Positions 1 to 64,000 of a stretch of DNA of 64,000 nucleotides are shown piece by piece (positions within the stretch are counted from its first letter, which is position 1; every line of letters begins with the position of its first letter). The stretch comes from Candidatus Bipolaricaulis sibiricus. Lineage in GTDB: Bacteria; Bipolaricaulota; Bipolaricaulia; Bipolaricaulales; Bipolaricaulaceae. Both the position numbers and the translations under genes were made by a program. The stretch spans positions 1,542,153-1,606,152 of the forward strand of contig CP034928.1 in NCBI GenBank assembly GCA_004102645.1, given 5' to 3'. The notes under the pieces are model-generated. The model was not told the origin of the DNA, did no database searches, and worked only from the letters and a program-made list of their open reading frames with translations.

Positions 1-120
1 CCCGGCGTACGCCTCCTCGATCTGGGTCAGGAGTTCGTCGAGGTCGGGCGTGGGCCCGCTGTAGACCACCAGCGCCGCGGCAGCGAGAAGGGCGGCTCCC
101 GTTCCGATGCGCCTCGTCAT
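1..120 (-). CDS. Secreted protein, N-terminal fragment (LolA-like?)
   Basis: Only the first 40 codons lie in the window; the rest runs off the left edge. The ATG is preceded by GAGAGGTGG at about 6 bases. The peptide opens with a short basic stretch (MTRR), an Ala/Leu-rich hydrophobic core and then TPDLDELLTQIEEAYAG. That is a signal peptide followed by the helix usual at the mature N-terminus of outer-membrane lipoprotein-sorting (LolA-type) proteins. The secreted nature is fairly clear; the LolA assignment rests on about 15 residues and is a guess. Confidence 0.5.
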   Translation of the reverse strand, partial: MTRRIGTGAALLAAAALVVYSGPTPDLDELLTQIEEAYAG

Positions 121-559
121 GCGGTGCCACCTCTCGCCGTTAAGAGACCACCGCACGACCGCCGGGTCAACTCCTCGACACTCCGGGGTCAGGTCTTCAT
201 TCTTGGTGTCAACCTCGGACCCCCGTTCACGGCAAGACGCAGGAGGCGCAGAGAAGAGCGATAGGATCGACCGCAAGAGGCGCAACGGACACCACGGGCA
301 CGAAGGAGAGAACGGAACAGAGCCCCGTGTGTGTGAGACCCAAGATCTGCTGCCGTTCTTGGCGGCCTTCGGGACCTCAGTGGTCAGCCGGTTCCGGGTT
401 CATCTGCGTTCTCCGCGGTGAGAATCACGTTCCTGCCCGTCCTCATCTCCCTAACCCTCCCCCATCCAGGGGGAGGGGACAGAGAAACGTGGGAGAGGTC
501 GGCCCGCCTGCCGCCGGTCTGCGTGCACCGCACAGGCCGGGATGAGGGGGCCGCGGAGA
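121..559. other. Intergenic region with dispersed repeat segments
   Basis: I see no convincing gene in these 439 bases between the left-edge gene and the dnaJ stop. Repeat-like text is present: GGCGCAGAGAAGAGCG near 246-261, ACCACGGGCACGAAGG at 291-306, the inverse of ACCGCGGAGAACGCAGATGA at about 400-422, and a C-rich/G-rich hairpin around 450-478 (CCCTCCCCC...GGGGGAGGGG). The same kinds of segment recur at 25.25 kb and 30.4-30.6 kb. Confidence 0.5.
142..170 (-). promoter_or_regulatory. Possible promoter of the left-edge secreted gene
   Basis: On the minus strand TTGACC (165-170) is followed after 17 bases by TCTCTT (142-147), about 20 bases before the SD-bearing ATG at 120. The -35 is good and the -10 is poor (3 of 6), so this is tentative. 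Confidence 0.3.
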
Positions 560-1669
560 CTACCTGGACGGCAGCTCGGTAGGGGGGAGCGAGCTCGTCA
601 GCTCCTCGAGGAGCCTCTTCTGCTGACGGGAGAGCTTCTTGGGAACCACAACCTTCAACCGTACGAGAAGATCGCCCCGCCGCCGGCCACGGGGCAGACC
701 CTGGCCGGGCACGGTCAGCACGGCATCGGGATCGGTTCCGGCCGGGATCTTGAGGTCGGCCTGGCCGTCGAGGGTCGGCACCTTCACCGTTCCTCCCAGG
801 GCGAGCGTGCCGTAGTGGACGGGGAGGTCCACCTCCAGGTCCTGACCGCGGCGCCGGAACACGGGGTGGGGCTGGATCTCCACCGTGACGTACAGGTCCC
901 CGGGCGGCCCCCCGGCCACCCCCGCGTTCCCCTGGCCCGCGAGGCGCAGCCGGGCCCCGTCCTCGACCCCCCCGGGCACCTCGATCGTGATCTCCGCCTT
1001 CTCCCGCACCCGCCCGTGGCCGCCGCAGCTCGGGCAGGGGGACTCGGCGAGCTCGCCTGCCCCCCCGCACTCGGGACAGGCCCGGACGTTCACGAACATC
1101 CCAAACATCGAGCTCTGGCGGTACTCGATCTGGCCGCGCCCCTTGCAGGTCGGGCACGTCACAAGCTTCGTTCCCGGGGCGAGGCCAGACCCGCGGCACC
1201 GTTCGCAAGAGGCGTAGCGGGCCGCGGTCGCCCGCAGCTTGGCCCCGAACGCCGCATCCTCGAGCGACAGCCGCACCCGGTACTCGAGGTCCTCACCCCG
1301 CTGGGCGCGGCCCGTCCGCTCCCGGGTCCGCATCCCCTCCCCGAAGAACATGCTGAACAGGTCCTCGAACCCCCGGCCGCCGAAGAACTCGCCGAACGCC
1401 TCCCGGGTCCGGCGGAAGTCGCCGGGCCCGAAGTCGAACCCTTGGTCCGGACCCGCGTGCCCGAATCGGTCGTACTGGGCCCGCTTCTGGGGGTCGGAGA
1501 GCACCTCGTACGCCTCGGCGATCTTGCGGAACTTCCGCTCCGCCTCCTTCTTGTCGCCCTGGCAGGCGTCGGGGTGGCACTCCTTGGCCAGGCGGCGGAA
1601 GGCACGCTTGATCTCGTCGGGCGAGGCCCCGCGGTCCACGCCGAGAACCTGGTAGTAGTCCTGGGGCAC
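560..1669 (-). CDS. dnaJ: Chaperone protein DnaJ (Hsp40)
   Basis: This is the co-chaperone that stimulates DnaK ATPase and delivers unfolded substrates. At 369 residues it has normal length. It has an N-terminal J domain with HPD at residues 32-34, a Gly/Phe-rich linker (about 70-115), a zinc domain with four CxxCxGxG-type repeats (Cys 155/158, 172/175, 198/201, 212/215) and the C-terminal substrate-binding beta domains. It is the last gene of hrcA-grpE-dnaK-dnaJ. It starts with GTG three bases after the dnaK stop, and its purine-rich SD (AAGGAGGATAAGGAG) lies inside the dnaK 3' end, so translation is probably coupled. Identity is secure. Confidence 0.97.
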
Positions 1670-1672
1670 CGG

Positions 1673-3508
1673 CTACTCCTTATCCTCCTTGTCGTAGGGA
1701 ATGTAGTCACCCGTGCCGGGCTGCCCGGTGTCGGTGCGGGTGGTCTGCCCGGCCGCCTGGTACGCCGCCGTAGCCACTTCGCCGGCCAGACGCTTCAGCT
1801 CCTCCATCCCCGCCCGAATCGCCCCCACGTCGGCGCGGCTGTCGAGCTTCTCCCGAAGGGACCGGATCGCCGCCTCGATCTCGCCGCGTTTCGCCGCGGG
1901 CACCTTGTCCCCGAGCTCGCCCACGGTCTTCTCCACCGTGTGGACGAGGGCGTCGGCCTGGTTCCGGGTCTCCACCTCCTCGACCCGTCTCCGGTCCTCT
2001 TCCGCGTGTTCCTCGGCGTCCTTCCGCATCCGCTCGATCTCCGCCTCGGTGAGCCGCGACGTCTCCCTGATCTCGATTGACGCCGACTTGCCCGTCGCCT
2101 TGTCCTTTGCCGTCACGTTGAGAATCCCGTCGGCGTCGATCTGGAACGTGACGTCGATCTGGGGGACCCCGCGCGGCGCGGGGGGAAGGTCGGTGAGCTG
2201 GAACCGGCCGAGCGACTTGTTGTCCGCCGCCATCTTGCGTTCCCCCTGGACAACGTGGATCTCGACCTGGGTCTGGAAGTCATCGGCGGTGGTGAACGTC
2301 TTCGTCTTCTCAACCGGGATCGTCGTGTTCCGCTCGATCAACGGCGTTGCCACCCCACCGAGGGTTTCGATGGACAGGGTGAGCGGCGTCACGTCGAGAA
2401 GGACGAGGGATTGCATGTCGCCCGCCAACACCGCGGCCTGGATCGCTGCGCCGAGGGCGACCACCTCGTCGGGGTTGATGTCCTTGTTCACCTTCGCCTT
2501 GCCGAACTTCGCGGCCACGAGTTCCTGGACCTTCGGAATCCGGGTCGATCCGCCGACGAGGACGACCTGTTCGATGTCCTTGTCGCCCAGCTTCGCCGCC
2601 TGGAGCGCGGCATCCACGATCCGCATCGTCTTCTCCAGGTAGTCGGAGATCATCGCCTCGAACTTCGATCGGGTAAGGGTCCGCTCGAGGTGCTTGGGGC
2701 CCTTGGCGTCGGCCGAGAGGTACGGGAGCGAGATCCGCGCCTCCATCCGGCTCGACAGCTCCTTCTTCGCCGCCTCGGCCGCGTCGCGCAGCCGCTGCAT
2801 CGCTTGGGGGTCGTTCCGAACGTCCATGCCCGTATCGGCCTTGAACTCAGCCACGAGCCACTCCACGATCCGCCGGTCGAAGTCGTCGCCGCCGAGCTGC
2901 GTGTCTCCGTCGCTCGCCACGACTTCGAACACGCCTTCCCCGATGTCGAGGATCGACACGTCGAACGTCCCGCCCCCGAGGTCGTAGACGAGGATCTTCT
3001 GCTCCTTATTCTTGTCCAACCCGTACGCCAGCGCGGCCGCGGTGGGCTCGTTGATGATCCGCAAGACCTCGAGCCCGGCGATCTTTCCGGCGTCTTTGGT
3101 CGCCTGGCGCTGGAGGTTGTTGAAATAGGCGGGGACGGTGATCACCGCCTTCGTGATCTTCGTCCCGAGAAGCTCCTCCGCGTCGCGCTTGATCTTCTGG
3201 AGGATGAACGCCGAGATCTGCTCGGGTGTGTACTCCTCCGTTCGCCCACCGGCGGTCACCTTGATCCGCCAGTCCGTGCCCATCTTCCGCTTCACGGAGA
3301 GCACGGTGCGGGTCGGGTTGAGCACCGCCTGGCGGCGGGCGAGCTGCCCGACGAGGACCTCGCCCGAGTCCGTGAACGCCACCGCCGACGGCGTGATCCG
3401 TTCGCCTTCCGCGTTCAACAACACCTCGGGTCGCCCGCCGCGCACGAGCGCGCCGCAGGAGAACGTCGTCCCGAGGTCAATGCCGATGATCTTCTCTTTG
3501 TCCGTCAC
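1673..3508 (-). CDS. dnaK: Chaperone protein DnaK (Hsp70)
   Basis: ATP-dependent Hsp70 folding chaperone, 611 residues. The N-terminal ATPase domain opens with GIDLGTTFS, has the phosphate-2 loop [12 protein letters not shown] and the adenosine motif [12 protein letters not shown]. The substrate-binding domain begins near [13 protein letters not shown]. The C-terminal tail ends in acidic/basic residues (YDKEDKE). The start is GTG and overlaps the grpE stop as GTGA, which implies translational coupling. It belongs to the CIRCE/HrcA-controlled heat-shock operon. Confidence 0.98.
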
Positions 3509-4023
3509 TCTCCGACACCTCCGGGTCTTCCCAAACTCACCTTCACCTTGGCCGGTCGCACCACGCGGCCGTTGCGGATGAACCCGCGTTCGAACTCGGC
3601 CAGGATCACGTTCTTCTCTGTATCAGACTCTTCCGCAAACAGCGCCTCGTGGTAGAGGGGGTCGAACCCCTGGCCCACCGCGCAGTACGCCTCGCATCCC
3701 AGCCGCCGCAGGGCGTCCTCGACCAGGCCCAAGACCTGGCTCAGGCCCTCGCGAAGCGGCGAGCCCGTCTCCTCGTCGGCGTGGGCCTCCAGGGCCCGCT
3801 GCAGGGCGTCGTACACCGGCAGGAGGGCCAACACCGCTTCGTCGAACGCCCGCTCGCGGTAGAGCTCGCGCTCCCGCGCGACCCCCTTCCGGTAGTTGTC
3901 GAACTCCGCCGCCAACCGGACGAGCTCGGAGCGAACGCGCTTCAGCTCCTCGGCTGTGTCGAGAGCGGCCTCGACGGGCCCCGCCTCCGGTACGATCGGC
4001 GCATCGTGGCGATCGTCGGTCAT
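3505..4023 (-). CDS. grpE: Nucleotide exchange factor GrpE
   Basis: GrpE releases ADP from DnaK. The 172-residue protein has the expected acidic N-terminal tail, a long coiled coil ([20 protein letters not shown], then KGVARERE) and the C-terminal beta domain with [18 protein letters not shown] and [15 protein letters not shown] chose the ATG at 4023 because it overlaps the hrcA TGA as ATGA; the open frame upstream is a shadow of hrcA. The gene lies between hrcA and dnaK with four-base overlaps on both sides. Confidence 0.95.
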
Positions 4024-5057
4024 CCTTCCCCCTTGGCGACCCCGCCCGCGAGGAGCGCGCCCAACCGCCCCGCCACGTAGCGCGCCGCGGAGAACGCGCG
4101 GGCGTAGTCCATCCACAGCGGACCGATGACCCCAACGACCCCGCCCCCCCCGAGGTACGGGGCGGAGACGAGGCTGAGGTCCTCGAGTTCCGGGACCGAT
4201 CCGTCCCCCACGTGGACTGCGATCGTGTCCGGACGATCCCGTCGCAGGGCGTGGACCAGACGGGCGAACGCCTGTTCCTCCTCGAGCACCCGTAGCAGGG
4301 CTTGACCCCGAGCCAGCGCCCATTCCGGCGAGCGAACGGCAAGCTCCGCCAGCAGCTGGGGCCAGCCCTCGGTGTACAGCCCCCGCTCGGGCTCCCGTTC
4401 CGCCATCCGGCGGAGGATCGCGAGCGCCCCCAGCGCCGCCCGGCTGTGCCAGCCCTCGGGGATCGGCCGGCCGCCCAACGGGAGTTCGGCCAACGTGTGC
4501 TCCTGCAACCAACGGCAGAGAAACGCCTCCGCCTCCGCCAGTTCCTCCGGCGCGAGGTCGAGGTCCAGCGGGATGACCCGGGACTCCACCGTGCCGAGCT
4601 CGGACAGGGCGACGGTCAACACCGTTCCCGGACCCACGCGGCGCACGAACAGAGCGCTCGTTCGGACCTGGTCGCGCGGTGGCGGGATGACGAACCCGAG
4701 CTCCTTCGTCATCGCCGCGACGAGAGCGGCCGTGTTCCGGAACAGGTCAGGGAGCATTCCCGGCTCCACCTCCTGGCGCTCCGCGGGGACGGCCGACGGC
4801 GCCTTCTCCAGCTCGGCCAGATCCAGCAGCCACTCCGCGAAGAACCGAAACCCCTGCACGGTGGGAACCCGGCCCGACGAGGGGTAGGGTTTGAACAGGT
4901 ACCCGTCGCCCTCCAGCGCCAGCAGCTCGTTGCGGATCGTGGCCGGACTGAACCGGTGCCGGTACTCGCGGACCAGCTCGCCCGACGAGACAGGCTGACG
5001 GGTCCGGATGTACCGGTCCACGACCTCGATCAGGAGCCGTGCTCTCCGACCCTGCAC
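4020..5057 (-). CDS. hrcA: Heat-inducible transcription repressor HrcA
   Basis: HrcA binds CIRCE operators and represses class I heat-shock genes. The 345-residue protein has the N-terminal winged helix (QPVSSGELVREYRHRFSPAT, then IRNELLALEGDGYL) and the conserved PSSGRVPTVQGFRFF segment, followed by the GAF-like and inserted dimerisation regions. It starts with GTG immediately downstream of a CIRCE element, so the repressor controls itself and the grpE-dnaK-dnaJ genes behind it. Confidence 0.95.
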   Translation of the reverse strand: MQGRRARLLIEVVDRYIRTRQPVSSGELVREYRHRFSPATIRNELLALEGDGYLFKPYPSSGRVPTVQGFRFFAEWLLDLAELEKAPSAVPAERQEVEPGMLPDLFRNTAALVAAMTKELGFVIPPPRDQVRTSALFVRRVGPGTVLTVALSELGTVESRVIPLDLDLAPEELAEAEAFLCRWLQEHTLAELPLGGRPIPEGWHSRAALGALAILRRMAEREPERGLYTEGWPQLLAELAVRSPEWALARGQALLRVLEEEQAFARLVHALRRDRPDTIAVHVGDGSVPELEDLSLVSAPYLGGGGVVGVIGPLWMDYARAFSAARYVAGRLGALLAGGVAKGEG

Positions 5058-5084
5058 TTAGCACTCACCACCTTGGATTGCTAA
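5058..5084 (-). promoter_or_regulatory. CIRCE operator (HrcA binding site)
   Basis: On the minus strand the site reads TTAGCAATC-N9-GAGTGCTAA, the CIRCE inverted repeat with one mismatch (TTAGCACTC expected in the left arm). It ends on the base next to the hrcA GTG. The spacer and right arm contain the only SD-like sequence (AAGGTGGTGAG), so HrcA binding or RNA pairing of the arms could also mask ribosome access. Confidence 0.95.
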
Positions 5085-5089
5085 GTTGA

Positions 5090-5117
5090 ATGATAGAGGT
5101 TCGGCCCCAAAGGTCAA
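5090..5117 (-). promoter_or_regulatory. Sigma-70-type promoter of the hrcA operon
   Basis: On the minus strand TTGACC (5112-5117), a 16-base spacer and TATCAT (5090-5095) precede the CIRCE element. Transcription would start just before or within CIRCE, the normal arrangement for HrcA repression. Confidence 0.75.
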
Positions 5118-5155
5118 CCGGCGGGACAGGCAAGTCGCGCGAAGCGAGGTGGGGA

Positions 5156-7939
5156 TCAGCGGCCGTGGCAGTGCTTGAACTTCTTGCCCGAGCCGCACGG
5201 GCAGGGGTCGTTGCGCCCCACCGCCTGGGGAGGCTTGGCCGCCCCCGTCGTCGAGGAGCGGGTCGCACGCGCCGGCGCCAGGGTGGTGCTCGTCGTCGAA
5301 CCCGATGGGGGGGCGGACACCGCCGTCCGTGGCGGAGCCGAGCGCCCGTCCGCTGCCTCGGCCCGCACCGCCAGCCGCGGGTTGAGGAGGAACCGCAGCG
5401 CCTCCTCCTCGGCGCGGACGACCATCTCCTGGAACAGCCGATGGGCCTCGCGCTTGAACTCGACGAGCGGGTCGGTGCCCCCGTACGCGCGGAGGCCGAT
5501 CCCCTCACGGACCTCGTCCAGCTCCAGCAGGTGCTGGCGCCAGTTCTCGTCCATCGTCTTCAGAAGAACCATCCGCGCGATGAGCGGGAAGTGGGGGGCA
5601 AGCCGCGTCCACTGGGCGTCGAGCTGCGTCCGGAGAAGGTCGTCCACCTCCGCCGCCAGGGCCTCCCGTCGTGAGGGGAACTCGCGCGGAACCTCGGGGA
5701 GGACCTGCACGAGCTCCCGTCGCAGCCCCGCCAGGTCCCACGCCTCGGGCGTGGGGCCGGGAACGTACCGCTCGACCAAGATCTCCCCGAACTCGGACGC
5801 CATCTCCGCGAGGTGCGTGCGCAGCGTCTCGTCGTCTGGGGTCTCCCCGGCCTCCGGAAGGAGGAACCGCTCCCGCAACGCGTACACGGCCTCGCGCTGC
5901 TTGGCCATGATCTCGTCGTACTCCAGAAGCCGCTTCCGGATCTCGAAGTTCCGCTCTTCGACCCGCTTCTGGGCCCGACGGATCGAGCGCGTGAGGAGGT
6001 CGTGGGTGATCGCCTCGCCCTCCTTCACCCCCAGCTTCTCCATCAGGGTCGCCAGACGCTCTCCCCCGAAGATCCGCAGGAGGTCGTCCTCGAGCGACAG
6101 GAAGAACTGGCTCGATCCCGGGTCACCCTGGCGGCCGCAACGTCCGGCGAGCTGGTCGTCGATCCGCCGCGCCTCGTGCCGCTGAAACCCGAGCACGGCC
6201 AGGCCACCGCGCTTGATCGCATCCTCCCACTCCTCAGCCCGGAACGGCCGGCCGACCTCGGCACACCAGTCGCGGATCCGGGCCAGCGCGCCCTTCCGGT
6301 ACGCCGGGTCGTCCCCGGCGGAGGACACGATCGCCTCCCGCTCTGCGGCCGCCTCGACGCGGTACCTCTCCACGAGCTCGCGGTACTTCTCCGGCTCCTC
6401 GTCGGGATCCGCCTCGAGCCGGGCGCGGAACTCGGGGCTCCCACCGAGGACGATGTCCGTCCCCCGGCCCGCCATGTTCGTGGCGATCGTGATCGCGCCC
6501 TTTCGCCCGGCCTGGGCGATGATCCCCGCCTCCTTCTCGTGGTACTTCGCGTTCAGGACCTGGTGGGGAAGGCCCCGCCTCTTGAGGAGCCGCGAGAGGT
6601 CCTCCGAGTCCTCGATCGAGGTCGTCCCGATGAGCACCGGCCGCCCCTCGTCGTGGAGGCGCTTCACCTCGTCCGCCACCGCCTCGAACTTCCCCTTCTT
6701 CGTCCGGTAGATGACGTCGGGGAGGGCCTCGCGGATCAACGGCCGGTTCGTGGGGATCTGGACGACATCCAGACCGTAGATCTGCTTGAACTCGTCTTCC
6801 TCGGTCTTCGCCGTGCCGGTCATCCCGGCAAGACCCTTGTACAGACGGAAGTAGTGCTGGAGCGTGATCTGGGCCAGGGTCTGGCTCTCCCGCTGCACGG
6901 GCAGGTTCTCCTTGGCCTCGATCGCCTGGTGGAGGCCACCGGAGTAGCGGCGGTCCGGCATCAGCCGGCCGGTGAAGTCGTCGACGATGATCACCCGGCC
7001 GTCCTTCACGATGTACTGCTGGTCGCGATGGAAGAACATCCGGGCCCGCAGCGCCGTCTCCAGGTGGTAGCGGGCGGTCGTTGCCCCGGCATCCGCGATG
7101 TTGTCGAACTTGAGAATCTGCTCGGCCTTCCGCCACCCGGCCTCGGTGAGCGAGAGCCGCTTGTGCTCTTCGTTCACCTCGAAGTCCTCGCCCTCCTTGA
7201 ACAGCTTGGCGAGCCGAGCGAACTCCCGGTACTGGCGGGCGGTATCGGCGGTCGGGCCCGAGATGATGAGCGGGGTCCGGGCCTCGTCGATGAGAATGTT
7301 GTCGATCTCGTCGACGATCGCGAAGTCCAGCGGTCCTTGCACCATCTGGGACCGCGTGGCGACCATGTGGTCGCGGAGGTAGTCGAACCCAAACTGGGCG
7401 TTGGTTCCGTACAAGATGTCGCAGGCGTAGGCCGCGCGCCGCTCATCGGGGGGGGTCGTCTCCTGGAGGAGCCCCACCGTGAGGCCGAGGAACTCGTACA
7501 CCGGGCCCATCCATCCCCGGTCGCGGCGGGCGAGGTAGTCGTTCACGGTCACCACGTGGACCTTGCCCACGAGGGCGTTGAGGTAGGCGGGCATGGTGGC
7601 AACGAGGGTCTTCCCCTCGCCGGTCTTCATCTCCGCGATCCGACGCTGGTGAAGGACGATCGCCCCCATCACCTGAACGTCGAACGGGCGGAGGCCAATC
7701 GTGCGGGTCGCCGCCTCGCGCACGCAGGCGAACGCCTCCGGAAGGAGGTCATCCACCGTCTCGCCGGAGGAGAGGCGGGCGCGAAACTCGTCGGTCTTGG
7801 CGCGCAGCTCGGCGTCCGACAGCTTGGCCACCCGCTCCGCCCACCCGTTCACCTCCTCGACGACCGGGAGGAGCTTGCGGAGGCGCTGCTCGTTCGTCTG
7901 GCCAAACAGGAACTCGATCCCGCGCCGAATCGAAGGCAT
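5156..7939 (-). CDS. secA: Preprotein translocase ATPase SecA
   Basis: SecA is the motor that pushes preproteins through SecYEG; 927 residues. It has the DEAD motor with Walker A (MKTGEGKTL), DEID box (VDEIDNILIDEARTPLI), the GMTGTA motif, the second motor half (NMAGRGTDIVLGG, GRCGRQGDPGSS) and a C-terminal zinc-binding tail CPCGSGKKFKHCHG that binds SecB or ribosomes. I chose the ATG at 7939 (MPSIRRGIEFLFG) over an upstream TTG because family members start here. A promoter-like TTGCGA-17-TATAGT ends 7 bases before this ATG and no SD is present, so the mRNA is probably leaderless. Confidence 0.97.
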   Translation of the reverse strand: MPSIRRGIEFLFGQTNEQRLRKLLPVVEEVNGWAERVAKLSDAELRAKTDEFRARLSSGETVDDLLPEAFACVREAATRTIGLRPFDVQVMGAIVLHQRRIAEMKTGEGKTLVATMPAYLNALVGKVHVVTVNDYLARRDRGWMGPVYEFLGLTVGLLQETTPPDERRAAYACDILYGTNAQFGFDYLRDHMVATRSQMVQGPLDFAIVDEIDNILIDEARTPLIISGPTADTARQYREFARLAKLFKEGEDFEVNEEHKRLSLTEAGWRKAEQILKFDNIADAGATTARYHLETALRARMFFHRDQQYIVKDGRVIIVDDFTGRLMPDRRYSGGLHQAIEAKENLPVQRESQTLAQITLQHYFRLYKGLAGMTGTAKTEEDEFKQIYGLDVVQIPTNRPLIREALPDVIYRTKKGKFEAVADEVKRLHDEGRPVLIGTTSIEDSEDLSRLLKRRGLPHQVLNAKYHEKEAGIIAQAGRKGAITIATNMAGRGTDIVLGGSPEFRARLEADPDEEPEKYRELVERYRVEAAAEREAIVSSAGDDPAYRKGALARIRDWCAEVGRPFRAEEWEDAIKRGGLAVLGFQRHEARRIDDQLAGRCGRQGDPGSSQFFLSLEDDLLRIFGGERLATLMEKLGVKEGEAITHDLLTRSIRRAQKRVEERNFEIRKRLLEYDEIMAKQREAVYALRERFLLPEAGETPDDETLRTHLAEMASEFGEILVERYVPGPTPEAWDLAGLRRELVQVLPEVPREFPSRREALAAEVDDLLRTQLDAQWTRLAPHFPLIARMVLLKTMDENWRQHLLELDEVREGIGLRAYGGTDPLVEFKREAHRLFQEMVVRAEEEALRFLLNPRLAVRAEAADGRSAPPRTAVSAPPSGSTTSTTLAPARATRSSTTGAAKPPQAVGRNDPCPCGSGKKFKHCHGR

Positions 7940-7946
7940 GGAGAGG

Positions 7947-7975
7947 ACTATACGACCCGCCCGGAGGGGTCGCAA
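7947..7975 (-). promoter_or_regulatory. secA promoter with -10 adjoining the start codon
   Basis: On the minus strand TTGCGA (7970-7975), a 17-base spacer and TATAGT (7947-7952) are followed by 7 bases and then the secA ATG. The predicted transcription start coincides with the start codon. Confidence 0.7.
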
Positions 7976-8260
7976 CCGCCCCCAACCCGTCGCAGACAGG
8001 CTGCGACGCTACACGACCCACAGGACGTCACCGCCACGCCCGCGGAGGACGCCGACGACACCCGACCACGAAGAACAACGCAAGCCACAGGCTCTGGTCC
8101 CGGAGAGAGCGATCCCTTCGTGTCTGGGGTGCCTCCGGCGCGCCCTTGGCGGTGCAGGGGTTCGAGGTTCCCTCGGCGATCTCCGTGCTGACGAGCTCGT
8201 CCCGGTTCCCCAGCGTGGGGGCTCATCCCCGACGCCACGGAACCATGCCCCGAGGCCCCC
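7976..8260. other. Intergenic region with GTCGCA palindrome
   Basis: I see no gene between the secA promoter and the SLH-protein stop. A perfect 8-bp palindrome CGTCGCAG-acagg-CTGCGACG lies at 7988-8008 and matches the copies at 10.1-10.3 kb. A second, weaker repeat-like text (ACGAGCTCGT followed by GGTTCCCCAGCGTGGGG) lies near 8192-8222. Confidence 0.5.
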
Positions 8261-8746
8261 CTAGAACCAGAGGGCGAGGGCCACCGCTGCCAGCGCCAGG
8301 ACGACCCCGGTCACCCCAAGCACGAACGCCGTCTGGGCTTTCTGGGCGATCTCCGCGTTCGCGGTCTGGCTGACCTGTGCCAGCTGGACCCGGATCGCCT
8401 GCAGCTCGCGGGCCATCGTGGCGTCGAGCGCGCTGACCCGGGTCTCCAGCGATGCCACCTGGGGACCGTAGTCGGTACCCGTCCGCGTTCCCTCGACGTT
8501 CTTGATCGCCCGGGACAGCCACTGCGCGGCGTCGTACCGCAGGAGCGGGGCGTTTCCGGAGAACTCGCCCCCTGCCCCGATCACGATGACCCCCCGCTGG
8601 ACGAGGTCCCGCACCGCCGAGTACGCGGGGTGGGTCGTGGGCACGTCCACGAACATCCCGCCGATCCCCGCGTCCGCCAGACCCGGGGTCATCGCCCACA
8701 TCGAAAGCACCACCAGACCGCATACCACACACACCGTACGCCGCAT
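8261..8746 (-). CDS. Small SLH-domain envelope protein with C-terminal membrane anchor
   Basis: A 161-residue secreted protein. It has a signal peptide (about 1-26), a single S-layer-homology domain (FVDVPTTHPAYSAVRDLVQR through RYDAAQWLSRAI, about 32-80), a heptad-like helix (VASLETRVSALDATMARELQ onward, about 95-135) and a terminal hydrophobic helix (VLGVTGVVLALAAVALALWF). SLH domains bind cell-wall polymers. The tail suggests that the other end sits in a membrane, so the protein could tether wall and membrane. The SD AAGGAGG lies 8 bases before the ATG. Topology is inference; the SLH call is firm. Confidence 0.8.
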   Translation of the reverse strand: MRRTVCVVCGLVVLSMWAMTPGLADAGIGGMFVDVPTTHPAYSAVRDLVQRGVIVIGAGGEFSGNAPLLRYDAAQWLSRAIKNVEGTRTGTDYGPQVASLETRVSALDATMARELQAIRVQLAQVSQTANAEIAQKAQTAFVLGVTGVVLALAAVALALWF

Positions 8747-9039
8747 CTCGATCGCCTCCTTAGGTCTTCACTCCAATGTGATCCAACCTACGGACCAGGA
8801 GTCCCCCCCTCAAGGAAACGCGTTCCATCGCCAGGGGACGCGCGCCCGTCCAGCGGTAGAATGGTCCCACGAGGAACGCGGGGGGCGGCCTCCCGGCCTT
8901 GGCGAACGAGGATCGGGGCGGGCTCGCCGTGTCCCCGCGCTGGAGTGGGGCCCGGGGAGGTGAGCCAGGCCTGCCCGAGCCGAGCCCGGGGCGCGGCACG
9001 GGTGCCGGGGATCCGCGGTCGGGTGTAAAGGGGGAAACG

Positions 9040-10068
9040 ATGGGACAGCACGCGAAGACGTGGACTGAGCTCGCCCTCGTCGACCAGGCGCGGACGGCGG
9101 ACGTGCTCGCCGGGTTCCCGGCCCAGTGTCGGGACGGCCTGGCCCTCGGGGGGCAGGTTCCCCTGGAGGGATTGACCGGGTTCACCCGCGTCGCCTGCCT
9201 CGGGATGGGAGGCTCCGGGATCGCCGGCGCGCTCCTCGGGAGCATCCTCCCCTTCGAGGTCGTGCCCGTGCGCGACTACACCCTTCCGCCGTGGGTCGGG
9301 GCGGAGTCCCTCGCCATCGCCCTGTCCTACTCCGGCGACACCGAAGAGACCCTCGCCGCGTTCGACGAAGCGCGGCGCCGCACGACGCGGCTCCTCGCGG
9401 TCACGTCCGGCGGGGAGCTCGGTCGTCTCTGTGCGAGGGACGGAATCCCGTGGATCGAGATCCCGAAGGGGTACCAGCCGCGGGCAGCGTTGGGGTACCT
9501 CCTGTTCCCTCTCCTCGGCGTCATCGACCGGATCCACCCCGTTCCCGGCCTGGCCGAAACACTGGCCGTGCTCGACGACCTCGCCGCGGAGCTCGCCCCT
9601 GGGTCCGACGAGAACGCCGCCCAAACGCTCGCCCAGGCCCTGTTCGGCCGCGTGCCCCTCGTCTACGGCGCCGGGCCCACCGCGCCCGTCGCGTTCCGCT
9701 GGAAGACCCAGCTCAACGAGAACGCCAAGGCCCCAGCGTTCTGGGCTGAGCTGCCCGAACTCTGCCACAACGAGGTCGTGGGGTACGAGCTCACCCCCCG
9801 CCTGCTCGCCCACGCGACGGTCGTCTTCCTCCGCTCGGGCGGTGACCACCCCCGGGTTGCGCGGCGGGTGGCGATCCTGGGGGAGCTCCTCGCCAACCGT
9901 GGTCTCGACTGGACCGAGGTTGCGGCCCGAGGCGAGAGCCGGTTGGCCCAGCTCCTGTCCCTTCTCTACGTGGGCGACTGGACGAGCTACTACCTCGCCC
10001 TCCTGAACGAGGTCGACCCCGCCCCGGTGGCGATCATCGCCGAGCTGAAGAAGCGCCTCGCCGGGTGA
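9040..10068 (+). CDS. Bifunctional phosphoglucose/phosphomannose isomerase
   Basis: A SIS-fold sugar isomerase interconverting glucose-6-P or mannose-6-P with fructose-6-P; 342 residues, the usual size for the short PGI/PMI family. The first SIS domain has CLGMGGSGIAGALL and SYSGDTEETL. The second carries YGAGPTAPVAFRWKTQLNENAK and ELCHNEVVGYE, matching the family's catalytic Glu/His region. The start is the ATG at 9040 behind AAAGGGGG. It stands alone between oppositely oriented or spaced genes. Confidence 0.88.
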   Translation: MGQHAKTWTELALVDQARTADVLAGFPAQCRDGLALGGQVPLEGLTGFTRVACLGMGGSGIAGALLGSILPFEVVPVRDYTLPPWVGAESLAIALSYSGDTEETLAAFDEARRRTTRLLAVTSGGELGRLCARDGIPWIEIPKGYQPRAALGYLLFPLLGVIDRIHPVPGLAETLAVLDDLAAELAPGSDENAAQTLAQALFGRVPLVYGAGPTAPVAFRWKTQLNENAKAPAFWAELPELCHNEVVGYELTPRLLAHATVVFLRSGGDHPRVARRVAILGELLANRGLDWTEVAARGESRLAQLLSLLYVGDWTSYYLALLNEVDPAPVAIIAELKKRLAG

Positions 10069-10457
10069 ACGTGCGCAGAACGGGGGAGGTCCGACACCAC
10101 GGGTTCTGTAGCGTCGCACCCTGCGTGCGACGCGGGATCGTTGGCGACGAACGGACGGCCGTCGGGCATGAAGGCCGACGCCACAACGGCGGGGTTGCGT
10201 CACGTCGCAGCTCGCCTGCGACGAACGCACGGGGTTCCGTCGCCTCGCACCCCACGTTACGACGGCCATCCCACGACGCCGGACCGTCGCCCAGGGGCCG
10301 CCGCGGGCCGACCCCTGTCCGTCAGGGGGGAGAGGATCCAGCCTCGGGAGACCGGCCAGGGCAGGCCGCGTTGTCCTCTTCCCACAGTGGTCGCATTGCC
10401 GTCGGCACCGGCCCCGCGCCGGAAGGCGCGTCGGTAACATCCATCACCCCTGGAGTC
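10069..10457. other. Intergenic region rich in GTCGCA palindromes
   Basis: I see no supported gene here. The first 200 bases contain three to four copies of a short palindrome described as a separate repeat. The rest (10266-10457) is plain GC-rich sequence leading into the strong promoter at 10458. Confidence 0.5.
10111..10265. repeat. Cluster of GTCGCA...TGCGAC palindromes
   Basis: Perfect copies are GCGTCGCA-ccctgcg-TGCGACGC (10111-10133) and CGTCGCAG-ctcgc-CTGCGACG (10203-10223). A degenerate third has outer arms CCGTCG (10237-10242) and CGACGG (10260-10265). A further perfect copy lies at 7988-8008. The stem is constant and the 5-7 base loop varies, so pairing appears conserved rather than exact sequence. 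They may be REP-like elements or protein-binding sites. Confidence 0.7.
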
Positions 10458-10486
10458 TTGACAGGGGACAGACGGATCGCTACCAT
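10458..10486 (+). promoter_or_regulatory. Strong promoter of the Cys-rich outer-membrane protein gene
   Basis: Consensus TTGACA (10458-10463), a 17-base spacer and TACCAT (10481-10486). Transcription from about 10493 would give a 128-base leader containing the palindrome TTCGGGATCCCGAA (about 10545-10560) and ending in a strong SD. Confidence 0.75.
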
Positions 10487-10620
10487 GACCCCCGTATCCG
10501 CCGAAGAGGGAGGTGGTGTGCCGTAAGAAGAGGACAGACGTTCTTGCGGGATTTCGGGATCCCGAATGTGCGGAAGGCAGTACAAACCGAAATTGACCTA
10601 GGTACAAGGAGGATGGATCC

Positions 10621-11721
10621 ATGAAGCGGGCTCTCGCGATTGCAGTAGCGCTTTGTACGATCGGCGTTGGCGCGTTTGGTCTGGGGACGTTTAGCGGGAA
10701 GTGGGAGGGCGGAATCACGTTGCTCCCCACTCCCACGCTCACGAAGAACACCCTCACCATCAACTACACGGACTTCGGCCTCACGTTCACCGGGGTGCTG
10801 AGCCTCCTCGGCGGCAGTGCCGACACCTTCACCGCCAGCGTGAAGGGCATGTTCGGGCCGTTCAGCGTGAGCGGCAAAATGAACTTTGACTTCGACAACC
10901 CGGCCTACTTGGGCGGCGAGCTGTCCACCGGGTTTGACTTCGGCGGGGTTGGCCTCAGCCTGCTCGTCAACCACTACATGGCGCAGCAGTCACCGCCGTG
11001 CGGGGACTTCCCTGCTGGTCCCAACCTGAAGTACACCTTCACGGGCACCCTCGCGCCGTTCACGGTGAAGGCCATCTTCTGGGACTGCTGCACTGGGACG
11101 TTCTTCTACAACCTGAACGTCGGGTTGAAGGGCGTGGGGCTGTGCTGCGGCGTGACCTTTGACGTCGTGTTCGACTTCCTGAAGACCGGGTTCAACTATC
11201 TCCAGTTCTCGCTCAAGGACTTTGCCGCCATCTGCTGCGGCATCTCCTTCGACGCCACGATCAAGTTCACGATCGACCAGAAGATCGTTACGATCACACC
11301 GAAGTTCGCCGGAATCGGCGATGCCTGCTTCACGGTGTTCGCGGACATCCCGACTGACGCCGAGTACTTGCCGGCTCTCGAGATCTACGGCTGGGCCATC
11401 AGGTGCACGCTCGCCGACTGCAACTACCTCGAGTGGGTCCACGCCGTCGACGTGACGTACCTCACGGCCGCGGGCTACACGTTCGTGGGCGACTCGAACG
11501 AGTACTTCAAGCTCGGCTTCTGCGGCGCCGGCTGCTGCGGCGGGCAGTGGAAGGCCGATCTCGCGGTCTACTTCCAGTCGGATACTCCGGGCGCTGGCCT
11601 GTTCGGCATCGTCGCGCTGGGCTTCAACCTCCAGCTCCCGATCATGTCGAACCTGACCGTGACGGTTGGCTTCAGCAACCCGCCGACCACGTTGACCTTG
11701 GGCTGGACGTTCACGTTCTAG
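10621..11721 (+). CDS. Cys-rich predicted outer-membrane beta-barrel protein
   Basis: A 366-residue secreted protein I do not recognise as a named family. It has a signal peptide (1-20, MKRALAIAVALCTIGVGAFG) and then almost entirely alternating polar/hydrophobic strands. It ends in LGWTFTF; a C-terminal Phe after alternating hydrophobics resembles the BamA recognition signal. Several CC pairs (DCCTG, LCCGV, ICCGI, GCCGG) and single Cys suggest multiple disulfides or metal sites. It has a consensus promoter, a strong SD (AAGGAGGAT, 10606-10614) and an intrinsic terminator, so high expression is likely. Porin-like function is inference. Confidence 0.75.
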   Translation: MKRALAIAVALCTIGVGAFGLGTFSGKWEGGITLLPTPTLTKNTLTINYTDFGLTFTGVLSLLGGSADTFTASVKGMFGPFSVSGKMNFDFDNPAYLGGELSTGFDFGGVGLSLLVNHYMAQQSPPCGDFPAGPNLKYTFTGTLAPFTVKAIFWDCCTGTFFYNLNVGLKGVGLCCGVTFDVVFDFLKTGFNYLQFSLKDFAAICCGISFDATIKFTIDQKIVTITPKFAGIGDACFTVFADIPTDAEYLPALEIYGWAIRCTLADCNYLEWVHAVDVTYLTAAGYTFVGDSNEYFKLGFCGAGCCGGQWKADLAVYFQSDTPGAGLFGIVALGFNLQLPIMSNLTVTVGFSNPPTTLTLGWTFTF

Positions 11722-11745
11722 TCTAGCCTTACTCACGGTGTATCC

Positions 11746-11780
11746 ACGGGCCCCGGACTCCGGGGCCCGTTCCTTTTCGT
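11746..11780 (+). terminator. Intrinsic terminator after the Cys-rich protein
   Basis: ACGGGCCCCGG pairs with CCGGGGCCCGT around a very short loop and is followed by TTCCTTTTCG. This is the best classical terminator in the window. Confidence 0.85.
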
Positions 11781-12013
11781 CTCCCCCAATCCCACTCACC
11801 GCCAAGGTCGGGGAGCACGCCGAGAAACCCCGCGGCCTTGGGCCCTGACACCCAGGTCCCTTGGGGGTTCTTGGTGCCCTCGGGGCGAAAGGATCCCGGT
11901 CCCTCTGCCGCCCCCGGGCCTCGCCGGCGGGGAGGGGGCCCGCGGTTGGGATTCGCCGTATGCTGGCCGTGGGCCCCCAGCGCGCGCCGGCGGCCCCATG
12001 GGAGGTGGTCGCG

Positions 12014-13597
12014 ATGAAGAGGTACATCCTCGCGGGCTTGCTCTTCGTCGCCGTCGTCACGGCGGTCGGGCAAGAGGTGCCCCCTCGGACGAAGTTCGAG
12101 GTGGCGGATCTCCAACTTGTCTCGCACGAGGCGTTGCCCGACGGGACGGTGGCCCACAGCGGTCCTGTCTGCGCGGCGATCGTGATGGCCTGGTTCGCGG
12201 AACACGGATACCCCGCCCTGCTGCCCGACCTGAACGGCGACGGCGTGGTGGACCAGGCGGACACGGTTCTCCTTGCGGCGCGGTTCGCGAAGGACATGGC
12301 GGTCGGGCCCGACCGTCCTGCCCTCGATCCGCGGTTGATGGACGCCCTGGCGCGGTACGTTGCGGACCGCTACCCCCACGAGTTCGTCCTCAAGCTGTGG
12401 GACGACTCGTTCGCGGAGGAGTACCGAACGGTGCTCGGCAAGCCTTTTGCCCCTTCGGATTACCCGGGCATCGCCGTCGAGATCCACCCCAACGCATCGC
12501 ACGCGGACTACACGAAGGAGCTCCTGGCGGGCGAAGGCGTGGTCCTCGGGCTGGGGAAGGAGCGAGCGACGAACACCTTCTTCGTCGGCCGGTCGTTCGA
12601 GTTCGAGGAGAAGACCGACGGCTGGCCGATCGACGTCGTGGACACGGCGGACGACCCGACAGAGGCCGGGGGCCAGGCCCAGGTGTTCCCGACGGTCATG
12701 AAGAGGGGGCCCGAGGGGTGGTGGCTCGTTCGCTATGCGGGCTGGATCCCGCTCGAGTTCATGCTCTCCTTGTCCCCCATCCGCCGACCGGTGATCGGAA
12801 CGGTCCCCGGCCCCTGCCCGACCGGGGCGATCGGCTACGACGTGGTCACGGTGACTTCGGAGTGGGGGAGCTTCCGGGTCGAGGAGTGCGTGACCCGCGA
12901 GGGCGACCGCGACCTCTACACCTACACCGTGACCAACGTCAACTTCGTCTACAATGGGTGCGGAATCTGCGAGTTCTTCGTCCCGAACCTCCACGGCTTC
13001 CCCACGGTGGATCAGTGGGGGCCGGCGGGCTGGCTCGTGAATCCGTTTGGCCCGTGGAGCTGGATTGCGCCGCTGGGGGACTGCGGGATCGCGCCTGGGT
13101 CGGCGGCGGGGTTCGGGTTTTCCGTGCCCGCACCGACGAGCGACACCTGGCAAGGGGCGGCGGCCGCGGGCTGCGCCCAGCCGACGGGCGTGGCCGTCCT
13201 CCTTCCGCCCCAAGTCAAGTTCCGCACCACCGGGCCCGGACCGGGCGAAACCGGGTGTCCCGACCTCGTGGCGCTCAAGCTGACGGCCTGCTGGCGGATC
13301 ACCCCGCGCCAGGAGATCGAAGTCCTCGTCACCGCGATCATCCGAAACGTTGGCCCGACAGCGAGCGGCGGCTTCTGGGTCTGCATCGAGGTCGGATCGA
13401 ACTCCACGGTGGACTACTCCTCAGGCCTCGCTCCGGGAGCGACGTCCACCCTCTCCACCTCGTTGGTCGTCGCCCCTCCCCTTTCGTTCCCGATCTTGGT
13501 TGCGGTGGTCGCGGACTGCTTCTCCCAGGTGAACGAGTGCAGCGAGACCAACAACGAGGCCACGTTCAACGTGGGGCGCGAGAACGCGTGCAAGTAG
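12014..13597 (+). CDS. Secreted protein with dockerin-like loop and possible C39-like fold
   Basis: A 527-residue protein with a signal peptide (MKRYILAGLLFVAVVTAVGQ). Near residue 55, PVCAAIVMAWFAEHGYP resembles the catalytic-Cys helix of C39-like papain-fold proteins. It is interrupted at about 74-90 by DLNGDGVVDQADTVLLA, a Ca-binding half of a dockerin repeat. A hydrophobic domain with many Cys follows, then a C-terminal CARDB-like module (residues about 415-520, ending SETNNEATFNVG). The SD GGAGGTGG lies 5 bases before the ATG. It faces the large protease gene tail to tail. Peptidase activity is unproven; no clear catalytic His is assigned. Confidence 0.75.
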   Translation: MKRYILAGLLFVAVVTAVGQEVPPRTKFEVADLQLVSHEALPDGTVAHSGPVCAAIVMAWFAEHGYPALLPDLNGDGVVDQADTVLLAARFAKDMAVGPDRPALDPRLMDALARYVADRYPHEFVLKLWDDSFAEEYRTVLGKPFAPSDYPGIAVEIHPNASHADYTKELLAGEGVVLGLGKERATNTFFVGRSFEFEEKTDGWPIDVVDTADDPTEAGGQAQVFPTVMKRGPEGWWLVRYAGWIPLEFMLSLSPIRRPVIGTVPGPCPTGAIGYDVVTVTSEWGSFRVEECVTREGDRDLYTYTVTNVNFVYNGCGICEFFVPNLHGFPTVDQWGPAGWLVNPFGPWSWIAPLGDCGIAPGSAAGFGFSVPAPTSDTWQGAAAAGCAQPTGVAVLLPPQVKFRTTGPGPGETGCPDLVALKLTACWRITPRQEIEVLVTAIIRNVGPTASGGFWVCIEVGSNSTVDYSSGLAPGATSTLSTSLVVAPPLSFPILVAVVADCFSQVNECSETNNEATFNVGRENACK

Positions 13598-13609
13598 GGG
13601 ACTCCCTGG

Positions 13610-13631
13610 AGGGGGCACCGGAGTGCCCCCT
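13610..13631 (+). terminator. Hairpin after the dockerin-like gene
   Basis: AGGGGGCAC-cgga-GTGCCCCCT forms a perfect 9-bp stem 13 bases after the stop codon at 13597. No U-run follows, so it may need Rho or simply protect the 3' end. Confidence 0.6.
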
Positions 13632-13728
13632 CTCCCCTCAGCGGGCCCTCGGGGAGCGATCATGGGATCGTTTCCCTTGCGGTGAAGAGCGGCGGCATCG
13701 GGTTGCGGGCGAGCTGCGAGGATAAGGG

Positions 13729-13763
13729 CACGGGGCCCGGACTCCTTCGCCCGAGCCCCGTGA
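13729..13763 (-). terminator. Hairpin after the subtilase gene
   Basis: CACGGGGC pairs with GCCCCGTG, extended by CGG/CCG past a mismatch, 15 bases beyond the protease stop. With the hairpin at 13610 it separates two convergent genes. Neither side shows a long U tract. Confidence 0.5.
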
Positions 13764-13777
13764 AAACTCTGTCCTCA

Positions 13778-16700
13778 CTACGGGCAGCCCGCGTCTCTCT
13801 CACGGTGCTCGATATCCCACCGAATCGTGGTGCAGGTAGGGTAGGTACCGCCTGAGCAGTAGCCTACCTGGAAGTTCGCCGACGGGAGAAGTGCCGGCGC
13901 ACTCCCGCGCAGCAACACGAACGGGTTGTTCGGCGGGTTGGTCTTGCACGTCCGAAGGTAGACGAGGCCGATACGAGCAGCGTGAGTCGCCGGCCTTGCC
14001 ACGCCATCGCCGTCCGTATCCAAGTACAGCGTGAGCTGCATCGAGTTGGCTCCGGAGAGGTCGAAGGCCAGGTCGAACCAGCCCGAGCCGATCGAACCTT
14101 CCCAGGTGAGCTTGGTCAACCCACCGGAGGTGGTGATCGTAGGCGCCGGCGTCGTCCCGGGCGTAAGGACCCGGTTGGCAAACGTCCCTGGAGTCTCCAG
14201 GATCACCTGGAACGGCCGCGGAGCAGCCCAGCTCGGGTCACCGGCCACGGTGACGTGCCACTTGTTCTCCGGGTCGCCCCACACGTAGATCCCCGGCTTG
14301 TCGATCGTCGGCATCCCGGGGAGGGTCGAGGGCGGAGGACCGACCTGGATCGTGCGCGTGGCGGTCCCCGTCGCGCCGAGGTTGTCGGTCACGGTGAGGG
14401 TCACGGTGTACAGACCCGCCGATGCGTAGGCCTTCGTCACGTTGGCCGTCGTCACGGTCGACGTGGTTCCGTCGCCGAAGCTCCAGGCGTAGCTCACGAT
14501 CGTCCCGTCAGGATCGGAGGACCCCGACGCGTCGAACGTGACGTTCTGCCCAGGGTTGGGATTCGCCGGGCTGAACGTGAAGCTCGCCGTGGGCGGCTGG
14601 TTGGGCGGGGTCACCACCACCGTACGGGTGGTGGTGCCGGTCGCCCCCCGGTTGTCGGTCACGGTGAGGGTCACGGTGTACGTTCCCGCCGCGCTGTACC
14701 GCTTCTGGATCTGGGACCCGGTGCCGGTCGCCCCGTCGCCGAAGTTCCACGCCCAGGCGGTGATCGTGCCGTCGGGGTCGCTCGACCCGCGCCCGTCGAA
14801 GGTGATCCACTGGTTCACGAGCGGGTTCGAGGGGGAGAAGGTGAACGACGCCGTCGGCGGCTGGTTCGTGGGCAGAACGATCGTGAACGGGGCGCTGGCC
14901 TCGGCCCACGACCCGCTCGGCACGTTCGCGCTCAGCCACGAACGCACCTGGGACAGGAAGAACGCCCCGTTCGTCGACAGGATCGGGAACCCAGTCCCGA
15001 ACGAGGTGGGGAAGAACGGAATCGCCCGATCGGCGGCGAACCCCACGATCTGCTCGCTTCCCACCGGTTCGGAGGTGGTGTAGGAGTACGCCGTCGTCCG
15101 CGGGAGCTGGGTGGTCCCCGCGGGAAGCTGCGGGCTCGTCTCCCACCGGTTGGGGAAGATGAACACTGCCCGGCCGGCCGCGTCGAGCTCGACGAGGTAC
15201 ACGTAGCTCGCCCGGGACAGGGTCACCGTGACCCGCACCGGCTCGCCCACGGTGTACGTGGACTTGTCGGTGGCCACGGCGAACGCGAGCGGCGCCGCGG
15301 CGCCGATCACCTGCACCTGGCGGGTGTTGTTCGTCTCGTCGCTCTCCGCGACCTGGCTGTAGAAGTCGGCGGTCGCCGTGAACGTCTCGGGCGACGTGGA
15401 CAGGGGCAGGCTGAACGAGAGGTTCGTCTGCGCTCCAGCGGCGAGGGACCCCACGGTTCGATCCTGGAACGGACCGACGCCTTGGAGCCGGACCACGAAC
15501 GACCCGGCGTTCGCCGTCCCCTGGTTCCGCACGGTGACGGTGAAGCTCACCGTCGACCCCACGGTGGGGTTCGTCGGGGTCCACACGATGTTCGTGACCA
15601 CCAAGTCGGGCTGCGCTGGCGCGGTGACCGTGACCTGGCGGGTGTTGTTCGTCTCGTCGCTTTCCGCGACCTGGTTGTAGAAGTCGGCGGTGGCGGTGAA
15701 CGTCTCCGGCGACGTCGTGAGCGGCAACGTGAACGTCCGCGTCACCGACGCCCCCGCCGCCAACGACGGCACGCTCTGATCCGACGGCGAGCCGGCACCC
15801 TGGACCCGCACCACCGACGAGGCCGCCGAGGCGGTGCCCTGGTTCCGCACGACCACGGTGAACGTGATCGTCTGGCCCAGGTTCGGGTTCGTCGGGGAGT
15901 GGGTGATCGACTGGATCACGAGATCGGGGAGCGCGGGGGCCTGGATGACGAACGAGGCCGAGAGCGTCCCCGCGTTCTGGGTCTGGAGCTCGACGGTGTA
16001 GGTTCCCGGTGGAACCTGGGCTCCGAAGCTGTCCCGCCCGTCCCAGGTCCACGATCGGGATGTGCCGGGGGCCACGGGGGTGATGACCATCGCCGCGAAC
16101 GGCGTGAACACCACCTGCCCGCCGGAGTTCCGGATGGCCCATGGGGCGGCGTTGGGAAGATCCACGGTCACGCTACCCGTGTTGTGCAACGTGATGCCGA
16201 CCGTTTCGCCTACGACGTAGCTCGCCTTGTCCGTGGTGAGCTGGGCCTGTGGCGGAGGAGCCTGACCGACCACGGTGACCTGCCCGGTGTTGTTCGTCTC
16301 GTCGGACTCCGAAACCTGGTTGAACACGTCCGCCGTCGCTGTGAACGTCTCGGGCGTCGTCGACAGCGGCAGCGTGAACGTCCGCGTCACCGATGCCCCC
16401 GCCGCCAGCGAGCTCACGCTCTGGTCCTGCGACGGTCCCGTCCCCTGCAGCCGCACCGTGAACGCCCCCGCGCTCGCCGTCCCCTGGTTCCGCACCGTCA
16501 CCTGGAACGTGACCGTCGACCCCACCGTCGGGTTCGTCGGACTGTGGGTGATCGACTGGATGACGAGGTCGGGCTGAGCCGTCGGTTGGGGTGAGGCCAC
16601 GAGCCGCCCTGCCCCGAACGCGTACGGGTCTCCCATCGCCACGCAGAACGACAGGATGCGGCTCGTGAGGGTCGCTCGGGTCAGAGCGGCGTTCTCCGCC

Positions 16701-18634
16701 TTGAGCAAGGCGGCCACCCCCGCCACGTGCGGCGCGGCGGCCGACGTGCCGGGGAACGGGTTGTAGAAGCTGACCCCGGTCGTCACGTTGGCCGGCGCGG
16801 CGAGGTCGGGCTTGGACCGCCCGTCCGTCGTGGGCCCCCGGGAGGAGTAGGGGGCGATCGGGCCGGTGGTGTAGCTCGACCAGTCGATTGCCCCCACGGT
16901 GAGCACCTCGGCCGCGTTCCCTGGGGCAGGGATGCTCGACGCGGACACGACCGGGCTCACCTCCTGCAGAATCGAGAACAGCGACAGGCGGCGCGCCCCG
17001 CCCGCGGCCTTCTGAATGCGCACCCGGTACGTGCCGGCTGTGCTGGCCGTGGTGGTGATCCGCTCGGTGGGGGCCTCGGTCCCGCTCTGGGTGGCCGTGG
17101 AGCTCGCCACCAGCGTTCCCGTGGGACCGTACAGGTAGAGGTCGTAGTCGTCGGCGGTGGCCGGCCAGGCGTCCCACGTCAGGTAGAGGATGATCTGTTG
17201 GCCCGCGGTGGCGGTGAACGTGATGTCCGTGTCGTGCCAGCCATCACCGTTGGCGTCGGTGAACGTGGCCCCGTAGTGCTTCTGGCCGGAGTTGCCGGCT
17301 GCCTGGACCCACAGGATGCCGGCCGACGTCGCCCGGCGGGCGATGTCGGCGATGGTTCCCGTTCCATCGTAGAAGTTCGTGTTGAACCACCCGAGCGAGT
17401 GGTTGATGATGTGCACACCCTCGGAGATGCAGTACGTCACGGCATTGTCGAGGTCGACTTCGTTCGCGATCTTGATCAGGTAGAGCTGGGCATCGGGGGC
17501 CACGTCGTGGACGATCTGGGCCACGGCGGTGCCGTGGGAAACCCCCGACGCAATGCCAGTGCCCGTGAAATCGCGGGTGATCACGCTGTACGGCAGGTCG
17601 CCCCCGGCCTGGGCGGCCGACAGCCCGTTGAACCCAAGGTCGATCACGGCGATCTTCACGCCCGAACCGCGGATGCCCGCGGCGTGGAAGGCGGCGGCGC
17701 CCACCAGGGCGGCCCCTTCGGAGGTCACGGCCATCTCGTGCGGGACATAGGGGAGCCTCACGTACACCCCGGCCCCCACCTGGGCGAGGAAGCTCTCCAG
17801 CTGCCCCAGCGGAACGGTGACCTTGGACAGCCCAAGGGGTGACGTGGTGGTCTCCACGGCTACCCCGAGCGGGGCCACGCTCCCCCCTCTCGACTCCACA
17901 ACGAGGGTCACCTCTCCTCCCGCTGTAAGGGGGATCCCCAGCATCCCCGCCACGCGGGTCACGGCATCGCGGGCCTGGGACGGAAGTTGGGCGAGCGCGG
18001 TGAGAGGCCCGGTCGGAACGACCTGTCGCACCGCCGAGAGCAGGGTCTCCAGCGACCCGTCGACATGGGGGTTCGACTTCGCCGTCTTCGTGATCGTGAT
18101 CGACCCGATGGTCAGCGGAACGGCCTTGGCCGTTGCGGTGGAACTCGCGGTGCCACCGGCCCGAAGGAAGGTCAGGAACTGGACCGCCTGGCTCACCCGC
18201 GGGGAACGGGTGGACACGCCTGCGAACGCATCCCCCCGCCACGGGAGGACGACACCGATCACGCGCCCGCCGTAGCTGTACAGCTCCAGACCGGCAGCCT
18301 GGAGCTGGGAGGCATAGGAGGACAGATCGGCGAACCGCGAGGCGACGGTCGGCGTCCAGGTCATGAGGGCCTGGGCGACGTCGAACCGCACCGTGCCGAG
18401 GCCGGCCAACAGGTAGACCTGGTTGTAGAGGGCCGCCTCGTTGTAGTCCTTCACCGTGGCCGTGATCCCAGCCCCGCGGGCCTGGGCCACGACGGCATCC
18501 CACGCCGCCCGATCGGCGTCGAGGGCCAACACGTCGACCTGGGCCACCGCGATCGCGCTGGTCACAGACGCAACAAGGAACGCGCCGACGGCGCGCCGCA
18601 GCACAAGGGGCAGTCGAAGTCGAGCTAGGTTCAT
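13778..18634 (-). CDS. Large secreted subtilisin-like (S8) protease with CARDB and PKD modules
   Basis: A 1618-residue exoprotein with a signal peptide (about 1-31). A 270-residue N-terminal region of unknown fold ends in VYVRLPYVPHEMAV. The S8 domain has Asp332 (VIDLGFNG), His367 (SHGTAVAQIV), oxyanion Asn448 (AAGNSG) and Ser631 (PGTSAAAPHVAGVAALL), with a beta insert at about 470-545. Then come three CARDB domains (about 688-790, 898-1000, 1007-1105), a DUF4384-like segment (about 1110-1230, FAVATDKSTYTVGEPVRVTV), two PKD domains (about 1256-1435) and a Cys-containing C-terminal domain. The catalytic set is complete. I started at ATG 18634, just behind the companion gene's stop. Likely extracellular or surface-bound protein degradation. 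Confidence 0.9.
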   Translation of the reverse strand: MNLARLRLPLVLRRAVGAFLVASVTSAIAVAQVDVLALDADRAAWDAVVAQARGAGITATVKDYNEAALYNQVYLLAGLGTVRFDVAQALMTWTPTVASRFADLSSYASQLQAAGLELYSYGGRVIGVVLPWRGDAFAGVSTRSPRVSQAVQFLTFLRAGGTASSTATAKAVPLTIGSITITKTAKSNPHVDGSLETLLSAVRQVVPTGPLTALAQLPSQARDAVTRVAGMLGIPLTAGGEVTLVVESRGGSVAPLGVAVETTTSPLGLSKVTVPLGQLESFLAQVGAGVYVRLPYVPHEMAVTSEGAALVGAAAFHAAGIRGSGVKIAVIDLGFNGLSAAQAGGDLPYSVITRDFTGTGIASGVSHGTAVAQIVHDVAPDAQLYLIKIANEVDLDNAVTYCISEGVHIINHSLGWFNTNFYDGTGTIADIARRATSAGILWVQAAGNSGQKHYGATFTDANGDGWHDTDITFTATAGQQIILYLTWDAWPATADDYDLYLYGPTGTLVASSTATQSGTEAPTERITTTASTAGTYRVRIQKAAGGARRLSLFSILQEVSPVVSASSIPAPGNAAEVLTVGAIDWSSYTTGPIAPYSSRGPTTDGRSKPDLAAPANVTTGVSFYNPFPGTSAAAPHVAGVAALLKAENAALTRATLTSRILSFCVAMGDPYAFGAGRLVASPQPTAQPDLVIQSITHSPTNPTVGSTVTFQVTVRNQGTASAGAFTVRLQGTGPSQDQSVSSLAAGASVTRTFTLPLSTTPETFTATADVFNQVSESDETNNTGQVTVVGQAPPPQAQLTTDKASYVVGETVGITLHNTGSVTVDLPNAAPWAIRNSGGQVVFTPFAAMVITPVAPGTSRSWTWDGRDSFGAQVPPGTYTVELQTQNAGTLSASFVIQAPALPDLVIQSITHSPTNPNLGQTITFTVVVRNQGTASAASSVVRVQGAGSPSDQSVPSLAAGASVTRTFTLPLTTSPETFTATADFYNQVAESDETNNTRQVTVTAPAQPDLVVTNIVWTPTNPTVGSTVSFTVTVRNQGTANAGSFVVRLQGVGPFQDRTVGSLAAGAQTNLSFSLPLSTSPETFTATADFYSQVAESDETNNTRQVQVIGAAAPLAFAVATDKSTYTVGEPVRVTVTLSRASYVYLVELDAAGRAVFIFPNRWETSPQLPAGTTQLPRTTAYSYTTSEPVGSEQIVGFAADRAIPFFPTSFGTGFPILSTNGAFFLSQVRSWLSANVPSGSWAEASAPFTIVLPTNQPPTASFTFSPSNPLVNQWITFDGRGSSDPDGTITAWAWNFGDGATGTGSQIQKRYSAAGTYTVTLTVTDNRGATGTTTRTVVVTPPNQPPTASFTFSPANPNPGQNVTFDASGSSDPDGTIVSYAWSFGDGTTSTVTTANVTKAYASAGLYTVTLTVTDNLGATGTATRTIQVGPPPSTLPGMPTIDKPGIYVWGDPENKWHVTVAGDPSWAAPRPFQVILETPGTFANRVLTPGTTPAPTITTSGGLTKLTWEGSIGSGWFDLAFDLSGANSMQLTLYLDTDGDGVARPATHAARIGLVYLRTCKTNPPNNPFVLLRGSAPALLPSANFQVGYCSGGTYPTCTTIRWDIEHRERDAGCP
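14330..14875 (-). repeat. Two tandem PKD-domain repeats within the S8 protease gene
   Basis: The two units are 270 bases (90 codons) apart. The segment GTTGTCGGTCACGGTGAGGG is identical at 14381-14400 and 14651-14670. Each unit encodes PPTASFTFSP...WxFGDG...TYTVTLTVTDN. Confidence 0.85.
15316..16573 (-). repeat. Three CARDB-domain repeats within the S8 protease gene
   Basis: Near-identical DNA starts at 15316, 15634 and 16279; the first two are exactly 318 bases (106 codons) apart. Each encodes PDLV...SPTNP...RNQGTA...SLAAGA...SPETFTATADFY...SDETNNT. High DNA-level identity suggests recent duplication or gene conversion. Confidence 0.85.
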
Positions 18635-18639
18635 CGGGA

Positions 18640-19380
18640 TCAGCCTCCCACAGCAGGGTACGGAGTGAACGGCGGGCGAACGCTCCGCACCGCCGGGTCT
18701 TGGCCCAGCTTGGAAAGCAGGGCGATCGGAATCAACAGCTCCGTCAGCGACCCACTGGAGTTGAGCACGTACGGTTCCAGATCCTCGGCCAACGCGGTCG
18801 CTGCCTCGGCCACCACCCGCACCCGTAGACCCACCCGCTCCAGGCCGAAGTCCCGAGCAGCGCCGAACCAGTCCGGATGCCCCACCAGCGCCCACAGGGT
18901 GGGATCGAGTTTGATCCCTTCCGGCACCCGCGGGAGTTTGAGGGCCAGCTCTTTGACCGTCAGGCTGATCGTGATCCCCTCGTCAAGCAGGCCCAGTTCA
19001 CGCATGAGGTCGAAGAACGCCTCGGACGGGGGTACGAGACCATCGGCCGCCCAGACGATGAGTTCGGCCTTCTCGCCGTTCCCACGCAGGGTGATCCGCT
19101 CCGCGCCGGTCTCCACTCCCAGCAAGAACTGCTCGCCATCGAGATAGAGGTAGGTTCCCCCGGCACGCAGGGCGTCCTCGCTCTCGGCTCCCATCAGCAC
19201 GAGCTCGCCCTCGGTCCAGGCCGCAGTTGCCACTTCGAGCTCGTGGGCCCGGTCCGGCAGCTTGGCCACGGCCCCGCTCGGCAAGCCAATCTCCGCCCAC
19301 AGGTAACGGGGCGTCTCGGCCCGAACCCCAAGCCCTGCCCCCAGGGCCAGCACAACCACCAGTGCGAATCGTATGGACAT
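18640..19380 (-). CDS. Secreted companion protein upstream of the S8 protease
   Basis: A 246-residue protein with a signal peptide (about 1-22, ending GVRAE); no family recognised. The body is mixed alpha/beta with long hydrophobic runs (LTELLIPIALLSKLG). Its end, [15 protein letters not shown], resembles the VYVRLPYVPHE segment immediately before the catalytic domain of the adjacent protease. That makes me suspect a stand-alone relative of the protease N-terminal region. The gene ends 5 bases before the protease ATG, so the two are almost certainly co-transcribed. A TATATT -10-like site lies at 19400-19405, and AAAGGGGGG precedes the ATG. Confidence 0.75.
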   Translation of the reverse strand: MSIRFALVVVLALGAGLGVRAETPRYLWAEIGLPSGAVAKLPDRAHELEVATAAWTEGELVLMGAESEDALRAGGTYLYLDGEQFLLGVETGAERITLRGNGEKAELIVWAADGLVPPSEAFFDLMRELGLLDEGITISLTVKELALKLPRVPEGIKLDPTLWALVGHPDWFGAARDFGLERVGLRVRVVAEAATALAEDLEPYVLNSSGSLTELLIPIALLSKLGQDPAVRSVRPPFTPYPAVGG

Positions 19381-19532
19381 GAGTACCCCCCTTTCCCTCA
19401 ATATACACCTGCCACCGAGGCTCGGTTCCCCCTGAGCGCCGACCCGCGGGGATCTGTCACGGGCGTTGGTTCCCGCCCTGTCCCCCCCTGGTTGCCGCAG
19501 GACACGCCCCGCGAAACAATCGGAGCGTGACC

Positions 19533-20531
19533 ATGCCGCAGTTCGTCCGCCAGACGATCCTCCCCGAGCTGGGAGAGGAAGGCCAGCAGAGGCTCGAAGA
19601 GGCGTCGGTCCTCGTCGTGGGCTGCGGCGCGCTCGGGTCCCACACCGCGGAGATCCTCGCCCGAGCAGGGGTCGGCGACCTGATCCTCGTCGACCGGGAC
19701 GTGGTCGAGGAGACGAACCTGCACCGCGTGTCCTTGTTCACGCCCGACGAGGTTGGCCAGCCCAAGGCCCACGCCGCGGCCATCCTCCTCCGCCGGATCG
19801 CTCCCCACGCCACGATAGCCGCCCACGTCGTCCATTTCGGCCCGCGGGAGGCCGAGGAGCTCGTTCCCAGCGTGGATCTTGTTGTGGATGGGCTCGACAA
19901 CCTGTCCACACGGTACCTCGTGAACGACGCGTGCGTAAAGCACGGCGTTCCCTGGGTGTACACGGCCGTCCTCTCCACGTACGGGATGACGATGCCGATC
20001 GTCCCCGCGGGAGGGCCGTGCCTGCGGTGCGTGTTCCCTGACCCTCCCTCGCGCGGGGCGATCCCGACCTGCGCCGAGGCGGGCATCCTTGGTCCCGTTC
20101 CCGCGGCGCTCGCCGCCCTCCAGGCGACGACGGCGATCCAGATCCTGGCCCGTGGCTCGGCCCTCGCTCCGGGGCGCCTGGTTCACCTCGATCTTTGGAC
20201 GGGTCGCGCGGAACTGGTCTCCGTCGCGCGCGCGCCGGATTGCCCGTGCTGCGGAAAGCGCCAGTTTGAGTTCCTCGCCCAGCGCGACCCGGCGGAAATC
20301 CTGTGCGGAGACAGCGTCCAGATCCTCCCGCAGCGCCGAGAGCGCCTCGACTTGGAGAGGCTGGCTGCTCGGCTGCGGGTGCTCGGCGAAGCGCGGGTCG
20401 CCCACGGGGTGCTCGTGGCTGCGGTCGAGGGCATTGGGCTAACGGTGTTCCCTGACGGCCGGGCAATCGTGAAGGGCATCTCGGACCCGCACCGAGCCCA
20501 AGCTCTCTACGACCAGTACCTCGCCGCGTGA
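19533..20531 (+). CDS. ThiF/MoeB/HesA-family adenylyltransferase (E1-like)
   Basis: This enzyme adenylates the C-terminal Gly of a ubiquitin-like sulfur carrier (ThiS or MoaD type). The 332 residues contain the nucleotide loop VVGCGALGS, VDRDVVEETNLHR with the arginine finger, the DGLDN segment and four zinc Cys (CLRC and CPCC). A Cys in IPTCAEAG sits where the family's catalytic Cys occurs. No rhodanese domain is attached; the C-terminal 75 residues (ending LTVFPDGRAIVKG) are an extension common in this group. No carrier-protein gene lies nearby, so thiamin versus molybdopterin cannot be decided. ATG 19533 has GGAG at 7 bases; GTG 19527 is the alternative. Confidence 0.88.
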   Translation: MPQFVRQTILPELGEEGQQRLEEASVLVVGCGALGSHTAEILARAGVGDLILVDRDVVEETNLHRVSLFTPDEVGQPKAHAAAILLRRIAPHATIAAHVVHFGPREAEELVPSVDLVVDGLDNLSTRYLVNDACVKHGVPWVYTAVLSTYGMTMPIVPAGGPCLRCVFPDPPSRGAIPTCAEAGILGPVPAALAALQATTAIQILARGSALAPGRLVHLDLWTGRAELVSVARAPDCPCCGKRQFEFLAQRDPAEILCGDSVQILPQRRERLDLERLAARLRVLGEARVAHGVLVAAVEGIGLTVFPDGRAIVKGISDPHRAQALYDQYLAA

Positions 20532-20553
20532 GGGGGCCGGAAGGCGGAATCCA

Positions 20554-21069
20554 TCAACGGCTGCTCAGCCAGAACGCAACCACGATCAACCCCAACACGA
20601 ACAGGGGTACAGCGATCATCGGCCAGGCCCTCCGGCGCAGGGCACCCTTCGGGAGAACGGTGGTCGGTGAACGCGGATGGCGGACGTCCAGCCACCGTGC
20701 TTTCTTGAGCATCTTCACCGATTGGGCGATCTTCCCCTGGCGGCGGTAGACCACACCCAGGTTGTGGTAGGCCGAGGCGTGGTGCGGGTCCTCCTCCGTA
20801 GCCCGGGTGTAGGCGCGCTCGGCCCGGGACAGGTCGTCCTGCTCGAAGTACAGGTTCCCCAGCCGGAACAGGACCTGAGCTTTGGACTCACCGTAGCGGA
20901 GGGTGTCCAGGAGCAGGGCGATCCCCTCGGCGTGACGGCCCGCGCGGCGAAACTCCTCCGCCTGGTCCAGGGCCGCCTGCACGAGCTGTCCGCGCTGGGC
21001 AGGGGTCAGGCCGGTTGGGTCGGGCAGAGGACCGAAATCCGTTGCTTCACCGTCTGGATGTCGAGCCAT
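20554..21069 (-). CDS. TPR-repeat protein with C-terminal transmembrane anchor
   Basis: A 171-residue protein with about three tetratricopeptide repeats (GRHAEGIALLLDTLRYG; AQVLFRLGNLYFEQDDLSRA; ASAYHNLGVVYRRQGKIAQS) and then a basic linker. One C-terminal membrane helix (WPMIAVPLFVLGLIVVAFWL) is followed by SSR, so it is tail-anchored with the TPRs probably in the cytoplasm. The ATG at 21069 makes it overlap the udg 3' end by 64 bases and lacks an SD; an internal GTG is possible, so the start is uncertain. Partner proteins are unknown. Confidence 0.75.
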   Translation of the reverse strand: MARHPDGEATDFGPLPDPTGLTPAQRGQLVQAALDQAEEFRRAGRHAEGIALLLDTLRYGESKAQVLFRLGNLYFEQDDLSRAERAYTRATEEDPHHASAYHNLGVVYRRQGKIAQSVKMLKKARWLDVRHPRSPTTVLPKGALRRRAWPMIAVPLFVLGLIVVAFWLSSR

Positions 21070-21608
21070 GTCTGGTACTTGGGACTCCCCTTGGCCTTGC
21101 TCGCGTTGCGCAGCAGGTAGCTGGGATGGTACATCGGGAATACCTCGATCCCACCGCGCCAGCGGTGAAGGGTCCCCCGCAGCTGGGTGATCCCGTCGGT
21201 GGTGTCGAGAAACCACTGAGTGGGGGTGTTGCCGAGCGTGACGATGATCCGCGGTCGGATGAGGGCGATCTGCGCGGCGAGCCAGTCCCAGCATGCGTCC
21301 ATCTCCTGGCGCGTGGGAACGCGGTTCGCCGGAGGTCGGCACTTGACCACGTTCGCGATGTAGACCTCGTCACGGGACAGGCCGACAGAGCCCAGGATCT
21401 GCGTGAGGAGCTGCCCGGCCGGGCCGACGAACGGACGTCCGGTCTCGTCCTCGACCTCCCCTGGTCCCTCACCGACGAACATCAGCAACGCCCGCGGGTT
21501 CCCCTCACCGAACACGACGGTCCGCCGTCCGTCCGCAAGCGGACACCGCCGGCATTCACCCGCCTTCTGCGCAAGGAGATCCAACGAGAGCTCGAACGTG
21601 CCGGACAA
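21006..21608 (-). CDS. Uracil-DNA glycosylase, family 4 (iron-sulfur)
   Basis: This enzyme removes uracil from DNA and is common in thermophiles and anaerobes. The 200 residues carry the family 4 signatures: motif A GEGPGEVEDETGRPFVG, motif B HPSYLLRN, and four Fe-S Cys at 19, 22, 90 and 106 (CRRC, VKCRPP, DACW). I chose the TTG at 21608 because GGAGGTGA lies just upstream and no other start fits the family N-terminus. Upstream frame extension has no family similarity. Confidence 0.9.
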   Translation of the reverse strand: MSGTFELSLDLLAQKAGECRRCPLADGRRTVVFGEGNPRALLMFVGEGPGEVEDETGRPFVGPAGQLLTQILGSVGLSRDEVYIANVVKCRPPANRVPTRQEMDACWDWLAAQIALIRPRIIVTLGNTPTQWFLDTTDGITQLRGTLHRWRGGIEVFPMYHPSYLLRNASKAKGSPKYQTWLDIQTVKQRISVLCPTQPA

Positions 21609-21707
21609 CGTCACCTCCGGGGACACAATCGAACGTCCAAGGTCACAACCGCGGAGCACAGACCAATGCCGTGGGACTTGCGACTCTCCGACCTTCGACT
21701 GTCCTTC

Positions 21708-21783
21708 TGGAGCGGGCAACGGGGATCGAACCCGTGACCTGCAGCTTGGGAAGCTGCCGCTCTACCAACTGAGCTACGCCCGC
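21708..21783 (-). tRNA. tRNA-Gly (anticodon CCC), CCA encoded
   Basis: The 76-nt cloverleaf reads GCGGGCG acceptor, D-arm GCTCAGTTGGTAGAGC, anticodon arm GCAGC-TTCCCAA-GCTGC, and T-arm CGGGTTCGATCCCCG. U73 and CCA are encoded. The anticodon CCC reads GGG glycine codons, abundant in this GC-rich genome. The acceptor pair 7:66 is a G-U wobble. Confidence 0.96.
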
Positions 21784-21807
21784 CCTGCAGTTCCGTTAGG
21801 CCGCCTC

Positions 21808-21837
21808 ATCTTACCGCCAGCAGACGACGACGGTCAA
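21808..21837 (-). promoter_or_regulatory. Promoter of tRNA-Gly
   Basis: On the minus strand TTGACC (21832-21837), an 18-base spacer and TAAGAT (21808-21813), about 24 bases before the tRNA 5' end. Confidence 0.65.
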
Positions 21838-21872
21838 GCGTCGCCCCCCACCCGCGGCCCACGGACAACGGA

Positions 21873-23060
21873 CTACATGCGCAGCGCTTCCAGCGCGGGC
21901 ATTGGCTTCCCCCGCAGGAAGTCGAGGGTCGCTCCGCCGCCGGTCGAGATGTACCCGAACTGCTCGGCGAGGCCAAGCCGCTGGACCGCCTCGCCGGTCT
22001 CGCCTCCCCCGACCACGGTGAACGCCGGGGATCGAATGAGCGCTCGGGCAACGGCGTCGGTGCCGGCATCGAACGGGGGCGTCTCGAATGCACCCAGAGG
22101 CCCCGCCCAGACTACCGTGCCCGCTTTCGCCAGCTCGGTCGCGAACCTCTGCACGGTGGCAGGGCCGATGTCGAGCCCCATCCCGTCGTCGGGGATCGCG
22201 TGCGCAGGTACAACCCGGGTCGCCGCTCCCGCCTTCAGCTCACGCGCAACGACGACATCCTCGGGGAGGAGGATCTTCTTCCCCTTCGCCGCCGCCTCCC
22301 GCAGGAGATCGCGCAGCGTGCCCACGAGTTGGGCATCGACGACCGACTTCCCCACGCTGTGTCCCTGGGCGACGAGGAACGTGAACGCCACCCCTCCCCC
22401 CACCAGGAACCCGTCCACGCGCGCCAACAGGTCGGTCAAGACCCCCAGCTTGTCCTTCGCCTTCTTGCCGCCGACGAGGACGTAGAACGGACGGCGTGGG
22501 TGGTCCCGAACTTCGGTCAGGACCTCCACCTCGCGCGCCATGAGCAGCCCCGCATAGGACGGCAGCACCCGGGCCACCCCCACCGTGGACGCATGGGCCC
22601 GATGGGCGGTCGCGAACGCGTCGTTCACGAACGCATCGAACGGTGCGGCGAGCTGTCGGGCGAACTCGGGGTCGTTCTCCTCCTCGCCGGCGTGGAACCG
22701 GACGTTCTCCAGCACGACGACCCCCCCCGGCGGGAGCGCGTTCACGGCCTGGACCACCTCGCGCCCGACGCACTGCCGCACCGCGTGCACCTGTTGGCCG
22801 AGGAGCTCTCGAAGCCGGTCCGCCACCGGTGCCATGCGCAGCGCATCCACGACCGCCCCCTCGGGACGTCCCAGATGGGACAGCACCCCGACCCGGGCTC
22901 CGCGGTCGACGAGCCAGCGCAGGGTGGGAACCACCGCCCGAATCCGGCTGTCGTCCGCCACCCGTCCGTTGGCAAGCGGAACGTTGAGATCGGCCCGCAG
23001 GAGGACCCTCTGGTCATGGGGATCAAGATCTCGAACTACACGAAGTTTCATCGCGGTCAT
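21873..23060 (-). CDS. pgk: Phosphoglycerate kinase
   Basis: Glycolytic/gluconeogenic kinase converting 1,3-bisphosphoglycerate and ADP to 3-phosphoglycerate and ATP. Its 395 residues are normal length. Motifs present: RVLLRADLNVPL, SHLGRPEG (substrate-binding N-domain), VLVGGKKAKDKLGVL, the interdomain region and the nucleotide-binding tail VVGGGETGEAV. The ATG at 23060 (MTAMKLRVV) lies 8 bases after a TAGAAT box with TTGCCC 17 bases further up, so a leaderless mRNA is likely, although GGAG also occurs 4 bases before the ATG. It is divergent from the LolA-like gene. Confidence 0.96.
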   Translation of the reverse strand: MTAMKLRVVRDLDPHDQRVLLRADLNVPLANGRVADDSRIRAVVPTLRWLVDRGARVGVLSHLGRPEGAVVDALRMAPVADRLRELLGQQVHAVRQCVGREVVQAVNALPPGGVVVLENVRFHAGEEENDPEFARQLAAPFDAFVNDAFATAHRAHASTVGVARVLPSYAGLLMAREVEVLTEVRDHPRRPFYVLVGGKKAKDKLGVLTDLLARVDGFLVGGGVAFTFLVAQGHSVGKSVVDAQLVGTLRDLLREAAAKGKKILLPEDVVVARELKAGAATRVVPAHAIPDDGMGLDIGPATVQRFATELAKAGTVVWAGPLGAFETPPFDAGTDAVARALIRSPAFTVVGGGETGEAVQRLGLAEQFGYISTGGGATLDFLRGKPMPALEALRM

Positions 23061-23068
23061 CGCTCTCC

Positions 23069-23097
23069 ATTCTAGGTTCTCAGCTCGGGTCGGGCAA
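23069..23097 (-). promoter_or_regulatory. pgk promoter with -10 adjoining the start codon
   Basis: On the minus strand TTGCCC (23092-23097), a 17-base spacer and TAGAAT (23069-23074), then 8 bases to the ATG. Confidence 0.65.
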
Positions 23098-23108
23098 GGA
23101 TCGGGAGG

Positions 23109-23114
23109 TATGAT
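23109..23114 (+). promoter_or_regulatory. Possible -10 box of the LolA-like gene
   Basis: TATGAT ends 7 bases before the GTG at 23122. No convincing -35 is visible. Confidence 0.35.
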
Positions 23115-23121
23115 TGCCCCT

Positions 23122-23886
23122 GTGAACGCGTGGGTGGTAGTGGCGGTGCTGCTTCTGGGCGGGGCGCTGGCCCTGGCTCCGATCGTCTGGTCCTGGTTCG
23201 ATCCCACGTCCCCCGCACGCGCGGTGGAGAGGCTCGTTGCCGTTCTCGGGACATGGGGTGGAATCCGGGACTTCGTGGCGGAGGTCGCGGTCCGTGGAGA
23301 CGAGGGGGAGGTCCTTGGCACCCTTCTGTTCCTCGCGCCCGCCTACGTTCGCCTCAACCTCGTCGCACCCGGCACGCTGGCCGGCGAGGTGTTCTCCCTA
23401 CGTCCCGTGGGAGAGGAGTGGCTGTTCGTCCACTACCGGCCGAGCGTGGACATCGGGATCGAGGCGCGGATCGCGGCGCAGGTGCTCGAGGCGTCCCTCG
23501 ATCTGCCGACTCCCGCCCAGGTGTGGGACCGCCTCCGCCGCGGGGCGATCCGCGTCGCCTACACCCCGGCCTCGCCAGGAAACGGACCGCAGGATGGAGG
23601 TGAGGACCAGTTCGACATCATGGGAGTCTCCGGGGCGTTCCCGCGCGTCGTGCTGCACGTGGATCGGTCCACCCTGCTCCCCACCCTAGTTCAGCTCTTC
23701 TCCGACCCGGCTGGGCGCCCCGCTCTCGAGGTGGAGGTCCGCGAACTCAGCGTGAACACCGGCCTCGAACTGCGGGAGGTGTTCCGGCTGGAGCGTGCAA
23801 CAGGGGAACCCGCACCGGGGCGGTGGTTGTCGCATGTCGAGGTGCCCCCACCCCCCGCTCCCGTCCCCCCGCCGGGGGAGCCCTAG
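23122..23886 (+). CDS. LolA-like secreted or membrane-anchored protein
   Basis: A 254-residue protein: an N-terminal hydrophobic segment (VVVAVLLLGGALALAPIVW) followed by a region resembling LolA-fold lipoprotein-sorting proteins (VAVLGTWGGIRDFVAEVAV; LLFLAPAYVRLNLVAPG; EEWLFVHYRP). It ends in a Pro-rich tail (PPPPAPVPPPGEP). If LolA-like it would sit in the periplasm and handle lipids or lipoproteins. GTG at 23122 follows a TATGAT box by 7 bases. The in-frame ATG at 23110 has GGGAGG directly abutting it and is less likely. Fold assignment is by pattern only. Confidence 0.65.
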   Translation: MNAWVVVAVLLLGGALALAPIVWSWFDPTSPARAVERLVAVLGTWGGIRDFVAEVAVRGDEGEVLGTLLFLAPAYVRLNLVAPGTLAGEVFSLRPVGEEWLFVHYRPSVDIGIEARIAAQVLEASLDLPTPAQVWDRLRRGAIRVAYTPASPGNGPQDGGEDQFDIMGVSGAFPRVVLHVDRSTLLPTLVQLFSDPAGRPALEVEVRELSVNTGLELREVFRLERATGEPAPGRWLSHVEVPPPPAPVPPPGEP

Positions 23887-24140
23887 ACGGGGTGAACCCT
23901 TCTGGACGACCTCAGGGCGCGCCGCGCACCCCGGGGGACCCCTGCGGGGAGGTCCCTCCCCCAACCTGCGGGAACCGGGCCACGGGAACAGACAGAGACG
24001 CGCCGCACGGGGCGTGGCGCACTGCACGTACCCGGCGACCCGACCGAGGCCTCACCGACAGCAGGATGCGGAACGCCACCGCCGGAACCCGGCGTCGCCC
24101 CGCGGACCCGTGGGTCTGCCGAACGTGAGACCCAGCGAGG

Positions 24141-24626
24141 CTAGCCGGATGATGCCAGACGCTTGAACTCGCCTAGCTTGAGGTCCTTCTCCACGAACTG
24201 CTCGAACTGCTCCTCTTCCACAAACGGAGATTCGATGGCGGACTTCTCGAACACCGACTCCTCGATGAAGATCGGAGCCTGAGTCCGAAGCGCCAGCGCC
24301 ACCGCGTCGGACGGACGGGCATCGATGTCCCGCGTCGCCCCGGCGGCGTCCCGCACCACGAGGCTGGCGTAGTAGGTGCTCTCCTTCACCGATGTGATCA
24401 CCGCACGCTCGAGGTTCCCCCCCAACGTGCTCAGGAGTTCCTTCATCAGGTCATGAGACAACGGGCGCGGAAACGTGTGCCCCTGCAGCTCGATCGCAAT
24501 GGACATCGCCTCCTGCTCGCCGATCCAGATGGGCATCGCCTTCGTTGAATGGCGGTCCTTGAGGAGCAGAACCGGCGTCTTCGTCGTTGGGTCGAGAAGC
24601 AACGCTCTCACCTCAGCTTCCCTCAT
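24141..24626 (-). CDS. Bifunctional nuclease (BFN/DUF151) family protein
   Basis: A 161-residue protein with the DUF151 core: LLLKDRHSTKAMPIWIGEQE (residues about 20-39), AMSIAIELQG, RPLSHDLMKELL and the acidic DARPSDAVALALRT segment. A short UvrB/UvrC-like acidic tail follows (EEEQFEQFVEKDLKLGEFKR). Family members have been reported to have DNase/RNase activity; the role in bacteria is unclear. A consensus TATAAT at 24658-24663 and SD GAGGAGGAGG precede the ATG, so this gene has an ordinary leader of about 25 bases. Confidence 0.85.
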   Translation of the reverse strand: MREAEVRALLLDPTTKTPVLLLKDRHSTKAMPIWIGEQEAMSIAIELQGHTFPRPLSHDLMKELLSTLGGNLERAVITSVKESTYYASLVVRDAAGATRDIDARPSDAVALALRTQAPIFIEESVFEKSAIESPFVEEEQFEQFVEKDLKLGEFKRLASSG

Positions 24627-24657
24627 TCCTGGCCTCCTCCTCTCTTGAATCGGGACG

Positions 24658-24663
24658 ATTATA
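24658..24663 (-). promoter_or_regulatory. -10 box of the BFN gene
   Basis: A perfect TATAAT on the minus strand, 31 bases upstream of the ATG. No clear -35 is seen. Confidence 0.55.
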
Positions 24664-24776
24664 GCAGTGCCCCGGAGGGGAGACCATGGTCCGCATTACA
24701 CTCGCTCCGTCGGCCCGACGACGGGTCGGGCCGCGAGGTGGCGCAGCGCTCCCGACAACGGTAGCCTCGACCCGCG

Positions 24777-25232
24777 ATGGCCCGTGAACTGGTAGCCCGT
24801 AACCGCCGCGCCCGCCGCGACTACGCGGTCGAGGAGACGTACGAGGCAGGGATCTCCCTCCGTGGATCGGAGGTGAAGTCCCTCCGCCAACACCGGGTCT
24901 CTCTCGACGAATCGTACGCCCGAGTGAAGGACGGAGAGGTGTGGCTGCTGGGGGTTCACATCGCCCCCTACGGACCGAGCGGAACCCAGGGCCATGACCC
25001 CGAGCGACCCCGGCGCCTCCTTCTCCACCACCGGGAGATTGCCCGCCTGATCGGCAAGGTGGGACGCGCGGGGTACACCCTGGTGCCGATGTCGCTCTAC
25101 TTCAACGACCGCGGCTACGCGAAGGTAGAGTTGGCCCTGGCCCGGGGCCAGACCAAGGTCGACAAGCGCAGGAAGATCGTTCAGGAAGAGGAAGAACGGC
25201 GGGCCCGCGAGGCGATGAAGCGGTTCCGCTGA
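24777..25232 (+). CDS. smpB: SsrA-binding protein SmpB
   Basis: SmpB brings tmRNA to stalled ribosomes for trans-translation. The 151 residues match the family: [67 protein letters not shown], and the basic C-terminal tail ([20 protein letters not shown]) that mimics an mRNA/codon interaction. It has no SD; TAGCCT lies 9 bases before the ATG. I did not find ssrA in the window. Confidence 0.96.
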
Positions 25233-25596
25233 ACCGGCTACCGACGGCCCTCACCGCAGAGAACGCAGAGTTCGCTGAGAGCAGCCAGACCGTCAACGAG
25301 ACCGCCCGAACAGACACCATGGGCACGAGGGAGAAAGACCGATACCCGGTCTGGCGTCTGGCAGATGCTGTTCCCGTGGTGTCCTGCGTGTCCGGTGCGG
25401 CAGACGAGAGGGGACGTTGGGCTGCAGTGCCGTCGCGATACATCCCCGACGCCGACCGTGTTCCGGGAACCCGCACGTCGTCCTGGGGGGCTGACCGGAC
25501 CACCCGCTGTCCCCGGCCCGGCGGTGTGTCTAGCCGCAGGGTCGATCGCCGACAGGAGTTCGGTCATCCGGACCCGGCCCACCCGCGCCTCGCCTG
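25233..25596. other. Intergenic region between convergent smpB and prfA
   Basis: I see no gene. ACCGCAGAGAACGCAGAG (25253-25270) with TTCGCTGAGAG, and ACCATGGGCACGAGGGAGA (25316-25334), match dispersed repeat segments at 240-425 and 30.38-30.52 kb. The remainder shows nothing recognisable. Confidence 0.5.
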
Positions 25597-26664
25597 CTAG
25601 CCAGCGAGGGTCTCCGTCACCTCGGCCGTGAGAATGGGATCGATGAGCTGATCGAGGTCCCCGTCCATCACCTCGGCCAGGCGGTGCACGGTGAGACCGA
25701 TCCGGTGGTCGGTGACCCGCGTCTGGGGAAAGTTGTAGGTGCGGATTTTCTCCGAGCGATCGCCGGTCCCAATCTGCCTTCGCCGCGCCTCACGGAGCTC
25801 GGTGGCCCGGGTGTGCTCCTGAATCTCCCACAGCTTGGCGCGGAGGATGCGCAGAGCAAGGTCGCGGTTGCGGTGCTGGCTGCGCTCGTCCTGACACGCC
25901 ACAACGATCCCCGTCGGGATGTGGGTGATGCGAACCGCCGTCTCGTTCTTCTGCATGTGCTGGCCGCCGGGGCCGCTGGCGCGGTACGTATCCATCTTCA
26001 GATCATCGGGTCGGATCTCGACCTCGATCTCCTCGGCTTCGGGAAGCACGGCGACGGTGGCGGTGGAGGTGTGGACCCGCCCGCTGGCCTCGGTCTCTGG
26101 GACCCGCTGCACCCGGTGGACGCCCGACTCGTAGCGGAGTCGCCCGTAGGCGCCCTCCCCCTCGACGGCGAACACAACCTGTTTCATCCCCCCCAGGGGC
26201 GTGGGATGGGTATCCATGATGCGGACGGTGAACCCTTTCCGCTCCGCATACCGGCTGTACATACGGAACAGCTCCGCCGCGAACAGCGCGGCCTCCTCTC
26301 CTCCTGCCCCGGCCCGGATCTCCACGATCGCGTTCTTGCGGTCGGCCGGGTTCTCGGGGAGGAACATGCGCAGGAGTTCCTGGGACAGCGAATCGGCCCT
26401 CGCTCGATCCCGCTCGAGCTCACCCCGCAGTTCCTCGCGCAGGGCGTCATCCGTCTCGTCGCGCAGGAGTTCCTCCTCTTCGGCGATCGAATCGAGCAGC
26501 TGCCGGAGTCCTTCCCCCTTGGCGACGAGCTCCCGAAGACGGGCGTAGCGCCGCGACAGATCGGCATAGTCGGAGCGGGAGACCACTCCCGGTTGGGAGA
26601 GCTCGCCTTCGAGCCTCCGCAGTTCGGCAGCTGCTTCATCGACGCGCGACAGAATCCGGTCCAC
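25597..26664 (-). CDS. prfA: Peptide chain release factor 1
   Basis: RF1 terminates translation at UAA and UAG. The 355 residues include the coiled N-terminal domain, the stop-codon recognition loop PET (189-191, where RF1s usually have PxT such as PAT or PVT), the catalytic GGQ (233-235) and the conserved [11 protein letters not shown] and [16 protein letters not shown] segments. No RF2-type frameshift site is present. It starts with GTG. TACGCT ends 6 bases before that GTG and no SD is visible, so it may also be leaderless. Confidence 0.96.
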
Positions 26665-26770
26665 GGGCGAAGCGTAGCCGAAACCGCCCCGCCCTACACG
26701 CGGAGACGGCGGACGACGGGGTCCGCCCCCCCGCGCAACGGACGACGGATCACGGACAACGGGTAGCGGA

Positions 26771-27463
26771 TCACGCCTTCACGTGGCGGACCCCGGCCGG
26801 ACCGGCCACGAACAGGTCGGTGGCCAGGCGGAGGAACAACCCGTGACCGACGATCCCCGCTCGACCGTCGAGAGCGCGGGCCAAAGCAACGGGATCGGAG
26901 ATCGGGCCGAACCGGCAGTCGAGAATGAGGTTTCCTCCATCTGTGCGGAATGGAGCCCCGTCAGCCCCTCGGCGCAGGATCACCTCCCCCCCAAGCGCCG
27001 TGAGGAACGGGACCTGGGTTCTCCACCCAAACGGAACGACCTCCACCGGAACCGCGCACCGGGTCCCCAGAACTGGGGAGAGCTTGCCCTCGTCGACGAC
27101 GATCGCCTCGCGGCGGCTGGCCTGCGCGACGATCTTCTCGCGCAAGAGGGCGCCCCCGCCCCCCTTGATCAGGTTCAGCGCGGGGTCGACCTCGTCCGCC
27201 CCATCGATCGTGAGATCGAGGACGGGATGCTCGTCGAGCGTCGTGAGAGGGATTCCGAGCTCCCGCGCCTCGGCCTCGACCTGGGTCGAGCAGGGCACCC
27301 CCACCACGTCCCGCAGAAGCCCCGACCGCACGATCTCGGCAAGCTTGACCAGCGCGTAGTGGGCCGTCGTGCCATGCCCGAGGCCGAGGGCCATCCCCGA
27401 TCGGACGAGGCTCACCGCCTCCTCCGCCGCCGCCCGCTTGAACCGATCTGGGTCGGCCGTCAT
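26771..27463 (-). CDS. rpiA: Ribose-5-phosphate isomerase A
   Basis: Pentose-phosphate enzyme interconverting ribose-5-P and ribulose-5-P. 230 residues with the RpiA signatures [12 protein letters not shown] (phosphate loop), DGADEVDP with the catalytic Asp residues, and [15 protein letters not shown] containing the catalytic Glu and Lys. The ATG at 27463 lacks an SD; TACGAT lies 9 bases upstream. It is divergent from the ligase-acetyltransferase fusion gene. Confidence 0.95.
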
Positions 27464-27567
27464 GTCCCGGCCATCGTACCGGAAGGCCCCGTTCCCTCGC
27501 CAGCGCGCGTGGCCTCCGTTCTGCGGGGTCGGGATCGATGAGCGATAATCTGACGGAGGTAACGCCA

Positions 27568-30267
27568 GTGAGCATTCGCAATCTTGACAAGATCTTCAAC
27601 CCCCAACGGGTGGCCATCATCGGAGCAAGCAGCAACCCAGGAACAGTGGGGTTCAGCGTTCTCAGGAACATGATCAACGCCGGGTTCAATGGGGTCGTCT
27701 ACCCGGTGAACCCAAAGCGGGAGTCGGTCCAGGGGATCCAGAGCTACCCGGATGTGGCGGCCCTTCCCCGAACTCCGGACCTTGCGGTGATCTGCACCCC
27801 CGCAACCACCGTGCCCGGCTTGGTGCGGGAGTGCGGAACCCTGGGAGTCCGCGGGCTGGTGATCCTCTCCGCCGGGTTCCGCGAGATCGGGGTCGAGGGC
27901 AAGGCCCTCGAAGGCGAGGTGCGGGCCGCGGCAGCCGAGTTCGATGGGATGCGGATCATCGGGCCGAACTGCCTCGGGATCATCGTCCCCCGGATCGGGA
28001 TGAACGCAACCTTCGCTGCTGGTCATCCCCCCGACGGGAACGTGGCGTTCATCTCCCAGTCCGGGGCACTGTGCACGTCGATCCTCGACTGGGCGGTCGA
28101 GGAAGGGATCGGGTTCTCGTACTTCGTGTCCGTGGGGAACATGCTCGACGTGGACTTCGGCGACCTCATCGACTACTTCGGGGAGGACGAGAAGACGCGG
28201 TCCATCCTCCTCTACATCGAGTCCGTGAGCGAAGCGCGCAAGTTCATGTCCGCGTCGCGGGCGTTCGCACGTTCGAAGCCGATCCTCGTCTACAAGGCGG
28301 GCCGGTTCGCCGAGTCGGCGAAGGCCGCCAGCTCCCACACCGGCGCAATGGCCGGAGAGGACGCGGTGTACGACGCCGCGTTTCGCCGCGCAGGCATGGT
28401 CCGCGTGTACGAAATCGGTGACCTGTTCGACTCGGCGGAGCTCCTGGCCAGGATTCGGCCCCCGGCGGGGTCAAGGCTCGCGATCCTCACGAACGCCGGC
28501 GGTCCGGGGGTGATGGCCACCGACGCCCTCATCGCCCGACGGGGGACCCTGGCCCAGCTCTCGCCGGAGACGATGGACAAGCTGAACGCGATCCTCCCCA
28601 AGTTCTGGTCCCACGGTAACCCGGTGGACGTCCTGGGAGATGCCCCGCCGGAGCGCTACGCCGCGGCGTTGGAGATTCTCCTTGCTGACCCGAACGTGGA
28701 CGCGGTGATCGCGATCCTCGCCCCGCAGGCGGTCACCGATCCCACCACCACCGCCCGTGAGGTGGCCGCGATCGCGGCCAAGTCAGCGAAACCGGTGCTC
28801 GCGTCGTGGATGGGGGGGCGGCTGATGCGGGAAGGAGTCGAGCTGTTCAACCGGGCGAAGGTCCCCACCTACGCCACCCCCGACCAGGCAGTGGAGGCGT
28901 TCATGCACCTCGTGGACTACGCCCGAAACCTGGAGCTCCTCTACGAAACCCCGCGCGAGGTCCCGGTGCGGTTCGCGCTCGACCAAGCCACGATCCGCAA
29001 GCAGGTGGCACCCCTTCTGGCGCGGGGCGGCATCCTGTCGGAAGCGGACTCGAAGGAGATCTTGGCCGCGTACGGGATTCCGGTGGTGTTGCCTCAGCCG
29101 GCGCACAGCGCCGACGAGGCGGTGGCCGCAGCTCGAAACGTCGGGTATCCCGTCGTCCTGAAGATCCTGTCTCCGGACATCACCCACAAGACGGACGTCG
29201 GCGGAGTGGCCCTCGGGCTGCACTCGGACAACGAGGTGCGGGCGGCGTTCGAGCGGATGATGACCACGGTACGGGAGCGCCGGCCGAAAGCGCGGATCGA
29301 GGGCGTGACGGTTCAGCGGATGATCGACACATCCCACGGGTTCGAGCTGCTCGTGGGCGCAAAGAAGGACCCCACGTTCGGTGCTGTGCTCATGGTCGGC
29401 ATGGGAGGCATCGCCGCCGAGGTGTACAAGGACACCGCGCTCGCGCTCCCGCCGCTCAACGAGCGTCTTACCCGAAGGCGGCTGGAGTCGCTGCAGAGCT
29501 GGCCCCTCATCGAGGGGTACCGGGGAAAGCCCGGGGCGAACCTCGACCTCCTCATCGAGACGATCATGCGGGTGTCGTACCTCATCGCCGACTACCCGGA
29601 GATCAAGGAGCTCGACATCAACCCTCTCGTCGCCTCGCCGGACGAGGTCGTGGCCGTGGACGCGCGGATCGTCGTGGACGAAGAGGCGCTGCGAAACCCG
29701 CCACGGCCGTACGCCCACCTCGCGATCCGCCCCTACCCCGAGGGGTACACCCGTCGCGCCACGCTCCGCAACGGAACGAAGGTCCTCCTTCGCCCGATTC
29801 GACCGGAGGACGAACCGATGTGGCACGAGATGCTCGCCGTCTCGTCGCGGGAGTCGATCCGGTTCCGGTTCCGGTACCTGTTCAAGCAGTCCACGCACCA
29901 GATGGCGATCCCGTTCTGCTTCATCGACTACGACCGGGAGATGGCGATCGTGGCCGAGATTGAAGAAGGCGGCCGGAAGCGGATCGCCGGCGTGGGGCGT
30001 CTCGTGGTGGGCCCCGATCCGACCACCGCGGAGTACGCGGTGTTCGTGGCCGATCCGTGGCAAAACCAAGGGCTCGGGGGGACGCTCACCGACTACTGCT
30101 TGGAGATCGCCCGGGGCTGGGGAGTTCAGGTGGTGAGGGCAGAGACAACGCCCGACAACGTGCGGATGATCGCGATCTTCCAGCACCGCGGGTTCGCGAT
30201 CGAGCACCGCACGAGGGACGGGGTCGTGCTCGCCCAGCTCCTCCACGCGCCGCGCGCATCTCCCTAG
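27568..30267 (+). CDS. NDP-forming acyl-CoA synthetase fused to a GNAT acetyltransferase (Pat/PatZ-like)
   Basis: An 899-residue fusion. The CoA-binding Rossmann domain (about 5-130, [10 protein letters not shown]) and flavodoxin-like succinyl-CoA-ligase domains contain the SHTG motif with His257. An ATP-grasp domain follows (about 490-710, [20 protein letters not shown]). A C-terminal GNAT domain (about 730-899) has the acetyl-CoA loop QNQGLGG near 832. This is the architecture of protein lysine acetyltransferase Pat/PatZ, which inactivates acetyl-CoA synthetase. The retained His257 means ADP-forming acyl-CoA synthetase activity is also possible. GTG 27568 is preceded by GGAGGTAA; a GATAAT box lies at 27544-27549. 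Free-living ADP-forming ligase or regulator cannot be decided from sequence. Confidence 0.88.
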
Positions 30268-30692
30268 AGGGAGAAGAAGGCCGTCGGGGAGAAGCTGCGG
30301 CGCTGGGACAACCTCCGCCCGGGGGTCAGAGAGGCTCGGCCCCCCGCTCCCTCTTCTCCAAGCGGGGGCAACCCCGTTCGCCGCCGAGAACGCGGAGGCC
30401 GCGGAGACGGGCCACGAGCTCAACCACAAGGGCACCAAGAACACAACGGCGACAGAGGAATCCGGGCTCCCGGTTCCCGAACCCTAGACCCCTTGGTGCC
30501 CTTCGTGTTTGGTGGTAGCGACACCCCCCATGGTGGGAAACGGTCGGGGCGAGCCATGGAGTCCGGATCCCTGTCTCTCCCTGTCCCCGGGGTGGGAGAG
30601 GGCCGGGGCCAGGGGGAGGATGGCGGCGATTCATGGGTTGGGGGCCAACGGGCCGACACGTGGTCGGCCCCTACGACCCCAACCACGGACCC
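30268..30692. repeat. Intergenic region built of dispersed repeats and hairpins
   Basis: I see no gene. The segment holds CGCCGAGAACGCGGAGG (30381-30397), ACCACAAGGGCACCAAGAAC (30423-30442) and, inverted, CCTTGGTGCCC...TTGGTGGT (30491-30517), so the two copies could pair. GC-rich runs at about 30565-30625 are the reverse complement in style of 440-500. It lies between convergent genes. Confidence 0.55.
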
Positions 30693-32453
30693 CTAGAACA
30701 GGCCGTGGACCTGGCCCGTGTCGGGGTCCACGTCCACCCGGCGGAACGCTGGTTGGGACCCGGTCCCCGGCATGAGGGTGATTGCCCCGGCCACCGGGCA
30801 CAGGAACCGCGCCCCGGAGAAGAGGAGGACGTCGCGGATCGGAAGCACCCACCCCTTGGGAACCCCCTTCCAGTCAGGGTCGTGGGACAACGAAAGGTGG
30901 GTCTTGACCATCATCGTCGCGTAGTCGCGGAACTGGGGATCGGCCTCGAACGCTCGTGCCTTCTCCTCCGCCTCCGGGCTCCACGCCACCCCGTCCGCCC
31001 CGTACACCTGGCGGGCGATCCGCTCCACCCGCTCGCGCAGGGGCATCTCCAGGGGGTACAGGAACTCAAACTCCGACGCCTCGGCGCACGCCTCGATCAC
31101 CGCATCGGCGAGCTCGAGCGCCCCTTCCCCGCCCTTGCGCCAGTGTTCCCCGACGGCGAAGCGGCCCCCCGCCCCCTCCACGTGCCGCCGGACGAGGGCC
31201 AGCTCGGCCTCCGTGTCGGTGGGGAACCGGTTGAGACACACCACGGGCGTCACGCCGGACCTTCGCACGATCCCGAGGTGGTGGAGGAGGTTCGCGATCC
31301 CCCGTTCGAGGAGGTCGAGGTTCTCCTCCCGGTACTCCCTGGGGAGGGGGCGGCCGGGGACGACCCGCGACCCGCCGCCGTGCATCTTCAGCGCCCGGAC
31401 CGTGGCCGTGACTACCGACACGTGGGGAACGAGGCCGCTCAGGCGGCACTTCACGTTCCAGAACTTCTCGAACCCGATGTCGGCCCCGAACCCGCTCTCC
31501 GTCACGTGGTAGTCCCACAGTCTGAGCCCCAGCCGGTCGGCAAGGATCGACGACTGGCCGACGGCGATGTTTGCAAACGGTCCTGCGTGGACGAGGACCG
31601 GTTGGTACTCGACTGTCGAGCACAACGTCGGGTAGAGGGCGTTCCGCAGCCAGGCCGCCATCGCCCCCCCGACCTCGAGGTCGTCGCAGGTGATGGGGTT
31701 CCCCCGCCGGTCGTGGGCCACCGTCATCTCCCCAATCCGCGCGCGGAGGTCCCGAAGGTCGCGCGCGATCGCCAGGATCGCCATCAGCTCCGAGGAGACC
31801 GAGATCTGGAACCCCGACTCCATGGGGATCCCATTCCCCTTGCCGCCAAGGCCGATCACGATCTGGCGCAGGGCCTGGGCGCAGAAGTCGATCGCCCACT
31901 TGAGCTCTACCCGCCGCGGGTCGATGTCGAGGCGCTTCAGGCCCCGCTTGGCGAGGGTCTCGTCGGAGTAGTTGGCCTCGTGGTGCATCCGCGCGGTGAG
32001 GGCGACCAGGGCCAGGTTGTGGGCATTCGTGATCGCGTCGATGTCGCCGGTGAGGCCCATCGTGAACTCGGTCATCGGGATGAGGAGGGCGTTCCCTCCC
32101 CCGGCAGCCGTCCCCTTGATGTTCATCGACGGCCCCCCGGATGGCTGACGGATCGCTCCCCCGGCACGGACCCCTCGCCGGGCGAGGCCCTCGATCAGCC
32201 CGAGGGTGGTCGTGGTCTTCCCCTCCCCGAGCGGGGTCGGGGTGATGGCCGTCACTTCAACGTACTTCCCCACCGGCCCATCGCCGAGCCGGCGAAGGAT
32301 CCGGGTGGCGTCGAGCTTGGCGATCCGGCCGTACGGGAGGACCTCGTCTCCCTGGAGGCCGAGCTCCTTGCGCCACCGGGCGGGAGAGGGCATGCCCCTC
32401 TCCGCCGCCGCGGCGATCTCCCAGTCCTCCAACTTCGTTGGGTCGTAGGCCAT
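30693..32453 (-). CDS. fhs: Formate-tetrahydrofolate ligase
   Basis: ATP-dependent synthesis of 10-formyl-THF from formate, the first methyl-branch step of the Wood-Ljungdahl pathway and a C1 entry point elsewhere. The 586 residues include the P-loop [29 protein letters not shown], and FNVKCR-like [10 protein letters not shown], as in clostridial enzymes (slightly longer than the usual 556-560). ATG 32453 lies behind GAGGTGAG and 5 bases after the folD stop. It is last in acs-MFS-folD-fhs. The window alone does not show whether the pathway runs toward acetate or formate. Confidence 0.96.
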
Positions 32454-32458
32454 TGGGC

Positions 32459-33346
32459 TCACCTCGCGTCCTGCGTCTGCGCCTCGCAGGCGACCACCGT
32501 GTTCTGAAGAAGCATCGTCACCGTCATCGGTCCGACACCGCCCGGGACGGGGGTGATCGCCCGAACCTTGTCCCGGAGGGCCGCGAAGTCCGTGTCGCCC
32601 ACCAGCCGGTACCCCCGGGGTGACGACGGGTTGTCGGCCCGGTTCACCCCGACGTCGATCACCACCGTCCCCGCCCGCACCATGTCCGCGGTCACCGTCC
32701 CCGGGCGCCCAACCGCAACGACGAGGATCTCGGCCTGGCGCGTGAACGCGGCGAGGTCGGGCGTGGCGGAGTGACAGAGGGTCACCGTGGCGTTCCCGCC
32801 CGGCCCCTTGCCCGAGAGGAGGATCGCGAGCGGCCGCCCGACGAGGGCGCTTCGCCCCACGATCACAACGTGCTTCCCCGCCGGAGGGTGCCCGCTCCGG
32901 ACGAGGATCTCCTGGACCGCGCGCGGGGTGCAGGGAACGACGTACGGGTCGCCCCGAACGAGCCGACCCAGGTTCACGGGGTGGAGGCCGTCCACGTCCT
33001 TCGCCGGATGCACTGCCCCGCACACCCGGTCGGGAGACAGGCCGGGAGGAAGCGGGAGCTGGACAATGATCCCGTGGAAGGCGGGGTCGCGATTGAGCTG
33101 TTCCAGCAGGGACAGGAGCTCGGCCTCGCTCGCCTCCGCGGGGAGGACGAACACTTCGCACCGCAGTCCCAACCCGGCCGCCGCCCGGTCCTTCTGTCGG
33201 ACGTAGGACACCGACGCCGGATCGTCCCCCACGCGGACGATCGCCAGCCCGGGGACCACCCCCCGCTGCGCCAGGCCCACGATCCGCTCCTGAAGTTCGG
33301 ATCGGATCTCGGCCGCCATCGCCTCGCCGCGGAGCAGCTCGGCCAC
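32459..33346 (-). CDS. folD: Methylenetetrahydrofolate dehydrogenase/cyclohydrolase FolD
   Basis: Interconverts methylene-, methenyl- and 10-formyl-THF, the step after formate-THF ligase. 295 residues with [14 protein letters not shown] (catalytic Lys in the YxxxK motif), [24 protein letters not shown], the NAD(P) loop [16 protein letters not shown] and [12 protein letters not shown]. It starts with GTG two bases after the transporter stop, with AAGGGGAAG as SD. Direct linkage with fhs supports a C1 unit module. Confidence 0.97.
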
Positions 33347-33348
33347 GC

Positions 33349-34584
33349 CTACTTCCCCTTCACCTTCACCCCGAACCGCGGAAGACCGACGAGGGCAACC
33401 ACGGCCCCCAGCGCGGCAAGTGCCATCACCGGCGGGAACACGGCGACGTAGGAACTTGTCAGATCACGCAGGAGGCCGGACATGACGTTCCCGAGAATCG
33501 CCCCGACCCCGTAGGCGGTGAACATGATCCCGTAGTTCTTCGCATAGTGCCCCGTCCCGAACAGCGTCGCCGTGGCGGCAGGGGCGATGGCGAGCCACCC
33601 CCCGAGGTTGAGCCACAGGACGCTGAACCCCACGAAGTACGCAACCTGGCTGGCCCCGGCTCGCCACAGGAGCAGCGAGGCGACCAGGATGAGGGCGAAC
33701 GAGAGCGTTCCCGCGTACCGCGGGGTGAGGCGATCCGTGAGCCACCCGAACACGGGGCGGCCCACACCGTTGAACACGGCGAACACGGACACCGCCGCCG
33801 CCGACAGCCCCGCCGAAAGCTGAGCCACCTCGCGGCCGAACGGGGCGGCGATTCCGATCGCCATCAGCCCGGCCAGGCAGCCGATCGTGTACACCCCCCA
33901 CAGCGCCCAGAACGTGGGGGTGCGGACCATCTGCCCCCGATCGAAGTCCACGCCCGACGGCCGGGCCTTCCCCGTGGCCGGTGCGGTCTTCGCGTCCCGT
34001 GGGGGGAACCGCATCGGGAGCGAAGCAAGGACGATCACCGCCAGGAATGCGATCCCCATGATCGTGAACGTCCGGAGCGGGCCCTGAGCGGCGATGAGGG
34101 CGTTCATGATCGGCGCCACAACGAGGGCCGACGCGCCGAACCCGGCCAAGGTCAGCCCCAGCGCCAGTCCGCGCCGGTCGGGGAACCACCGGCCGGCCAC
34201 GGCGATCGGGCAGCCGTAGGCTACCCCGACCCCAGCTCCGCCGATCACGCCGTAGAACAGGGTGAGCAGCCCCACGTTAGGCGAGAACCCCGCCAGGACC
34301 CACCCCAGGCCGACGAGAATGCCGCCCAGGATCCCTGTCTTCCGCGGCCCCCAGTTCTCCACGAGCCCCCCGGCGAGGGCCATCCCGAGAGCAAACAGGG
34401 CGAGGAACACCATGAACGGAAGTCCGCTCTCGGTCGCCGTGATCCCCCACAGCTCCTCGAGCGGCTTGCGAAACACGCTGAACGCGTACACCGCGCCCAT
34501 GCACACGTTGGCCACGAACCCCAGCCCGACGAACCCCCACCGACCCTTGTCCGCTGGCAACCCGAACACCCGCGCCTCTGCCAT
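33349..34584 (-). CDS. MFS transporter, oxalate/formate antiporter-like (OFA family)
   Basis: A 411-residue major facilitator with 12 predicted membrane helices. N-terminal [20 protein letters not shown] is the OFA hallmark, followed by the helix 2-3 motif ENWGPRKTG and [12 protein letters not shown] after helix 4. Its place upstream of folD and fhs suggests formate or another small carboxylate as substrate. That is inference; OFA members carry varied monocarboxylates. ATG 34584 follows GGGGGGAG. Confidence 0.8.
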
Positions 34585-34611
34585 GAGCTCTCCCCCCTCG
34601 ACCGATCGAGA

Positions 34612-34637
34612 GGGGCGGACCAAGGTCCGCCCCTCGC
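34612..34637 (-). terminator. Strong hairpin between acs and the transporter gene
   Basis: GAGGGGCGGACC pairs perfectly with GGTCCGCCCCTC around a 2-base centre, 29 bases after the acs stop. There is no U tract. It may partly terminate acs transcripts or stabilise processed mRNA. Confidence 0.55.
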
Positions 34638-34665
34638 CTCCCGTCATCCCCAGACTGTGCCCAAC

Positions 34666-36639
34666 CTAGCCCTTGTAGCCCACAACCTTCTGGAGGTCGG
34701 CCACGCTCTCCGGGTTGCGGAGGGTGGTCAGATCGCCGACGGGCTCGTTGCGCACAAGGGCCTTCAGGATCCGGCGCATGATCTTCCCCGACCGGGTCTT
34801 CGGCACGTCCTCGGAAAAGTAGATCGCCGCGGGCCGTGCCGTGGGCCCGATGTGCTGGTCCACCGTCTTCACGAGATCCTTCTTCAGCTCCTCGGACGGC
34901 TGGACCCCCTTCTTGAGAAGGACGAACGCCACCGGGACCTCACCCTTGAGGTCGTCCGGCTTCGACACCACCGCGACCTCGGTCACGAGCGGGTGCTGGG
35001 CGAGCGCGTCCTCGACCTCGGCCGTGGCCAAGCGGTGGCCGGCGACGTTCATCACGTCGTCCACCCGCCCCGTGATCCGGATGTTCCCCATCTCGTCCGT
35101 CCGTGCCCCGTCCTTCGTGAAGTAGAGCTTGGGGCCCAGATCGCCGAAGTACGTGGCCCGGAACTTGTCCACATCGCCGTACAGACCGCGCAGGAGCGCC
35201 GGCGGGAACGGGGGCTCGATCACGAGGTACCCCCCATCGCCGGTCTTCACGGGAACGCCCCCCGCATCCACGATCTTGGTGCGGATCCCGGGGAACGGCC
35301 GTCCCGCCACGGTGGGGATGAACGGCCCGATTCCCGGCATCGCCTGAACGCAGGTCGCCCCGGTTTCGGTCTGCCACCACGTGTCGATGATCGGGCACCG
35401 CTTGCCCCCAATGTGCTCGAAGTACCACAGCCACGCCTCTTCGTTGATCGGCTCGCCCACCGTGCCCAGGATGCGCAGGCTCGACATGTCGTGCTTCGCG
35501 GGCCACTCCTCGCCCCACTTCACGTGCATCCGGATCGCGGTCGGTGCAGTGTAGTACACGGTCACCCGGTGCTTGGCGATGATCTGCCACATCCGGCCGT
35601 GATCCGGTGCATCAGGCGTCCCCTCGTAGACCACGGTCGCGACCCCGTTCATGAGCGGGCCGTAGTTGATGTAGGAGTGCCCGGTGATCCACCCCACGTC
35701 GGCCGTGCAGAAGTGGATGTCGTCCTCGTGCAGGTTGAAGTCCCACTTGCACGTCGCGTACACCTGGACCGCGTACCCGCCCGTCGTGTGCATGACGCCC
35801 TTGGGCTTCCCGGTCGTACCCGACGTGTAGAGGATGAACGACAGGTCCTCGGCGTCCATCGGCTCGGGCGCGCAGGTGGTGGGCTGCCCCTTCACAACGT
35901 CGTGGTACCACACGTCGCGGCCCTTTTGCATCGGGACCTCGTTCCCCATCCGGCGAACGACGACGACCTTCCCCACCGACGTGCCGGCGAGGGCTTGGTC
36001 AGCCTGACCCTTGAGCGGGATCTGCTTGCCCCGCCGGTAGTACCCGTCGGCGGTGATGAGGAGCTTGGCCCCGCAGTCCACAAGCCGGTCGCGCAGGGCC
36101 TCGGGCGAGAACGCAGAGAACACCACGGTGTGGACCGCGCCGATCCGCACCACGGCCTGCATCGCAATCACGGCCTCTGGGACCATCGGCAGATAGATCC
36201 CCACCCGATCGCCCTTCTTGATCCCCATCGCCTTGAGGGCGTTCGCGAACCGCGACACCTCGGCGAGGAGCTCCTTGTAGGTGAAGATGCGGTTCGGCTC
36301 GTCAAGGGGTTCTGGCTCCCAGATCAGGGCGGTCTTGTCCCCCTTGCCCGCCTCGACGTGCCGGTCGAGGGAGTTGTAGGACAGGTTGAGCTTCCCGCCC
36401 ACAAACCAGCGGTAGGCGTAGGGCTCGTCCTCGTAGACCTGGGTCCACTTCTTGGACCACGTAAGCTCTTCGGCCCGCTGAGCCCAGAACTTCAGGGGAT
36501 CCGCCGCGGCCTGCTCGTACACCTTCGGATCGGAGACCCAAGCGTGCTTCTTCAGCTCTTCGCTCGGCCAGTACCAGTTGTCTCGCTTCGGATCGGGAAC
36601 GACCCATTGCATGCCATCCATCGCCGTTTTCTTCTTCAC
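34666..36639 (-). CDS. acs: Acetyl-CoA synthetase (AMP-forming)
   Basis: Activates acetate to acetyl-CoA with ATP. 657 residues of the ANL superfamily with the P-loop YTSGTTGKPKG, WWQTETG, GRVDDVMNVAGHR and the acetylatable C-terminal lysine in PKTRSGKIMRR. I chose GTG 36639 (MKKKTAMDG) because AGGAGG lies 8 bases upstream; the upstream frame is not family-like. A TATCAT box at 36681-36686 may be its -10. The lysine targeted by Pat-type acetyltransferases is conserved, and a Pat-like gene is 4.4 kb away. Confidence 0.96.
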   Translation of the reverse strand: MKKKTAMDGMQWVVPDPKRDNWYWPSEELKKHAWVSDPKVYEQAAADPLKFWAQRAEELTWSKKWTQVYEDEPYAYRWFVGGKLNLSYNSLDRHVEAGKGDKTALIWEPEPLDEPNRIFTYKELLAEVSRFANALKAMGIKKGDRVGIYLPMVPEAVIAMQAVVRIGAVHTVVFSAFSPEALRDRLVDCGAKLLITADGYYRRGKQIPLKGQADQALAGTSVGKVVVVRRMGNEVPMQKGRDVWYHDVVKGQPTTCAPEPMDAEDLSFILYTSGTTGKPKGVMHTTGGYAVQVYATCKWDFNLHEDDIHFCTADVGWITGHSYINYGPLMNGVATVVYEGTPDAPDHGRMWQIIAKHRVTVYYTAPTAIRMHVKWGEEWPAKHDMSSLRILGTVGEPINEEAWLWYFEHIGGKRCPIIDTWWQTETGATCVQAMPGIGPFIPTVAGRPFPGIRTKIVDAGGVPVKTGDGGYLVIEPPFPPALLRGLYGDVDKFRATYFGDLGPKLYFTKDGARTDEMGNIRITGRVDDVMNVAGHRLATAEVEDALAQHPLVTEVAVVSKPDDLKGEVPVAFVLLKKGVQPSEELKKDLVKTVDQHIGPTARPAAIYFSEDVPKTRSGKIMRRILKALVRNEPVGDLTTLRNPESVADLQKVVGYKG

Positions 36640-36774
36640 TGTGATGTGCCTCCTTCGTCGGGCCGAACACGACCCACACGATGATACCCAAGCCCCAACC
36701 TCGTTCACAGCTCGGGAGAGCCCCGCTCGACCAGATACCCACTACCGCCCTCCCGACCCGCCGACCACCCCGCT

Positions 36775-36803
36775 TTGCAGGTACAGGTGTCTTGGCGTAC
36801 AAG
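36775..36803 (+). promoter_or_regulatory. Promoter of the DUF502 gene adjoining its start codon
   Basis: TTGCAG (36775-36780), a 17-base spacer and TACAAG (36798-36803), then 7 bases to the ATG at 36811. Confidence 0.55.
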
Positions 36804-36810
36804 TACGGCG

Positions 36811-37482
36811 ATGCGCCGATTCCTGCGATGGATGAGAACAACCTTCATCTCGGGTCTCCTCGCGCTTCTGCCGATCGGCCTGACCCTGTACCTGCTGTGG
36901 CTGCTGTACCGACTCGCGTACTCCCTCCTCGGCCCCCAGACCGCGTTCGCCGGACTCATGCGCTCTCTCATCGGGCGGTACGTGCCTGGAACCGAGGTGG
37001 CGATCACGCTCACCGTGGTGCTCCTGGTGGGAGCCGTCGCCCGCCACTGGGTGGGCCGGATCCTTCTCCGTGGCGTGGAACGCGTGTTGCTCGCTGTTCC
37101 AGGAGTCCGCAACTTGTACTGGGGGACGCGCCAGCTCGCCCACGTGGTCCTCCACCGCGAGCAGCCGTTCACCAAAGGACGCCGGGTGGTGCTCGTCGAG
37201 TTTCCCCAACCCGGATCGTACGCCCTCGGCATCCTCACCAACGAAGAAGTGTCGGGAGTGAGCGCGGCGTGCTCGCCGGACATGGTCTCGGTGTACATCC
37301 CGACGGCACCCAATCCCCTGTCGGGGTACGTGCTGTTTCTCCCTCGCTCGAAGACCTTCCCCGTGGCATTGACAGCAGAGGAGTGCCTGAGCCTCATCCT
37401 GTCGGGCGGGCTCGTTGTCCGCCAGCCCGGCCTGGGGCGCCGCCCACCTGCCGACGACCCCACCCAACCTGCACCCGGGTAG
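36811..37482 (+). CDS. DUF502 family membrane protein
   Basis: A 223-residue protein with two N-terminal membrane helices (FISGLLALLPIGLTLYLLWL and VAITLTVVLLVGAVARHWVG). A soluble beta-rich domain contains the family signatures VPGVRNLYWGTRQLAHVV and VLVEFPQPGSYALGILTN. Function is unknown; family members are scattered through bacteria. ATG 36811 lacks an SD and follows a promoter by 7 bases. It probably precedes the FNR-like gene with a 52-base gap. Confidence 0.85.
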   Translation: MRRFLRWMRTTFISGLLALLPIGLTLYLLWLLYRLAYSLLGPQTAFAGLMRSLIGRYVPGTEVAITLTVVLLVGAVARHWVGRILLRGVERVLLAVPGVRNLYWGTRQLAHVVLHREQPFTKGRRVVLVEFPQPGSYALGILTNEEVSGVSAACSPDMVSVYIPTAPNPLSGYVLFLPRSKTFPVALTAEECLSLILSGGLVVRQPGLGRRPPADDPTQPAPG

Positions 37483-37534
37483 ACCTCCCCCACGGGCTGG
37501 ATCCGACCCGAGAGTCGCGGTACAACTGGCCGTG

Positions 37535-38287
37535 ATGCCAGAGGCCAACGTGCAGGCGTCCCGAACGGCGGAGATCTGCGCGCGTTGCCCTCACGCCTGC
37601 TCGGACATCTTCGCTGGCTTGTCCGAGGCAGCGCGTCAGGAGCTCATCTCCCTGGTACGGCCCATGGAGTTCGAGTCCGGGGGAATGGTGTTCCGCGAGG
37701 GAATGCCCGCGTTCGGAATGTACATCCTGTGCCGCGGCAAGGTCAAGCTGGCCAAGCGGACTCGGGCAGGTCACTCCCAGATCCTGAAGCTTCTCGGGCC
37801 GGGGGAGATCCTCGGCGAGAAGACGATGTTCGACCAGGAGACCTACACCTGCTACGCCAAGACCCTCGAACCGTCGCTCCTCGGGTTCATCCCCCGCGAG
37901 GGTTTCCTGCAATTCCTGCGCCGCCACCCGACCGTGGCGCTTCAGCTCATCGCGCGCCTGTCGCGGGAGAGCAAGGTGTTCGGCGATCGACTGGTGGAGA
38001 TCACCTCCCGCTCGGCCCGAGAGCGCGTTGCCCGGGCGTTGGTCGAGCTGGCCCAGGCGTTCGGAGAGACCACCGACGCCGGGTGGGACATCGGAGTCGA
38101 GCTGCCCCGCGGGGAGCTGGCCGAGATGGCCGGCGTTTCCACCGAGACCGCGATTCGGGTCCTCTCCGAGTTCAAGGACCGAGGCCTGGTCGCGCTCCCA
38201 GGGCGGCGCGTCGTGATCTTGAAGCCGGACGAGATGCGGGCTCTGGCCCATCCGTTCCGCACCTTCGTCCGCGAGAACCCGCCATAG
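37535..38287 (+). CDS. Crp/Fnr-family transcription regulator with N-terminal Cys cluster
   Basis: A 250-residue regulator: a cyclic-nucleotide-like sensor barrel (about 25-145), a long dimer helix and a C-terminal winged helix (RGELAEMAGVSTETAIRVLS, then EFKDRGLV). Cys15, Cys18 and Cys22 (C-x2-C-x3-C) at the N-terminus, plus Cys66 and Cys106, could hold an Fe-S cluster as in FNR, although the spacing differs from the E. coli protein. It directly precedes a hydrogenase maturation protease, which fits redox control. A GTG three bases upstream is an alternative start; TACAAC lies 8 bases before the ATG. Confidence 0.85.
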   Translation: MPEANVQASRTAEICARCPHACSDIFAGLSEAARQELISLVRPMEFESGGMVFREGMPAFGMYILCRGKVKLAKRTRAGHSQILKLLGPGEILGEKTMFDQETYTCYAKTLEPSLLGFIPREGFLQFLRRHPTVALQLIARLSRESKVFGDRLVEITSRSARERVARALVELAQAFGETTDAGWDIGVELPRGELAEMAGVSTETAIRVLSEFKDRGLVALPGRRVVILKPDEMRALAHPFRTFVRENPP

Positions 38288-38331
38288 ACCCGTCCGTGCG
38301 AGACCTCCGTGGCCCAACAGGGGGGGCGGCG

Positions 38332-38772
38332 ATGCGGCGGGTGATCCTCGGGATCGGGAACCCCCTCCGCCGCGACGACGGGGTCGGGGTGTGGGTGGCC
38401 GAGGGGATGCGGGGCACGGACTGGGAGGTTGTCGCCGGGGGCCAGAGCGCGGAGAACGCGCTCGGCATCGTGCGCCGGCTCGCTCCCGACCTCCTGGTGG
38501 TCGTGGACGCTGCGGAGATGGGCCTCCCCTCCGGGAGCGTCCGCCGCCTGCCCGTGGACCAGTCTGCACGTATGGTGGGCTCGACCCACGCCCTGCCCCT
38601 CCCGTTCCTCCTCTCCATGGTGCGCGACCGGGTGGGGGAGATCATTCTCATCGGGATCCAACCCGGCGACCGCTCCGTCGGGGAGGGCCTTACCCTCGCC
38701 GTTGAGGCCGGAGCCCGAGAGCTCCTGACCTTTCTTGCCTCACCGGGCCCGCACGCTATCCCCTTCCTGTAG
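38332..38772 (+). CDS. Hydrogenase maturation protease (HycI/HoxM type)
   Basis: This endopeptidase clips the C-terminus of the NiFe-hydrogenase large subunit after nickel insertion. 146 residues with GIGNPLRRDDGVGVWVAE (nickel-sensing Asp), VVVDAAEMG and STHALPLPFLL (His). No hydrogenase subunit genes are in the window, so the substrate is elsewhere. The ATG follows a G-run SD. It lies 44 bases after the FNR-like gene and is probably co-transcribed. Confidence 0.88.
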   Translation: MRRVILGIGNPLRRDDGVGVWVAEGMRGTDWEVVAGGQSAENALGIVRRLAPDLLVVVDAAEMGLPSGSVRRLPVDQSARMVGSTHALPLPFLLSMVRDRVGEIILIGIQPGDRSVGEGLTLAVEAGARELLTFLASPGPHAIPFL

Positions 38773-39440
38773 ACCTCCGGCCGGGGGAGCCTGGCGAGGA
38801 TCGGCCAGCCACACGCTGGTCCTCCCGTCCCATTGCTGGTGCCGAGCGGCGTGTTGTCCGTGTTGGGTCTCCGCACTGTGGGCATCCTGCACGCTGCTGC
38901 ACTTCGCGGTGAACCTGTGGAGCACAGCGCTGATCTTCTGCCGCAGGCTCGCCGCGGTCTCCTCGGCGGCGGCCCCGGTCGCCCCCGGGTTGCACGCGAG
39001 CTGCTCGAGGGCAGCGTCCAAGAGGCGGCAGTGGATCTCGTTGATGGCAGAGTGCCCCTGCTCGGGGTCGCCCCGCCCTCGGGCGGACGAAGATGAACTC
39101 CAGCGTCACGTCCCCGAGGAGGAGGCTCGTGAAGCCACACCGGGAGAACCTGCGGACCGCCCTCTTCCCGTAGCCCGGCGCGGCGACAGAGAATCCGGTA
39201 ATCGCGTCGAAGAGCCAAGCCCATGCGAGCGAGAACCGGGGTGGGGGTGGACGGTTGAACTGAGTGGGGCGTCCCCGCGGGATCGAGCAGCCGTGCCGAA
39301 GCAGCCGCCCCACGGTCGGAAGGACCACCGACAGCCGACCCTTGGCATCCGCGATCCCGGGGAGGGACTGAACGACCACGACCTCCCGAGAGGCAGCCCC
39401 CCCGCACCTCCGCCAGGCCGCAGACGGCCGTTCCGTCATC
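38740..39440 (-). pseudogene. Decayed coding sequence, at least one frameshift
   Basis: Two minus-strand frames look like consecutive parts of one protein. One (about 39400-39080) carries VVLPTVGRLLRHGCSI and TSLLLGDVTLEFIFVRPRAG. The next frame (about 39075-38760) carries SAINEIHCRLLDAALEQLAC and AASLRQKISAVLHRFTAKC. The join requires a frame change near 39078. No family recognised. It may continue the secreted peptide gene just upstream (39489-39728). Chance coding cannot be fully excluded in GC-rich DNA. Confidence 0.35.
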
Positions 39441-39488
39441 GATGACCGCGACGTCCGATCGGCCTGGCGTCGAGACCACCACGCTCAC

Positions 39489-39728
39489 TCACAGCTCCCG
39501 TTCCATGACCGCGGGGAAGAACATCTCGTCCTCTTGCCCTATCGGAACCGGCACCACGGGTGAGCGCGGCGTGCACCCGTTGCACCACACACCCGTCAGC
39601 ACGGCTGTGAACGGAACGTCTGCCACCGGATGCCACGGGGACACCGTCACGTCCCACCTCGGTCTGCACTGGGCGCTGCTCAAGACGCTCCCCAGAGCCA
39701 CGGCCGCGACAACCACGCCCAGATCCAT
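39489..39728 (-). CDS. Short secreted protein, probably truncated by a stop
   Basis: A 79-residue reading frame with a clear signal peptide (MDLGVVVAAVALGSVLSSAQ) followed by WDVTVSPWHPVADVPFTAVL and GVWCNGCTPRSPVVPV, typical of a secreted beta-sandwich. A TGA ends it, but the same frame continues with plausible strands (SVVVSTPGRSDVAVIDDG), so the stop probably truncates a longer gene. No SD is visible. Likely a pseudogene remnant or an assembly error. Confidence 0.45.
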   Translation of the reverse strand: MDLGVVVAAVALGSVLSSAQCRPRWDVTVSPWHPVADVPFTAVLTGVWCNGCTPRSPVVPVPIGQEDEMFFPAVMEREL

Positions 39729-40054
39729 TCTGAGAGGCGCCCCGATCCCGCCACGGCCCTCCCGACGCCCCCACCGCACCCGTCTCGCCGCGTTGTCCCT
39801 CTCCTTCGCCTTCGTCCTCTTACCGTCCCGGAGGGCCGCTCTGGACACGGTCTTCCCGTAGGCGAGTAGCCGCCGGGCTGTCCACCCGACCTGGGGGGGC
39901 GCAGGCCGCCCCGCGCGCTGCGGGCCGAGCTGGACGACCCCAGCTCGATCCAGCCGGTGCCCGTCGGGCCTCGCGCCCGGCGTCCCGCCCCCTTGGCTCG
40001 CCGTCTCGTCGGCACGCCTGCTCGATCACAAGACCTGACCCCAGTGCTCTCGCA

Positions 40055-40290
40055 TCACCCTCGTCGCTTGCAGGAGCAGGCGTCCCAAAGCAGAGAATCC
40101 CCGCCTGCGCCAATGAACCTCACCCATCCTCCCGACGCCCCGAACTCCACCCGGATCGACACTCCGACCCCATAGAGCACAGACGGCCGCGCAGGGATGT
40201 CGAAACCTATCACCACGGGTCCTTCCGCAATCGCGAGGCCTTCGCACCGGGCATGGCACGCGTCACCATCCCAGACGTGCACCCTTGTTA
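40055..40290 (-). pseudogene. Out-of-frame C-terminal part of the adjacent secreted protein
   Basis: This frame reads VTRVHVWDGDACHARCEGLA, then SVLYGVGVSIRVEFG and FIGAGGD. It looks like the second half of a beta-sandwich domain whose first half (SGGWFHFAIPTPVIG, 40381-40422) sits in another frame just upstream. The pair resembles uncharacterised bacterial proteins with a W-H-F-A-I-P-T-P-V signature, from memory and unverified. Rejoining requires frame changes near 40290 and 40413-40440. Confidence 0.5.
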
Positions 40291-40994
40291 CTTTCCGCTC
40301 GTGTGGACCCGGAGGAGCACGCGAAGGAGCCGATAGCGGAAGCTGATCTCACCCCCTGCGGCGCTACTGTAGCAGGTTCCGATGACCGGAGTGGGAATGG
40401 CGAAGTGGAACCATCCGCCCGAGTTCGGCTTCCCACGACATGTGTGGCGTAGCCCAGGCGCGTGACGCTAACTGCCGCCTCCGGGTTCTCAAGCTGGACT
40501 CCCGATCCGTGGGTCCAGAAGGCGTGGAAGCAGGTGGCGGACTGCGCGCCTTCTCTATCGAGCACGTCAAGGATCACCGTGAGCGTGATCGCACCCGACA
40601 CGCCGGCCGCCGTAGCCTGGAACGTGAGCTCGAACCTTCGCCCCGCGGTCTCCACAGGTACGGTGAACCTGTACTGAGCACTGACCGAGCCCGACCCAGA
40701 CACCGGGGCGACCGACGACCACCCCGTCGGAAGCGCCGCGGCCGAGATGGTCACCGTCCCAGTCGGCGTACGCTGCGCCGAGAGGTTGACGGTACCCGTG
40801 GTTCCCTCTGACACCGAGCACTGAACGACGTTCGACGCCACCTGGCTGCACGTCCCGCCAGAGACCGTTAGGTTCCCGCAGAACCCGAGCGTGACAGTCA
40901 CTCCACCTGATGTGTACGGCAGTTCGGTGTACTGCGACCACCCTGGCAAGGCCCACAGGACGACCAGCCCGATGGTCAACCACGCATTCCGCAT
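40263..40994 (-). CDS. Secreted Ig-like protein, C-terminus frameshifted
   Basis: As read, 243 residues: a signal peptide (MRNAWLTIGLVVLWALPGWS), then an Ig-like all-beta region (about 22-140, VTVTLGFCGNLTVSGGTC; TVTISAAALPTGWSSV). After about residue 190 the frame turns into Ser/Arg/Pro-rich nonsense, while the neighbouring frame reads GGWFHFAIPTPVIGTCYSS. A single-base indel between 40413 and 40440 is therefore likely. The start ATG 40994 has GGAAGGATA directly upstream and lies 32 bases after the preceding gene's stop, so the two genes form an operon. Confidence 0.65.
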   Translation of the reverse strand: MRNAWLTIGLVVLWALPGWSQYTELPYTSGGVTVTLGFCGNLTVSGGTCSQVASNVVQCSVSEGTTGTVNLSAQRTPTGTVTISAAALPTGWSSVAPVSGSGSVSAQYRFTVPVETAGRRFELTFQATAAGVSGAITLTVILDVLDREGAQSATCFHAFWTHGSGVQLENPEAAVSVTRLGYATHVVGSRTRADGSTSPFPLRSSEPATVAPQGVRSASAIGSFACSSGSTRAESNKGARLGW

Positions 40995-41026
40995 TATCCT
41001 TCCCCCCCATCCGCAGACCCCGGGGA

Positions 41027-41929
41027 TCATCCCATCCCGGGGGGTCCGCCTTCATCCTGCGGCGGGCCTTCCTCACCGGTCTCCACCGGTTTCCACTCGC
41101 CGAGGCTCCGCCACCTGCCCGGCTGGTTAGGGTCAGGCTGCCACCAGTGGTACATGTAGTCCTTCCCGCCCGCGCCCTTGACGATGAAGTGGTCGCAGTG
41201 CTGGGCCGACGCCGGCAGGCTCGAGGCCCTCTGGAACACGATCTTCTCCTTCTCCGCCCACACCTTCCCGTCGCTTTGGTGGTAGGTTTGGGTAACCTGG
41301 CCTTTCTCGACCTTCTCCACCACGATCCAGGTGCCGGCCGGCGGCACTTGACGAGGGAGCTCGAAGACTTTGGTCGCCAGCCGAAGCCCGGCGGTCGGCT
41401 CGAACTCGTACCGGAGCTCTGCAGTACAGGTGCCGGTCACGAAGTGCACGTATTCTCCGGTTTCCCCGAACAGCTTGATCCCCTGGGTGATGTCCTCGCA
41501 CTTGATGCTCACCTTGGGGGTGACGACGACCGTTCCCAGGTCGATCGCGGCGCCGGACGCCGTCCAGTCAACCGTATACCGTGGGACTCTCTCCCAATCG
41601 AAGCCATCGGCGCTCACCCATAGCGCCCCGACGTTCCCGATCCCCAGGATCTGCAGGACTTCTGGCCGGCTCTCGAACATGAGCTTCAGGGGCACGGCGG
41701 CGAGCACCCCCATGGCATCGGTCAGCGAGCCCGGGACCTTGGAGATGTTCGCGAAGTTCACCGTGCACCTGAACTTCGCGTCCTCATCCGTGGTCCCGGC
41801 GAAGAACTTCCCCGCCTCGTCCGTTACCGCTAGGGTGAACCTGGCGGGCGCGTCCGTCGTCTGCCCTAGTCCGACAATCCCAACCAGCAAAACGGCGACC
41901 AGTAACTCAGAGATGCCCTTCAACCGCAT
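41027..41929 (-). CDS. Secreted protein of unknown function
   Basis: A 300-residue protein with a signal peptide (MRLKGISELLVAVLLVGIVG). It has a beta-rich body (RFTLAVTDEAGKFFAGTTDE; GTCTAELRYEFEPTAGL) and an acidic Gly/Pro-rich tail (GEEGPPQDEGGPPGMG). No family recognised. ATG 41929 has AGGAGGTGG upstream. Codon use and frame are intact, unlike the decayed genes that follow it on the same strand. Confidence 0.75.
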   Translation of the reverse strand: MRLKGISELLVAVLLVGIVGLGQTTDAPARFTLAVTDEAGKFFAGTTDEDAKFRCTVNFANISKVPGSLTDAMGVLAAVPLKLMFESRPEVLQILGIGNVGALWVSADGFDWERVPRYTVDWTASGAAIDLGTVVVTPKVSIKCEDITQGIKLFGETGEYVHFVTGTCTAELRYEFEPTAGLRLATKVFELPRQVPPAGTWIVVEKVEKGQVTQTYHQSDGKVWAEKEKIVFQRASSLPASAQHCDHFIVKGAGGKDYMYHWWQPDPNQPGRWRSLGEWKPVETGEEGPPQDEGGPPGMG

Positions 41930-42277
41930 CACGCCACCTCCTCTCTGCTCGTGATCTGTGGACCCCAGTCCGACGAACGCGGTCCGATAGCCGCGAACTT
42001 CGGGATCCGTGCGCCCTGTCACCACCCCCTACGGGCGGGGGCAGGGGCATTCAGAGAGAGGAGAGGGGGGCCGCTGGGTTCCGACGGGAGGCGATGGGGG
42101 CCACGACCCTCTGCCTGCGCGCCGCAGATTCCTTGGACGATCAGTATACACCTCTGTCAAGGGGGCGGTTCTCTATCGTCTGCTGATCATTTCTGCAGCG
42201 CGCTACGGGGACAGAGCGATCTCTGAATGGACGTCCCAGGGGGTTGTCGTTTGCTCGACCCCGCACCACGAGCCGGC
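41930..42277. other. Intergenic region between divergent secreted-protein and nadE genes
   Basis: I see no gene. A purine-rich run (GGGGGCAGGGGCATTCAGAG to 42065) resembles the GC-rich hairpin type at 440-500. The TATACT at 42278 marks the nadE-side promoter. Confidence 0.4.
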
Positions 42278-42283
42278 TATACT
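42278..42283 (+). promoter_or_regulatory. -10 box upstream of nadE
   Basis: TATACT with no convincing -35. It would start RNA near 42290, giving a leader of about 155 bases before nadE. Confidence 0.45.
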
Positions 42284-42289
42284 CGCCCT

Positions 42290-42391
42290 GTGAGTTCGCG
42301 CCCTTCTGCTCGAGGCTTATCATCCCACCGCATGCCTCACCTCCCAGCCCCGGCAGGAGGGCGCTGCTCTCTGTGCCGCAGCGGCAGGTGA
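42290..42391 (+). CDS. Possible 33-codon leader ORF upstream of nadE
   Basis: A GTG lies 6 bases after the TATACT box, the geometry seen for leaderless genes here. The frame encodes VSSRPSARGLSSHRMPHL and ends with CSLCRSGR at TGA 42389-42391. It is out of frame with nadE. It may be a regulatory uORF or chance. Confidence 0.2.
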   Translation: MSSRPSARGLSSHRMPHLPAPAGGRCSLCRSGR

Positions 42392-42444
42392 AGCGTGATA
42401 GCCAACCGCTCGCAAGTGAGAATCGCCTTCCGAATGGAGGAACC

Positions 42445-44082
42445 GTGAGGATCGCCGTCGGCCAGGTCAACCCCACGGTGGGGGACCTCTCTGGGAATCG
42501 CGATCAAATCCTTTCCCGCATGATGGAGGCCCGCCGGTCAGGAGCTGACCTGGTGGTGTTCCCGGAGCTCGCTCTGCTCGGATATCCGCCCCGCGATCTC
42601 CTTCTCCGCTCGGGGTTTCTCGACACCGCAGACCGGGAGTTCGCCGCAGTCGTCGAGGCCAGCCGCGACATCGCGGTGATCCTCGGCCACGTGGCCCGCG
42701 GGGGGACCCGAGCCGCCAACACCGCCGACCCCTCGTCGGCCGCGTTCGGTGGTGCCGACCTCCTTTACAACACAGCGTTTCTCCTCGCCCACGGCGCCGT
42801 CGTGGGACAGCAGACCAAGCACCGCCTCCCTTCGTTCGACGTGTTCGAAGAGGAACGGTACTTCACGCCGGGGACCGACGTGGGCGTCCTCGAGTGGGAG
42901 GGCCTGCGCTTTGGGCTCTCGGTGTGTGAGGACTTCTGGTACGACGGGGGGGTTCTGGCCGCCCAAACGGCGGCGGGAGTGGACCTCCTTGTGAACGTGT
43001 CGGCTTCACCCTACTTCCGCGGGAAGCCACAGCTCCGCTACGCGCTCGCCCGAAAGTGGGCCCAGCAGTCCGGGACGCTGTTCATCTACGCAAACCTGGT
43101 GGGCGGCCAGGATGAGCTCGTGTTCGACGGTGGGTCGTTTTGCGTTCGCCCGGATGGAGGATTCCTGCTCTCGGCACCCCGGTTCGCCGATGGCCTGTAC
43201 GTGTTCGATACGGCTGGCGAGCCCGTGGCTCCGCCGGACGAGGATGGTCTTGCCACCGTTGAGCAAGCCCTCGTCCTTGGCGTCCGCGACTACCTCGACA
43301 AGAACGGAATCCGCGGGGCCGTGGTCGGGATCTCGGGCGGTGTGGACTCGGCCGTTGTGGCGTCGCTTGCCTGTCAAGCGCTGGGCCCGAACCGAGTGGT
43401 GGGGACCTTCTTCCCCAGCCGGTACACCGCCCCGGAATCGGGACAGGAGGCGCGCGAACTTGCGCAGGCACTGGGGATCCCCCTCGTCCAGATCGAGATC
43501 GAGCCGATTCTGGACGCGTTCAAGCGGGCCCTGTCGCCACACCTCGCTGTGGCCGGGGTGACCGCAGAGAACCTCCAGGCACGGGTCCGCGGGGTCCTGT
43601 GGATGGCACTCGCCAATGCTCTGGGGTACGTTGTTCTCGCCTGCGGGAACAAGTCAGAGCTGGCCACGGGGTACACCACGCTGTACGGGGACACGGTCGG
43701 CGCGCTGGCCCCGATCGGCGATCTGGTGAAAGAGGAGGTCTACGCCCTGGCACGGTGGATCAATGCCCAGGCCCCTCATCCCATCATCCCCGAAGGGACT
43801 CTCAGCCGCCTGCCGTCCGCGGAGCTCCGCCCGAACCAACGGGATGACGAAGACCTGCCCCCCTACGAGGTCCTCGATCCGCTCGTGCGGGCGCTCGTGG
43901 TGGAGAACCGACCGTGCGACGAGCTCGTCTCGCTGTTCGGCGCGAGCACCGTGCGCGAGGTTGCCCGCCGCCTCCACTCTGCGGAGTACAAACGGCACCA
44001 GTTGCCACTGGTCCTCAAGGTTTCACCCAAGGCGTTCGGGATGGGCCGGCGCTTCCCCATCACCCACCGATTCCCTGACTAG
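42445..44082 (+). CDS. nadE: Glutamine-dependent NAD+ synthetase
   Basis: Final step of NAD synthesis: amidation of deamido-NAD using glutamine. 545 residues in two domains. The N-terminal nitrilase-type glutaminase has catalytic Glu41 (FPELALLGYPPRD), Lys125 (QTKHRLPSFDVFEE) and Cys161 (LSVCEDFWYDGG). The C-terminal synthetase has the pyrophosphatase loop ISGGVDSAVVASLA (near 292) and ACGNKSELATGYTTLYGD. GTG 42445 has GGAGG at 4 bases; upstream frame is not conserved-looking. Confidence 0.96.
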   Translation: MRIAVGQVNPTVGDLSGNRDQILSRMMEARRSGADLVVFPELALLGYPPRDLLLRSGFLDTADREFAAVVEASRDIAVILGHVARGGTRAANTADPSSAAFGGADLLYNTAFLLAHGAVVGQQTKHRLPSFDVFEEERYFTPGTDVGVLEWEGLRFGLSVCEDFWYDGGVLAAQTAAGVDLLVNVSASPYFRGKPQLRYALARKWAQQSGTLFIYANLVGGQDELVFDGGSFCVRPDGGFLLSAPRFADGLYVFDTAGEPVAPPDEDGLATVEQALVLGVRDYLDKNGIRGAVVGISGGVDSAVVASLACQALGPNRVVGTFFPSRYTAPESGQEARELAQALGIPLVQIEIEPILDAFKRALSPHLAVAGVTAENLQARVRGVLWMALANALGYVVLACGNKSELATGYTTLYGDTVGALAPIGDLVKEEVYALARWINAQAPHPIIPEGTLSRLPSAELRPNQRDDEDLPPYEVLDPLVRALVVENRPCDELVSLFGASTVREVARRLHSAEYKRHQLPLVLKVSPKAFGMGRRFPITHRFPD

Positions 44083-44284
44083 ATGCTTGCCCACCGGAAC
44101 ACCGTGGTCCGCTGACCCAGGGTGGGCAGGCGTGCAGCACAGGGCTCCGTGACCGTACACCCATGGCCTGCCGTTCGCCCGGCCCGTGCGGTCCACCGGG
44201 ATCGGCCCCCACGATGCTAGTTCCCCCCCGGTTCCGGTCGTCGCCACGCAGCCGACGGCCCGCGGGGCGGTCCCCCTCAGGTAG

Positions 44285-45346
44285 CTAGGAGCCCTCGGGT
44301 CGGCGGGAGCGCCGCAGGAACGTGGGGATGTCGTAATCGTCCCGGATGCCCTCCCGCTCGAGCCGCTCCAGAACAACCTCCTCCTCGGTGTCCATGATCT
44401 CGCCGCTCTGAACGGGCGAGAACCCGGTGGCGATGACGGTCACCTTGGCCTTCTGCATCCCCTCGCGGATCGTCGCCCCGAAAATGAGGTCTGCCTTGTC
44501 GGACAGGGCGTCCTGAATCGCCCCCGCCGCTGCGGTGACCTCCTCCAAGGTGAGGTCCTCGCCACCCGTGATGTTGAGGATCGCCTTCTTGGCTCCTTTG
44601 GGGCTGAAGTCGAGGAGGGGGGACGAGATCGACCGCCGCGCTGCCTCCCGGGTCTTGTTCTCGCCCTCCGCTTCTCCAATCCCCATCAGCGCTGTCCCCG
44701 CCCCGCGCAGCACAGCCTCGACGTCCGCGAAATCGAGGTTGATCAACCCAGGCACGGTGATGAGCTCGGTCACTGCCTGCACCCCCTGCCGCAGCACCTC
44801 GTCCACCATCTCGAATGCCTTGGTGAGCGGAACCTCGTGCGACGCAACCTTGAGCAGACGCTCGTTGGAAATGGTGATGATCGCATCTACGTTCTTCGCC
44901 AGCTGCTGCACGCCCCGCTCGGCTTTCTGGATGCGGGCCAGACCCTCGAACGGAAACGGCCGGGTGACGATCCCTACGGTCAGGATGCCCAACTCCTTGG
45001 AGATCTCGGCGACGACGGGTGCACCCCCGGTCCCGGTGCCGCCACCCATCCCAGCGGTGATGAACACCATGTCCAGGCCCTGAAGCAAATCGGCGATCTC
45101 ATCCCGGGACTCCTCGGCTGCCTCACGCCCGACTTCCGGGTCGCCGCCTGCTCCCAGTCCGCCTGTTCGCTTCGCCCCGAGCTGAAGGTGGCGATGGGCG
45201 TTGGTCATCTCGAGGACCTGGGCGTCCGTGTTCATCACCACGAGCTCCACCCCGACCAGCCCTGCCTGGACCATGCGGTTCACGGCGTTCCCGCCGCCCC
45301 CGCCGACCCCCACCACCATGATCTTGGCCGGGCTCTGACCCATCAT
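44285..45346 (-). CDS. ftsZ: Cell division protein FtsZ
   Basis: Tubulin-like GTPase forming the Z ring. 353 residues: GVGGGGGNAVNRM, the tubulin signature GGGTGTGGAPVVAEI, and the T7 loop NLDFADVEAVL. A very short linker leads to the C-terminal peptide DYDIPTFLRR that binds FtsA. There are adjacent ATGs at 45346 and 45343; GGGGTGAG precedes the first by 6 bases, with 7 bases from the ftsA stop. It is the last gene of the division cluster. Confidence 0.97.
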   Translation of the reverse strand: MMGQSPAKIMVVGVGGGGGNAVNRMVQAGLVGVELVVMNTDAQVLEMTNAHRHLQLGAKRTGGLGAGGDPEVGREAAEESRDEIADLLQGLDMVFITAGMGGGTGTGGAPVVAEISKELGILTVGIVTRPFPFEGLARIQKAERGVQQLAKNVDAIITISNERLLKVASHEVPLTKAFEMVDEVLRQGVQAVTELITVPGLINLDFADVEAVLRGAGTALMGIGEAEGENKTREAARRSISSPLLDFSPKGAKKAILNITGGEDLTLEEVTAAAGAIQDALSDKADLIFGATIREGMQKAKVTVIATGFSPVQSGEIMDTEEEVVLERLEREGIRDDYDIPTFLRRSRRPEGS

Positions 45347-45353
45347 CCTCGGC

Positions 45354-46589
45354 TCACCCCCGCAGGAATTTGCGGAACCAACCGAGCATCTTGCCCAGCA
45401 TCCCCTTCGAGGAACCCCGGGAGCGCTTGGCGGGGACGAAGTCACGCGTCTCCACGGCGTACTTGAGGAGGCCGATCCCGGTGGCATAGATCGGGGATTC
45501 CACGATGTCCCTCAGCCCGTGAATACCCTGCGGCAGGCTTCCCACGCGGGCCGGAGTGCCGTACCGCTTCTCGATGTACTCGGCCATCCCCGCGAGGAGC
45601 GACGTGCCTCCCGTGATGACCACACCGGCCGGAATCAGGTCCCGGTACCCCGCGTCCTCAACCTCCTGCATCGCCAGGTCGAGGATCTCCTCCACCCGCG
45701 GCTCGATGACCTTGGCGAGCTTCTTCCGTGACACCTGCTTCGTGCTCTCGCCCCCGATCGTAGCGACCTCGATCTTCTCCTCGTCACCCACCGAGTCCAC
45801 AAGGCATGTGCCATACTGCTTCTTGATCCGCTCGGCCTCTTCGATCGGCGTCTGTAGTCCCACCGTGATGTCGTTCGTGATGTGCTCTCCGGCAATGGGG
45901 ATCGTCTTCGAGAACCAGATATCGCCCCCCCGGAACACGGAGATGTCGGTCGTCCCCCCGCCCGAATCGAGAAGCACGACCCCCAGCTCCTTCTCCGCAG
46001 ACGACAGGACTGCCATCGCCGAGGCCAACGGTTCGAGCACGATCTGGGAGATGCCGATGCCCACCGCCTCCACGCACCGCACGAGGTTGTGAACGGCGGT
46101 CACCGATCCGAGGACGATGTGCACATCGACCTCGAGGCGCGTCCCGGTCATCCCCACCGGATCGGTGATCCCTTCTTGACCGTCCACGATGTACTGCCGG
46201 GGGATGACGTGGATGAGTTCGACGTCGGGGGACAGGGGCATCGTTCGCGCTGCCTCCACCACACGCCGCACGTCCTCGGCCGTGATGATCCGATCGGGGC
46301 GGGTGATGGAAACCGTGGCCGAGTTGTTGAGAGACCGGATGTGCTTTCCCGCAATGCCGACGTACGCGTTCTGGATCCGCACATCGGCCATGTTCTCTGC
46401 CTCTTCGACGGCCTTGCGGATGGACTGAATGGTGCGGCCAATGTCCACCACAACTCCCTTCTCCAGTCCCCGAGAAGGGGAGGTACCCAGACCGATAACC
46501 TCGACGTACTCGTCGACCACATTGGCCACCAGACAGGCCACCTTGGTCGTCCCGACGTCCAATCCCACCATCAGCCGCTCCCGCCTCAT
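45354..46589 (-). CDS. ftsA: Cell division protein FtsA
   Basis: Actin-like membrane anchor for FtsZ. 411 residues: the phosphate-1 loop GLDVGTTKVACLV, 1C domain with YVGIAGKHIRSLN, phosphate-2 LLDSGGGTTDISVF and the adenosine motif VITGGTSLLAGM. A C-terminal amphipathic helix (MLGKMLGWFRKFLRG) should bind the membrane. ATG 46589 lies behind AAGGTGGTGG, 13 bases after the ftsQ stop. Confidence 0.96.
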   Translation of the reverse strand: MRRERLMVGLDVGTTKVACLVANVVDEYVEVIGLGTSPSRGLEKGVVVDIGRTIQSIRKAVEEAENMADVRIQNAYVGIAGKHIRSLNNSATVSITRPDRIITAEDVRRVVEAARTMPLSPDVELIHVIPRQYIVDGQEGITDPVGMTGTRLEVDVHIVLGSVTAVHNLVRCVEAVGIGISQIVLEPLASAMAVLSSAEKELGVVLLDSGGGTTDISVFRGGDIWFSKTIPIAGEHITNDITVGLQTPIEEAERIKKQYGTCLVDSVGDEEKIEVATIGGESTKQVSRKKLAKVIEPRVEEILDLAMQEVEDAGYRDLIPAGVVITGGTSLLAGMAEYIEKRYGTPARVGSLPQGIHGLRDIVESPIYATGIGLLKYAVETRDFVPAKRSRGSSKGMLGKMLGWFRKFLRG

Positions 46590-46602
46590 CGAACCACCAC
46601 CT

Positions 46603-47271
46603 TCATCGCTTTCGCTTCAGGATCACCTCGTCGCGCACGCGCACATCCACCGTGGCATACTCGGCAAGCAGCCCTCGCTCCCATAGCTCCTCCAGGATAG
46701 CAAGTCGGTCCCCCAGTTGGCCAATCTCCCCCAGAAGGACGGTGGGGGACCCATCTCCTCTGGCTACGACATTGGCGGGATCAGAAATGTCGAACATCGG
46801 GAGCCTCTGCCGGACACCACTGCTCAGTCGGGCCACGGCGCGAGCCGCCGCCACCGCCTCCGAGGACACCCGGTCACCCTCCCGCGCAGCTCCCACTACG
46901 GCAGGCGTCGTTCCAGGTTCGAGGATGACCCCCTCGGCATCCACCCACACCGTTGCCCCTCCTCGCAGCTGCACCTGCACCGCCGGTTCCCTCTCTTTTA
47001 TCTCCACTTCCACCCGCTTCCGAAGCGGGCGAACCCGGATCGTCGCCTCCAAAACCCGGGGGTCATCCCGAATCCAGCCGCGTATTCCCCCCGTTTGTAA
47101 TCGAAGTACATTAGCACCGAGCAGAATCCCTGTCAACTGTTCGGCCGCGAAGTAGCGCGTCGGGGAGACCCACACCTCCTCTACCCGCCACCAGTCACCC
47201 CAGCGCAGTGTGGCGCAAAGCACGATGAGGAAAGTGCAAACAACGCACCCGACTCGGACTGCCCGCCTCAC
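46603..47271 (-). CDS. ftsQ: Cell division protein FtsQ/DivIB
   Basis: A bitopic divisome protein of 222 residues: a short N-terminus, one membrane helix (VGCVVCTFLIVLCATL), a POTRA domain (VEEVWVSPTRYFAAEQLTGI to VEIKEREPAVQVQL) and the beta domain (GATVWVDAEGVILEPG). It starts with GTG overlapping the murB stop as GTGA. Identity comes from architecture and position between murB and ftsA. Confidence 0.88.
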   Translation of the reverse strand: MRRAVRVGCVVCTFLIVLCATLRWGDWWRVEEVWVSPTRYFAAEQLTGILLGANVLRLQTGGIRGWIRDDPRVLEATIRVRPLRKRVEVEIKEREPAVQVQLRGGATVWVDAEGVILEPGTTPAVVGAAREGDRVSSEAVAAARAVARLSSGVRQRLPMFDISDPANVVARGDGSPTVLLGEIGQLGDRLAILEELWERGLLAEYATVDVRVRDEVILKRKR

Positions 47272-48152
47272 TCCCCCACAACCTCCAGCTCCAGATCGAG
47301 CCAGACGCCAAACCGGGTCACGACCCGATCCTGAACCTGGTCCACCAGCTCCAGCACATCGGACGCGCGCGCTCGGCCGAGGTTGCAGATGAAGTTGGCG
47401 TGGTGCTCCGACACCACCGCATCACCCACCCGCGCGCCCTTGAGGCCACACTGGTCGATGAGCCACCCCGCCGACCGCCCGCCAGACGGGTTGCGGAACA
47501 CGCAGCCCGCCGACGGGAGCCCCAGCGGTTGGCTCTGCGCCCGCTCAACGAGAAGCGGCGCGAGATCCTGCGGTGCGTAGGGCCGGAGGCCCACGGCAAG
47601 TACGGGAAGCCGCAGCCGGCGGAACAAGGAATCGCGGTAGGCAAAGCCACACTCCTCAGGCGTGAACACGTGGACGCGCCCGGTGGGCAGCAGGGCACGA
47701 ACCCAGGCCACCTGCTCCGCGATGGCACCGTGTCTGGTCCCGGCGTTCATCGCCACGGCCCCCCCCACTGTTCCCGGGATCCCGGCAAGCTTCCACGCCC
47801 CACGGCGGGCGATCCGCGCCAGCGACACCCCTGCTCCCACCCGGAGCAGGCCCTCTTCCTCCTGCCACGAGCGCAGTCCGGTGGTGGACAGGATCAGTCC
47901 AGGAAACCCTCGATCCGGAACGAGAAGCTTCGATCCACCGCCCACCATCCGCCACGGGAATCCGTGGGTGCGCGCCCGCACCACCGCCTCCGCCAGCGCG
48001 TCCTCACTGCTCGGGCGGAACAGCGCGAACGCCCGTCCGCCAATGCGGAACGTGGTGTGGGGAGCGAGAAGCTCCTCCGCCCGCAGCTCCCCGGGCAGAT
48101 CCCTTAGGATCCGTAGGAGAGCCCGCGCGCCATCTCTCGCGCCAGTTTCCAT
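47268..48152 (-). CDS. murB: UDP-N-acetylenolpyruvoylglucosamine reductase MurB
   Basis: Reduces the enolpyruvyl ether to make UDP-MurNAc. 294 residues with FAD signatures TTFRIGGRA, VGGGSKLLV, GIPGTVGGAVAMNAG and YRDSLFR, and C-terminal WLIDQCGLKG. The proton-donor motif reads PSAGCVFRNP, so Cys217 stands where Ser is usual. ATG 48152 has GGGAGA upstream and overlaps the murC end by 49 bases; the start is the likeliest but not certain. Confidence 0.94.
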   Translation of the reverse strand: METGARDGARALLRILRDLPGELRAEELLAPHTTFRIGGRAFALFRPSSEDALAEAVVRARTHGFPWRMVGGGSKLLVPDRGFPGLILSTTGLRSWQEEEGLLRVGAGVSLARIARRGAWKLAGIPGTVGGAVAMNAGTRHGAIAEQVAWVRALLPTGRVHVFTPEECGFAYRDSLFRRLRLPVLAVGLRPYAPQDLAPLLVERAQSQPLGLPSAGCVFRNPSGGRSAGWLIDQCGLKGARVGDAVVSEHHANFICNLGRARASDVLELVDQVQDRVVTRFGVWLDLELEVVGE

Positions 48153-49456
48153 ATGTCTCCCGCGCCAAAGCACGCCACGATGTCCCCCGGTTCGATCTCC
48201 TCCGCCGCCGCATCGAGGGCGGCACCAAGGTTGTCTCGGTACACCGCCGCTCCTCCCGCGCCGCAGATCGCGTCGGCGACCTCACGACCGCTCACGCCGG
48301 GAATCGGGCGTTCGAACGCAGGGTAGACGCGGGACACCACGACCCGATCCGCCCGGGCGAGCACTGCCCCGAACGCTCCCGCCAGGGCCTGGGTCCGGGA
48401 GTACCGATGGGGCTGAAAGATGGCGACGATGCGACGGTCAGGCCATCCCAGACGCAGTGCCGCCAGTCCTGCCGCGACCTCGGTGGGGTGGTGGGCGTAG
48501 TCGTCCACCACGAGGTAGCCGTTCTCCTCGAGCACTTCGAGCCGCCGACGAGGGCGCGCGGCCGAGGGGAGCGCCCGGAGAAGGTCGGGCAAGGGAACGT
48601 GGAGCAACATCCCCGCCGCGATCGCACCGAGGGCATTGCGAACGTTGTGGGGGCCCGGCCCCGGCACCTCGACCTCTCCGGCCTTCCTCCCCCTCATTCG
48701 GAGCTCGAAGAACGACTTCCCGCGCCAGTACTCGACGCCGGTCGCGCGGAGATCGGCCTGAACCGAGAACCCGTAGGTCAGGGGGTGACGCTGCCCGCGG
48801 GCCGCCTCGACCGCAACTGGATCGTCGGCGCACACCGCAGCCCGGTCCGCCCGGGCGACAAACGCTGCGAATGCCCGCCTCAGCCCGCCGAACCCACCGT
48901 ACGTCCGGACGTGATCGGTGTCTACAGACGTGAGGATGGCCACGCGGGGACGCAGCCCCACGAATCGACCGTCGGACTCGTCGATCTCCGCCACGAACGG
49001 CTTGCCGCGTCCGAGCACCGCGGACGGGCGGCCGGGCACGTCTCCCCCCACGTAGTACCCTCCCTCGCCCGTCGCCGCGGTCGTCAGATGAGCCGCCCAG
49101 GTGGCCGTCGTGGTCTTGCCATGGGTTCCGACCACCGCCACCAGGTCTCGCCCCCGCGTCAGTTCGCTGAGCGCGGCAAGGCGTGACAGACGGGGAATGC
49201 CGTGCGCGGCACGGACCTCGACGTTGCCCGGGGTGATCGCAGAGGAGTAGATCACTGCGTCTGTCCGTTCCGGGAGGTTCTCCGCCCGGTGGCCCACATG
49301 GACGGCGGCCCACGTCTGCAACGCCGCGGTGCGCGATGAGTCCCGGATGTCCGACCCAGACACGGTCGCTCCCCCCTCCCGCAACAGCTGCGCCAGTGCT
49401 GCCATGCCGTCCCCGCCGATTCCCACGAGGTGAACCCGTCCCGCGAATTCGCTCAT
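48104..49456 (-). CDS. murC: UDP-N-acetylmuramate-L-alanine ligase MurC
   Basis: Adds the first amino acid of the peptidoglycan stem peptide. 450 residues with the N-terminal UDP-binding loop HLVGIGGDGMAALA, the ATP loop VVGTHGKTTTATWA, EIDESDG and DDYAHHPTEVAAGL (Mur ligase C-terminal). ATG 49456 overlaps the murG TGA as ATGA. Confidence 0.96.
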   Translation of the reverse strand: MSEFAGRVHLVGIGGDGMAALAQLLREGGATVSGSDIRDSSRTAALQTWAAVHVGHRAENLPERTDAVIYSSAITPGNVEVRAAHGIPRLSRLAALSELTRGRDLVAVVGTHGKTTTATWAAHLTTAATGEGGYYVGGDVPGRPSAVLGRGKPFVAEIDESDGRFVGLRPRVAILTSVDTDHVRTYGGFGGLRRAFAAFVARADRAAVCADDPVAVEAARGQRHPLTYGFSVQADLRATGVEYWRGKSFFELRMRGRKAGEVEVPGPGPHNVRNALGAIAAGMLLHVPLPDLLRALPSAARPRRRLEVLEENGYLVVDDYAHHPTEVAAGLAALRLGWPDRRIVAIFQPHRYSRTQALAGAFGAVLARADRVVVSRVYPAFERPIPGVSGREVADAICGAGGAAVYRDNLGAALDAAAEEIEPGDIVACFGAGDIWKLAREMARGLSYGS

Positions 49457-50526
49457 AGTCGTGCGCCCTCCACGAGTGCGATGAGGGCCTGTGCAGCAAG
49501 GCGGGCTGCATCGGGTCGAGCGGCCGCCCGTGCCGCAAAGGCCATGTCGCGAAGCCTTTGGTCGTCGTTCCACAGCTCCCGTACCACGCCCCCGAGGTCA
49601 CGAGCCACCGCGTCCTCCGTCACCACCCGGCAACCTCCTGCCTGAGCCATCGCCCACGCGTTGTCATGCTGATGGCGATCCGTGGCTCCGTCCCACGGGA
49701 CAAACACCGCCGGCCTCCCCGCCGCTGCCACCTCGGCCACCGTTGTTGCCCCCGCCCGCGCCACGACAAGCCGTGCCCGAGACAGGGCTTCGGCAAACGG
49801 TTCTGCGTACTGCACCACCTCCGCCGGGACGCCTGCCTCAGCCAGGGCCCTCGTCACGTCACCCACAGGGGCAGCCTGCCCCACGACCACTCGCATCCGC
49901 AGCCCAGGGGTCTGAGCAAGCTCCGGAGCTACCTGGACCATCGCTTCGACCAACCTCCGAGATCCCAGCGATCCGCCCACCACCAGCAGTTCCTCTCCCA
50001 GGTGTCGCGGCACATCCCTCACCGAACGCCGTACCGGGTTCCCGATCACCTGAACCCGCGCTTGACGGGGAACGCCGCGGGTCGTCGGGTACGACAGAAG
50101 CACCACGTCGGCCCGACGGGCGAGGAGGCGGTTGGAGAGCCCCATGCGCACGTTCTGCTCGTGGATAGCCGTCGGGATGCCGAGGAGCCACGCCGCGACC
50201 AGCGGAGCGAACGCAGCGTGTCCCCCCGTCCCGAGCACGACGTCTGGGTCGAACCTCCTTACCATCACGAGCGCGCGCACCACCCGTGTCAGCGTCTGGG
50301 CAAACGAGAGGGGCCACGTCCATGGCCGCCGGCGATCGATCCCCCGCGAAGAGAGGGGGAGGAACTCGATCCAGGGATGGAGAGCCACCGCCCTTTGTTC
50401 CAGTCCATGGGGGTTGCCCACCCAAGCGCACCGCGAGAGTGCCCCGTTCGCGCGAAGCTCCTCGACCACGGCCAGGGCAGGGTACACATGGCCACCCGTG
50501 CCGCCGGCCGCCACGAGGACCTTCAT
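49453..50526 (-). CDS. murG: UDP-N-acetylglucosamine transferase MurG
   Basis: Makes lipid II from lipid I on the inner face of the membrane. 357 residues, GT-B fold: AAGGTGGHVYPALAV, the lipid-acceptor loop GTGGHAAFAPLVAAWL, HEQNVRMGLSNRLLA, VGGSLGSRRL, and the UDP-GlcNAc site VARAGATTVAEVAAAGRPAV. ATG 50526 overlaps the ftsW stop as ATGA. Confidence 0.97.
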   Translation of the reverse strand: MKVLVAAGGTGGHVYPALAVVEELRANGALSRCAWVGNPHGLEQRAVALHPWIEFLPLSSRGIDRRRPWTWPLSFAQTLTRVVRALVMVRRFDPDVVLGTGGHAAFAPLVAAWLLGIPTAIHEQNVRMGLSNRLLARRADVVLLSYPTTRGVPRQARVQVIGNPVRRSVRDVPRHLGEELLVVGGSLGSRRLVEAMVQVAPELAQTPGLRMRVVVGQAAPVGDVTRALAEAGVPAEVVQYAEPFAEALSRARLVVARAGATTVAEVAAAGRPAVFVPWDGATDRHQHDNAWAMAQAGGCRVVTEDAVARDLGGVVRELWNDDQRLRDMAFAARAAARPDAARLAAQALIALVEGARL

Positions 50527-51635
50527 CCCCGCACCCCCGGAACGAGAACCCCCACGGTGGCGTGTCGCCCGGCGCGGGCAACGCCAAGGAGCAGGCCGCC
50601 CAGCATCAGGCTCACCATGAGCGACGACCCGCCGTAGCTCAGGAACGGCAGGGTCAGCCCCTTCACCGGCATCACCCCCACCGCCACGGCGAGGTTGAGC
50701 AGGGTCTGGAACCCGAGGAGAAACGACGCTCCCCACGCGTAGAGGGCCCCCAGCCGGTCCGGAGCCCTCCGCGCCACCTGAAACCCCCACCCGACAAGCA
50801 GAGCCAGAAGCGCAATCACACACAGCGAGCCCACGAGCCCAGTCTCTTCGGCCACAATCGAGAACAGGAAATCGTTGTGCGCCGCTGGCAGGTAGAACAG
50901 CTTCGCCCGGGACGCCCCGATCCCCCGGCCCAGCACCCCGCCCGACCCGACCGCGATCAACGACTGAAACGTCTGATACCCGTAGGTGTCGCGGTACGCG
51001 TCGGGGTTGAGGAACGCGGCGAACCGCTCCAGCCGATACCGAGCCAGGAACAGCACGATCCCCCCCACGGGAATCCCCCCCCCGAGGGTGATGAGAAGGT
51101 GCCGCAAAGGTGTCCCCCCCACCCAAAGAAGGAACGCCACAGTCACCGCATACAGAATGAGCATCCCCGTATCCGGCTGCAGCAGAAGGACCACGCCGAA
51201 CAGCCCGAGGACGAGCAGATAGGGGAGCACCCCGTCTCGGTAGCTCAGCAGGCGGTCCCCCCGTCGCACGAGCGACCCTGCAACGTACAGGATGAGGGCG
51301 ACCTTACCGATCTCGGACGGCTGAAACGGAAACGGCCCCAGACGCAGCCACCGCGAGCCTTCGGAGAGCGGCGGGACGAGAGTGAGAACAAGGAGAACGA
51401 ACACCGCCCCCAGCAGGAGGTCGTCGATCTTGCTCCACACATGGTAGTCCACCCGCCACAGGACGATCAGCCCCACGAGTCCTACCACCCCGCCGATGAT
51501 CTGGCGCTTGAGAAGGGACCACGGATTCCCGGTCAGGCGCAGCGAGAGAGGGAAGCTCGCCGAGTACACGAATAGGAACCCCGCCAGGAGAAGAAAAGCA
51601 AGGACCACCGCAATCCTGCCCTCGAGGCTCCCCAT
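50523..51635 (-). CDS. ftsW: SEDS peptidoglycan polymerase FtsW
   Basis: Septal glycan polymerase of the SEDS family; 370 residues with about ten membrane helices. Signatures: VYSASFPLSL, PFQPSEIGKVALILYVA, the extracellular loop LPAAHNDFLFSIVAEETGLV with the catalytic Asp, and PFLSYGGSSLM. Position beside murG argues for FtsW rather than RodA. I chose ATG 51635 (MGSLEGRIAVV). No SD is evident; a weak TTGGCC-16-CACACT lies 9 bases upstream, and a hairpin separates it from murD. Confidence 0.93.
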   Translation of the reverse strand: MGSLEGRIAVVLAFLLLAGFLFVYSASFPLSLRLTGNPWSLLKRQIIGGVVGLVGLIVLWRVDYHVWSKIDDLLLGAVFVLLVLTLVPPLSEGSRWLRLGPFPFQPSEIGKVALILYVAGSLVRRGDRLLSYRDGVLPYLLVLGLFGVVLLLQPDTGMLILYAVTVAFLLWVGGTPLRHLLITLGGGIPVGGIVLFLARYRLERFAAFLNPDAYRDTYGYQTFQSLIAVGSGGVLGRGIGASRAKLFYLPAAHNDFLFSIVAEETGLVGSLCVIALLALLVGWGFQVARRAPDRLGALYAWGASFLLGFQTLLNLAVAVGVMPVKGLTLPFLSYGGSSLMVSLMLGGLLLGVARAGRHATVGVLVPGVRG

Positions 51636-51722
51636 GGCGAAGGTAGTGTGGCACACATGTCCCTTCGGCCAAAGGACCGCGGGGGTACCTCCCCCGGCTA
51701 TCGTTCCGAGGGAGAGGTGCGC

Positions 51723-51746
51723 GGTGTCCCCCGCGCCAGGGACACC
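51723..51746 (-). terminator. Hairpin between murD and ftsW
   Basis: GGTGTCCC pairs with GGGACACC (8 bp, 8-base loop), 6 bases after the murD stop. No U tract. It may attenuate or separate the upstream and downstream halves of the cluster. Confidence 0.5.
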
Positions 51747-51752
51747 AGGGGC

Positions 51753-53036
51753 CTACTCCGCCCCGAGGAGCGCGGCGAACGCCTCCCGAAAGACCTCGCC
51801 CCGGTGCGCATAATCTCTGAACTGGTCAAAACTAGCGCATGCTGGTGAGAGAAGCACAGTATCCCCAGGTCGGGCAGCCCGGTACGCGCGCTGCAGCGCG
51901 TCGGGCGGATCTCCGGCCAGCTCGTAGGGGATCCCCGCTGAAGCCAAGAGAGTGGCGAAGTACGCTTGGGACTCGCCGATCAGCACGCAAGCCCGGACCT
52001 TGGCCCGAAGACAGGGGAGGAGTGCCTCGTACCCCCCGCCCTTGTGGCGCCCCCCGAGGATGAGCACCACCGGACCCGGGATCGCCGACAGGGCGGCGAC
52101 TGTGGCGTGAGCGTTCGTCCCCTTGGAGTCGTCCACAAACGGAATCCCGCGGAACTCCCCGACCCGCTCCATCCTGTGCGGCTGGCGGAGGGCGGGCACG
52201 ATCGCTCCATACGGGGGGGGAGACCGCCTGATCTCAGGACACGCCCCACAGGCCGCGGCCCAAGCCGCCGCGAGGTCCGCCCGCAGGTGGGCCGCCAGCC
52301 CCTTCCCCCAGCCGGGCGGGAGCTCGACCCCGCCATAGTCGATGGTCTGTGCTCGGGGAGCCACGCAAGCGAGAATCTCCCTCGACAGAACTGCTTGATC
52401 CACCTCGCGTTGTCGGGCCAGGATCTGTGCCTTGGCCGCAAAGTACGCGGCCAGTGACCCGTGGTGGTCGAGGTGGTCCGGGGCGAAGTTGAGCCACACC
52501 GCAACCGTGGGCCGGAAGGTCTCCGTCCACTCCAGCTGGTACGAGCTCACCTCGAGCACCCATGGGCGGTCCCGCACGGCATCCACAGTGGCGATCGCTG
52601 GGCACCCGATGTTGCCCGCTACCACCGGGTCACGGCCGGCTGCTCCCAGAATGGCTCCGACAAGCTCTGCGGTTGTCGTCTTGCCGTTCGTCCCAGTGAC
52701 CGCAACCAGAACCGAGGGTCGGCCAAGCCGGTACGCCAGTTCGATCTCCGACCAGATGGAAGTACCCTGCCGCCGGGCCACCCCGAGCATGTCCAGCCGG
52801 GGGGGGACGCCAGGGCTCGGCACGATCAGGTCAGCTTCGAGGACGCGGTCAGTATGCCCGCCCTCCTCCCACTCCACCCCGTGCTCGACGAGAAACGCCC
52901 GGTCGTCTGGAGAGAGGAAACCTCGCTCGGAAACGAATACCGAGAGTCCGAGAGGAGCAAGGGCAGCTACAACTGCCCGCCCCGTCCGGGCAAGGCCGAG
53001 CACACCGACCCGCCGAAACGGGAATGGCCAGTGCAT
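51753..53036 (-). CDS. murD: UDP-N-acetylmuramoylalanine-D-glutamate ligase MurD
   Basis: Adds D-Glu to UDP-MurNAc-L-Ala. 427 residues with GVLGLARTGRAV, the ATP loop VAVTGTNGKTTTAELV, LEVSSYQLEW, NFAPDHLDHHGS, FVDDSKGTNAHAT and LLSPACASFDQF. ATG 53036 shares one base with the ftcD TGA (TGATG). Confidence 0.96.
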   Translation of the reverse strand: MHWPFPFRRVGVLGLARTGRAVVAALAPLGLSVFVSERGFLSPDDRAFLVEHGVEWEEGGHTDRVLEADLIVPSPGVPPRLDMLGVARRQGTSIWSEIELAYRLGRPSVLVAVTGTNGKTTTAELVGAILGAAGRDPVVAGNIGCPAIATVDAVRDRPWVLEVSSYQLEWTETFRPTVAVWLNFAPDHLDHHGSLAAYFAAKAQILARQREVDQAVLSREILACVAPRAQTIDYGGVELPPGWGKGLAAHLRADLAAAWAAACGACPEIRRSPPPYGAIVPALRQPHRMERVGEFRGIPFVDDSKGTNAHATVAALSAIPGPVVLILGGRHKGGGYEALLPCLRAKVRACVLIGESQAYFATLLASAGIPYELAGDPPDALQRAYRAARPGDTVLLSPACASFDQFRDYAHRGEVFREAFAALLGAE

Positions 53037-53950
53037 CAGTCGCTCGGGATCGAGTCCAGCCGTCGCTCGAGAATCAGGTCCGACGAGAACCGCTCAAGGC
53101 ACAGGTAGTGCGCCGCCGCCTGGACCAGCGCATCCTCCGGGACCAGGCCCACGATCTCCGTTCCCACCACCGGCACGCCATGCCGCGCCGCCTCCAACCG
53201 CACCAACTCCAGGGTTCGGGCAAGGGGGGTCTGCTTGTAGTTCGTGAGGTTCATCGAGACCTGGACGATTCCCCGATCCTCGAGGGCGACGCCCAGGGCC
53301 TTCACGTAGCGGAGCCCCCCCGAGGAACCGCGCACGGCCTTGGCGACCGCCTTGGCGACCTGGAGATCCGCCGTACCGAGGTTCACGTTGAACGCGATGA
53401 GGAACTCCCTTGCGCCGACGGCCGCCACCCCCGCGGTGGGGTGGACGGCCCGTTCTCCGAAGTCAGGGGCCCATGCCTCGGCACGGATCTTCTCCGCGAA
53501 CCCCTCGAACTCCCCGCGCCGGATCTCGGCCAGATCACGGCGCTCAGGGCGGCTGGCTGCCTCCTCGTACAGGTACACCGGAATCCGGAACCGCTTCCAC
53601 ACCTCGTGGCCGACGCGCCGGGCGAGCGCCACGCAATCCGCCATCGTCACGCCCCGTACCGGAACAAATGGGACCACGTCCACCGCCCCCATGCGGGGGT
53701 GCTCCCCGCGATGGAGGCGGAGGTCGATCCGCGGCACAGCCGCGGCAAACAGGCGGAGGATCGCTTCCGCCACGCTGTCCGGATCCCCGACGAGGGTAAA
53801 CACCGTGCGGTGGTGGTCCGGGTCGGACTGGATGTCGAGAAGGCGAACGCCCGGCACCTCCTGCATCGCGCCGGCCATCGCCTCAATCGCACTCCGGTCG
53901 CGGCCCTCAGACACGTTGGGCACCGACTCGACAAGACGGGTCCCCCGCAC
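53036..53950 (-). CDS. Glutamate formimidoyltransferase (FTCD N-domain)
   Basis: Transfers a formimino (or formyl) group between formiminoglutamate and THF. 304 residues equal the transferase part alone; no cyclodeaminase domain. Signatures: SVPNVSEGRD at the start, LDIQSDPDHHRTVFTL, and HRGEHPRMGAVDVVPFVPV carrying the catalytic His. It starts with GTG close behind GGAGGGG, 30 bases after skp, and abuts murD. A folate enzyme in an envelope operon is unusual. No histidine-degradation genes are in the window, so its metabolic partner is unknown. Confidence 0.92.
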   Translation of the reverse strand: MRGTRLVESVPNVSEGRDRSAIEAMAGAMQEVPGVRLLDIQSDPDHHRTVFTLVGDPDSVAEAILRLFAAAVPRIDLRLHRGEHPRMGAVDVVPFVPVRGVTMADCVALARRVGHEVWKRFRIPVYLYEEAASRPERRDLAEIRRGEFEGFAEKIRAEAWAPDFGERAVHPTAGVAAVGAREFLIAFNVNLGTADLQVAKAVAKAVRGSSGGLRYVKALGVALEDRGIVQVSMNLTNYKQTPLARTLELVRLEAARHGVPVVGTEIVGLVPEDALVQAAAHYLCLERFSSDLILERRLDSIPSD

Positions 53951-53980
53951 GGCCCCTCCGTTCTCGGAATCAGCCAGCGA

Positions 53981-54772
53981 TCATCGGCTCGGGAACAGCC
54001 CCCACAGCCGCCCCTCGACATCCGAGGACAGATCGACCACTGTGGACTCGCGGCGGAACATGACCACGTCCTTTGTGCGCACGACGAGGTCGTACCCCTT
54101 CTCCCGCGCCACCTGTTGCGTGATCTCGACCATCTTCGCCGCTGCCACCTGTGTCAACAGCTGGTCCAGTTGCTGAAACGCCGCCTGAAGCTGCTGCAGA
54201 CGTTCGCTGAACCCCTGCATGTCGAGGATCGTGACCTGCGCTTCCCGAACCGTCTTTTCGACTTCGTCCACGATCGGCCGCGCCTGCGTGCGCACGGCCT
54301 CGAGATCGGATCGCATGTTGAGGAACCCAGGGGACGCGATCATCTTCTCGAGCATGGCCATGTTCACGTTGAGCGAGGCCTGGACCAACTCGGCCTGCAG
54401 ACGTAGATACCGCTGCTGGTAGGTGGCGAGCTGGAGTCTGCCCGCGGCGTAGTCGGCCTGGAGAGCCTGGATGTCCCGAGCCTTCCCCTCCATCGCTGCC
54501 CGCTCCGTCTGCACCTGGGGAAGGAACACTCGGGTGAACAGCGTCTCTGCATCTACGACGCCGATCCGCAACCCGGCCCCGCCCGTCGTGATCCCGGCAA
54601 CCCTCGTCTCGAGGTCGCTCACCCGAGTGGTGAGCTTCGTCAGGTCCCCAGTCAGCTTCGTCACATCGCCGCCGGTCGCCGCGCCCGGGAACAACCGGCT
54701 GCCCACGATGCCGCCGACGAGCCCCAGGACGAGCGCGCCCACAACCAGTCCCACGATCCACTGTGTCTTCAT
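53981..54772 (-). CDS. OmpH/Skp-family periplasmic chaperone, membrane anchored
   Basis: A 263-residue protein with an N-terminal membrane helix or signal (QWIVGLVVGALVLGLVGGIV). A short coiled coil follows (GDLTKLTTRVSDLETRVAG), then the Skp-like segment beginning RIGVVDAETLFTRVF with long helices to about residue 215 and the conserved VAREKGYDLVVRTKDVVMF end. Position directly behind bamA supports a role in outer-membrane protein delivery. It is longer than E. coli Skp and seems tethered. SD GGGAGGAT, 4-5 bases before the ATG. Confidence 0.85.
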   Translation of the reverse strand: MKTQWIVGLVVGALVLGLVGGIVGSRLFPGAATGGDVTKLTGDLTKLTTRVSDLETRVAGITTGGAGLRIGVVDAETLFTRVFLPQVQTERAAMEGKARDIQALQADYAAGRLQLATYQQRYLRLQAELVQASLNVNMAMLEKMIASPGFLNMRSDLEAVRTQARPIVDEVEKTVREAQVTILDMQGFSERLQQLQAAFQQLDQLLTQVAAAKMVEITQQVAREKGYDLVVRTKDVVMFRRESTVVDLSSDVEGRLWGLFPSR

Positions 54773-54804
54773 CGGTATCCTCCCGTAGTTGCGTGAACTC
54801 TACC

Positions 54805-56943
54805 CTAGAACATCGGGCCCATCCCGAACTCAAACGCTGGAACCCACGTCGGCTCACGATCGTTGGGCCACGCGAGGGCCAGCCGGACAAACATCCCGGC
54901 CACGCTCGCCGCTACCTCGATCCCCAGGGATGACTTGACGGTCCCGTCCCAGGTGGCACCGAAGTCCCCGAACAGGGCGATCCACGATCCCTGGGCGATC
55001 TCGACCCGGAACTCGCTGTTCAGGAGCCCGTAGCGATCCGTACGCACGGCCTTCGCGCCCCGCACCGTGTCTACCCCGCCGAGGCTGAACCGGTACCGTT
55101 CAGGGAGGTCCCACCCCCACCGGATGAGCGCTCGCCAGGCGAACACGGCCCGCGTCTCACCAAACAGCAACGGAAGATCGAGCGGGGCGAACCGCGCCAT
55201 CTCCGGCTTCAGGGTCAGGTACTCCACTCCCGGGGCGAACGTCCCTGCCTTCTCCACTGACACCCGCCCCCGCCCCCCGGTCCGTGGGAAGAACGGGCTG
55301 TCCCGATCGTCGTAGACCAGTCCCACGTCCACCGAGGTCCGGGGGTCAAGGATCGTCCACTCCGGAAGCTCCCACGCCTGCTCGCTCGACAACCCTACCG
55401 ACAGCTTGAGGTACGGAGCCAGAGGGTAGGCAACCGAGGCTCCCCCGCCGAGAGTGACGGTGACCGGATCCTCGCCCGATTGCCTCCGGTAGAACTCCAC
55501 GCTCACCAGGTCGAACACGGGGAACGAATGGCTCCGGAACCCAAGGCTCCAGGTCGTGGACCCGCCGCTCGTCAGGCCCTTGTCCAGCGATACGTCGAGA
55601 TCGAATGCGCGTCCCAGCACGTTCTTCTGGCTGTACGTCAGGTTGCCGACGATCCCTTGGTCCTGAGGAGAGAACGCCAGATTGCCGCCAATGCTCCCCA
55701 GCTTCTCGATGTCGGTCACGGTGATCTTGAGGACAAGGTCGTCGGCCACCCATCGCGGTTCCAGGAGAACGTCTTGAAAGTACCCGAGCGCCATCAGGGC
55801 TTGACGCCCGGCGACAAACCGCCCTTCGGTCAAGAACTGACCCGGTGGAAGGCCGACCACCCGTTCGATCACCCAGCCTGCGGTGCGCGTGTCTTCGCTG
55901 ACCTCGATCCGGGCGACTCGCCCCTCCTTGACCCGCACCTGCAGACGGCCTCCTGCCATTCCCTCCGCCACGAAGTCCACCATGAAGAAACCCTCGCGAC
56001 GGTAGTAGTCGTAGACGGGACCGAGCGCCCGCAGGACGTCGTAGTTCGTCGCCTCCCCGTTCGGGAGCGGCCCGACTCGCGTCTGAACACGCTCCGGAGC
56101 GAACGCCGTCACGCCGACAAGCTCGATTCCGGTGAGAGCCGTAGGAACCGGGAGAAGCACCCGCTCCTCAAGGTTCCAGATGAGCCATATCCCCCCGTCC
56201 CCCATCTCCGCCTCCACGCCCCCCGACGCGAAGAACACCGACCGCCCCAGCCCGCTCAAGGTCTCCTGAATGTGCGAGATCTTCCCGACCTCCCCCACCG
56301 GAACGACAACGAGTTTCCGCGCTTCCTCCTCCGGAATCGTCGATAGCCCCCGGAACCGATGACCCGCGATCACGAGTTCCTCAACGATGAAGACCAGTTC
56401 GTCTCCTCGGAGATCAGGTTGGATCTGAATCGTCGCCCAGTCTAGCTTGCGATACTCGTCGGCCAGCGCGGTCAGCGCGGCCTCGATCTTCACCTGGTTG
56501 AGAACCGTTCCTGTCTTCACGCCCTTGTCGGTGAGGATCTCGCGCAGCCGGGTCTCGGTGGGCCGGTTGCCTCCCCGCAGCGCCTCTTGAAGCCAGGACC
56601 ACAGGGTCCCCTTCCCTCTGGGAGCCGGAGGCAGGCCTTCAAACGTGATGCGCTCGATCTTCGGGTACTCCACGACCCGGAACCGGACAACGACCAAGTC
56701 CCCATCGAACGCCAGCTCGGGGGTGACCTGCACGAAGTACCCCAACTTCTGCACCGCCTGGACAGCAGCCAACACCTCATCCCGTGTGACCTGCTGGCCC
56801 ACGCTGAACTTCACCGCGCTCAGGATCTCCGCCGTCGAGAGATGAACGTTCCCCACGACCTCGATCCGCCCCACGGTGAAGTCCTGGGCCATCACCAGCG
56901 CAGCCCAGCCAGCAACAACAAGGACAACCCACAGGTATCTCAC
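54805..56943 (-). CDS. bamA: Outer-membrane protein assembly factor BamA
   Basis: Omp85 insertase; 712 residues. Signal peptide (about 1-20, ending VMAQ), several POTRA domains (FTVGRIEVVGNVHLSTAEIL near 21; VLLPVPTALTGIELVGVTAF mid-protein; RVARIEVSEDTRTAGWVIER), and a C-terminal 16-strand barrel with YDDRDSPFFPRTGG, the VRG of loop 6 (LGGVDTVRGAKAVRTDRYG) and a terminal Phe (GMGPMF). It starts with GTG overlapping comM TGA as GTGA, SD GGAGGAGGG. Direct evidence for an outer membrane. Confidence 0.94.
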   Translation of the reverse strand: MRYLWVVLVVAGWAALVMAQDFTVGRIEVVGNVHLSTAEILSAVKFSVGQQVTRDEVLAAVQAVQKLGYFVQVTPELAFDGDLVVVRFRVVEYPKIERITFEGLPPAPRGKGTLWSWLQEALRGGNRPTETRLREILTDKGVKTGTVLNQVKIEAALTALADEYRKLDWATIQIQPDLRGDELVFIVEELVIAGHRFRGLSTIPEEEARKLVVVPVGEVGKISHIQETLSGLGRSVFFASGGVEAEMGDGGIWLIWNLEERVLLPVPTALTGIELVGVTAFAPERVQTRVGPLPNGEATNYDVLRALGPVYDYYRREGFFMVDFVAEGMAGGRLQVRVKEGRVARIEVSEDTRTAGWVIERVVGLPPGQFLTEGRFVAGRQALMALGYFQDVLLEPRWVADDLVLKITVTDIEKLGSIGGNLAFSPQDQGIVGNLTYSQKNVLGRAFDLDVSLDKGLTSGGSTTWSLGFRSHSFPVFDLVSVEFYRRQSGEDPVTVTLGGGASVAYPLAPYLKLSVGLSSEQAWELPEWTILDPRTSVDVGLVYDDRDSPFFPRTGGRGRVSVEKAGTFAPGVEYLTLKPEMARFAPLDLPLLFGETRAVFAWRALIRWGWDLPERYRFSLGGVDTVRGAKAVRTDRYGLLNSEFRVEIAQGSWIALFGDFGATWDGTVKSSLGIEVAASVAGMFVRLALAWPNDREPTWVPAFEFGMGPMF

Positions 56944-58463
56944 GCTGTTCCCTCCTCCGGGAATGCTCGGTATTGTAGGGCCTCCGCCACGTGCTCGGGT
57001 TCGATGGTAGCGGAACCCGCGAGATCCGCAATCGTGAGGGCTACCTTGAGCGTGCGAACGTAGCCCCTGCCCGTAAGAGCGAAGTGGTCTACCGCACGGC
57101 CGAGGAGTGCCTTCGCCTCGGGACCGATTCGACACGAGCGCCGAGCCTCGCGAGGACCGATCTCAGCGTTCGTTCGAGTTGCGGCCCCGAACCGCCTCCG
57201 CTGGACCTCACGGGCATGCGCGATTCTTTTCCGAACTGCTTCCGACGCCTCTCCCCCTCCCTCGCCAAGGAGTTCGTCCCGCGAGAGGCGCGGAACCTGC
57301 ACGAACAGATCCACTCGATCGAGAAACGGACCGGACAGCCGCTTTCGGTAGCTCGCCACCTCGTGCGGTCGGCACCGGCACGGTCGGAGGGGATCCCCAA
57401 GGTAGCCACATGGGCAGGGGTTCATCGCCCCCACAAGCATGAACGAGGCCGGAAAGGTCACCGCGATCCCGGCGCGCACAACGGTGATCCGCCGCTCTTC
57501 CAACGGCTGGCGCAGCGCCTCCAGCACCTTGCGATCGAACTCCGGCAGTTCGTCCAAGAAGAGGACACCGTGGTGCGCAAGCGTGATCTCACCAGGGCTG
57601 GGGACGCCATGACCGCCTCCCACCATTCCTGCGTAGGACACGGTGTGGTGCGGGGAGCGGAACGGGCGCCACTGGAGGAGCGGCCGCTCCGGGGAGAGCA
57701 AGCCCGCAACTGAGTGGATACGCGTGACCTCCAGCGCTTCGTCGAAGGTGAGCGGAGGAAGGATCCCCGGTAGACACTGGGCAAGGAGCGACTTGCCCGC
57801 ACCCGGCGGCCCGACCATCAGGAGGTGATGAGCGCCGGCCGCTGCGATCTCCATCGCCCGCCGCGCGTGCTCCTGCCCACGAACGAGGGAAAGATCGATC
57901 CAGTCAGGCATATCCGCCGGGGGGACAACCCGCGGGGCAGGCGCAACCGACCGCTCTCCGCGCAGGAACGCGACAGCTTCCCCGAGCGTCGAGACCGGGT
58001 ACACGGCAAGCCCATCCACAAGCGCTGCCTCTGCGGCGGATGAGGCGGCAACGACGGCCCGCTGGACCCCGGCCTGCCGTGCGGCAAGCGCCATCGCCAC
58101 CATCCCCCGCACCGGCCGCAGGCCGCCATCGAGTGCCAGCTCTCCCAAGAACACCGTCCCCGCCGTGGCCTGACCTTCCAACTGCCCCGTCGCCACCAAG
58201 ACGGTGACCGCCAGGGCGAGGTCGAATCCCGCCCCCTCCTTGCGTACGTCCGCCGGGGCGAGGTTGGCCGTGACGCGAAGCTGCGGAAACGCCAGGCCGG
58301 CATTGCGGATCGCGGAGCGGACCCGCTCTCGAGCCTCAGACACCTCCTTCTCGGGAAGCCCCACAATCGCGAACCCTGGAAGACCTGGACCCACGTCACA
58401 CTGGACTTCGATCAACCGGGCGTCCACACCGTACGGCGCTGCACTAAGCACCTGGGCGAACAT
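56940..58463 (-). CDS. comM: ComM-like Mg-chelatase-family AAA+ ATPase (YifB)
   Basis: AAA+ helicase-type protein; ComM promotes branch migration in natural transformation. 507 residues: N-terminal Lon-like fold (LSAAPYGVDARLIEVQCDVG to FLGELALDGGLRPVRG), Walker A MVGPPGAGKSLLAQ, Walker B VLFLDELPEFDR, the PCPCGYLGD zinc-like loop and C-terminal YVRTLKVALTIADLAG. ATG 58463 has CGGGAGGAAG directly upstream and overlaps yraN by 20 bases. Confidence 0.92.
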   Translation of the reverse strand: MFAQVLSAAPYGVDARLIEVQCDVGPGLPGFAIVGLPEKEVSEARERVRSAIRNAGLAFPQLRVTANLAPADVRKEGAGFDLALAVTVLVATGQLEGQATAGTVFLGELALDGGLRPVRGMVAMALAARQAGVQRAVVAASSAAEAALVDGLAVYPVSTLGEAVAFLRGERSVAPAPRVVPPADMPDWIDLSLVRGQEHARRAMEIAAAGAHHLLMVGPPGAGKSLLAQCLPGILPPLTFDEALEVTRIHSVAGLLSPERPLLQWRPFRSPHHTVSYAGMVGGGHGVPSPGEITLAHHGVLFLDELPEFDRKVLEALRQPLEERRITVVRAGIAVTFPASFMLVGAMNPCPCGYLGDPLRPCRCRPHEVASYRKRLSGPFLDRVDLFVQVPRLSRDELLGEGGGEASEAVRKRIAHAREVQRRRFGAATRTNAEIGPREARRSCRIGPEAKALLGRAVDHFALTGRGYVRTLKVALTIADLAGSATIEPEHVAEALQYRAFPEEGTA

Positions 58464-58791
58464 CTTCCTCCCGAAACGCATCACAAATGTGCCGGAGCCC
58501 GCGCGGGCCTACGGACACCACGTCGAACCGCACGGGGATCTCGTCCACTCCCCTCAGGAAGGCGAGCGCCGTCCGCCACAGGCGGTCCCGCTTGGCAGGA
58601 GTGACCGTCTCCTCCGGAGCCCCGTGGGTCTCGTCGGCTCGGAATCTGACCTCGACGAACACAAGCGTGGGTCCGTCACGGGCGATGATGTCGACCTCAC
58701 CACCGCGCCACCGCCAGTTGCGGGCAACGACACGCATCCCCTTTGCCTGCAGGTGCCGACAGGCGATGTCCTCCGCCTCCTGTCCGTCCAT
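58444..58791 (-). CDS. UPF0102 (YraN) family nuclease-fold protein
   Basis: A 115-residue protein with the endonuclease-like core: GQEAEDIACRHLQAKGMRVV, then RGGEVDIIARDGPTLVFVEV (E, D, ExK-type arrangement with R in place of the usual K) and RFDVVSVG. Function unproven; often next to comM. It heads the envelope cluster and diverges from the amidohydrolase gene across 60 bases. Confidence 0.9.
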   Translation of the reverse strand: MDGQEAEDIACRHLQAKGMRVVARNWRWRGGEVDIIARDGPTLVFVEVRFRADETHGAPEETVTPAKRDRLWRTALAFLRGVDEIPVRFDVVSVGPRGLRHICDAFREEDVRPGA

Positions 58792-58838
58792 CTCAGCCTG
58801 ATCTTAGCCCGAACTGGCCGGAACCGTTCGAAGCTCCG

Positions 58839-58844
58839 TATACT
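58839..58844 (+). promoter_or_regulatory. -10 box of the amidohydrolase gene
   Basis: TATACT ends 7 bases before the GTG at 58852. TGGCCG 18 bases upstream (58815-58820) is a weak -35. Confidence 0.55.
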
Positions 58845-58851
58845 GCCCTTG

Positions 58852-60138
58852 GTGCGCATCCTCATCCGCGGGGCAGCGGTCGTCCAACGAGCGGAGAATG
58901 CTGTTCTCCCCAACGCCGACGTGATCCTGGACGGCCGTCGATATGAGGCGGTGGTTCCTCACGGCGGTGTCACCGGCGCGTTCGAGCGCACGATCGACGG
59001 CGAGGGCTGCTTGTTGGTCCCGGGGCTCGTGAATGCCCACACGCACCTGGCGATGACCCTGTTTCGCGGGGTAGCGGACGACCTCCCGCTCGAGCGGTGG
59101 CTCACCGAGGAGATCTGGCCACGGGAACAGAAGCTCACCGCCAAGGACATCTACTGGGGGGCCCTCCTCGGCTTGGCCGAGATGATCCAGAGCGGAACGA
59201 CCGCGTTTGTGGACATGTACTTCCGCATGGAGGAGGTCGCCCAGGCGGTCGAAGAAGCGGGGCTGCGGGCCCTCCTCTCCTACGGGATCGTTGCCCCAAC
59301 CCCCGATCGGATCGAGCCCGAGATCCGCATGGCCGAGGCGTTCGCGCATGGGTGGGACGGGGGGGCGGGTGGCCGCATCCGCGCTGCTCTGTCACCCCAT
59401 GCCCCCCACACCTGCCTTCCCGAGGTGTGGCGCCGTGTCGCTGCGCTGGCCCACGAGTTGCACGTCCCCATCCACACCCACCTCGCCGAGACACCCGATG
59501 AGGTCGGGTGGGTCCGCGCCCAGACGAAAAAATCGCCTGTAGAGTGGCTCGAAGAGGTGGGGGTGTTCTCGGTGCCCGTGATCGCCGCCCACTGTGTACA
59601 CGTCTCGGAGAAGGACATCGAGATCCTCGCCGCTCACGGGGCATCGGTCGCCCACTGCCCCACGTCGAACCTGAGATTGGCGTGCGGCATCGCGCCCGTT
59701 CAAGCGATGCTTGACGGCGGGGTGAACGTGGCCCTGGGCACGGATGGCGCGGCCTCGGCTGGTGACCTGAACCTGATCGAGGAGATGCGGCTTGCCTCGC
59801 TCCTTGCCAGACACGCCGCCCACGACCCACGGGCGCTCCCCGCCGCAGAGGCCCTCCGCTGCGCCACCTCGCGAGGGGCAGCCGCCCTTGGACTGAGCAA
59901 AGAACTGGGTACAATTGAAGCTGGACGGCGGGCAGATGGTGTGCTGATCCGGATGACGGGGCCCCATCTCTGTCCGAGTTATGCCCCGCTTGCGAATCTC
60001 GTCTATGCAGCACAGGGGTTGGATGTGGAAGCGGTGTTCGTGGACGGAAAGCCGCTCCTCCTGGGAGGTGAGTTCCAGACCCTGGACGTGGAAGAGATCG
60101 AGGGGCGGTGCCGGCAGATCTCCCGTCGGTTCCGCTAA
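58852..60138 (+). CDS. Amidohydrolase, MTA/SAH deaminase type
   Basis: A metal-dependent deaminase; the family (MtaD/SAHD) deaminates S-adenosylhomocysteine or methylthioadenosine. 428 residues: [19 protein letters not shown] (HxH), [35 protein letters not shown] (metal Asp), and C-terminal [17 protein letters not shown] 58852 lies 7 bases after TATACT and lacks an SD, so it is probably leaderless. Substrate is by family analogy; related guanine/cytosine-type deaminases cannot be excluded. Confidence 0.88.
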
Positions 60139-60191
60139 CTGAACCCTTCTCAGGCGACGCCAGCTTGGGATCGGGCGATTGGAGGTGGAGT

Positions 60192-60464
60192 GTGGCGCTC
60201 TCAAAACAGACGAAACAGGAGTTCATCCAGAAGTACGCGAAGAACCCGTCGGACACAGGTTCAGCTGAGGTGCAGACCGCCTTGCTGACGGCCCGGATCA
60301 ACCAACTCACCGAGCATCTGCAGACCCATCGTAAGGATTTCCATTCTCGTCGGGGACTGCACAAGATCGTTGGGCAGCGGCGGCGGCTCCTGCAGTACCT
60401 GCGCCGGACCGATCCGCGCCGGTACGCGCAGCTGATCCAGGAACTCAACATCCGAGGTGTGTAA
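60192..60464 (+). CDS. rpsO: 30S ribosomal protein S15
   Basis: 90 residues, full-length S15: [59 protein letters not shown] start behind GGAGGTGGAG. The rpsO-pnp pair is conserved widely, and S15 autoregulates in E. coli by binding its leader; I see no obvious pseudoknot in the 53 bases here. Confidence 0.96.
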
Positions 60465-60468
60465 AGGC

Positions 60469-62804
<2,336 letters not shown>

Positions 62805-62808
<4 letters not shown>

Positions 62809-64000
62809 CCGAGATCTACCCTGGCTGCTACCGGGGACAGACCGCATCGGGACTGACCGTTCTTGCCGAGCCAATGCCTCACCTGAACTCGGTGTCGGTG
62901 GGGTTATGGGTGCGCGCCGGTGGACGCGACGACCCGCCTGGAAAGGCAGGTCTGGCTCACTTTCTCGAGCACATGACGTTCAAGGGGACCGCACGCCACA
63001 CTGCAGCCGAGATCGCCCAGGCGATCGATGTCCTGGGGGGACACCTCAACGCGGCAACGACCAACGAGTACACGTTCTACTACACCGAGGTTCTGGCAGA
63101 CGGCTTGCCCGACGCGATCTCCATCCTCGAAGAGCTCGTCACCTGTCCCCGCCTTGCCCCCGAGGACCTGGCGCGCGAGAAGGTGGTCATCGAGGAGGAG
63201 ATCCGCGCCGTGGAAGACAGCCCCGAGGACGTAGCGTTCCAGCTCCTCCACGAGGCGCTGTGGCCCGGCGGGCACCCGTTGGGGCAACCCGTGGTGGGGC
63301 GGCTCGCGTCGGTGCGTGCACTGGACCTGGATGACCTGTGGGACTTCTTCTCCCGCCACTACACGTCGCCGCGGATGGCGCTCGTGGCGTGCGGGAAGGT
63401 GGACCCAGAGCGCTTGTCTGATCAGGCCGCGCGCTTCGCGACCATCCCCGAGCGGGAGGAGATCGCAGCCTGGCAGCCTCCCCAGCCCGGTACGGGCATC
63501 GCCCTTGCCGAACGCGATGTCCAGCAGGTGCACCTCGTGGTCGGGTTCCCCACCGTTGCCGTTCAGTCTCCCGATCGATACGGAATCGAGGTCCTGAACG
63601 CCCTGCTCGGGGGTGGGGTCAGTTCCCGATTGTTCCAGCGGGTGCGCGAGGAACTGGGCCTCGTCTACGCGGTGTTCTCGATGACCTCCTACTACTCGGA
63701 CACCGGCGCTCTCGCCGTGTACGCCGCGACAGAGGAGCGGAAGCTCCCCCAGGTCGTCGATCTGCTGTGCCACGAGGTGGAGCTCCTTGCCCAGAGCCCA
63801 CCGCCGCCGTCGGACCTCGCCCGGGCCATTCAGCGACTGCAGAACGCCTTTCTCCTCAGTCTGGATGACCCGAGCGGCCGCCTGGCCCGTTTGGGGACCT
63901 CCACCGCGCTCGGCCGCACCCCCGCCGCACCCCATGAGGTGGTCCACCGACTGGGAGCTGTGACCGGGGAAGATGTGCAAGCACTGGCCCAACGGTTCCT
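62805..64000 (+). CDS. M16-family zinc peptidase (partial, runs off the window)
   Basis: The first 398 residues of an insulinase/mitochondrial-processing-peptidase-like enzyme. The inverted zinc motif is HFLEH (52-56), with the distal Glu in VIEEEIRAVEDS (about 131). The second half-domain begins VQQVHLVVGFPTVAV and includes LGGGVSSRLFQRVREELGLVY. ATG 62805 overlaps the pnp stop as ATGA, the common pnp-peptidase neighbour arrangement. The peptide shows no signal sequence, so it is probably cytoplasmic. Confidence 0.92.

Follow-up and report, generated by a model that had tools for sequence, protein, structure and literature searches.

The window, i.e., the whole stretch of 64,000 nucleotides analysed here, belongs to the genome (1.70 Mb, single contig) of a member of the Bipolaricaulota, a phylum of uncultured, oxygen-avoiding bacteria. 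Its focus is a gene predicted to encode a Cys-rich outer-membrane beta-barrel protein, considered below together with the following features, of which the anchor and BamA genes lie on the opposite strand.

8261–8746, minus strand: Omp-alpha-like anchor, 161 aa, with a signal peptide, an SLH domain (PF00395), a coiled coil and a C-terminal transmembrane helix
10458–10486, plus strand: sigma-70-type promoter, TTGACA-17-TACCAT
10506–10518, plus strand: extended Shine-Dalgarno-like element near the predicted 5' end, GAGGGAGGTGGTG, ~100 nt ahead of the start codon
10555–10568 (approximate to a few bases), plus strand: leader palindrome TTCGGGATCCCGAA, 14 bp
10608–10614 (approximate to a base or two), plus strand: Shine-Dalgarno sequence of the main gene, AAGGAGG
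10621–11721, plus strand: main gene, 366 aa, predicted Cys-rich outer-membrane beta-barrel protein, Omp-beta-like
10999–11091, plus strand: codons of the predicted extracellular-side cysteine triad, C127, C156 and C157
11143–11238, plus strand: CC pairs C175/C176 and C205/C206, located in turns 10/11 and 12/13, both predicted to be periplasmic
11326–11538, plus strand: C236, C262, C267, C301, C305 and C306, in predicted periplasmic turns 14/15, 16/17 and 18/19
11746–11770, plus strand: intrinsic terminator hairpin, 11-bp stem followed by a T-rich tail
54808–57162, minus strand: BamA/Omp85-family protein (open frame of 785 aa), the sole Omp85 match found in the host genome

Expression signals and leader

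Most of the signals that the initial annotation had read around the main gene were recovered. The promoter is the sole promoter-like site within positions 10100–12100 (0.2 expected), and both its site and its spacing are kept, with a TTGAC-type promoter of 16–17 nt spacing lying 133–168 bp upstream in 18/18 MKRALA-type orthologues. The strong Shine-Dalgarno sequence and the classical terminator are likewise in place, and the 366-aa product can be read as a signal peptide (approximately residues 1–20, MKRALAIAVALCTIGVGAFG) followed by a beta-rich body that terminates in GWTFTF. This C-terminus is porin-like, the final TLGWTFTF being conserved and combining the terminal Phe with alternating hydrophobic residues. 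The product is presumably exported by the Sec pathway and would be abundant. The leader had also been described as structured, a description that is unsupported since the leader folds no better than shuffled sequence (z = -0.14); it is nevertheless conserved in 18/18 orthologues.

Within this leader, the Shine-Dalgarno-like element matches 9–12 of the 12 letters of AAAGGAGGTGAT in 18/18 MKRALA-type orthologues and keeps a near-constant distance from the promoter (48–57 bp past the start of the -35 box in all 18), which places it ~13–20 nt into the predicted transcript. No start codon follows it at 4–10 nt in 17/18 orthologues, the one exception being the gene of the window itself, where such a codon opens an ORF of two codons. 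Most of the paralogues tested have neither the promoter nor the element, and two of them (L030 and L031) are similarly arranged to the main gene. The palindrome TTCGGGATCCCGAA is kept in many orthologues, not in all, and a search of the leader against Rfam matched no riboswitch and no other family. A conserved leader peptide was considered and rejected because the reading frames differ among orthologues. The closest parallel is the STAB-SD of Bacillus thuringiensis cry3A, a Shine-Dalgarno-like sequence near the 5' end of the leader that initiates no translation (PMC4113751). The likeness is one of anatomy only, with a transcript start at -129 in cry3A (PMC4113751) and one predicted at about -127 for the gene of the window, but a conserved element of this kind would carry an idea about mRNA stabilisation from Firmicutes to a distant phylum.

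Distribution of the family and its SLH-bearing neighbour

The family profile matches 91/100 Bipolaricaulota genomes, with up to 14 members per genome and six to eight in the host. The initial annotation had assigned the protein to no recognised family and proposed a search for homologues within the phylum; the former assessment holds for Pfam, NCBIfam and PDB, and the latter returned a phylum-wide, multi-copy family with conserved Cys positions. More precisely, no relative of the barrel protein was found in Pfam or NCBIfam, no SLH or other Pfam domain was detected within it, and PDB sequences searched with a profile yielded no relative at E <= 5. When 24 family members were compared to Pfam, only chance-level matches were obtained, none of them to the chlamydial major outer-membrane protein (MOMP). 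No relatives were found in viral contigs, and a scan of 84,980 species, which detects close relatives only, returned a single locus, from a 'Candidatus Bipolaricaulota bacterium' of the Bipolaricaulaceae. Altogether, this is very probably a new, phylum-wide family of outer-membrane proteins, the Omp-beta-type porin of Bipolaricaulota.

Some paralogues have an unusual context. One ends a giant open frame of the host genome (3283 aa; C1:1625728-1635576, i.e., L037:3229-13077), in which the barrel is preceded, in turn, by DUF11-like repeats, by a hydrophobic helix whose end is basic and by a second signal-like hydrophobic stretch. Giant frames ending in a barrel also occur at four further loci (L089, L090, L091, L092), one of which (L091) has a TAG within the barrel part, while two loci from other genomes (L093, L094) seem to have a separate start for the barrel part. 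Such a frame may be an autotransporter-like fusion, or it may give rise to two separate proteins.

The Omp-alpha-like gene lies 1.9 kb from the barrel gene of the window, in divergent orientation and with an isomerase gene in between. In its product, PF00395 scores above the Pfam cut-off, the coiled coil and transmembrane helix were read from the sequence, and the mature part is devoid of Cys. Anchor genes were found in 30/40 genomes, and in 19 of these 30, from several families, a barrel of the family is encoded within about 3 kb. The two genes are consecutive on one strand in 13 genomes (G013, G014, G015, G018, G019, G020, G024, G040, G041, G044, G045, G049, G052), to which G000, G001, G002, G003, G007 and G012 are to be added to make up the 19, and many of the same-strand pairs are within 500 bp. 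Among the remaining anchor-bearing genomes, some have the barrel on another contig, and in two (G005, G008) the genes are ~16 kb apart. In the genus of the window, the anchor gene is often divergent from the barrel gene and not directly adjacent to it. The barrel is thus quite probably the partner of the SLH anchor, which would fasten the outer membrane to the peptidoglycan. An Omp85/BamA-type gene is present in 39/40 genomes, including that of the window, and its product would insert the barrel, for which we infer a porin function.

As for the other neighbours, a large exported subtilase (13778–18895, minus strand) features CARDB, DUF4384 and PKD domains, and a similar protein adjoins the barrel gene at another locus (L036).

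Evidence for a closed barrel

Structure prediction, the check proposed in the initial annotation, gave models of low confidence when AlphaFold was run on two-sequence alignments of the window protein and its L036 homologue (pLDDT of 43 and 37). Foldseek found no match to the first of these models in PDB at E <= 0.001, and its low-confidence matches include non-barrel beta-proteins. These models being uninformative and not counted as evidence for the fold, we relied on covariation across 139 homologues. Strand boundaries were set by hand with the aid of the first model, with an uncertainty of two in the strand count.

Mean-field covariation recovers the hairpins between neighbouring strands, and even with all Cys masked, the 21 neighbouring-strand pairs outscore the 209 non-neighbouring ones (p about 1e-10). 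By itself, this neighbour signal shows a beta meander only. Closure is suggested by the pairing of the first strand with the last, which ranks 5 among the 209 non-neighbour pairs, with a best register sum of 392 (Cys masked), even though the first strand covaries more strongly with strand 13, for a reason that is unexplained. Antiparallel ladders score better than parallel ones, weakly so overall (p = 0.10). Moreover, hydrophobic and polar residues alternate in 22/22 assigned strands (mean 2.62 vs 1.14 +/- 0.18 when shuffled).

The cysteines provide a further line of evidence. Across the tree, the pair 267/301 changes together on 4 branches (0.15 expected), and three other pairs bridging two strands also do so, namely 33/359 (3 branches), 297/315 (2) and 195/215 (2). 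The residue sums of these four pairs (568, 392, 612 and 410, respectively) are to be compared with Cys-masked registers of 568, 392, 612 and 412, whereas only 3.3% of random inter-strand position pairs fall within 2 of the register; in addition, all eight positions are predicted to face the lumen. C33–C359, a lineage-specific pair, sits on the seam between first and last strands and therefore argues for a closed barrel, the only arrangement expected to show such a pair. Two more pairs, C236/C262 (498 vs 499) and C176/C205 (381 vs 382), fit registers that are both weak. Taken together, these data agree with a barrel that is closed, comprises about 22 strands and has its Cys pairs on neighbouring strands, in register. 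Covariation, amphipathicity, paired Cys changes and the Phe-terminal strand all point in this direction, in agreement with the outer-membrane protein originally proposed, and we are highly confident that the product of 10621–11721 is a barrel. The alternative of a secreted or surface beta-protein (a solenoid or a sandwich stack) with disulfides could appeal to the lack of a confident model and to the non-barrel folds among the low-confidence matches, but it is very improbable in view of the 22 amphipathic strands, the Phe-terminal last strand, the first/last-strand register with its co-gained Cys pair, the pairing with an SLH-anchor gene and the presence of BamA.

Proposed cysteine pairing and alternative roles

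With 13 Cys in its mature part (3.8%), including four CC pairs, the protein departs from the Cys-poor composition of porins; the SecA, sugar-phosphate isomerase and subtilase of the window contain 0.5–1.1%. The repeated CC pairs noticed in the initial annotation are thus genuine, and the Cys positions, whose variation among homologues would have spoken against the idea, turned out to be conserved: in 26 aligned homologues of the host family, C127, C156, C157, C175, C176, C205, C206, C236, C262, C267, C301, C305 and C306 are invariant or nearly so. In the wider homologue set, one paralogue group lacks 127/156/157 as a block, and in many distant relatives 175, 176, 236, 262, 305 and 306 are retained, with 205, 206, 267 and 301 absent. 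Distant members, several of which adjoin an SLH gene, have 1–12 Cys in the whole open frame, so the full set of 13 looks like a later elaboration. Counting strands back from the C-terminus, C127, C156 and C157 would be extracellular, while the other ten would occupy five consecutive periplasmic turns.

According to the explanation that we find reasonably likely, the locus encodes a stapled major porin of the Omp-beta type with an SLH anchor partner. An abundant outer-membrane barrel of about 22 strands would serve as the general porin of a Thermotoga-like envelope, the small SLH/coiled-coil/transmembrane protein would pair with it and hold the outer membrane to the peptidoglycan, and the Cys would be paired within each barrel, their disulfides stapling its rims. 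C127 and C156 would be bonded at the extracellular rim, while C267–C301, and probably also C236–C262 and C176–C205, would clamp neighbouring strands at their periplasmic ends. The 176–205 bond fits poorly, because one homologue (L086) has lost C205 and C206 jointly without the loss of any other Cys. That the Cys are mainly engaged in disulfides is likely in our opinion.

The same barrel might instead keep its Cys reduced and hold a metal or Fe-S cluster at its periplasmic mouth (175/176, 205/206, 305/306), and so serve an anaerobe in electron transfer or in the handling of metals. This reading would account for the several CC pairs located in turns and for the vicinal Cys 205/206 and 305/306, which also change together on the tree. 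It further agrees with a host genome in which no DsbA, VKOR or Thioredoxin_4 scores above cut-off, and with a reported tendency of obligate anaerobes to keep Cys out of the proteins that they export (PMC12453122). We nonetheless deem it unlikely, since the lineage-specific, scattered pairs 33/359, 297/315 and 195/215 lie in cross-strand register, as disulfides would and without clustering as in a metal site, and since Cys added beyond the core mostly come in twos: their number is even in 25/37 full-pattern proteins (counted per sequence, not per event), while the other 12 have three extra Cys and a total that is even, with sites 43, 91+ and 128 common to most of them. Most full-pattern proteins have an odd number of Cys, hence at least one that is unpaired or intermolecular, and at the extracellular rim, C157 is predicted to point outwards. 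Both observations would suit Cys that link a barrel covalently to its neighbours or to other envelope proteins, in a MOMP-like sheet, yet the best-supported pairs are consistent with contacts within a single barrel and the mature SLH partner has no Cys to offer, which makes such a sheet more improbable still. Hence, of the roles that the initial annotation had envisaged for the CC pairs, disulfides are favoured over metal, whereas a MOMP-like network between proteins is less favoured, the best-supported pairs looking intramolecular. The disulfide chemistry of the barrel is itself something that we infer.

Surprisingly, most genomes of the host family are without DsbA and VKOR (exceptions include G013, G019 and G023), which speaks against the disulfide reading; membrane proteins of DsbD/CcdA type do occur. 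That a presumed major porin should have 13 fixed Cys, when most of the genomes are devoid of DsbA and VKOR, runs counter to the tendency reported for obligate anaerobes. Either the main porins of this anaerobic lineage are cystine-stapled without the established periplasmic oxidants DsbA and VKOR, or their Cys form a new metal site at the porin mouth, a proposition that we put forward tentatively and regard as rather doubtful; were the former true, envelope thiols would have to be oxidised by some new route. Cys in exported proteins are not unique to the barrel, as its neighbour, an exported CARDB protein (12014–13597, plus strand), is also Cys-rich, with 13 in its mature part and a dockerin-like DLNGDGVVDQAD motif recognised by eye. 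Separately, VKOR and DsbA are present in families f3 and f4, where barrels are few or weak, and barrel-rich genomes mostly lack both.

Comparison with known envelope systems

In 2018, a genome paper on the phylum left one versus two membranes undecided (PMC6092417), and a later one credits it with an outer membrane that is detached at the poles (PMC10665443). A concrete candidate pair of outer-membrane porin and anchor can now be named for Bipolaricaulota, and it is testable.

Three known systems help to situate this pair. Chlamydial MOMP, which forms disulfides with other proteins (PMC549562), is similarly a Cys-rich major outer-membrane protein, a status that is presumed here, but the present family has no Pfam match and its inferred pairs lie within one barrel. 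OmpM of Veillonella and SlpA of Deinococcus are SLH-tethered outer-membrane channels (PMC10628300, PMC9388160) in which SLH domain and barrel, of 16 and 30 strands, respectively, belong to one chain, whereas they are encoded by two genes here. The closest system is that of Thermotoga, where the Omp-alpha and Omp-beta genes apparently form one operon (PMC3387000) and OmpB/Omp-beta is predicted to have 22 strands (PMC9388160). As with OmpB (TM0476) and OmpA1 (TM0477), a barrel gene is found beside the gene of an SLH/coiled-coil/transmembrane anchor, and the predicted barrel is Phe-terminal with about 22 strands. The differences are that OmpB is Cys-poor whereas the barrel described here is Cys-rich, that the anchor, at 161 aa, has a much shorter coiled coil, and that in the genus of the window the operon-like arrangement often gives way to divergent or separated genes.
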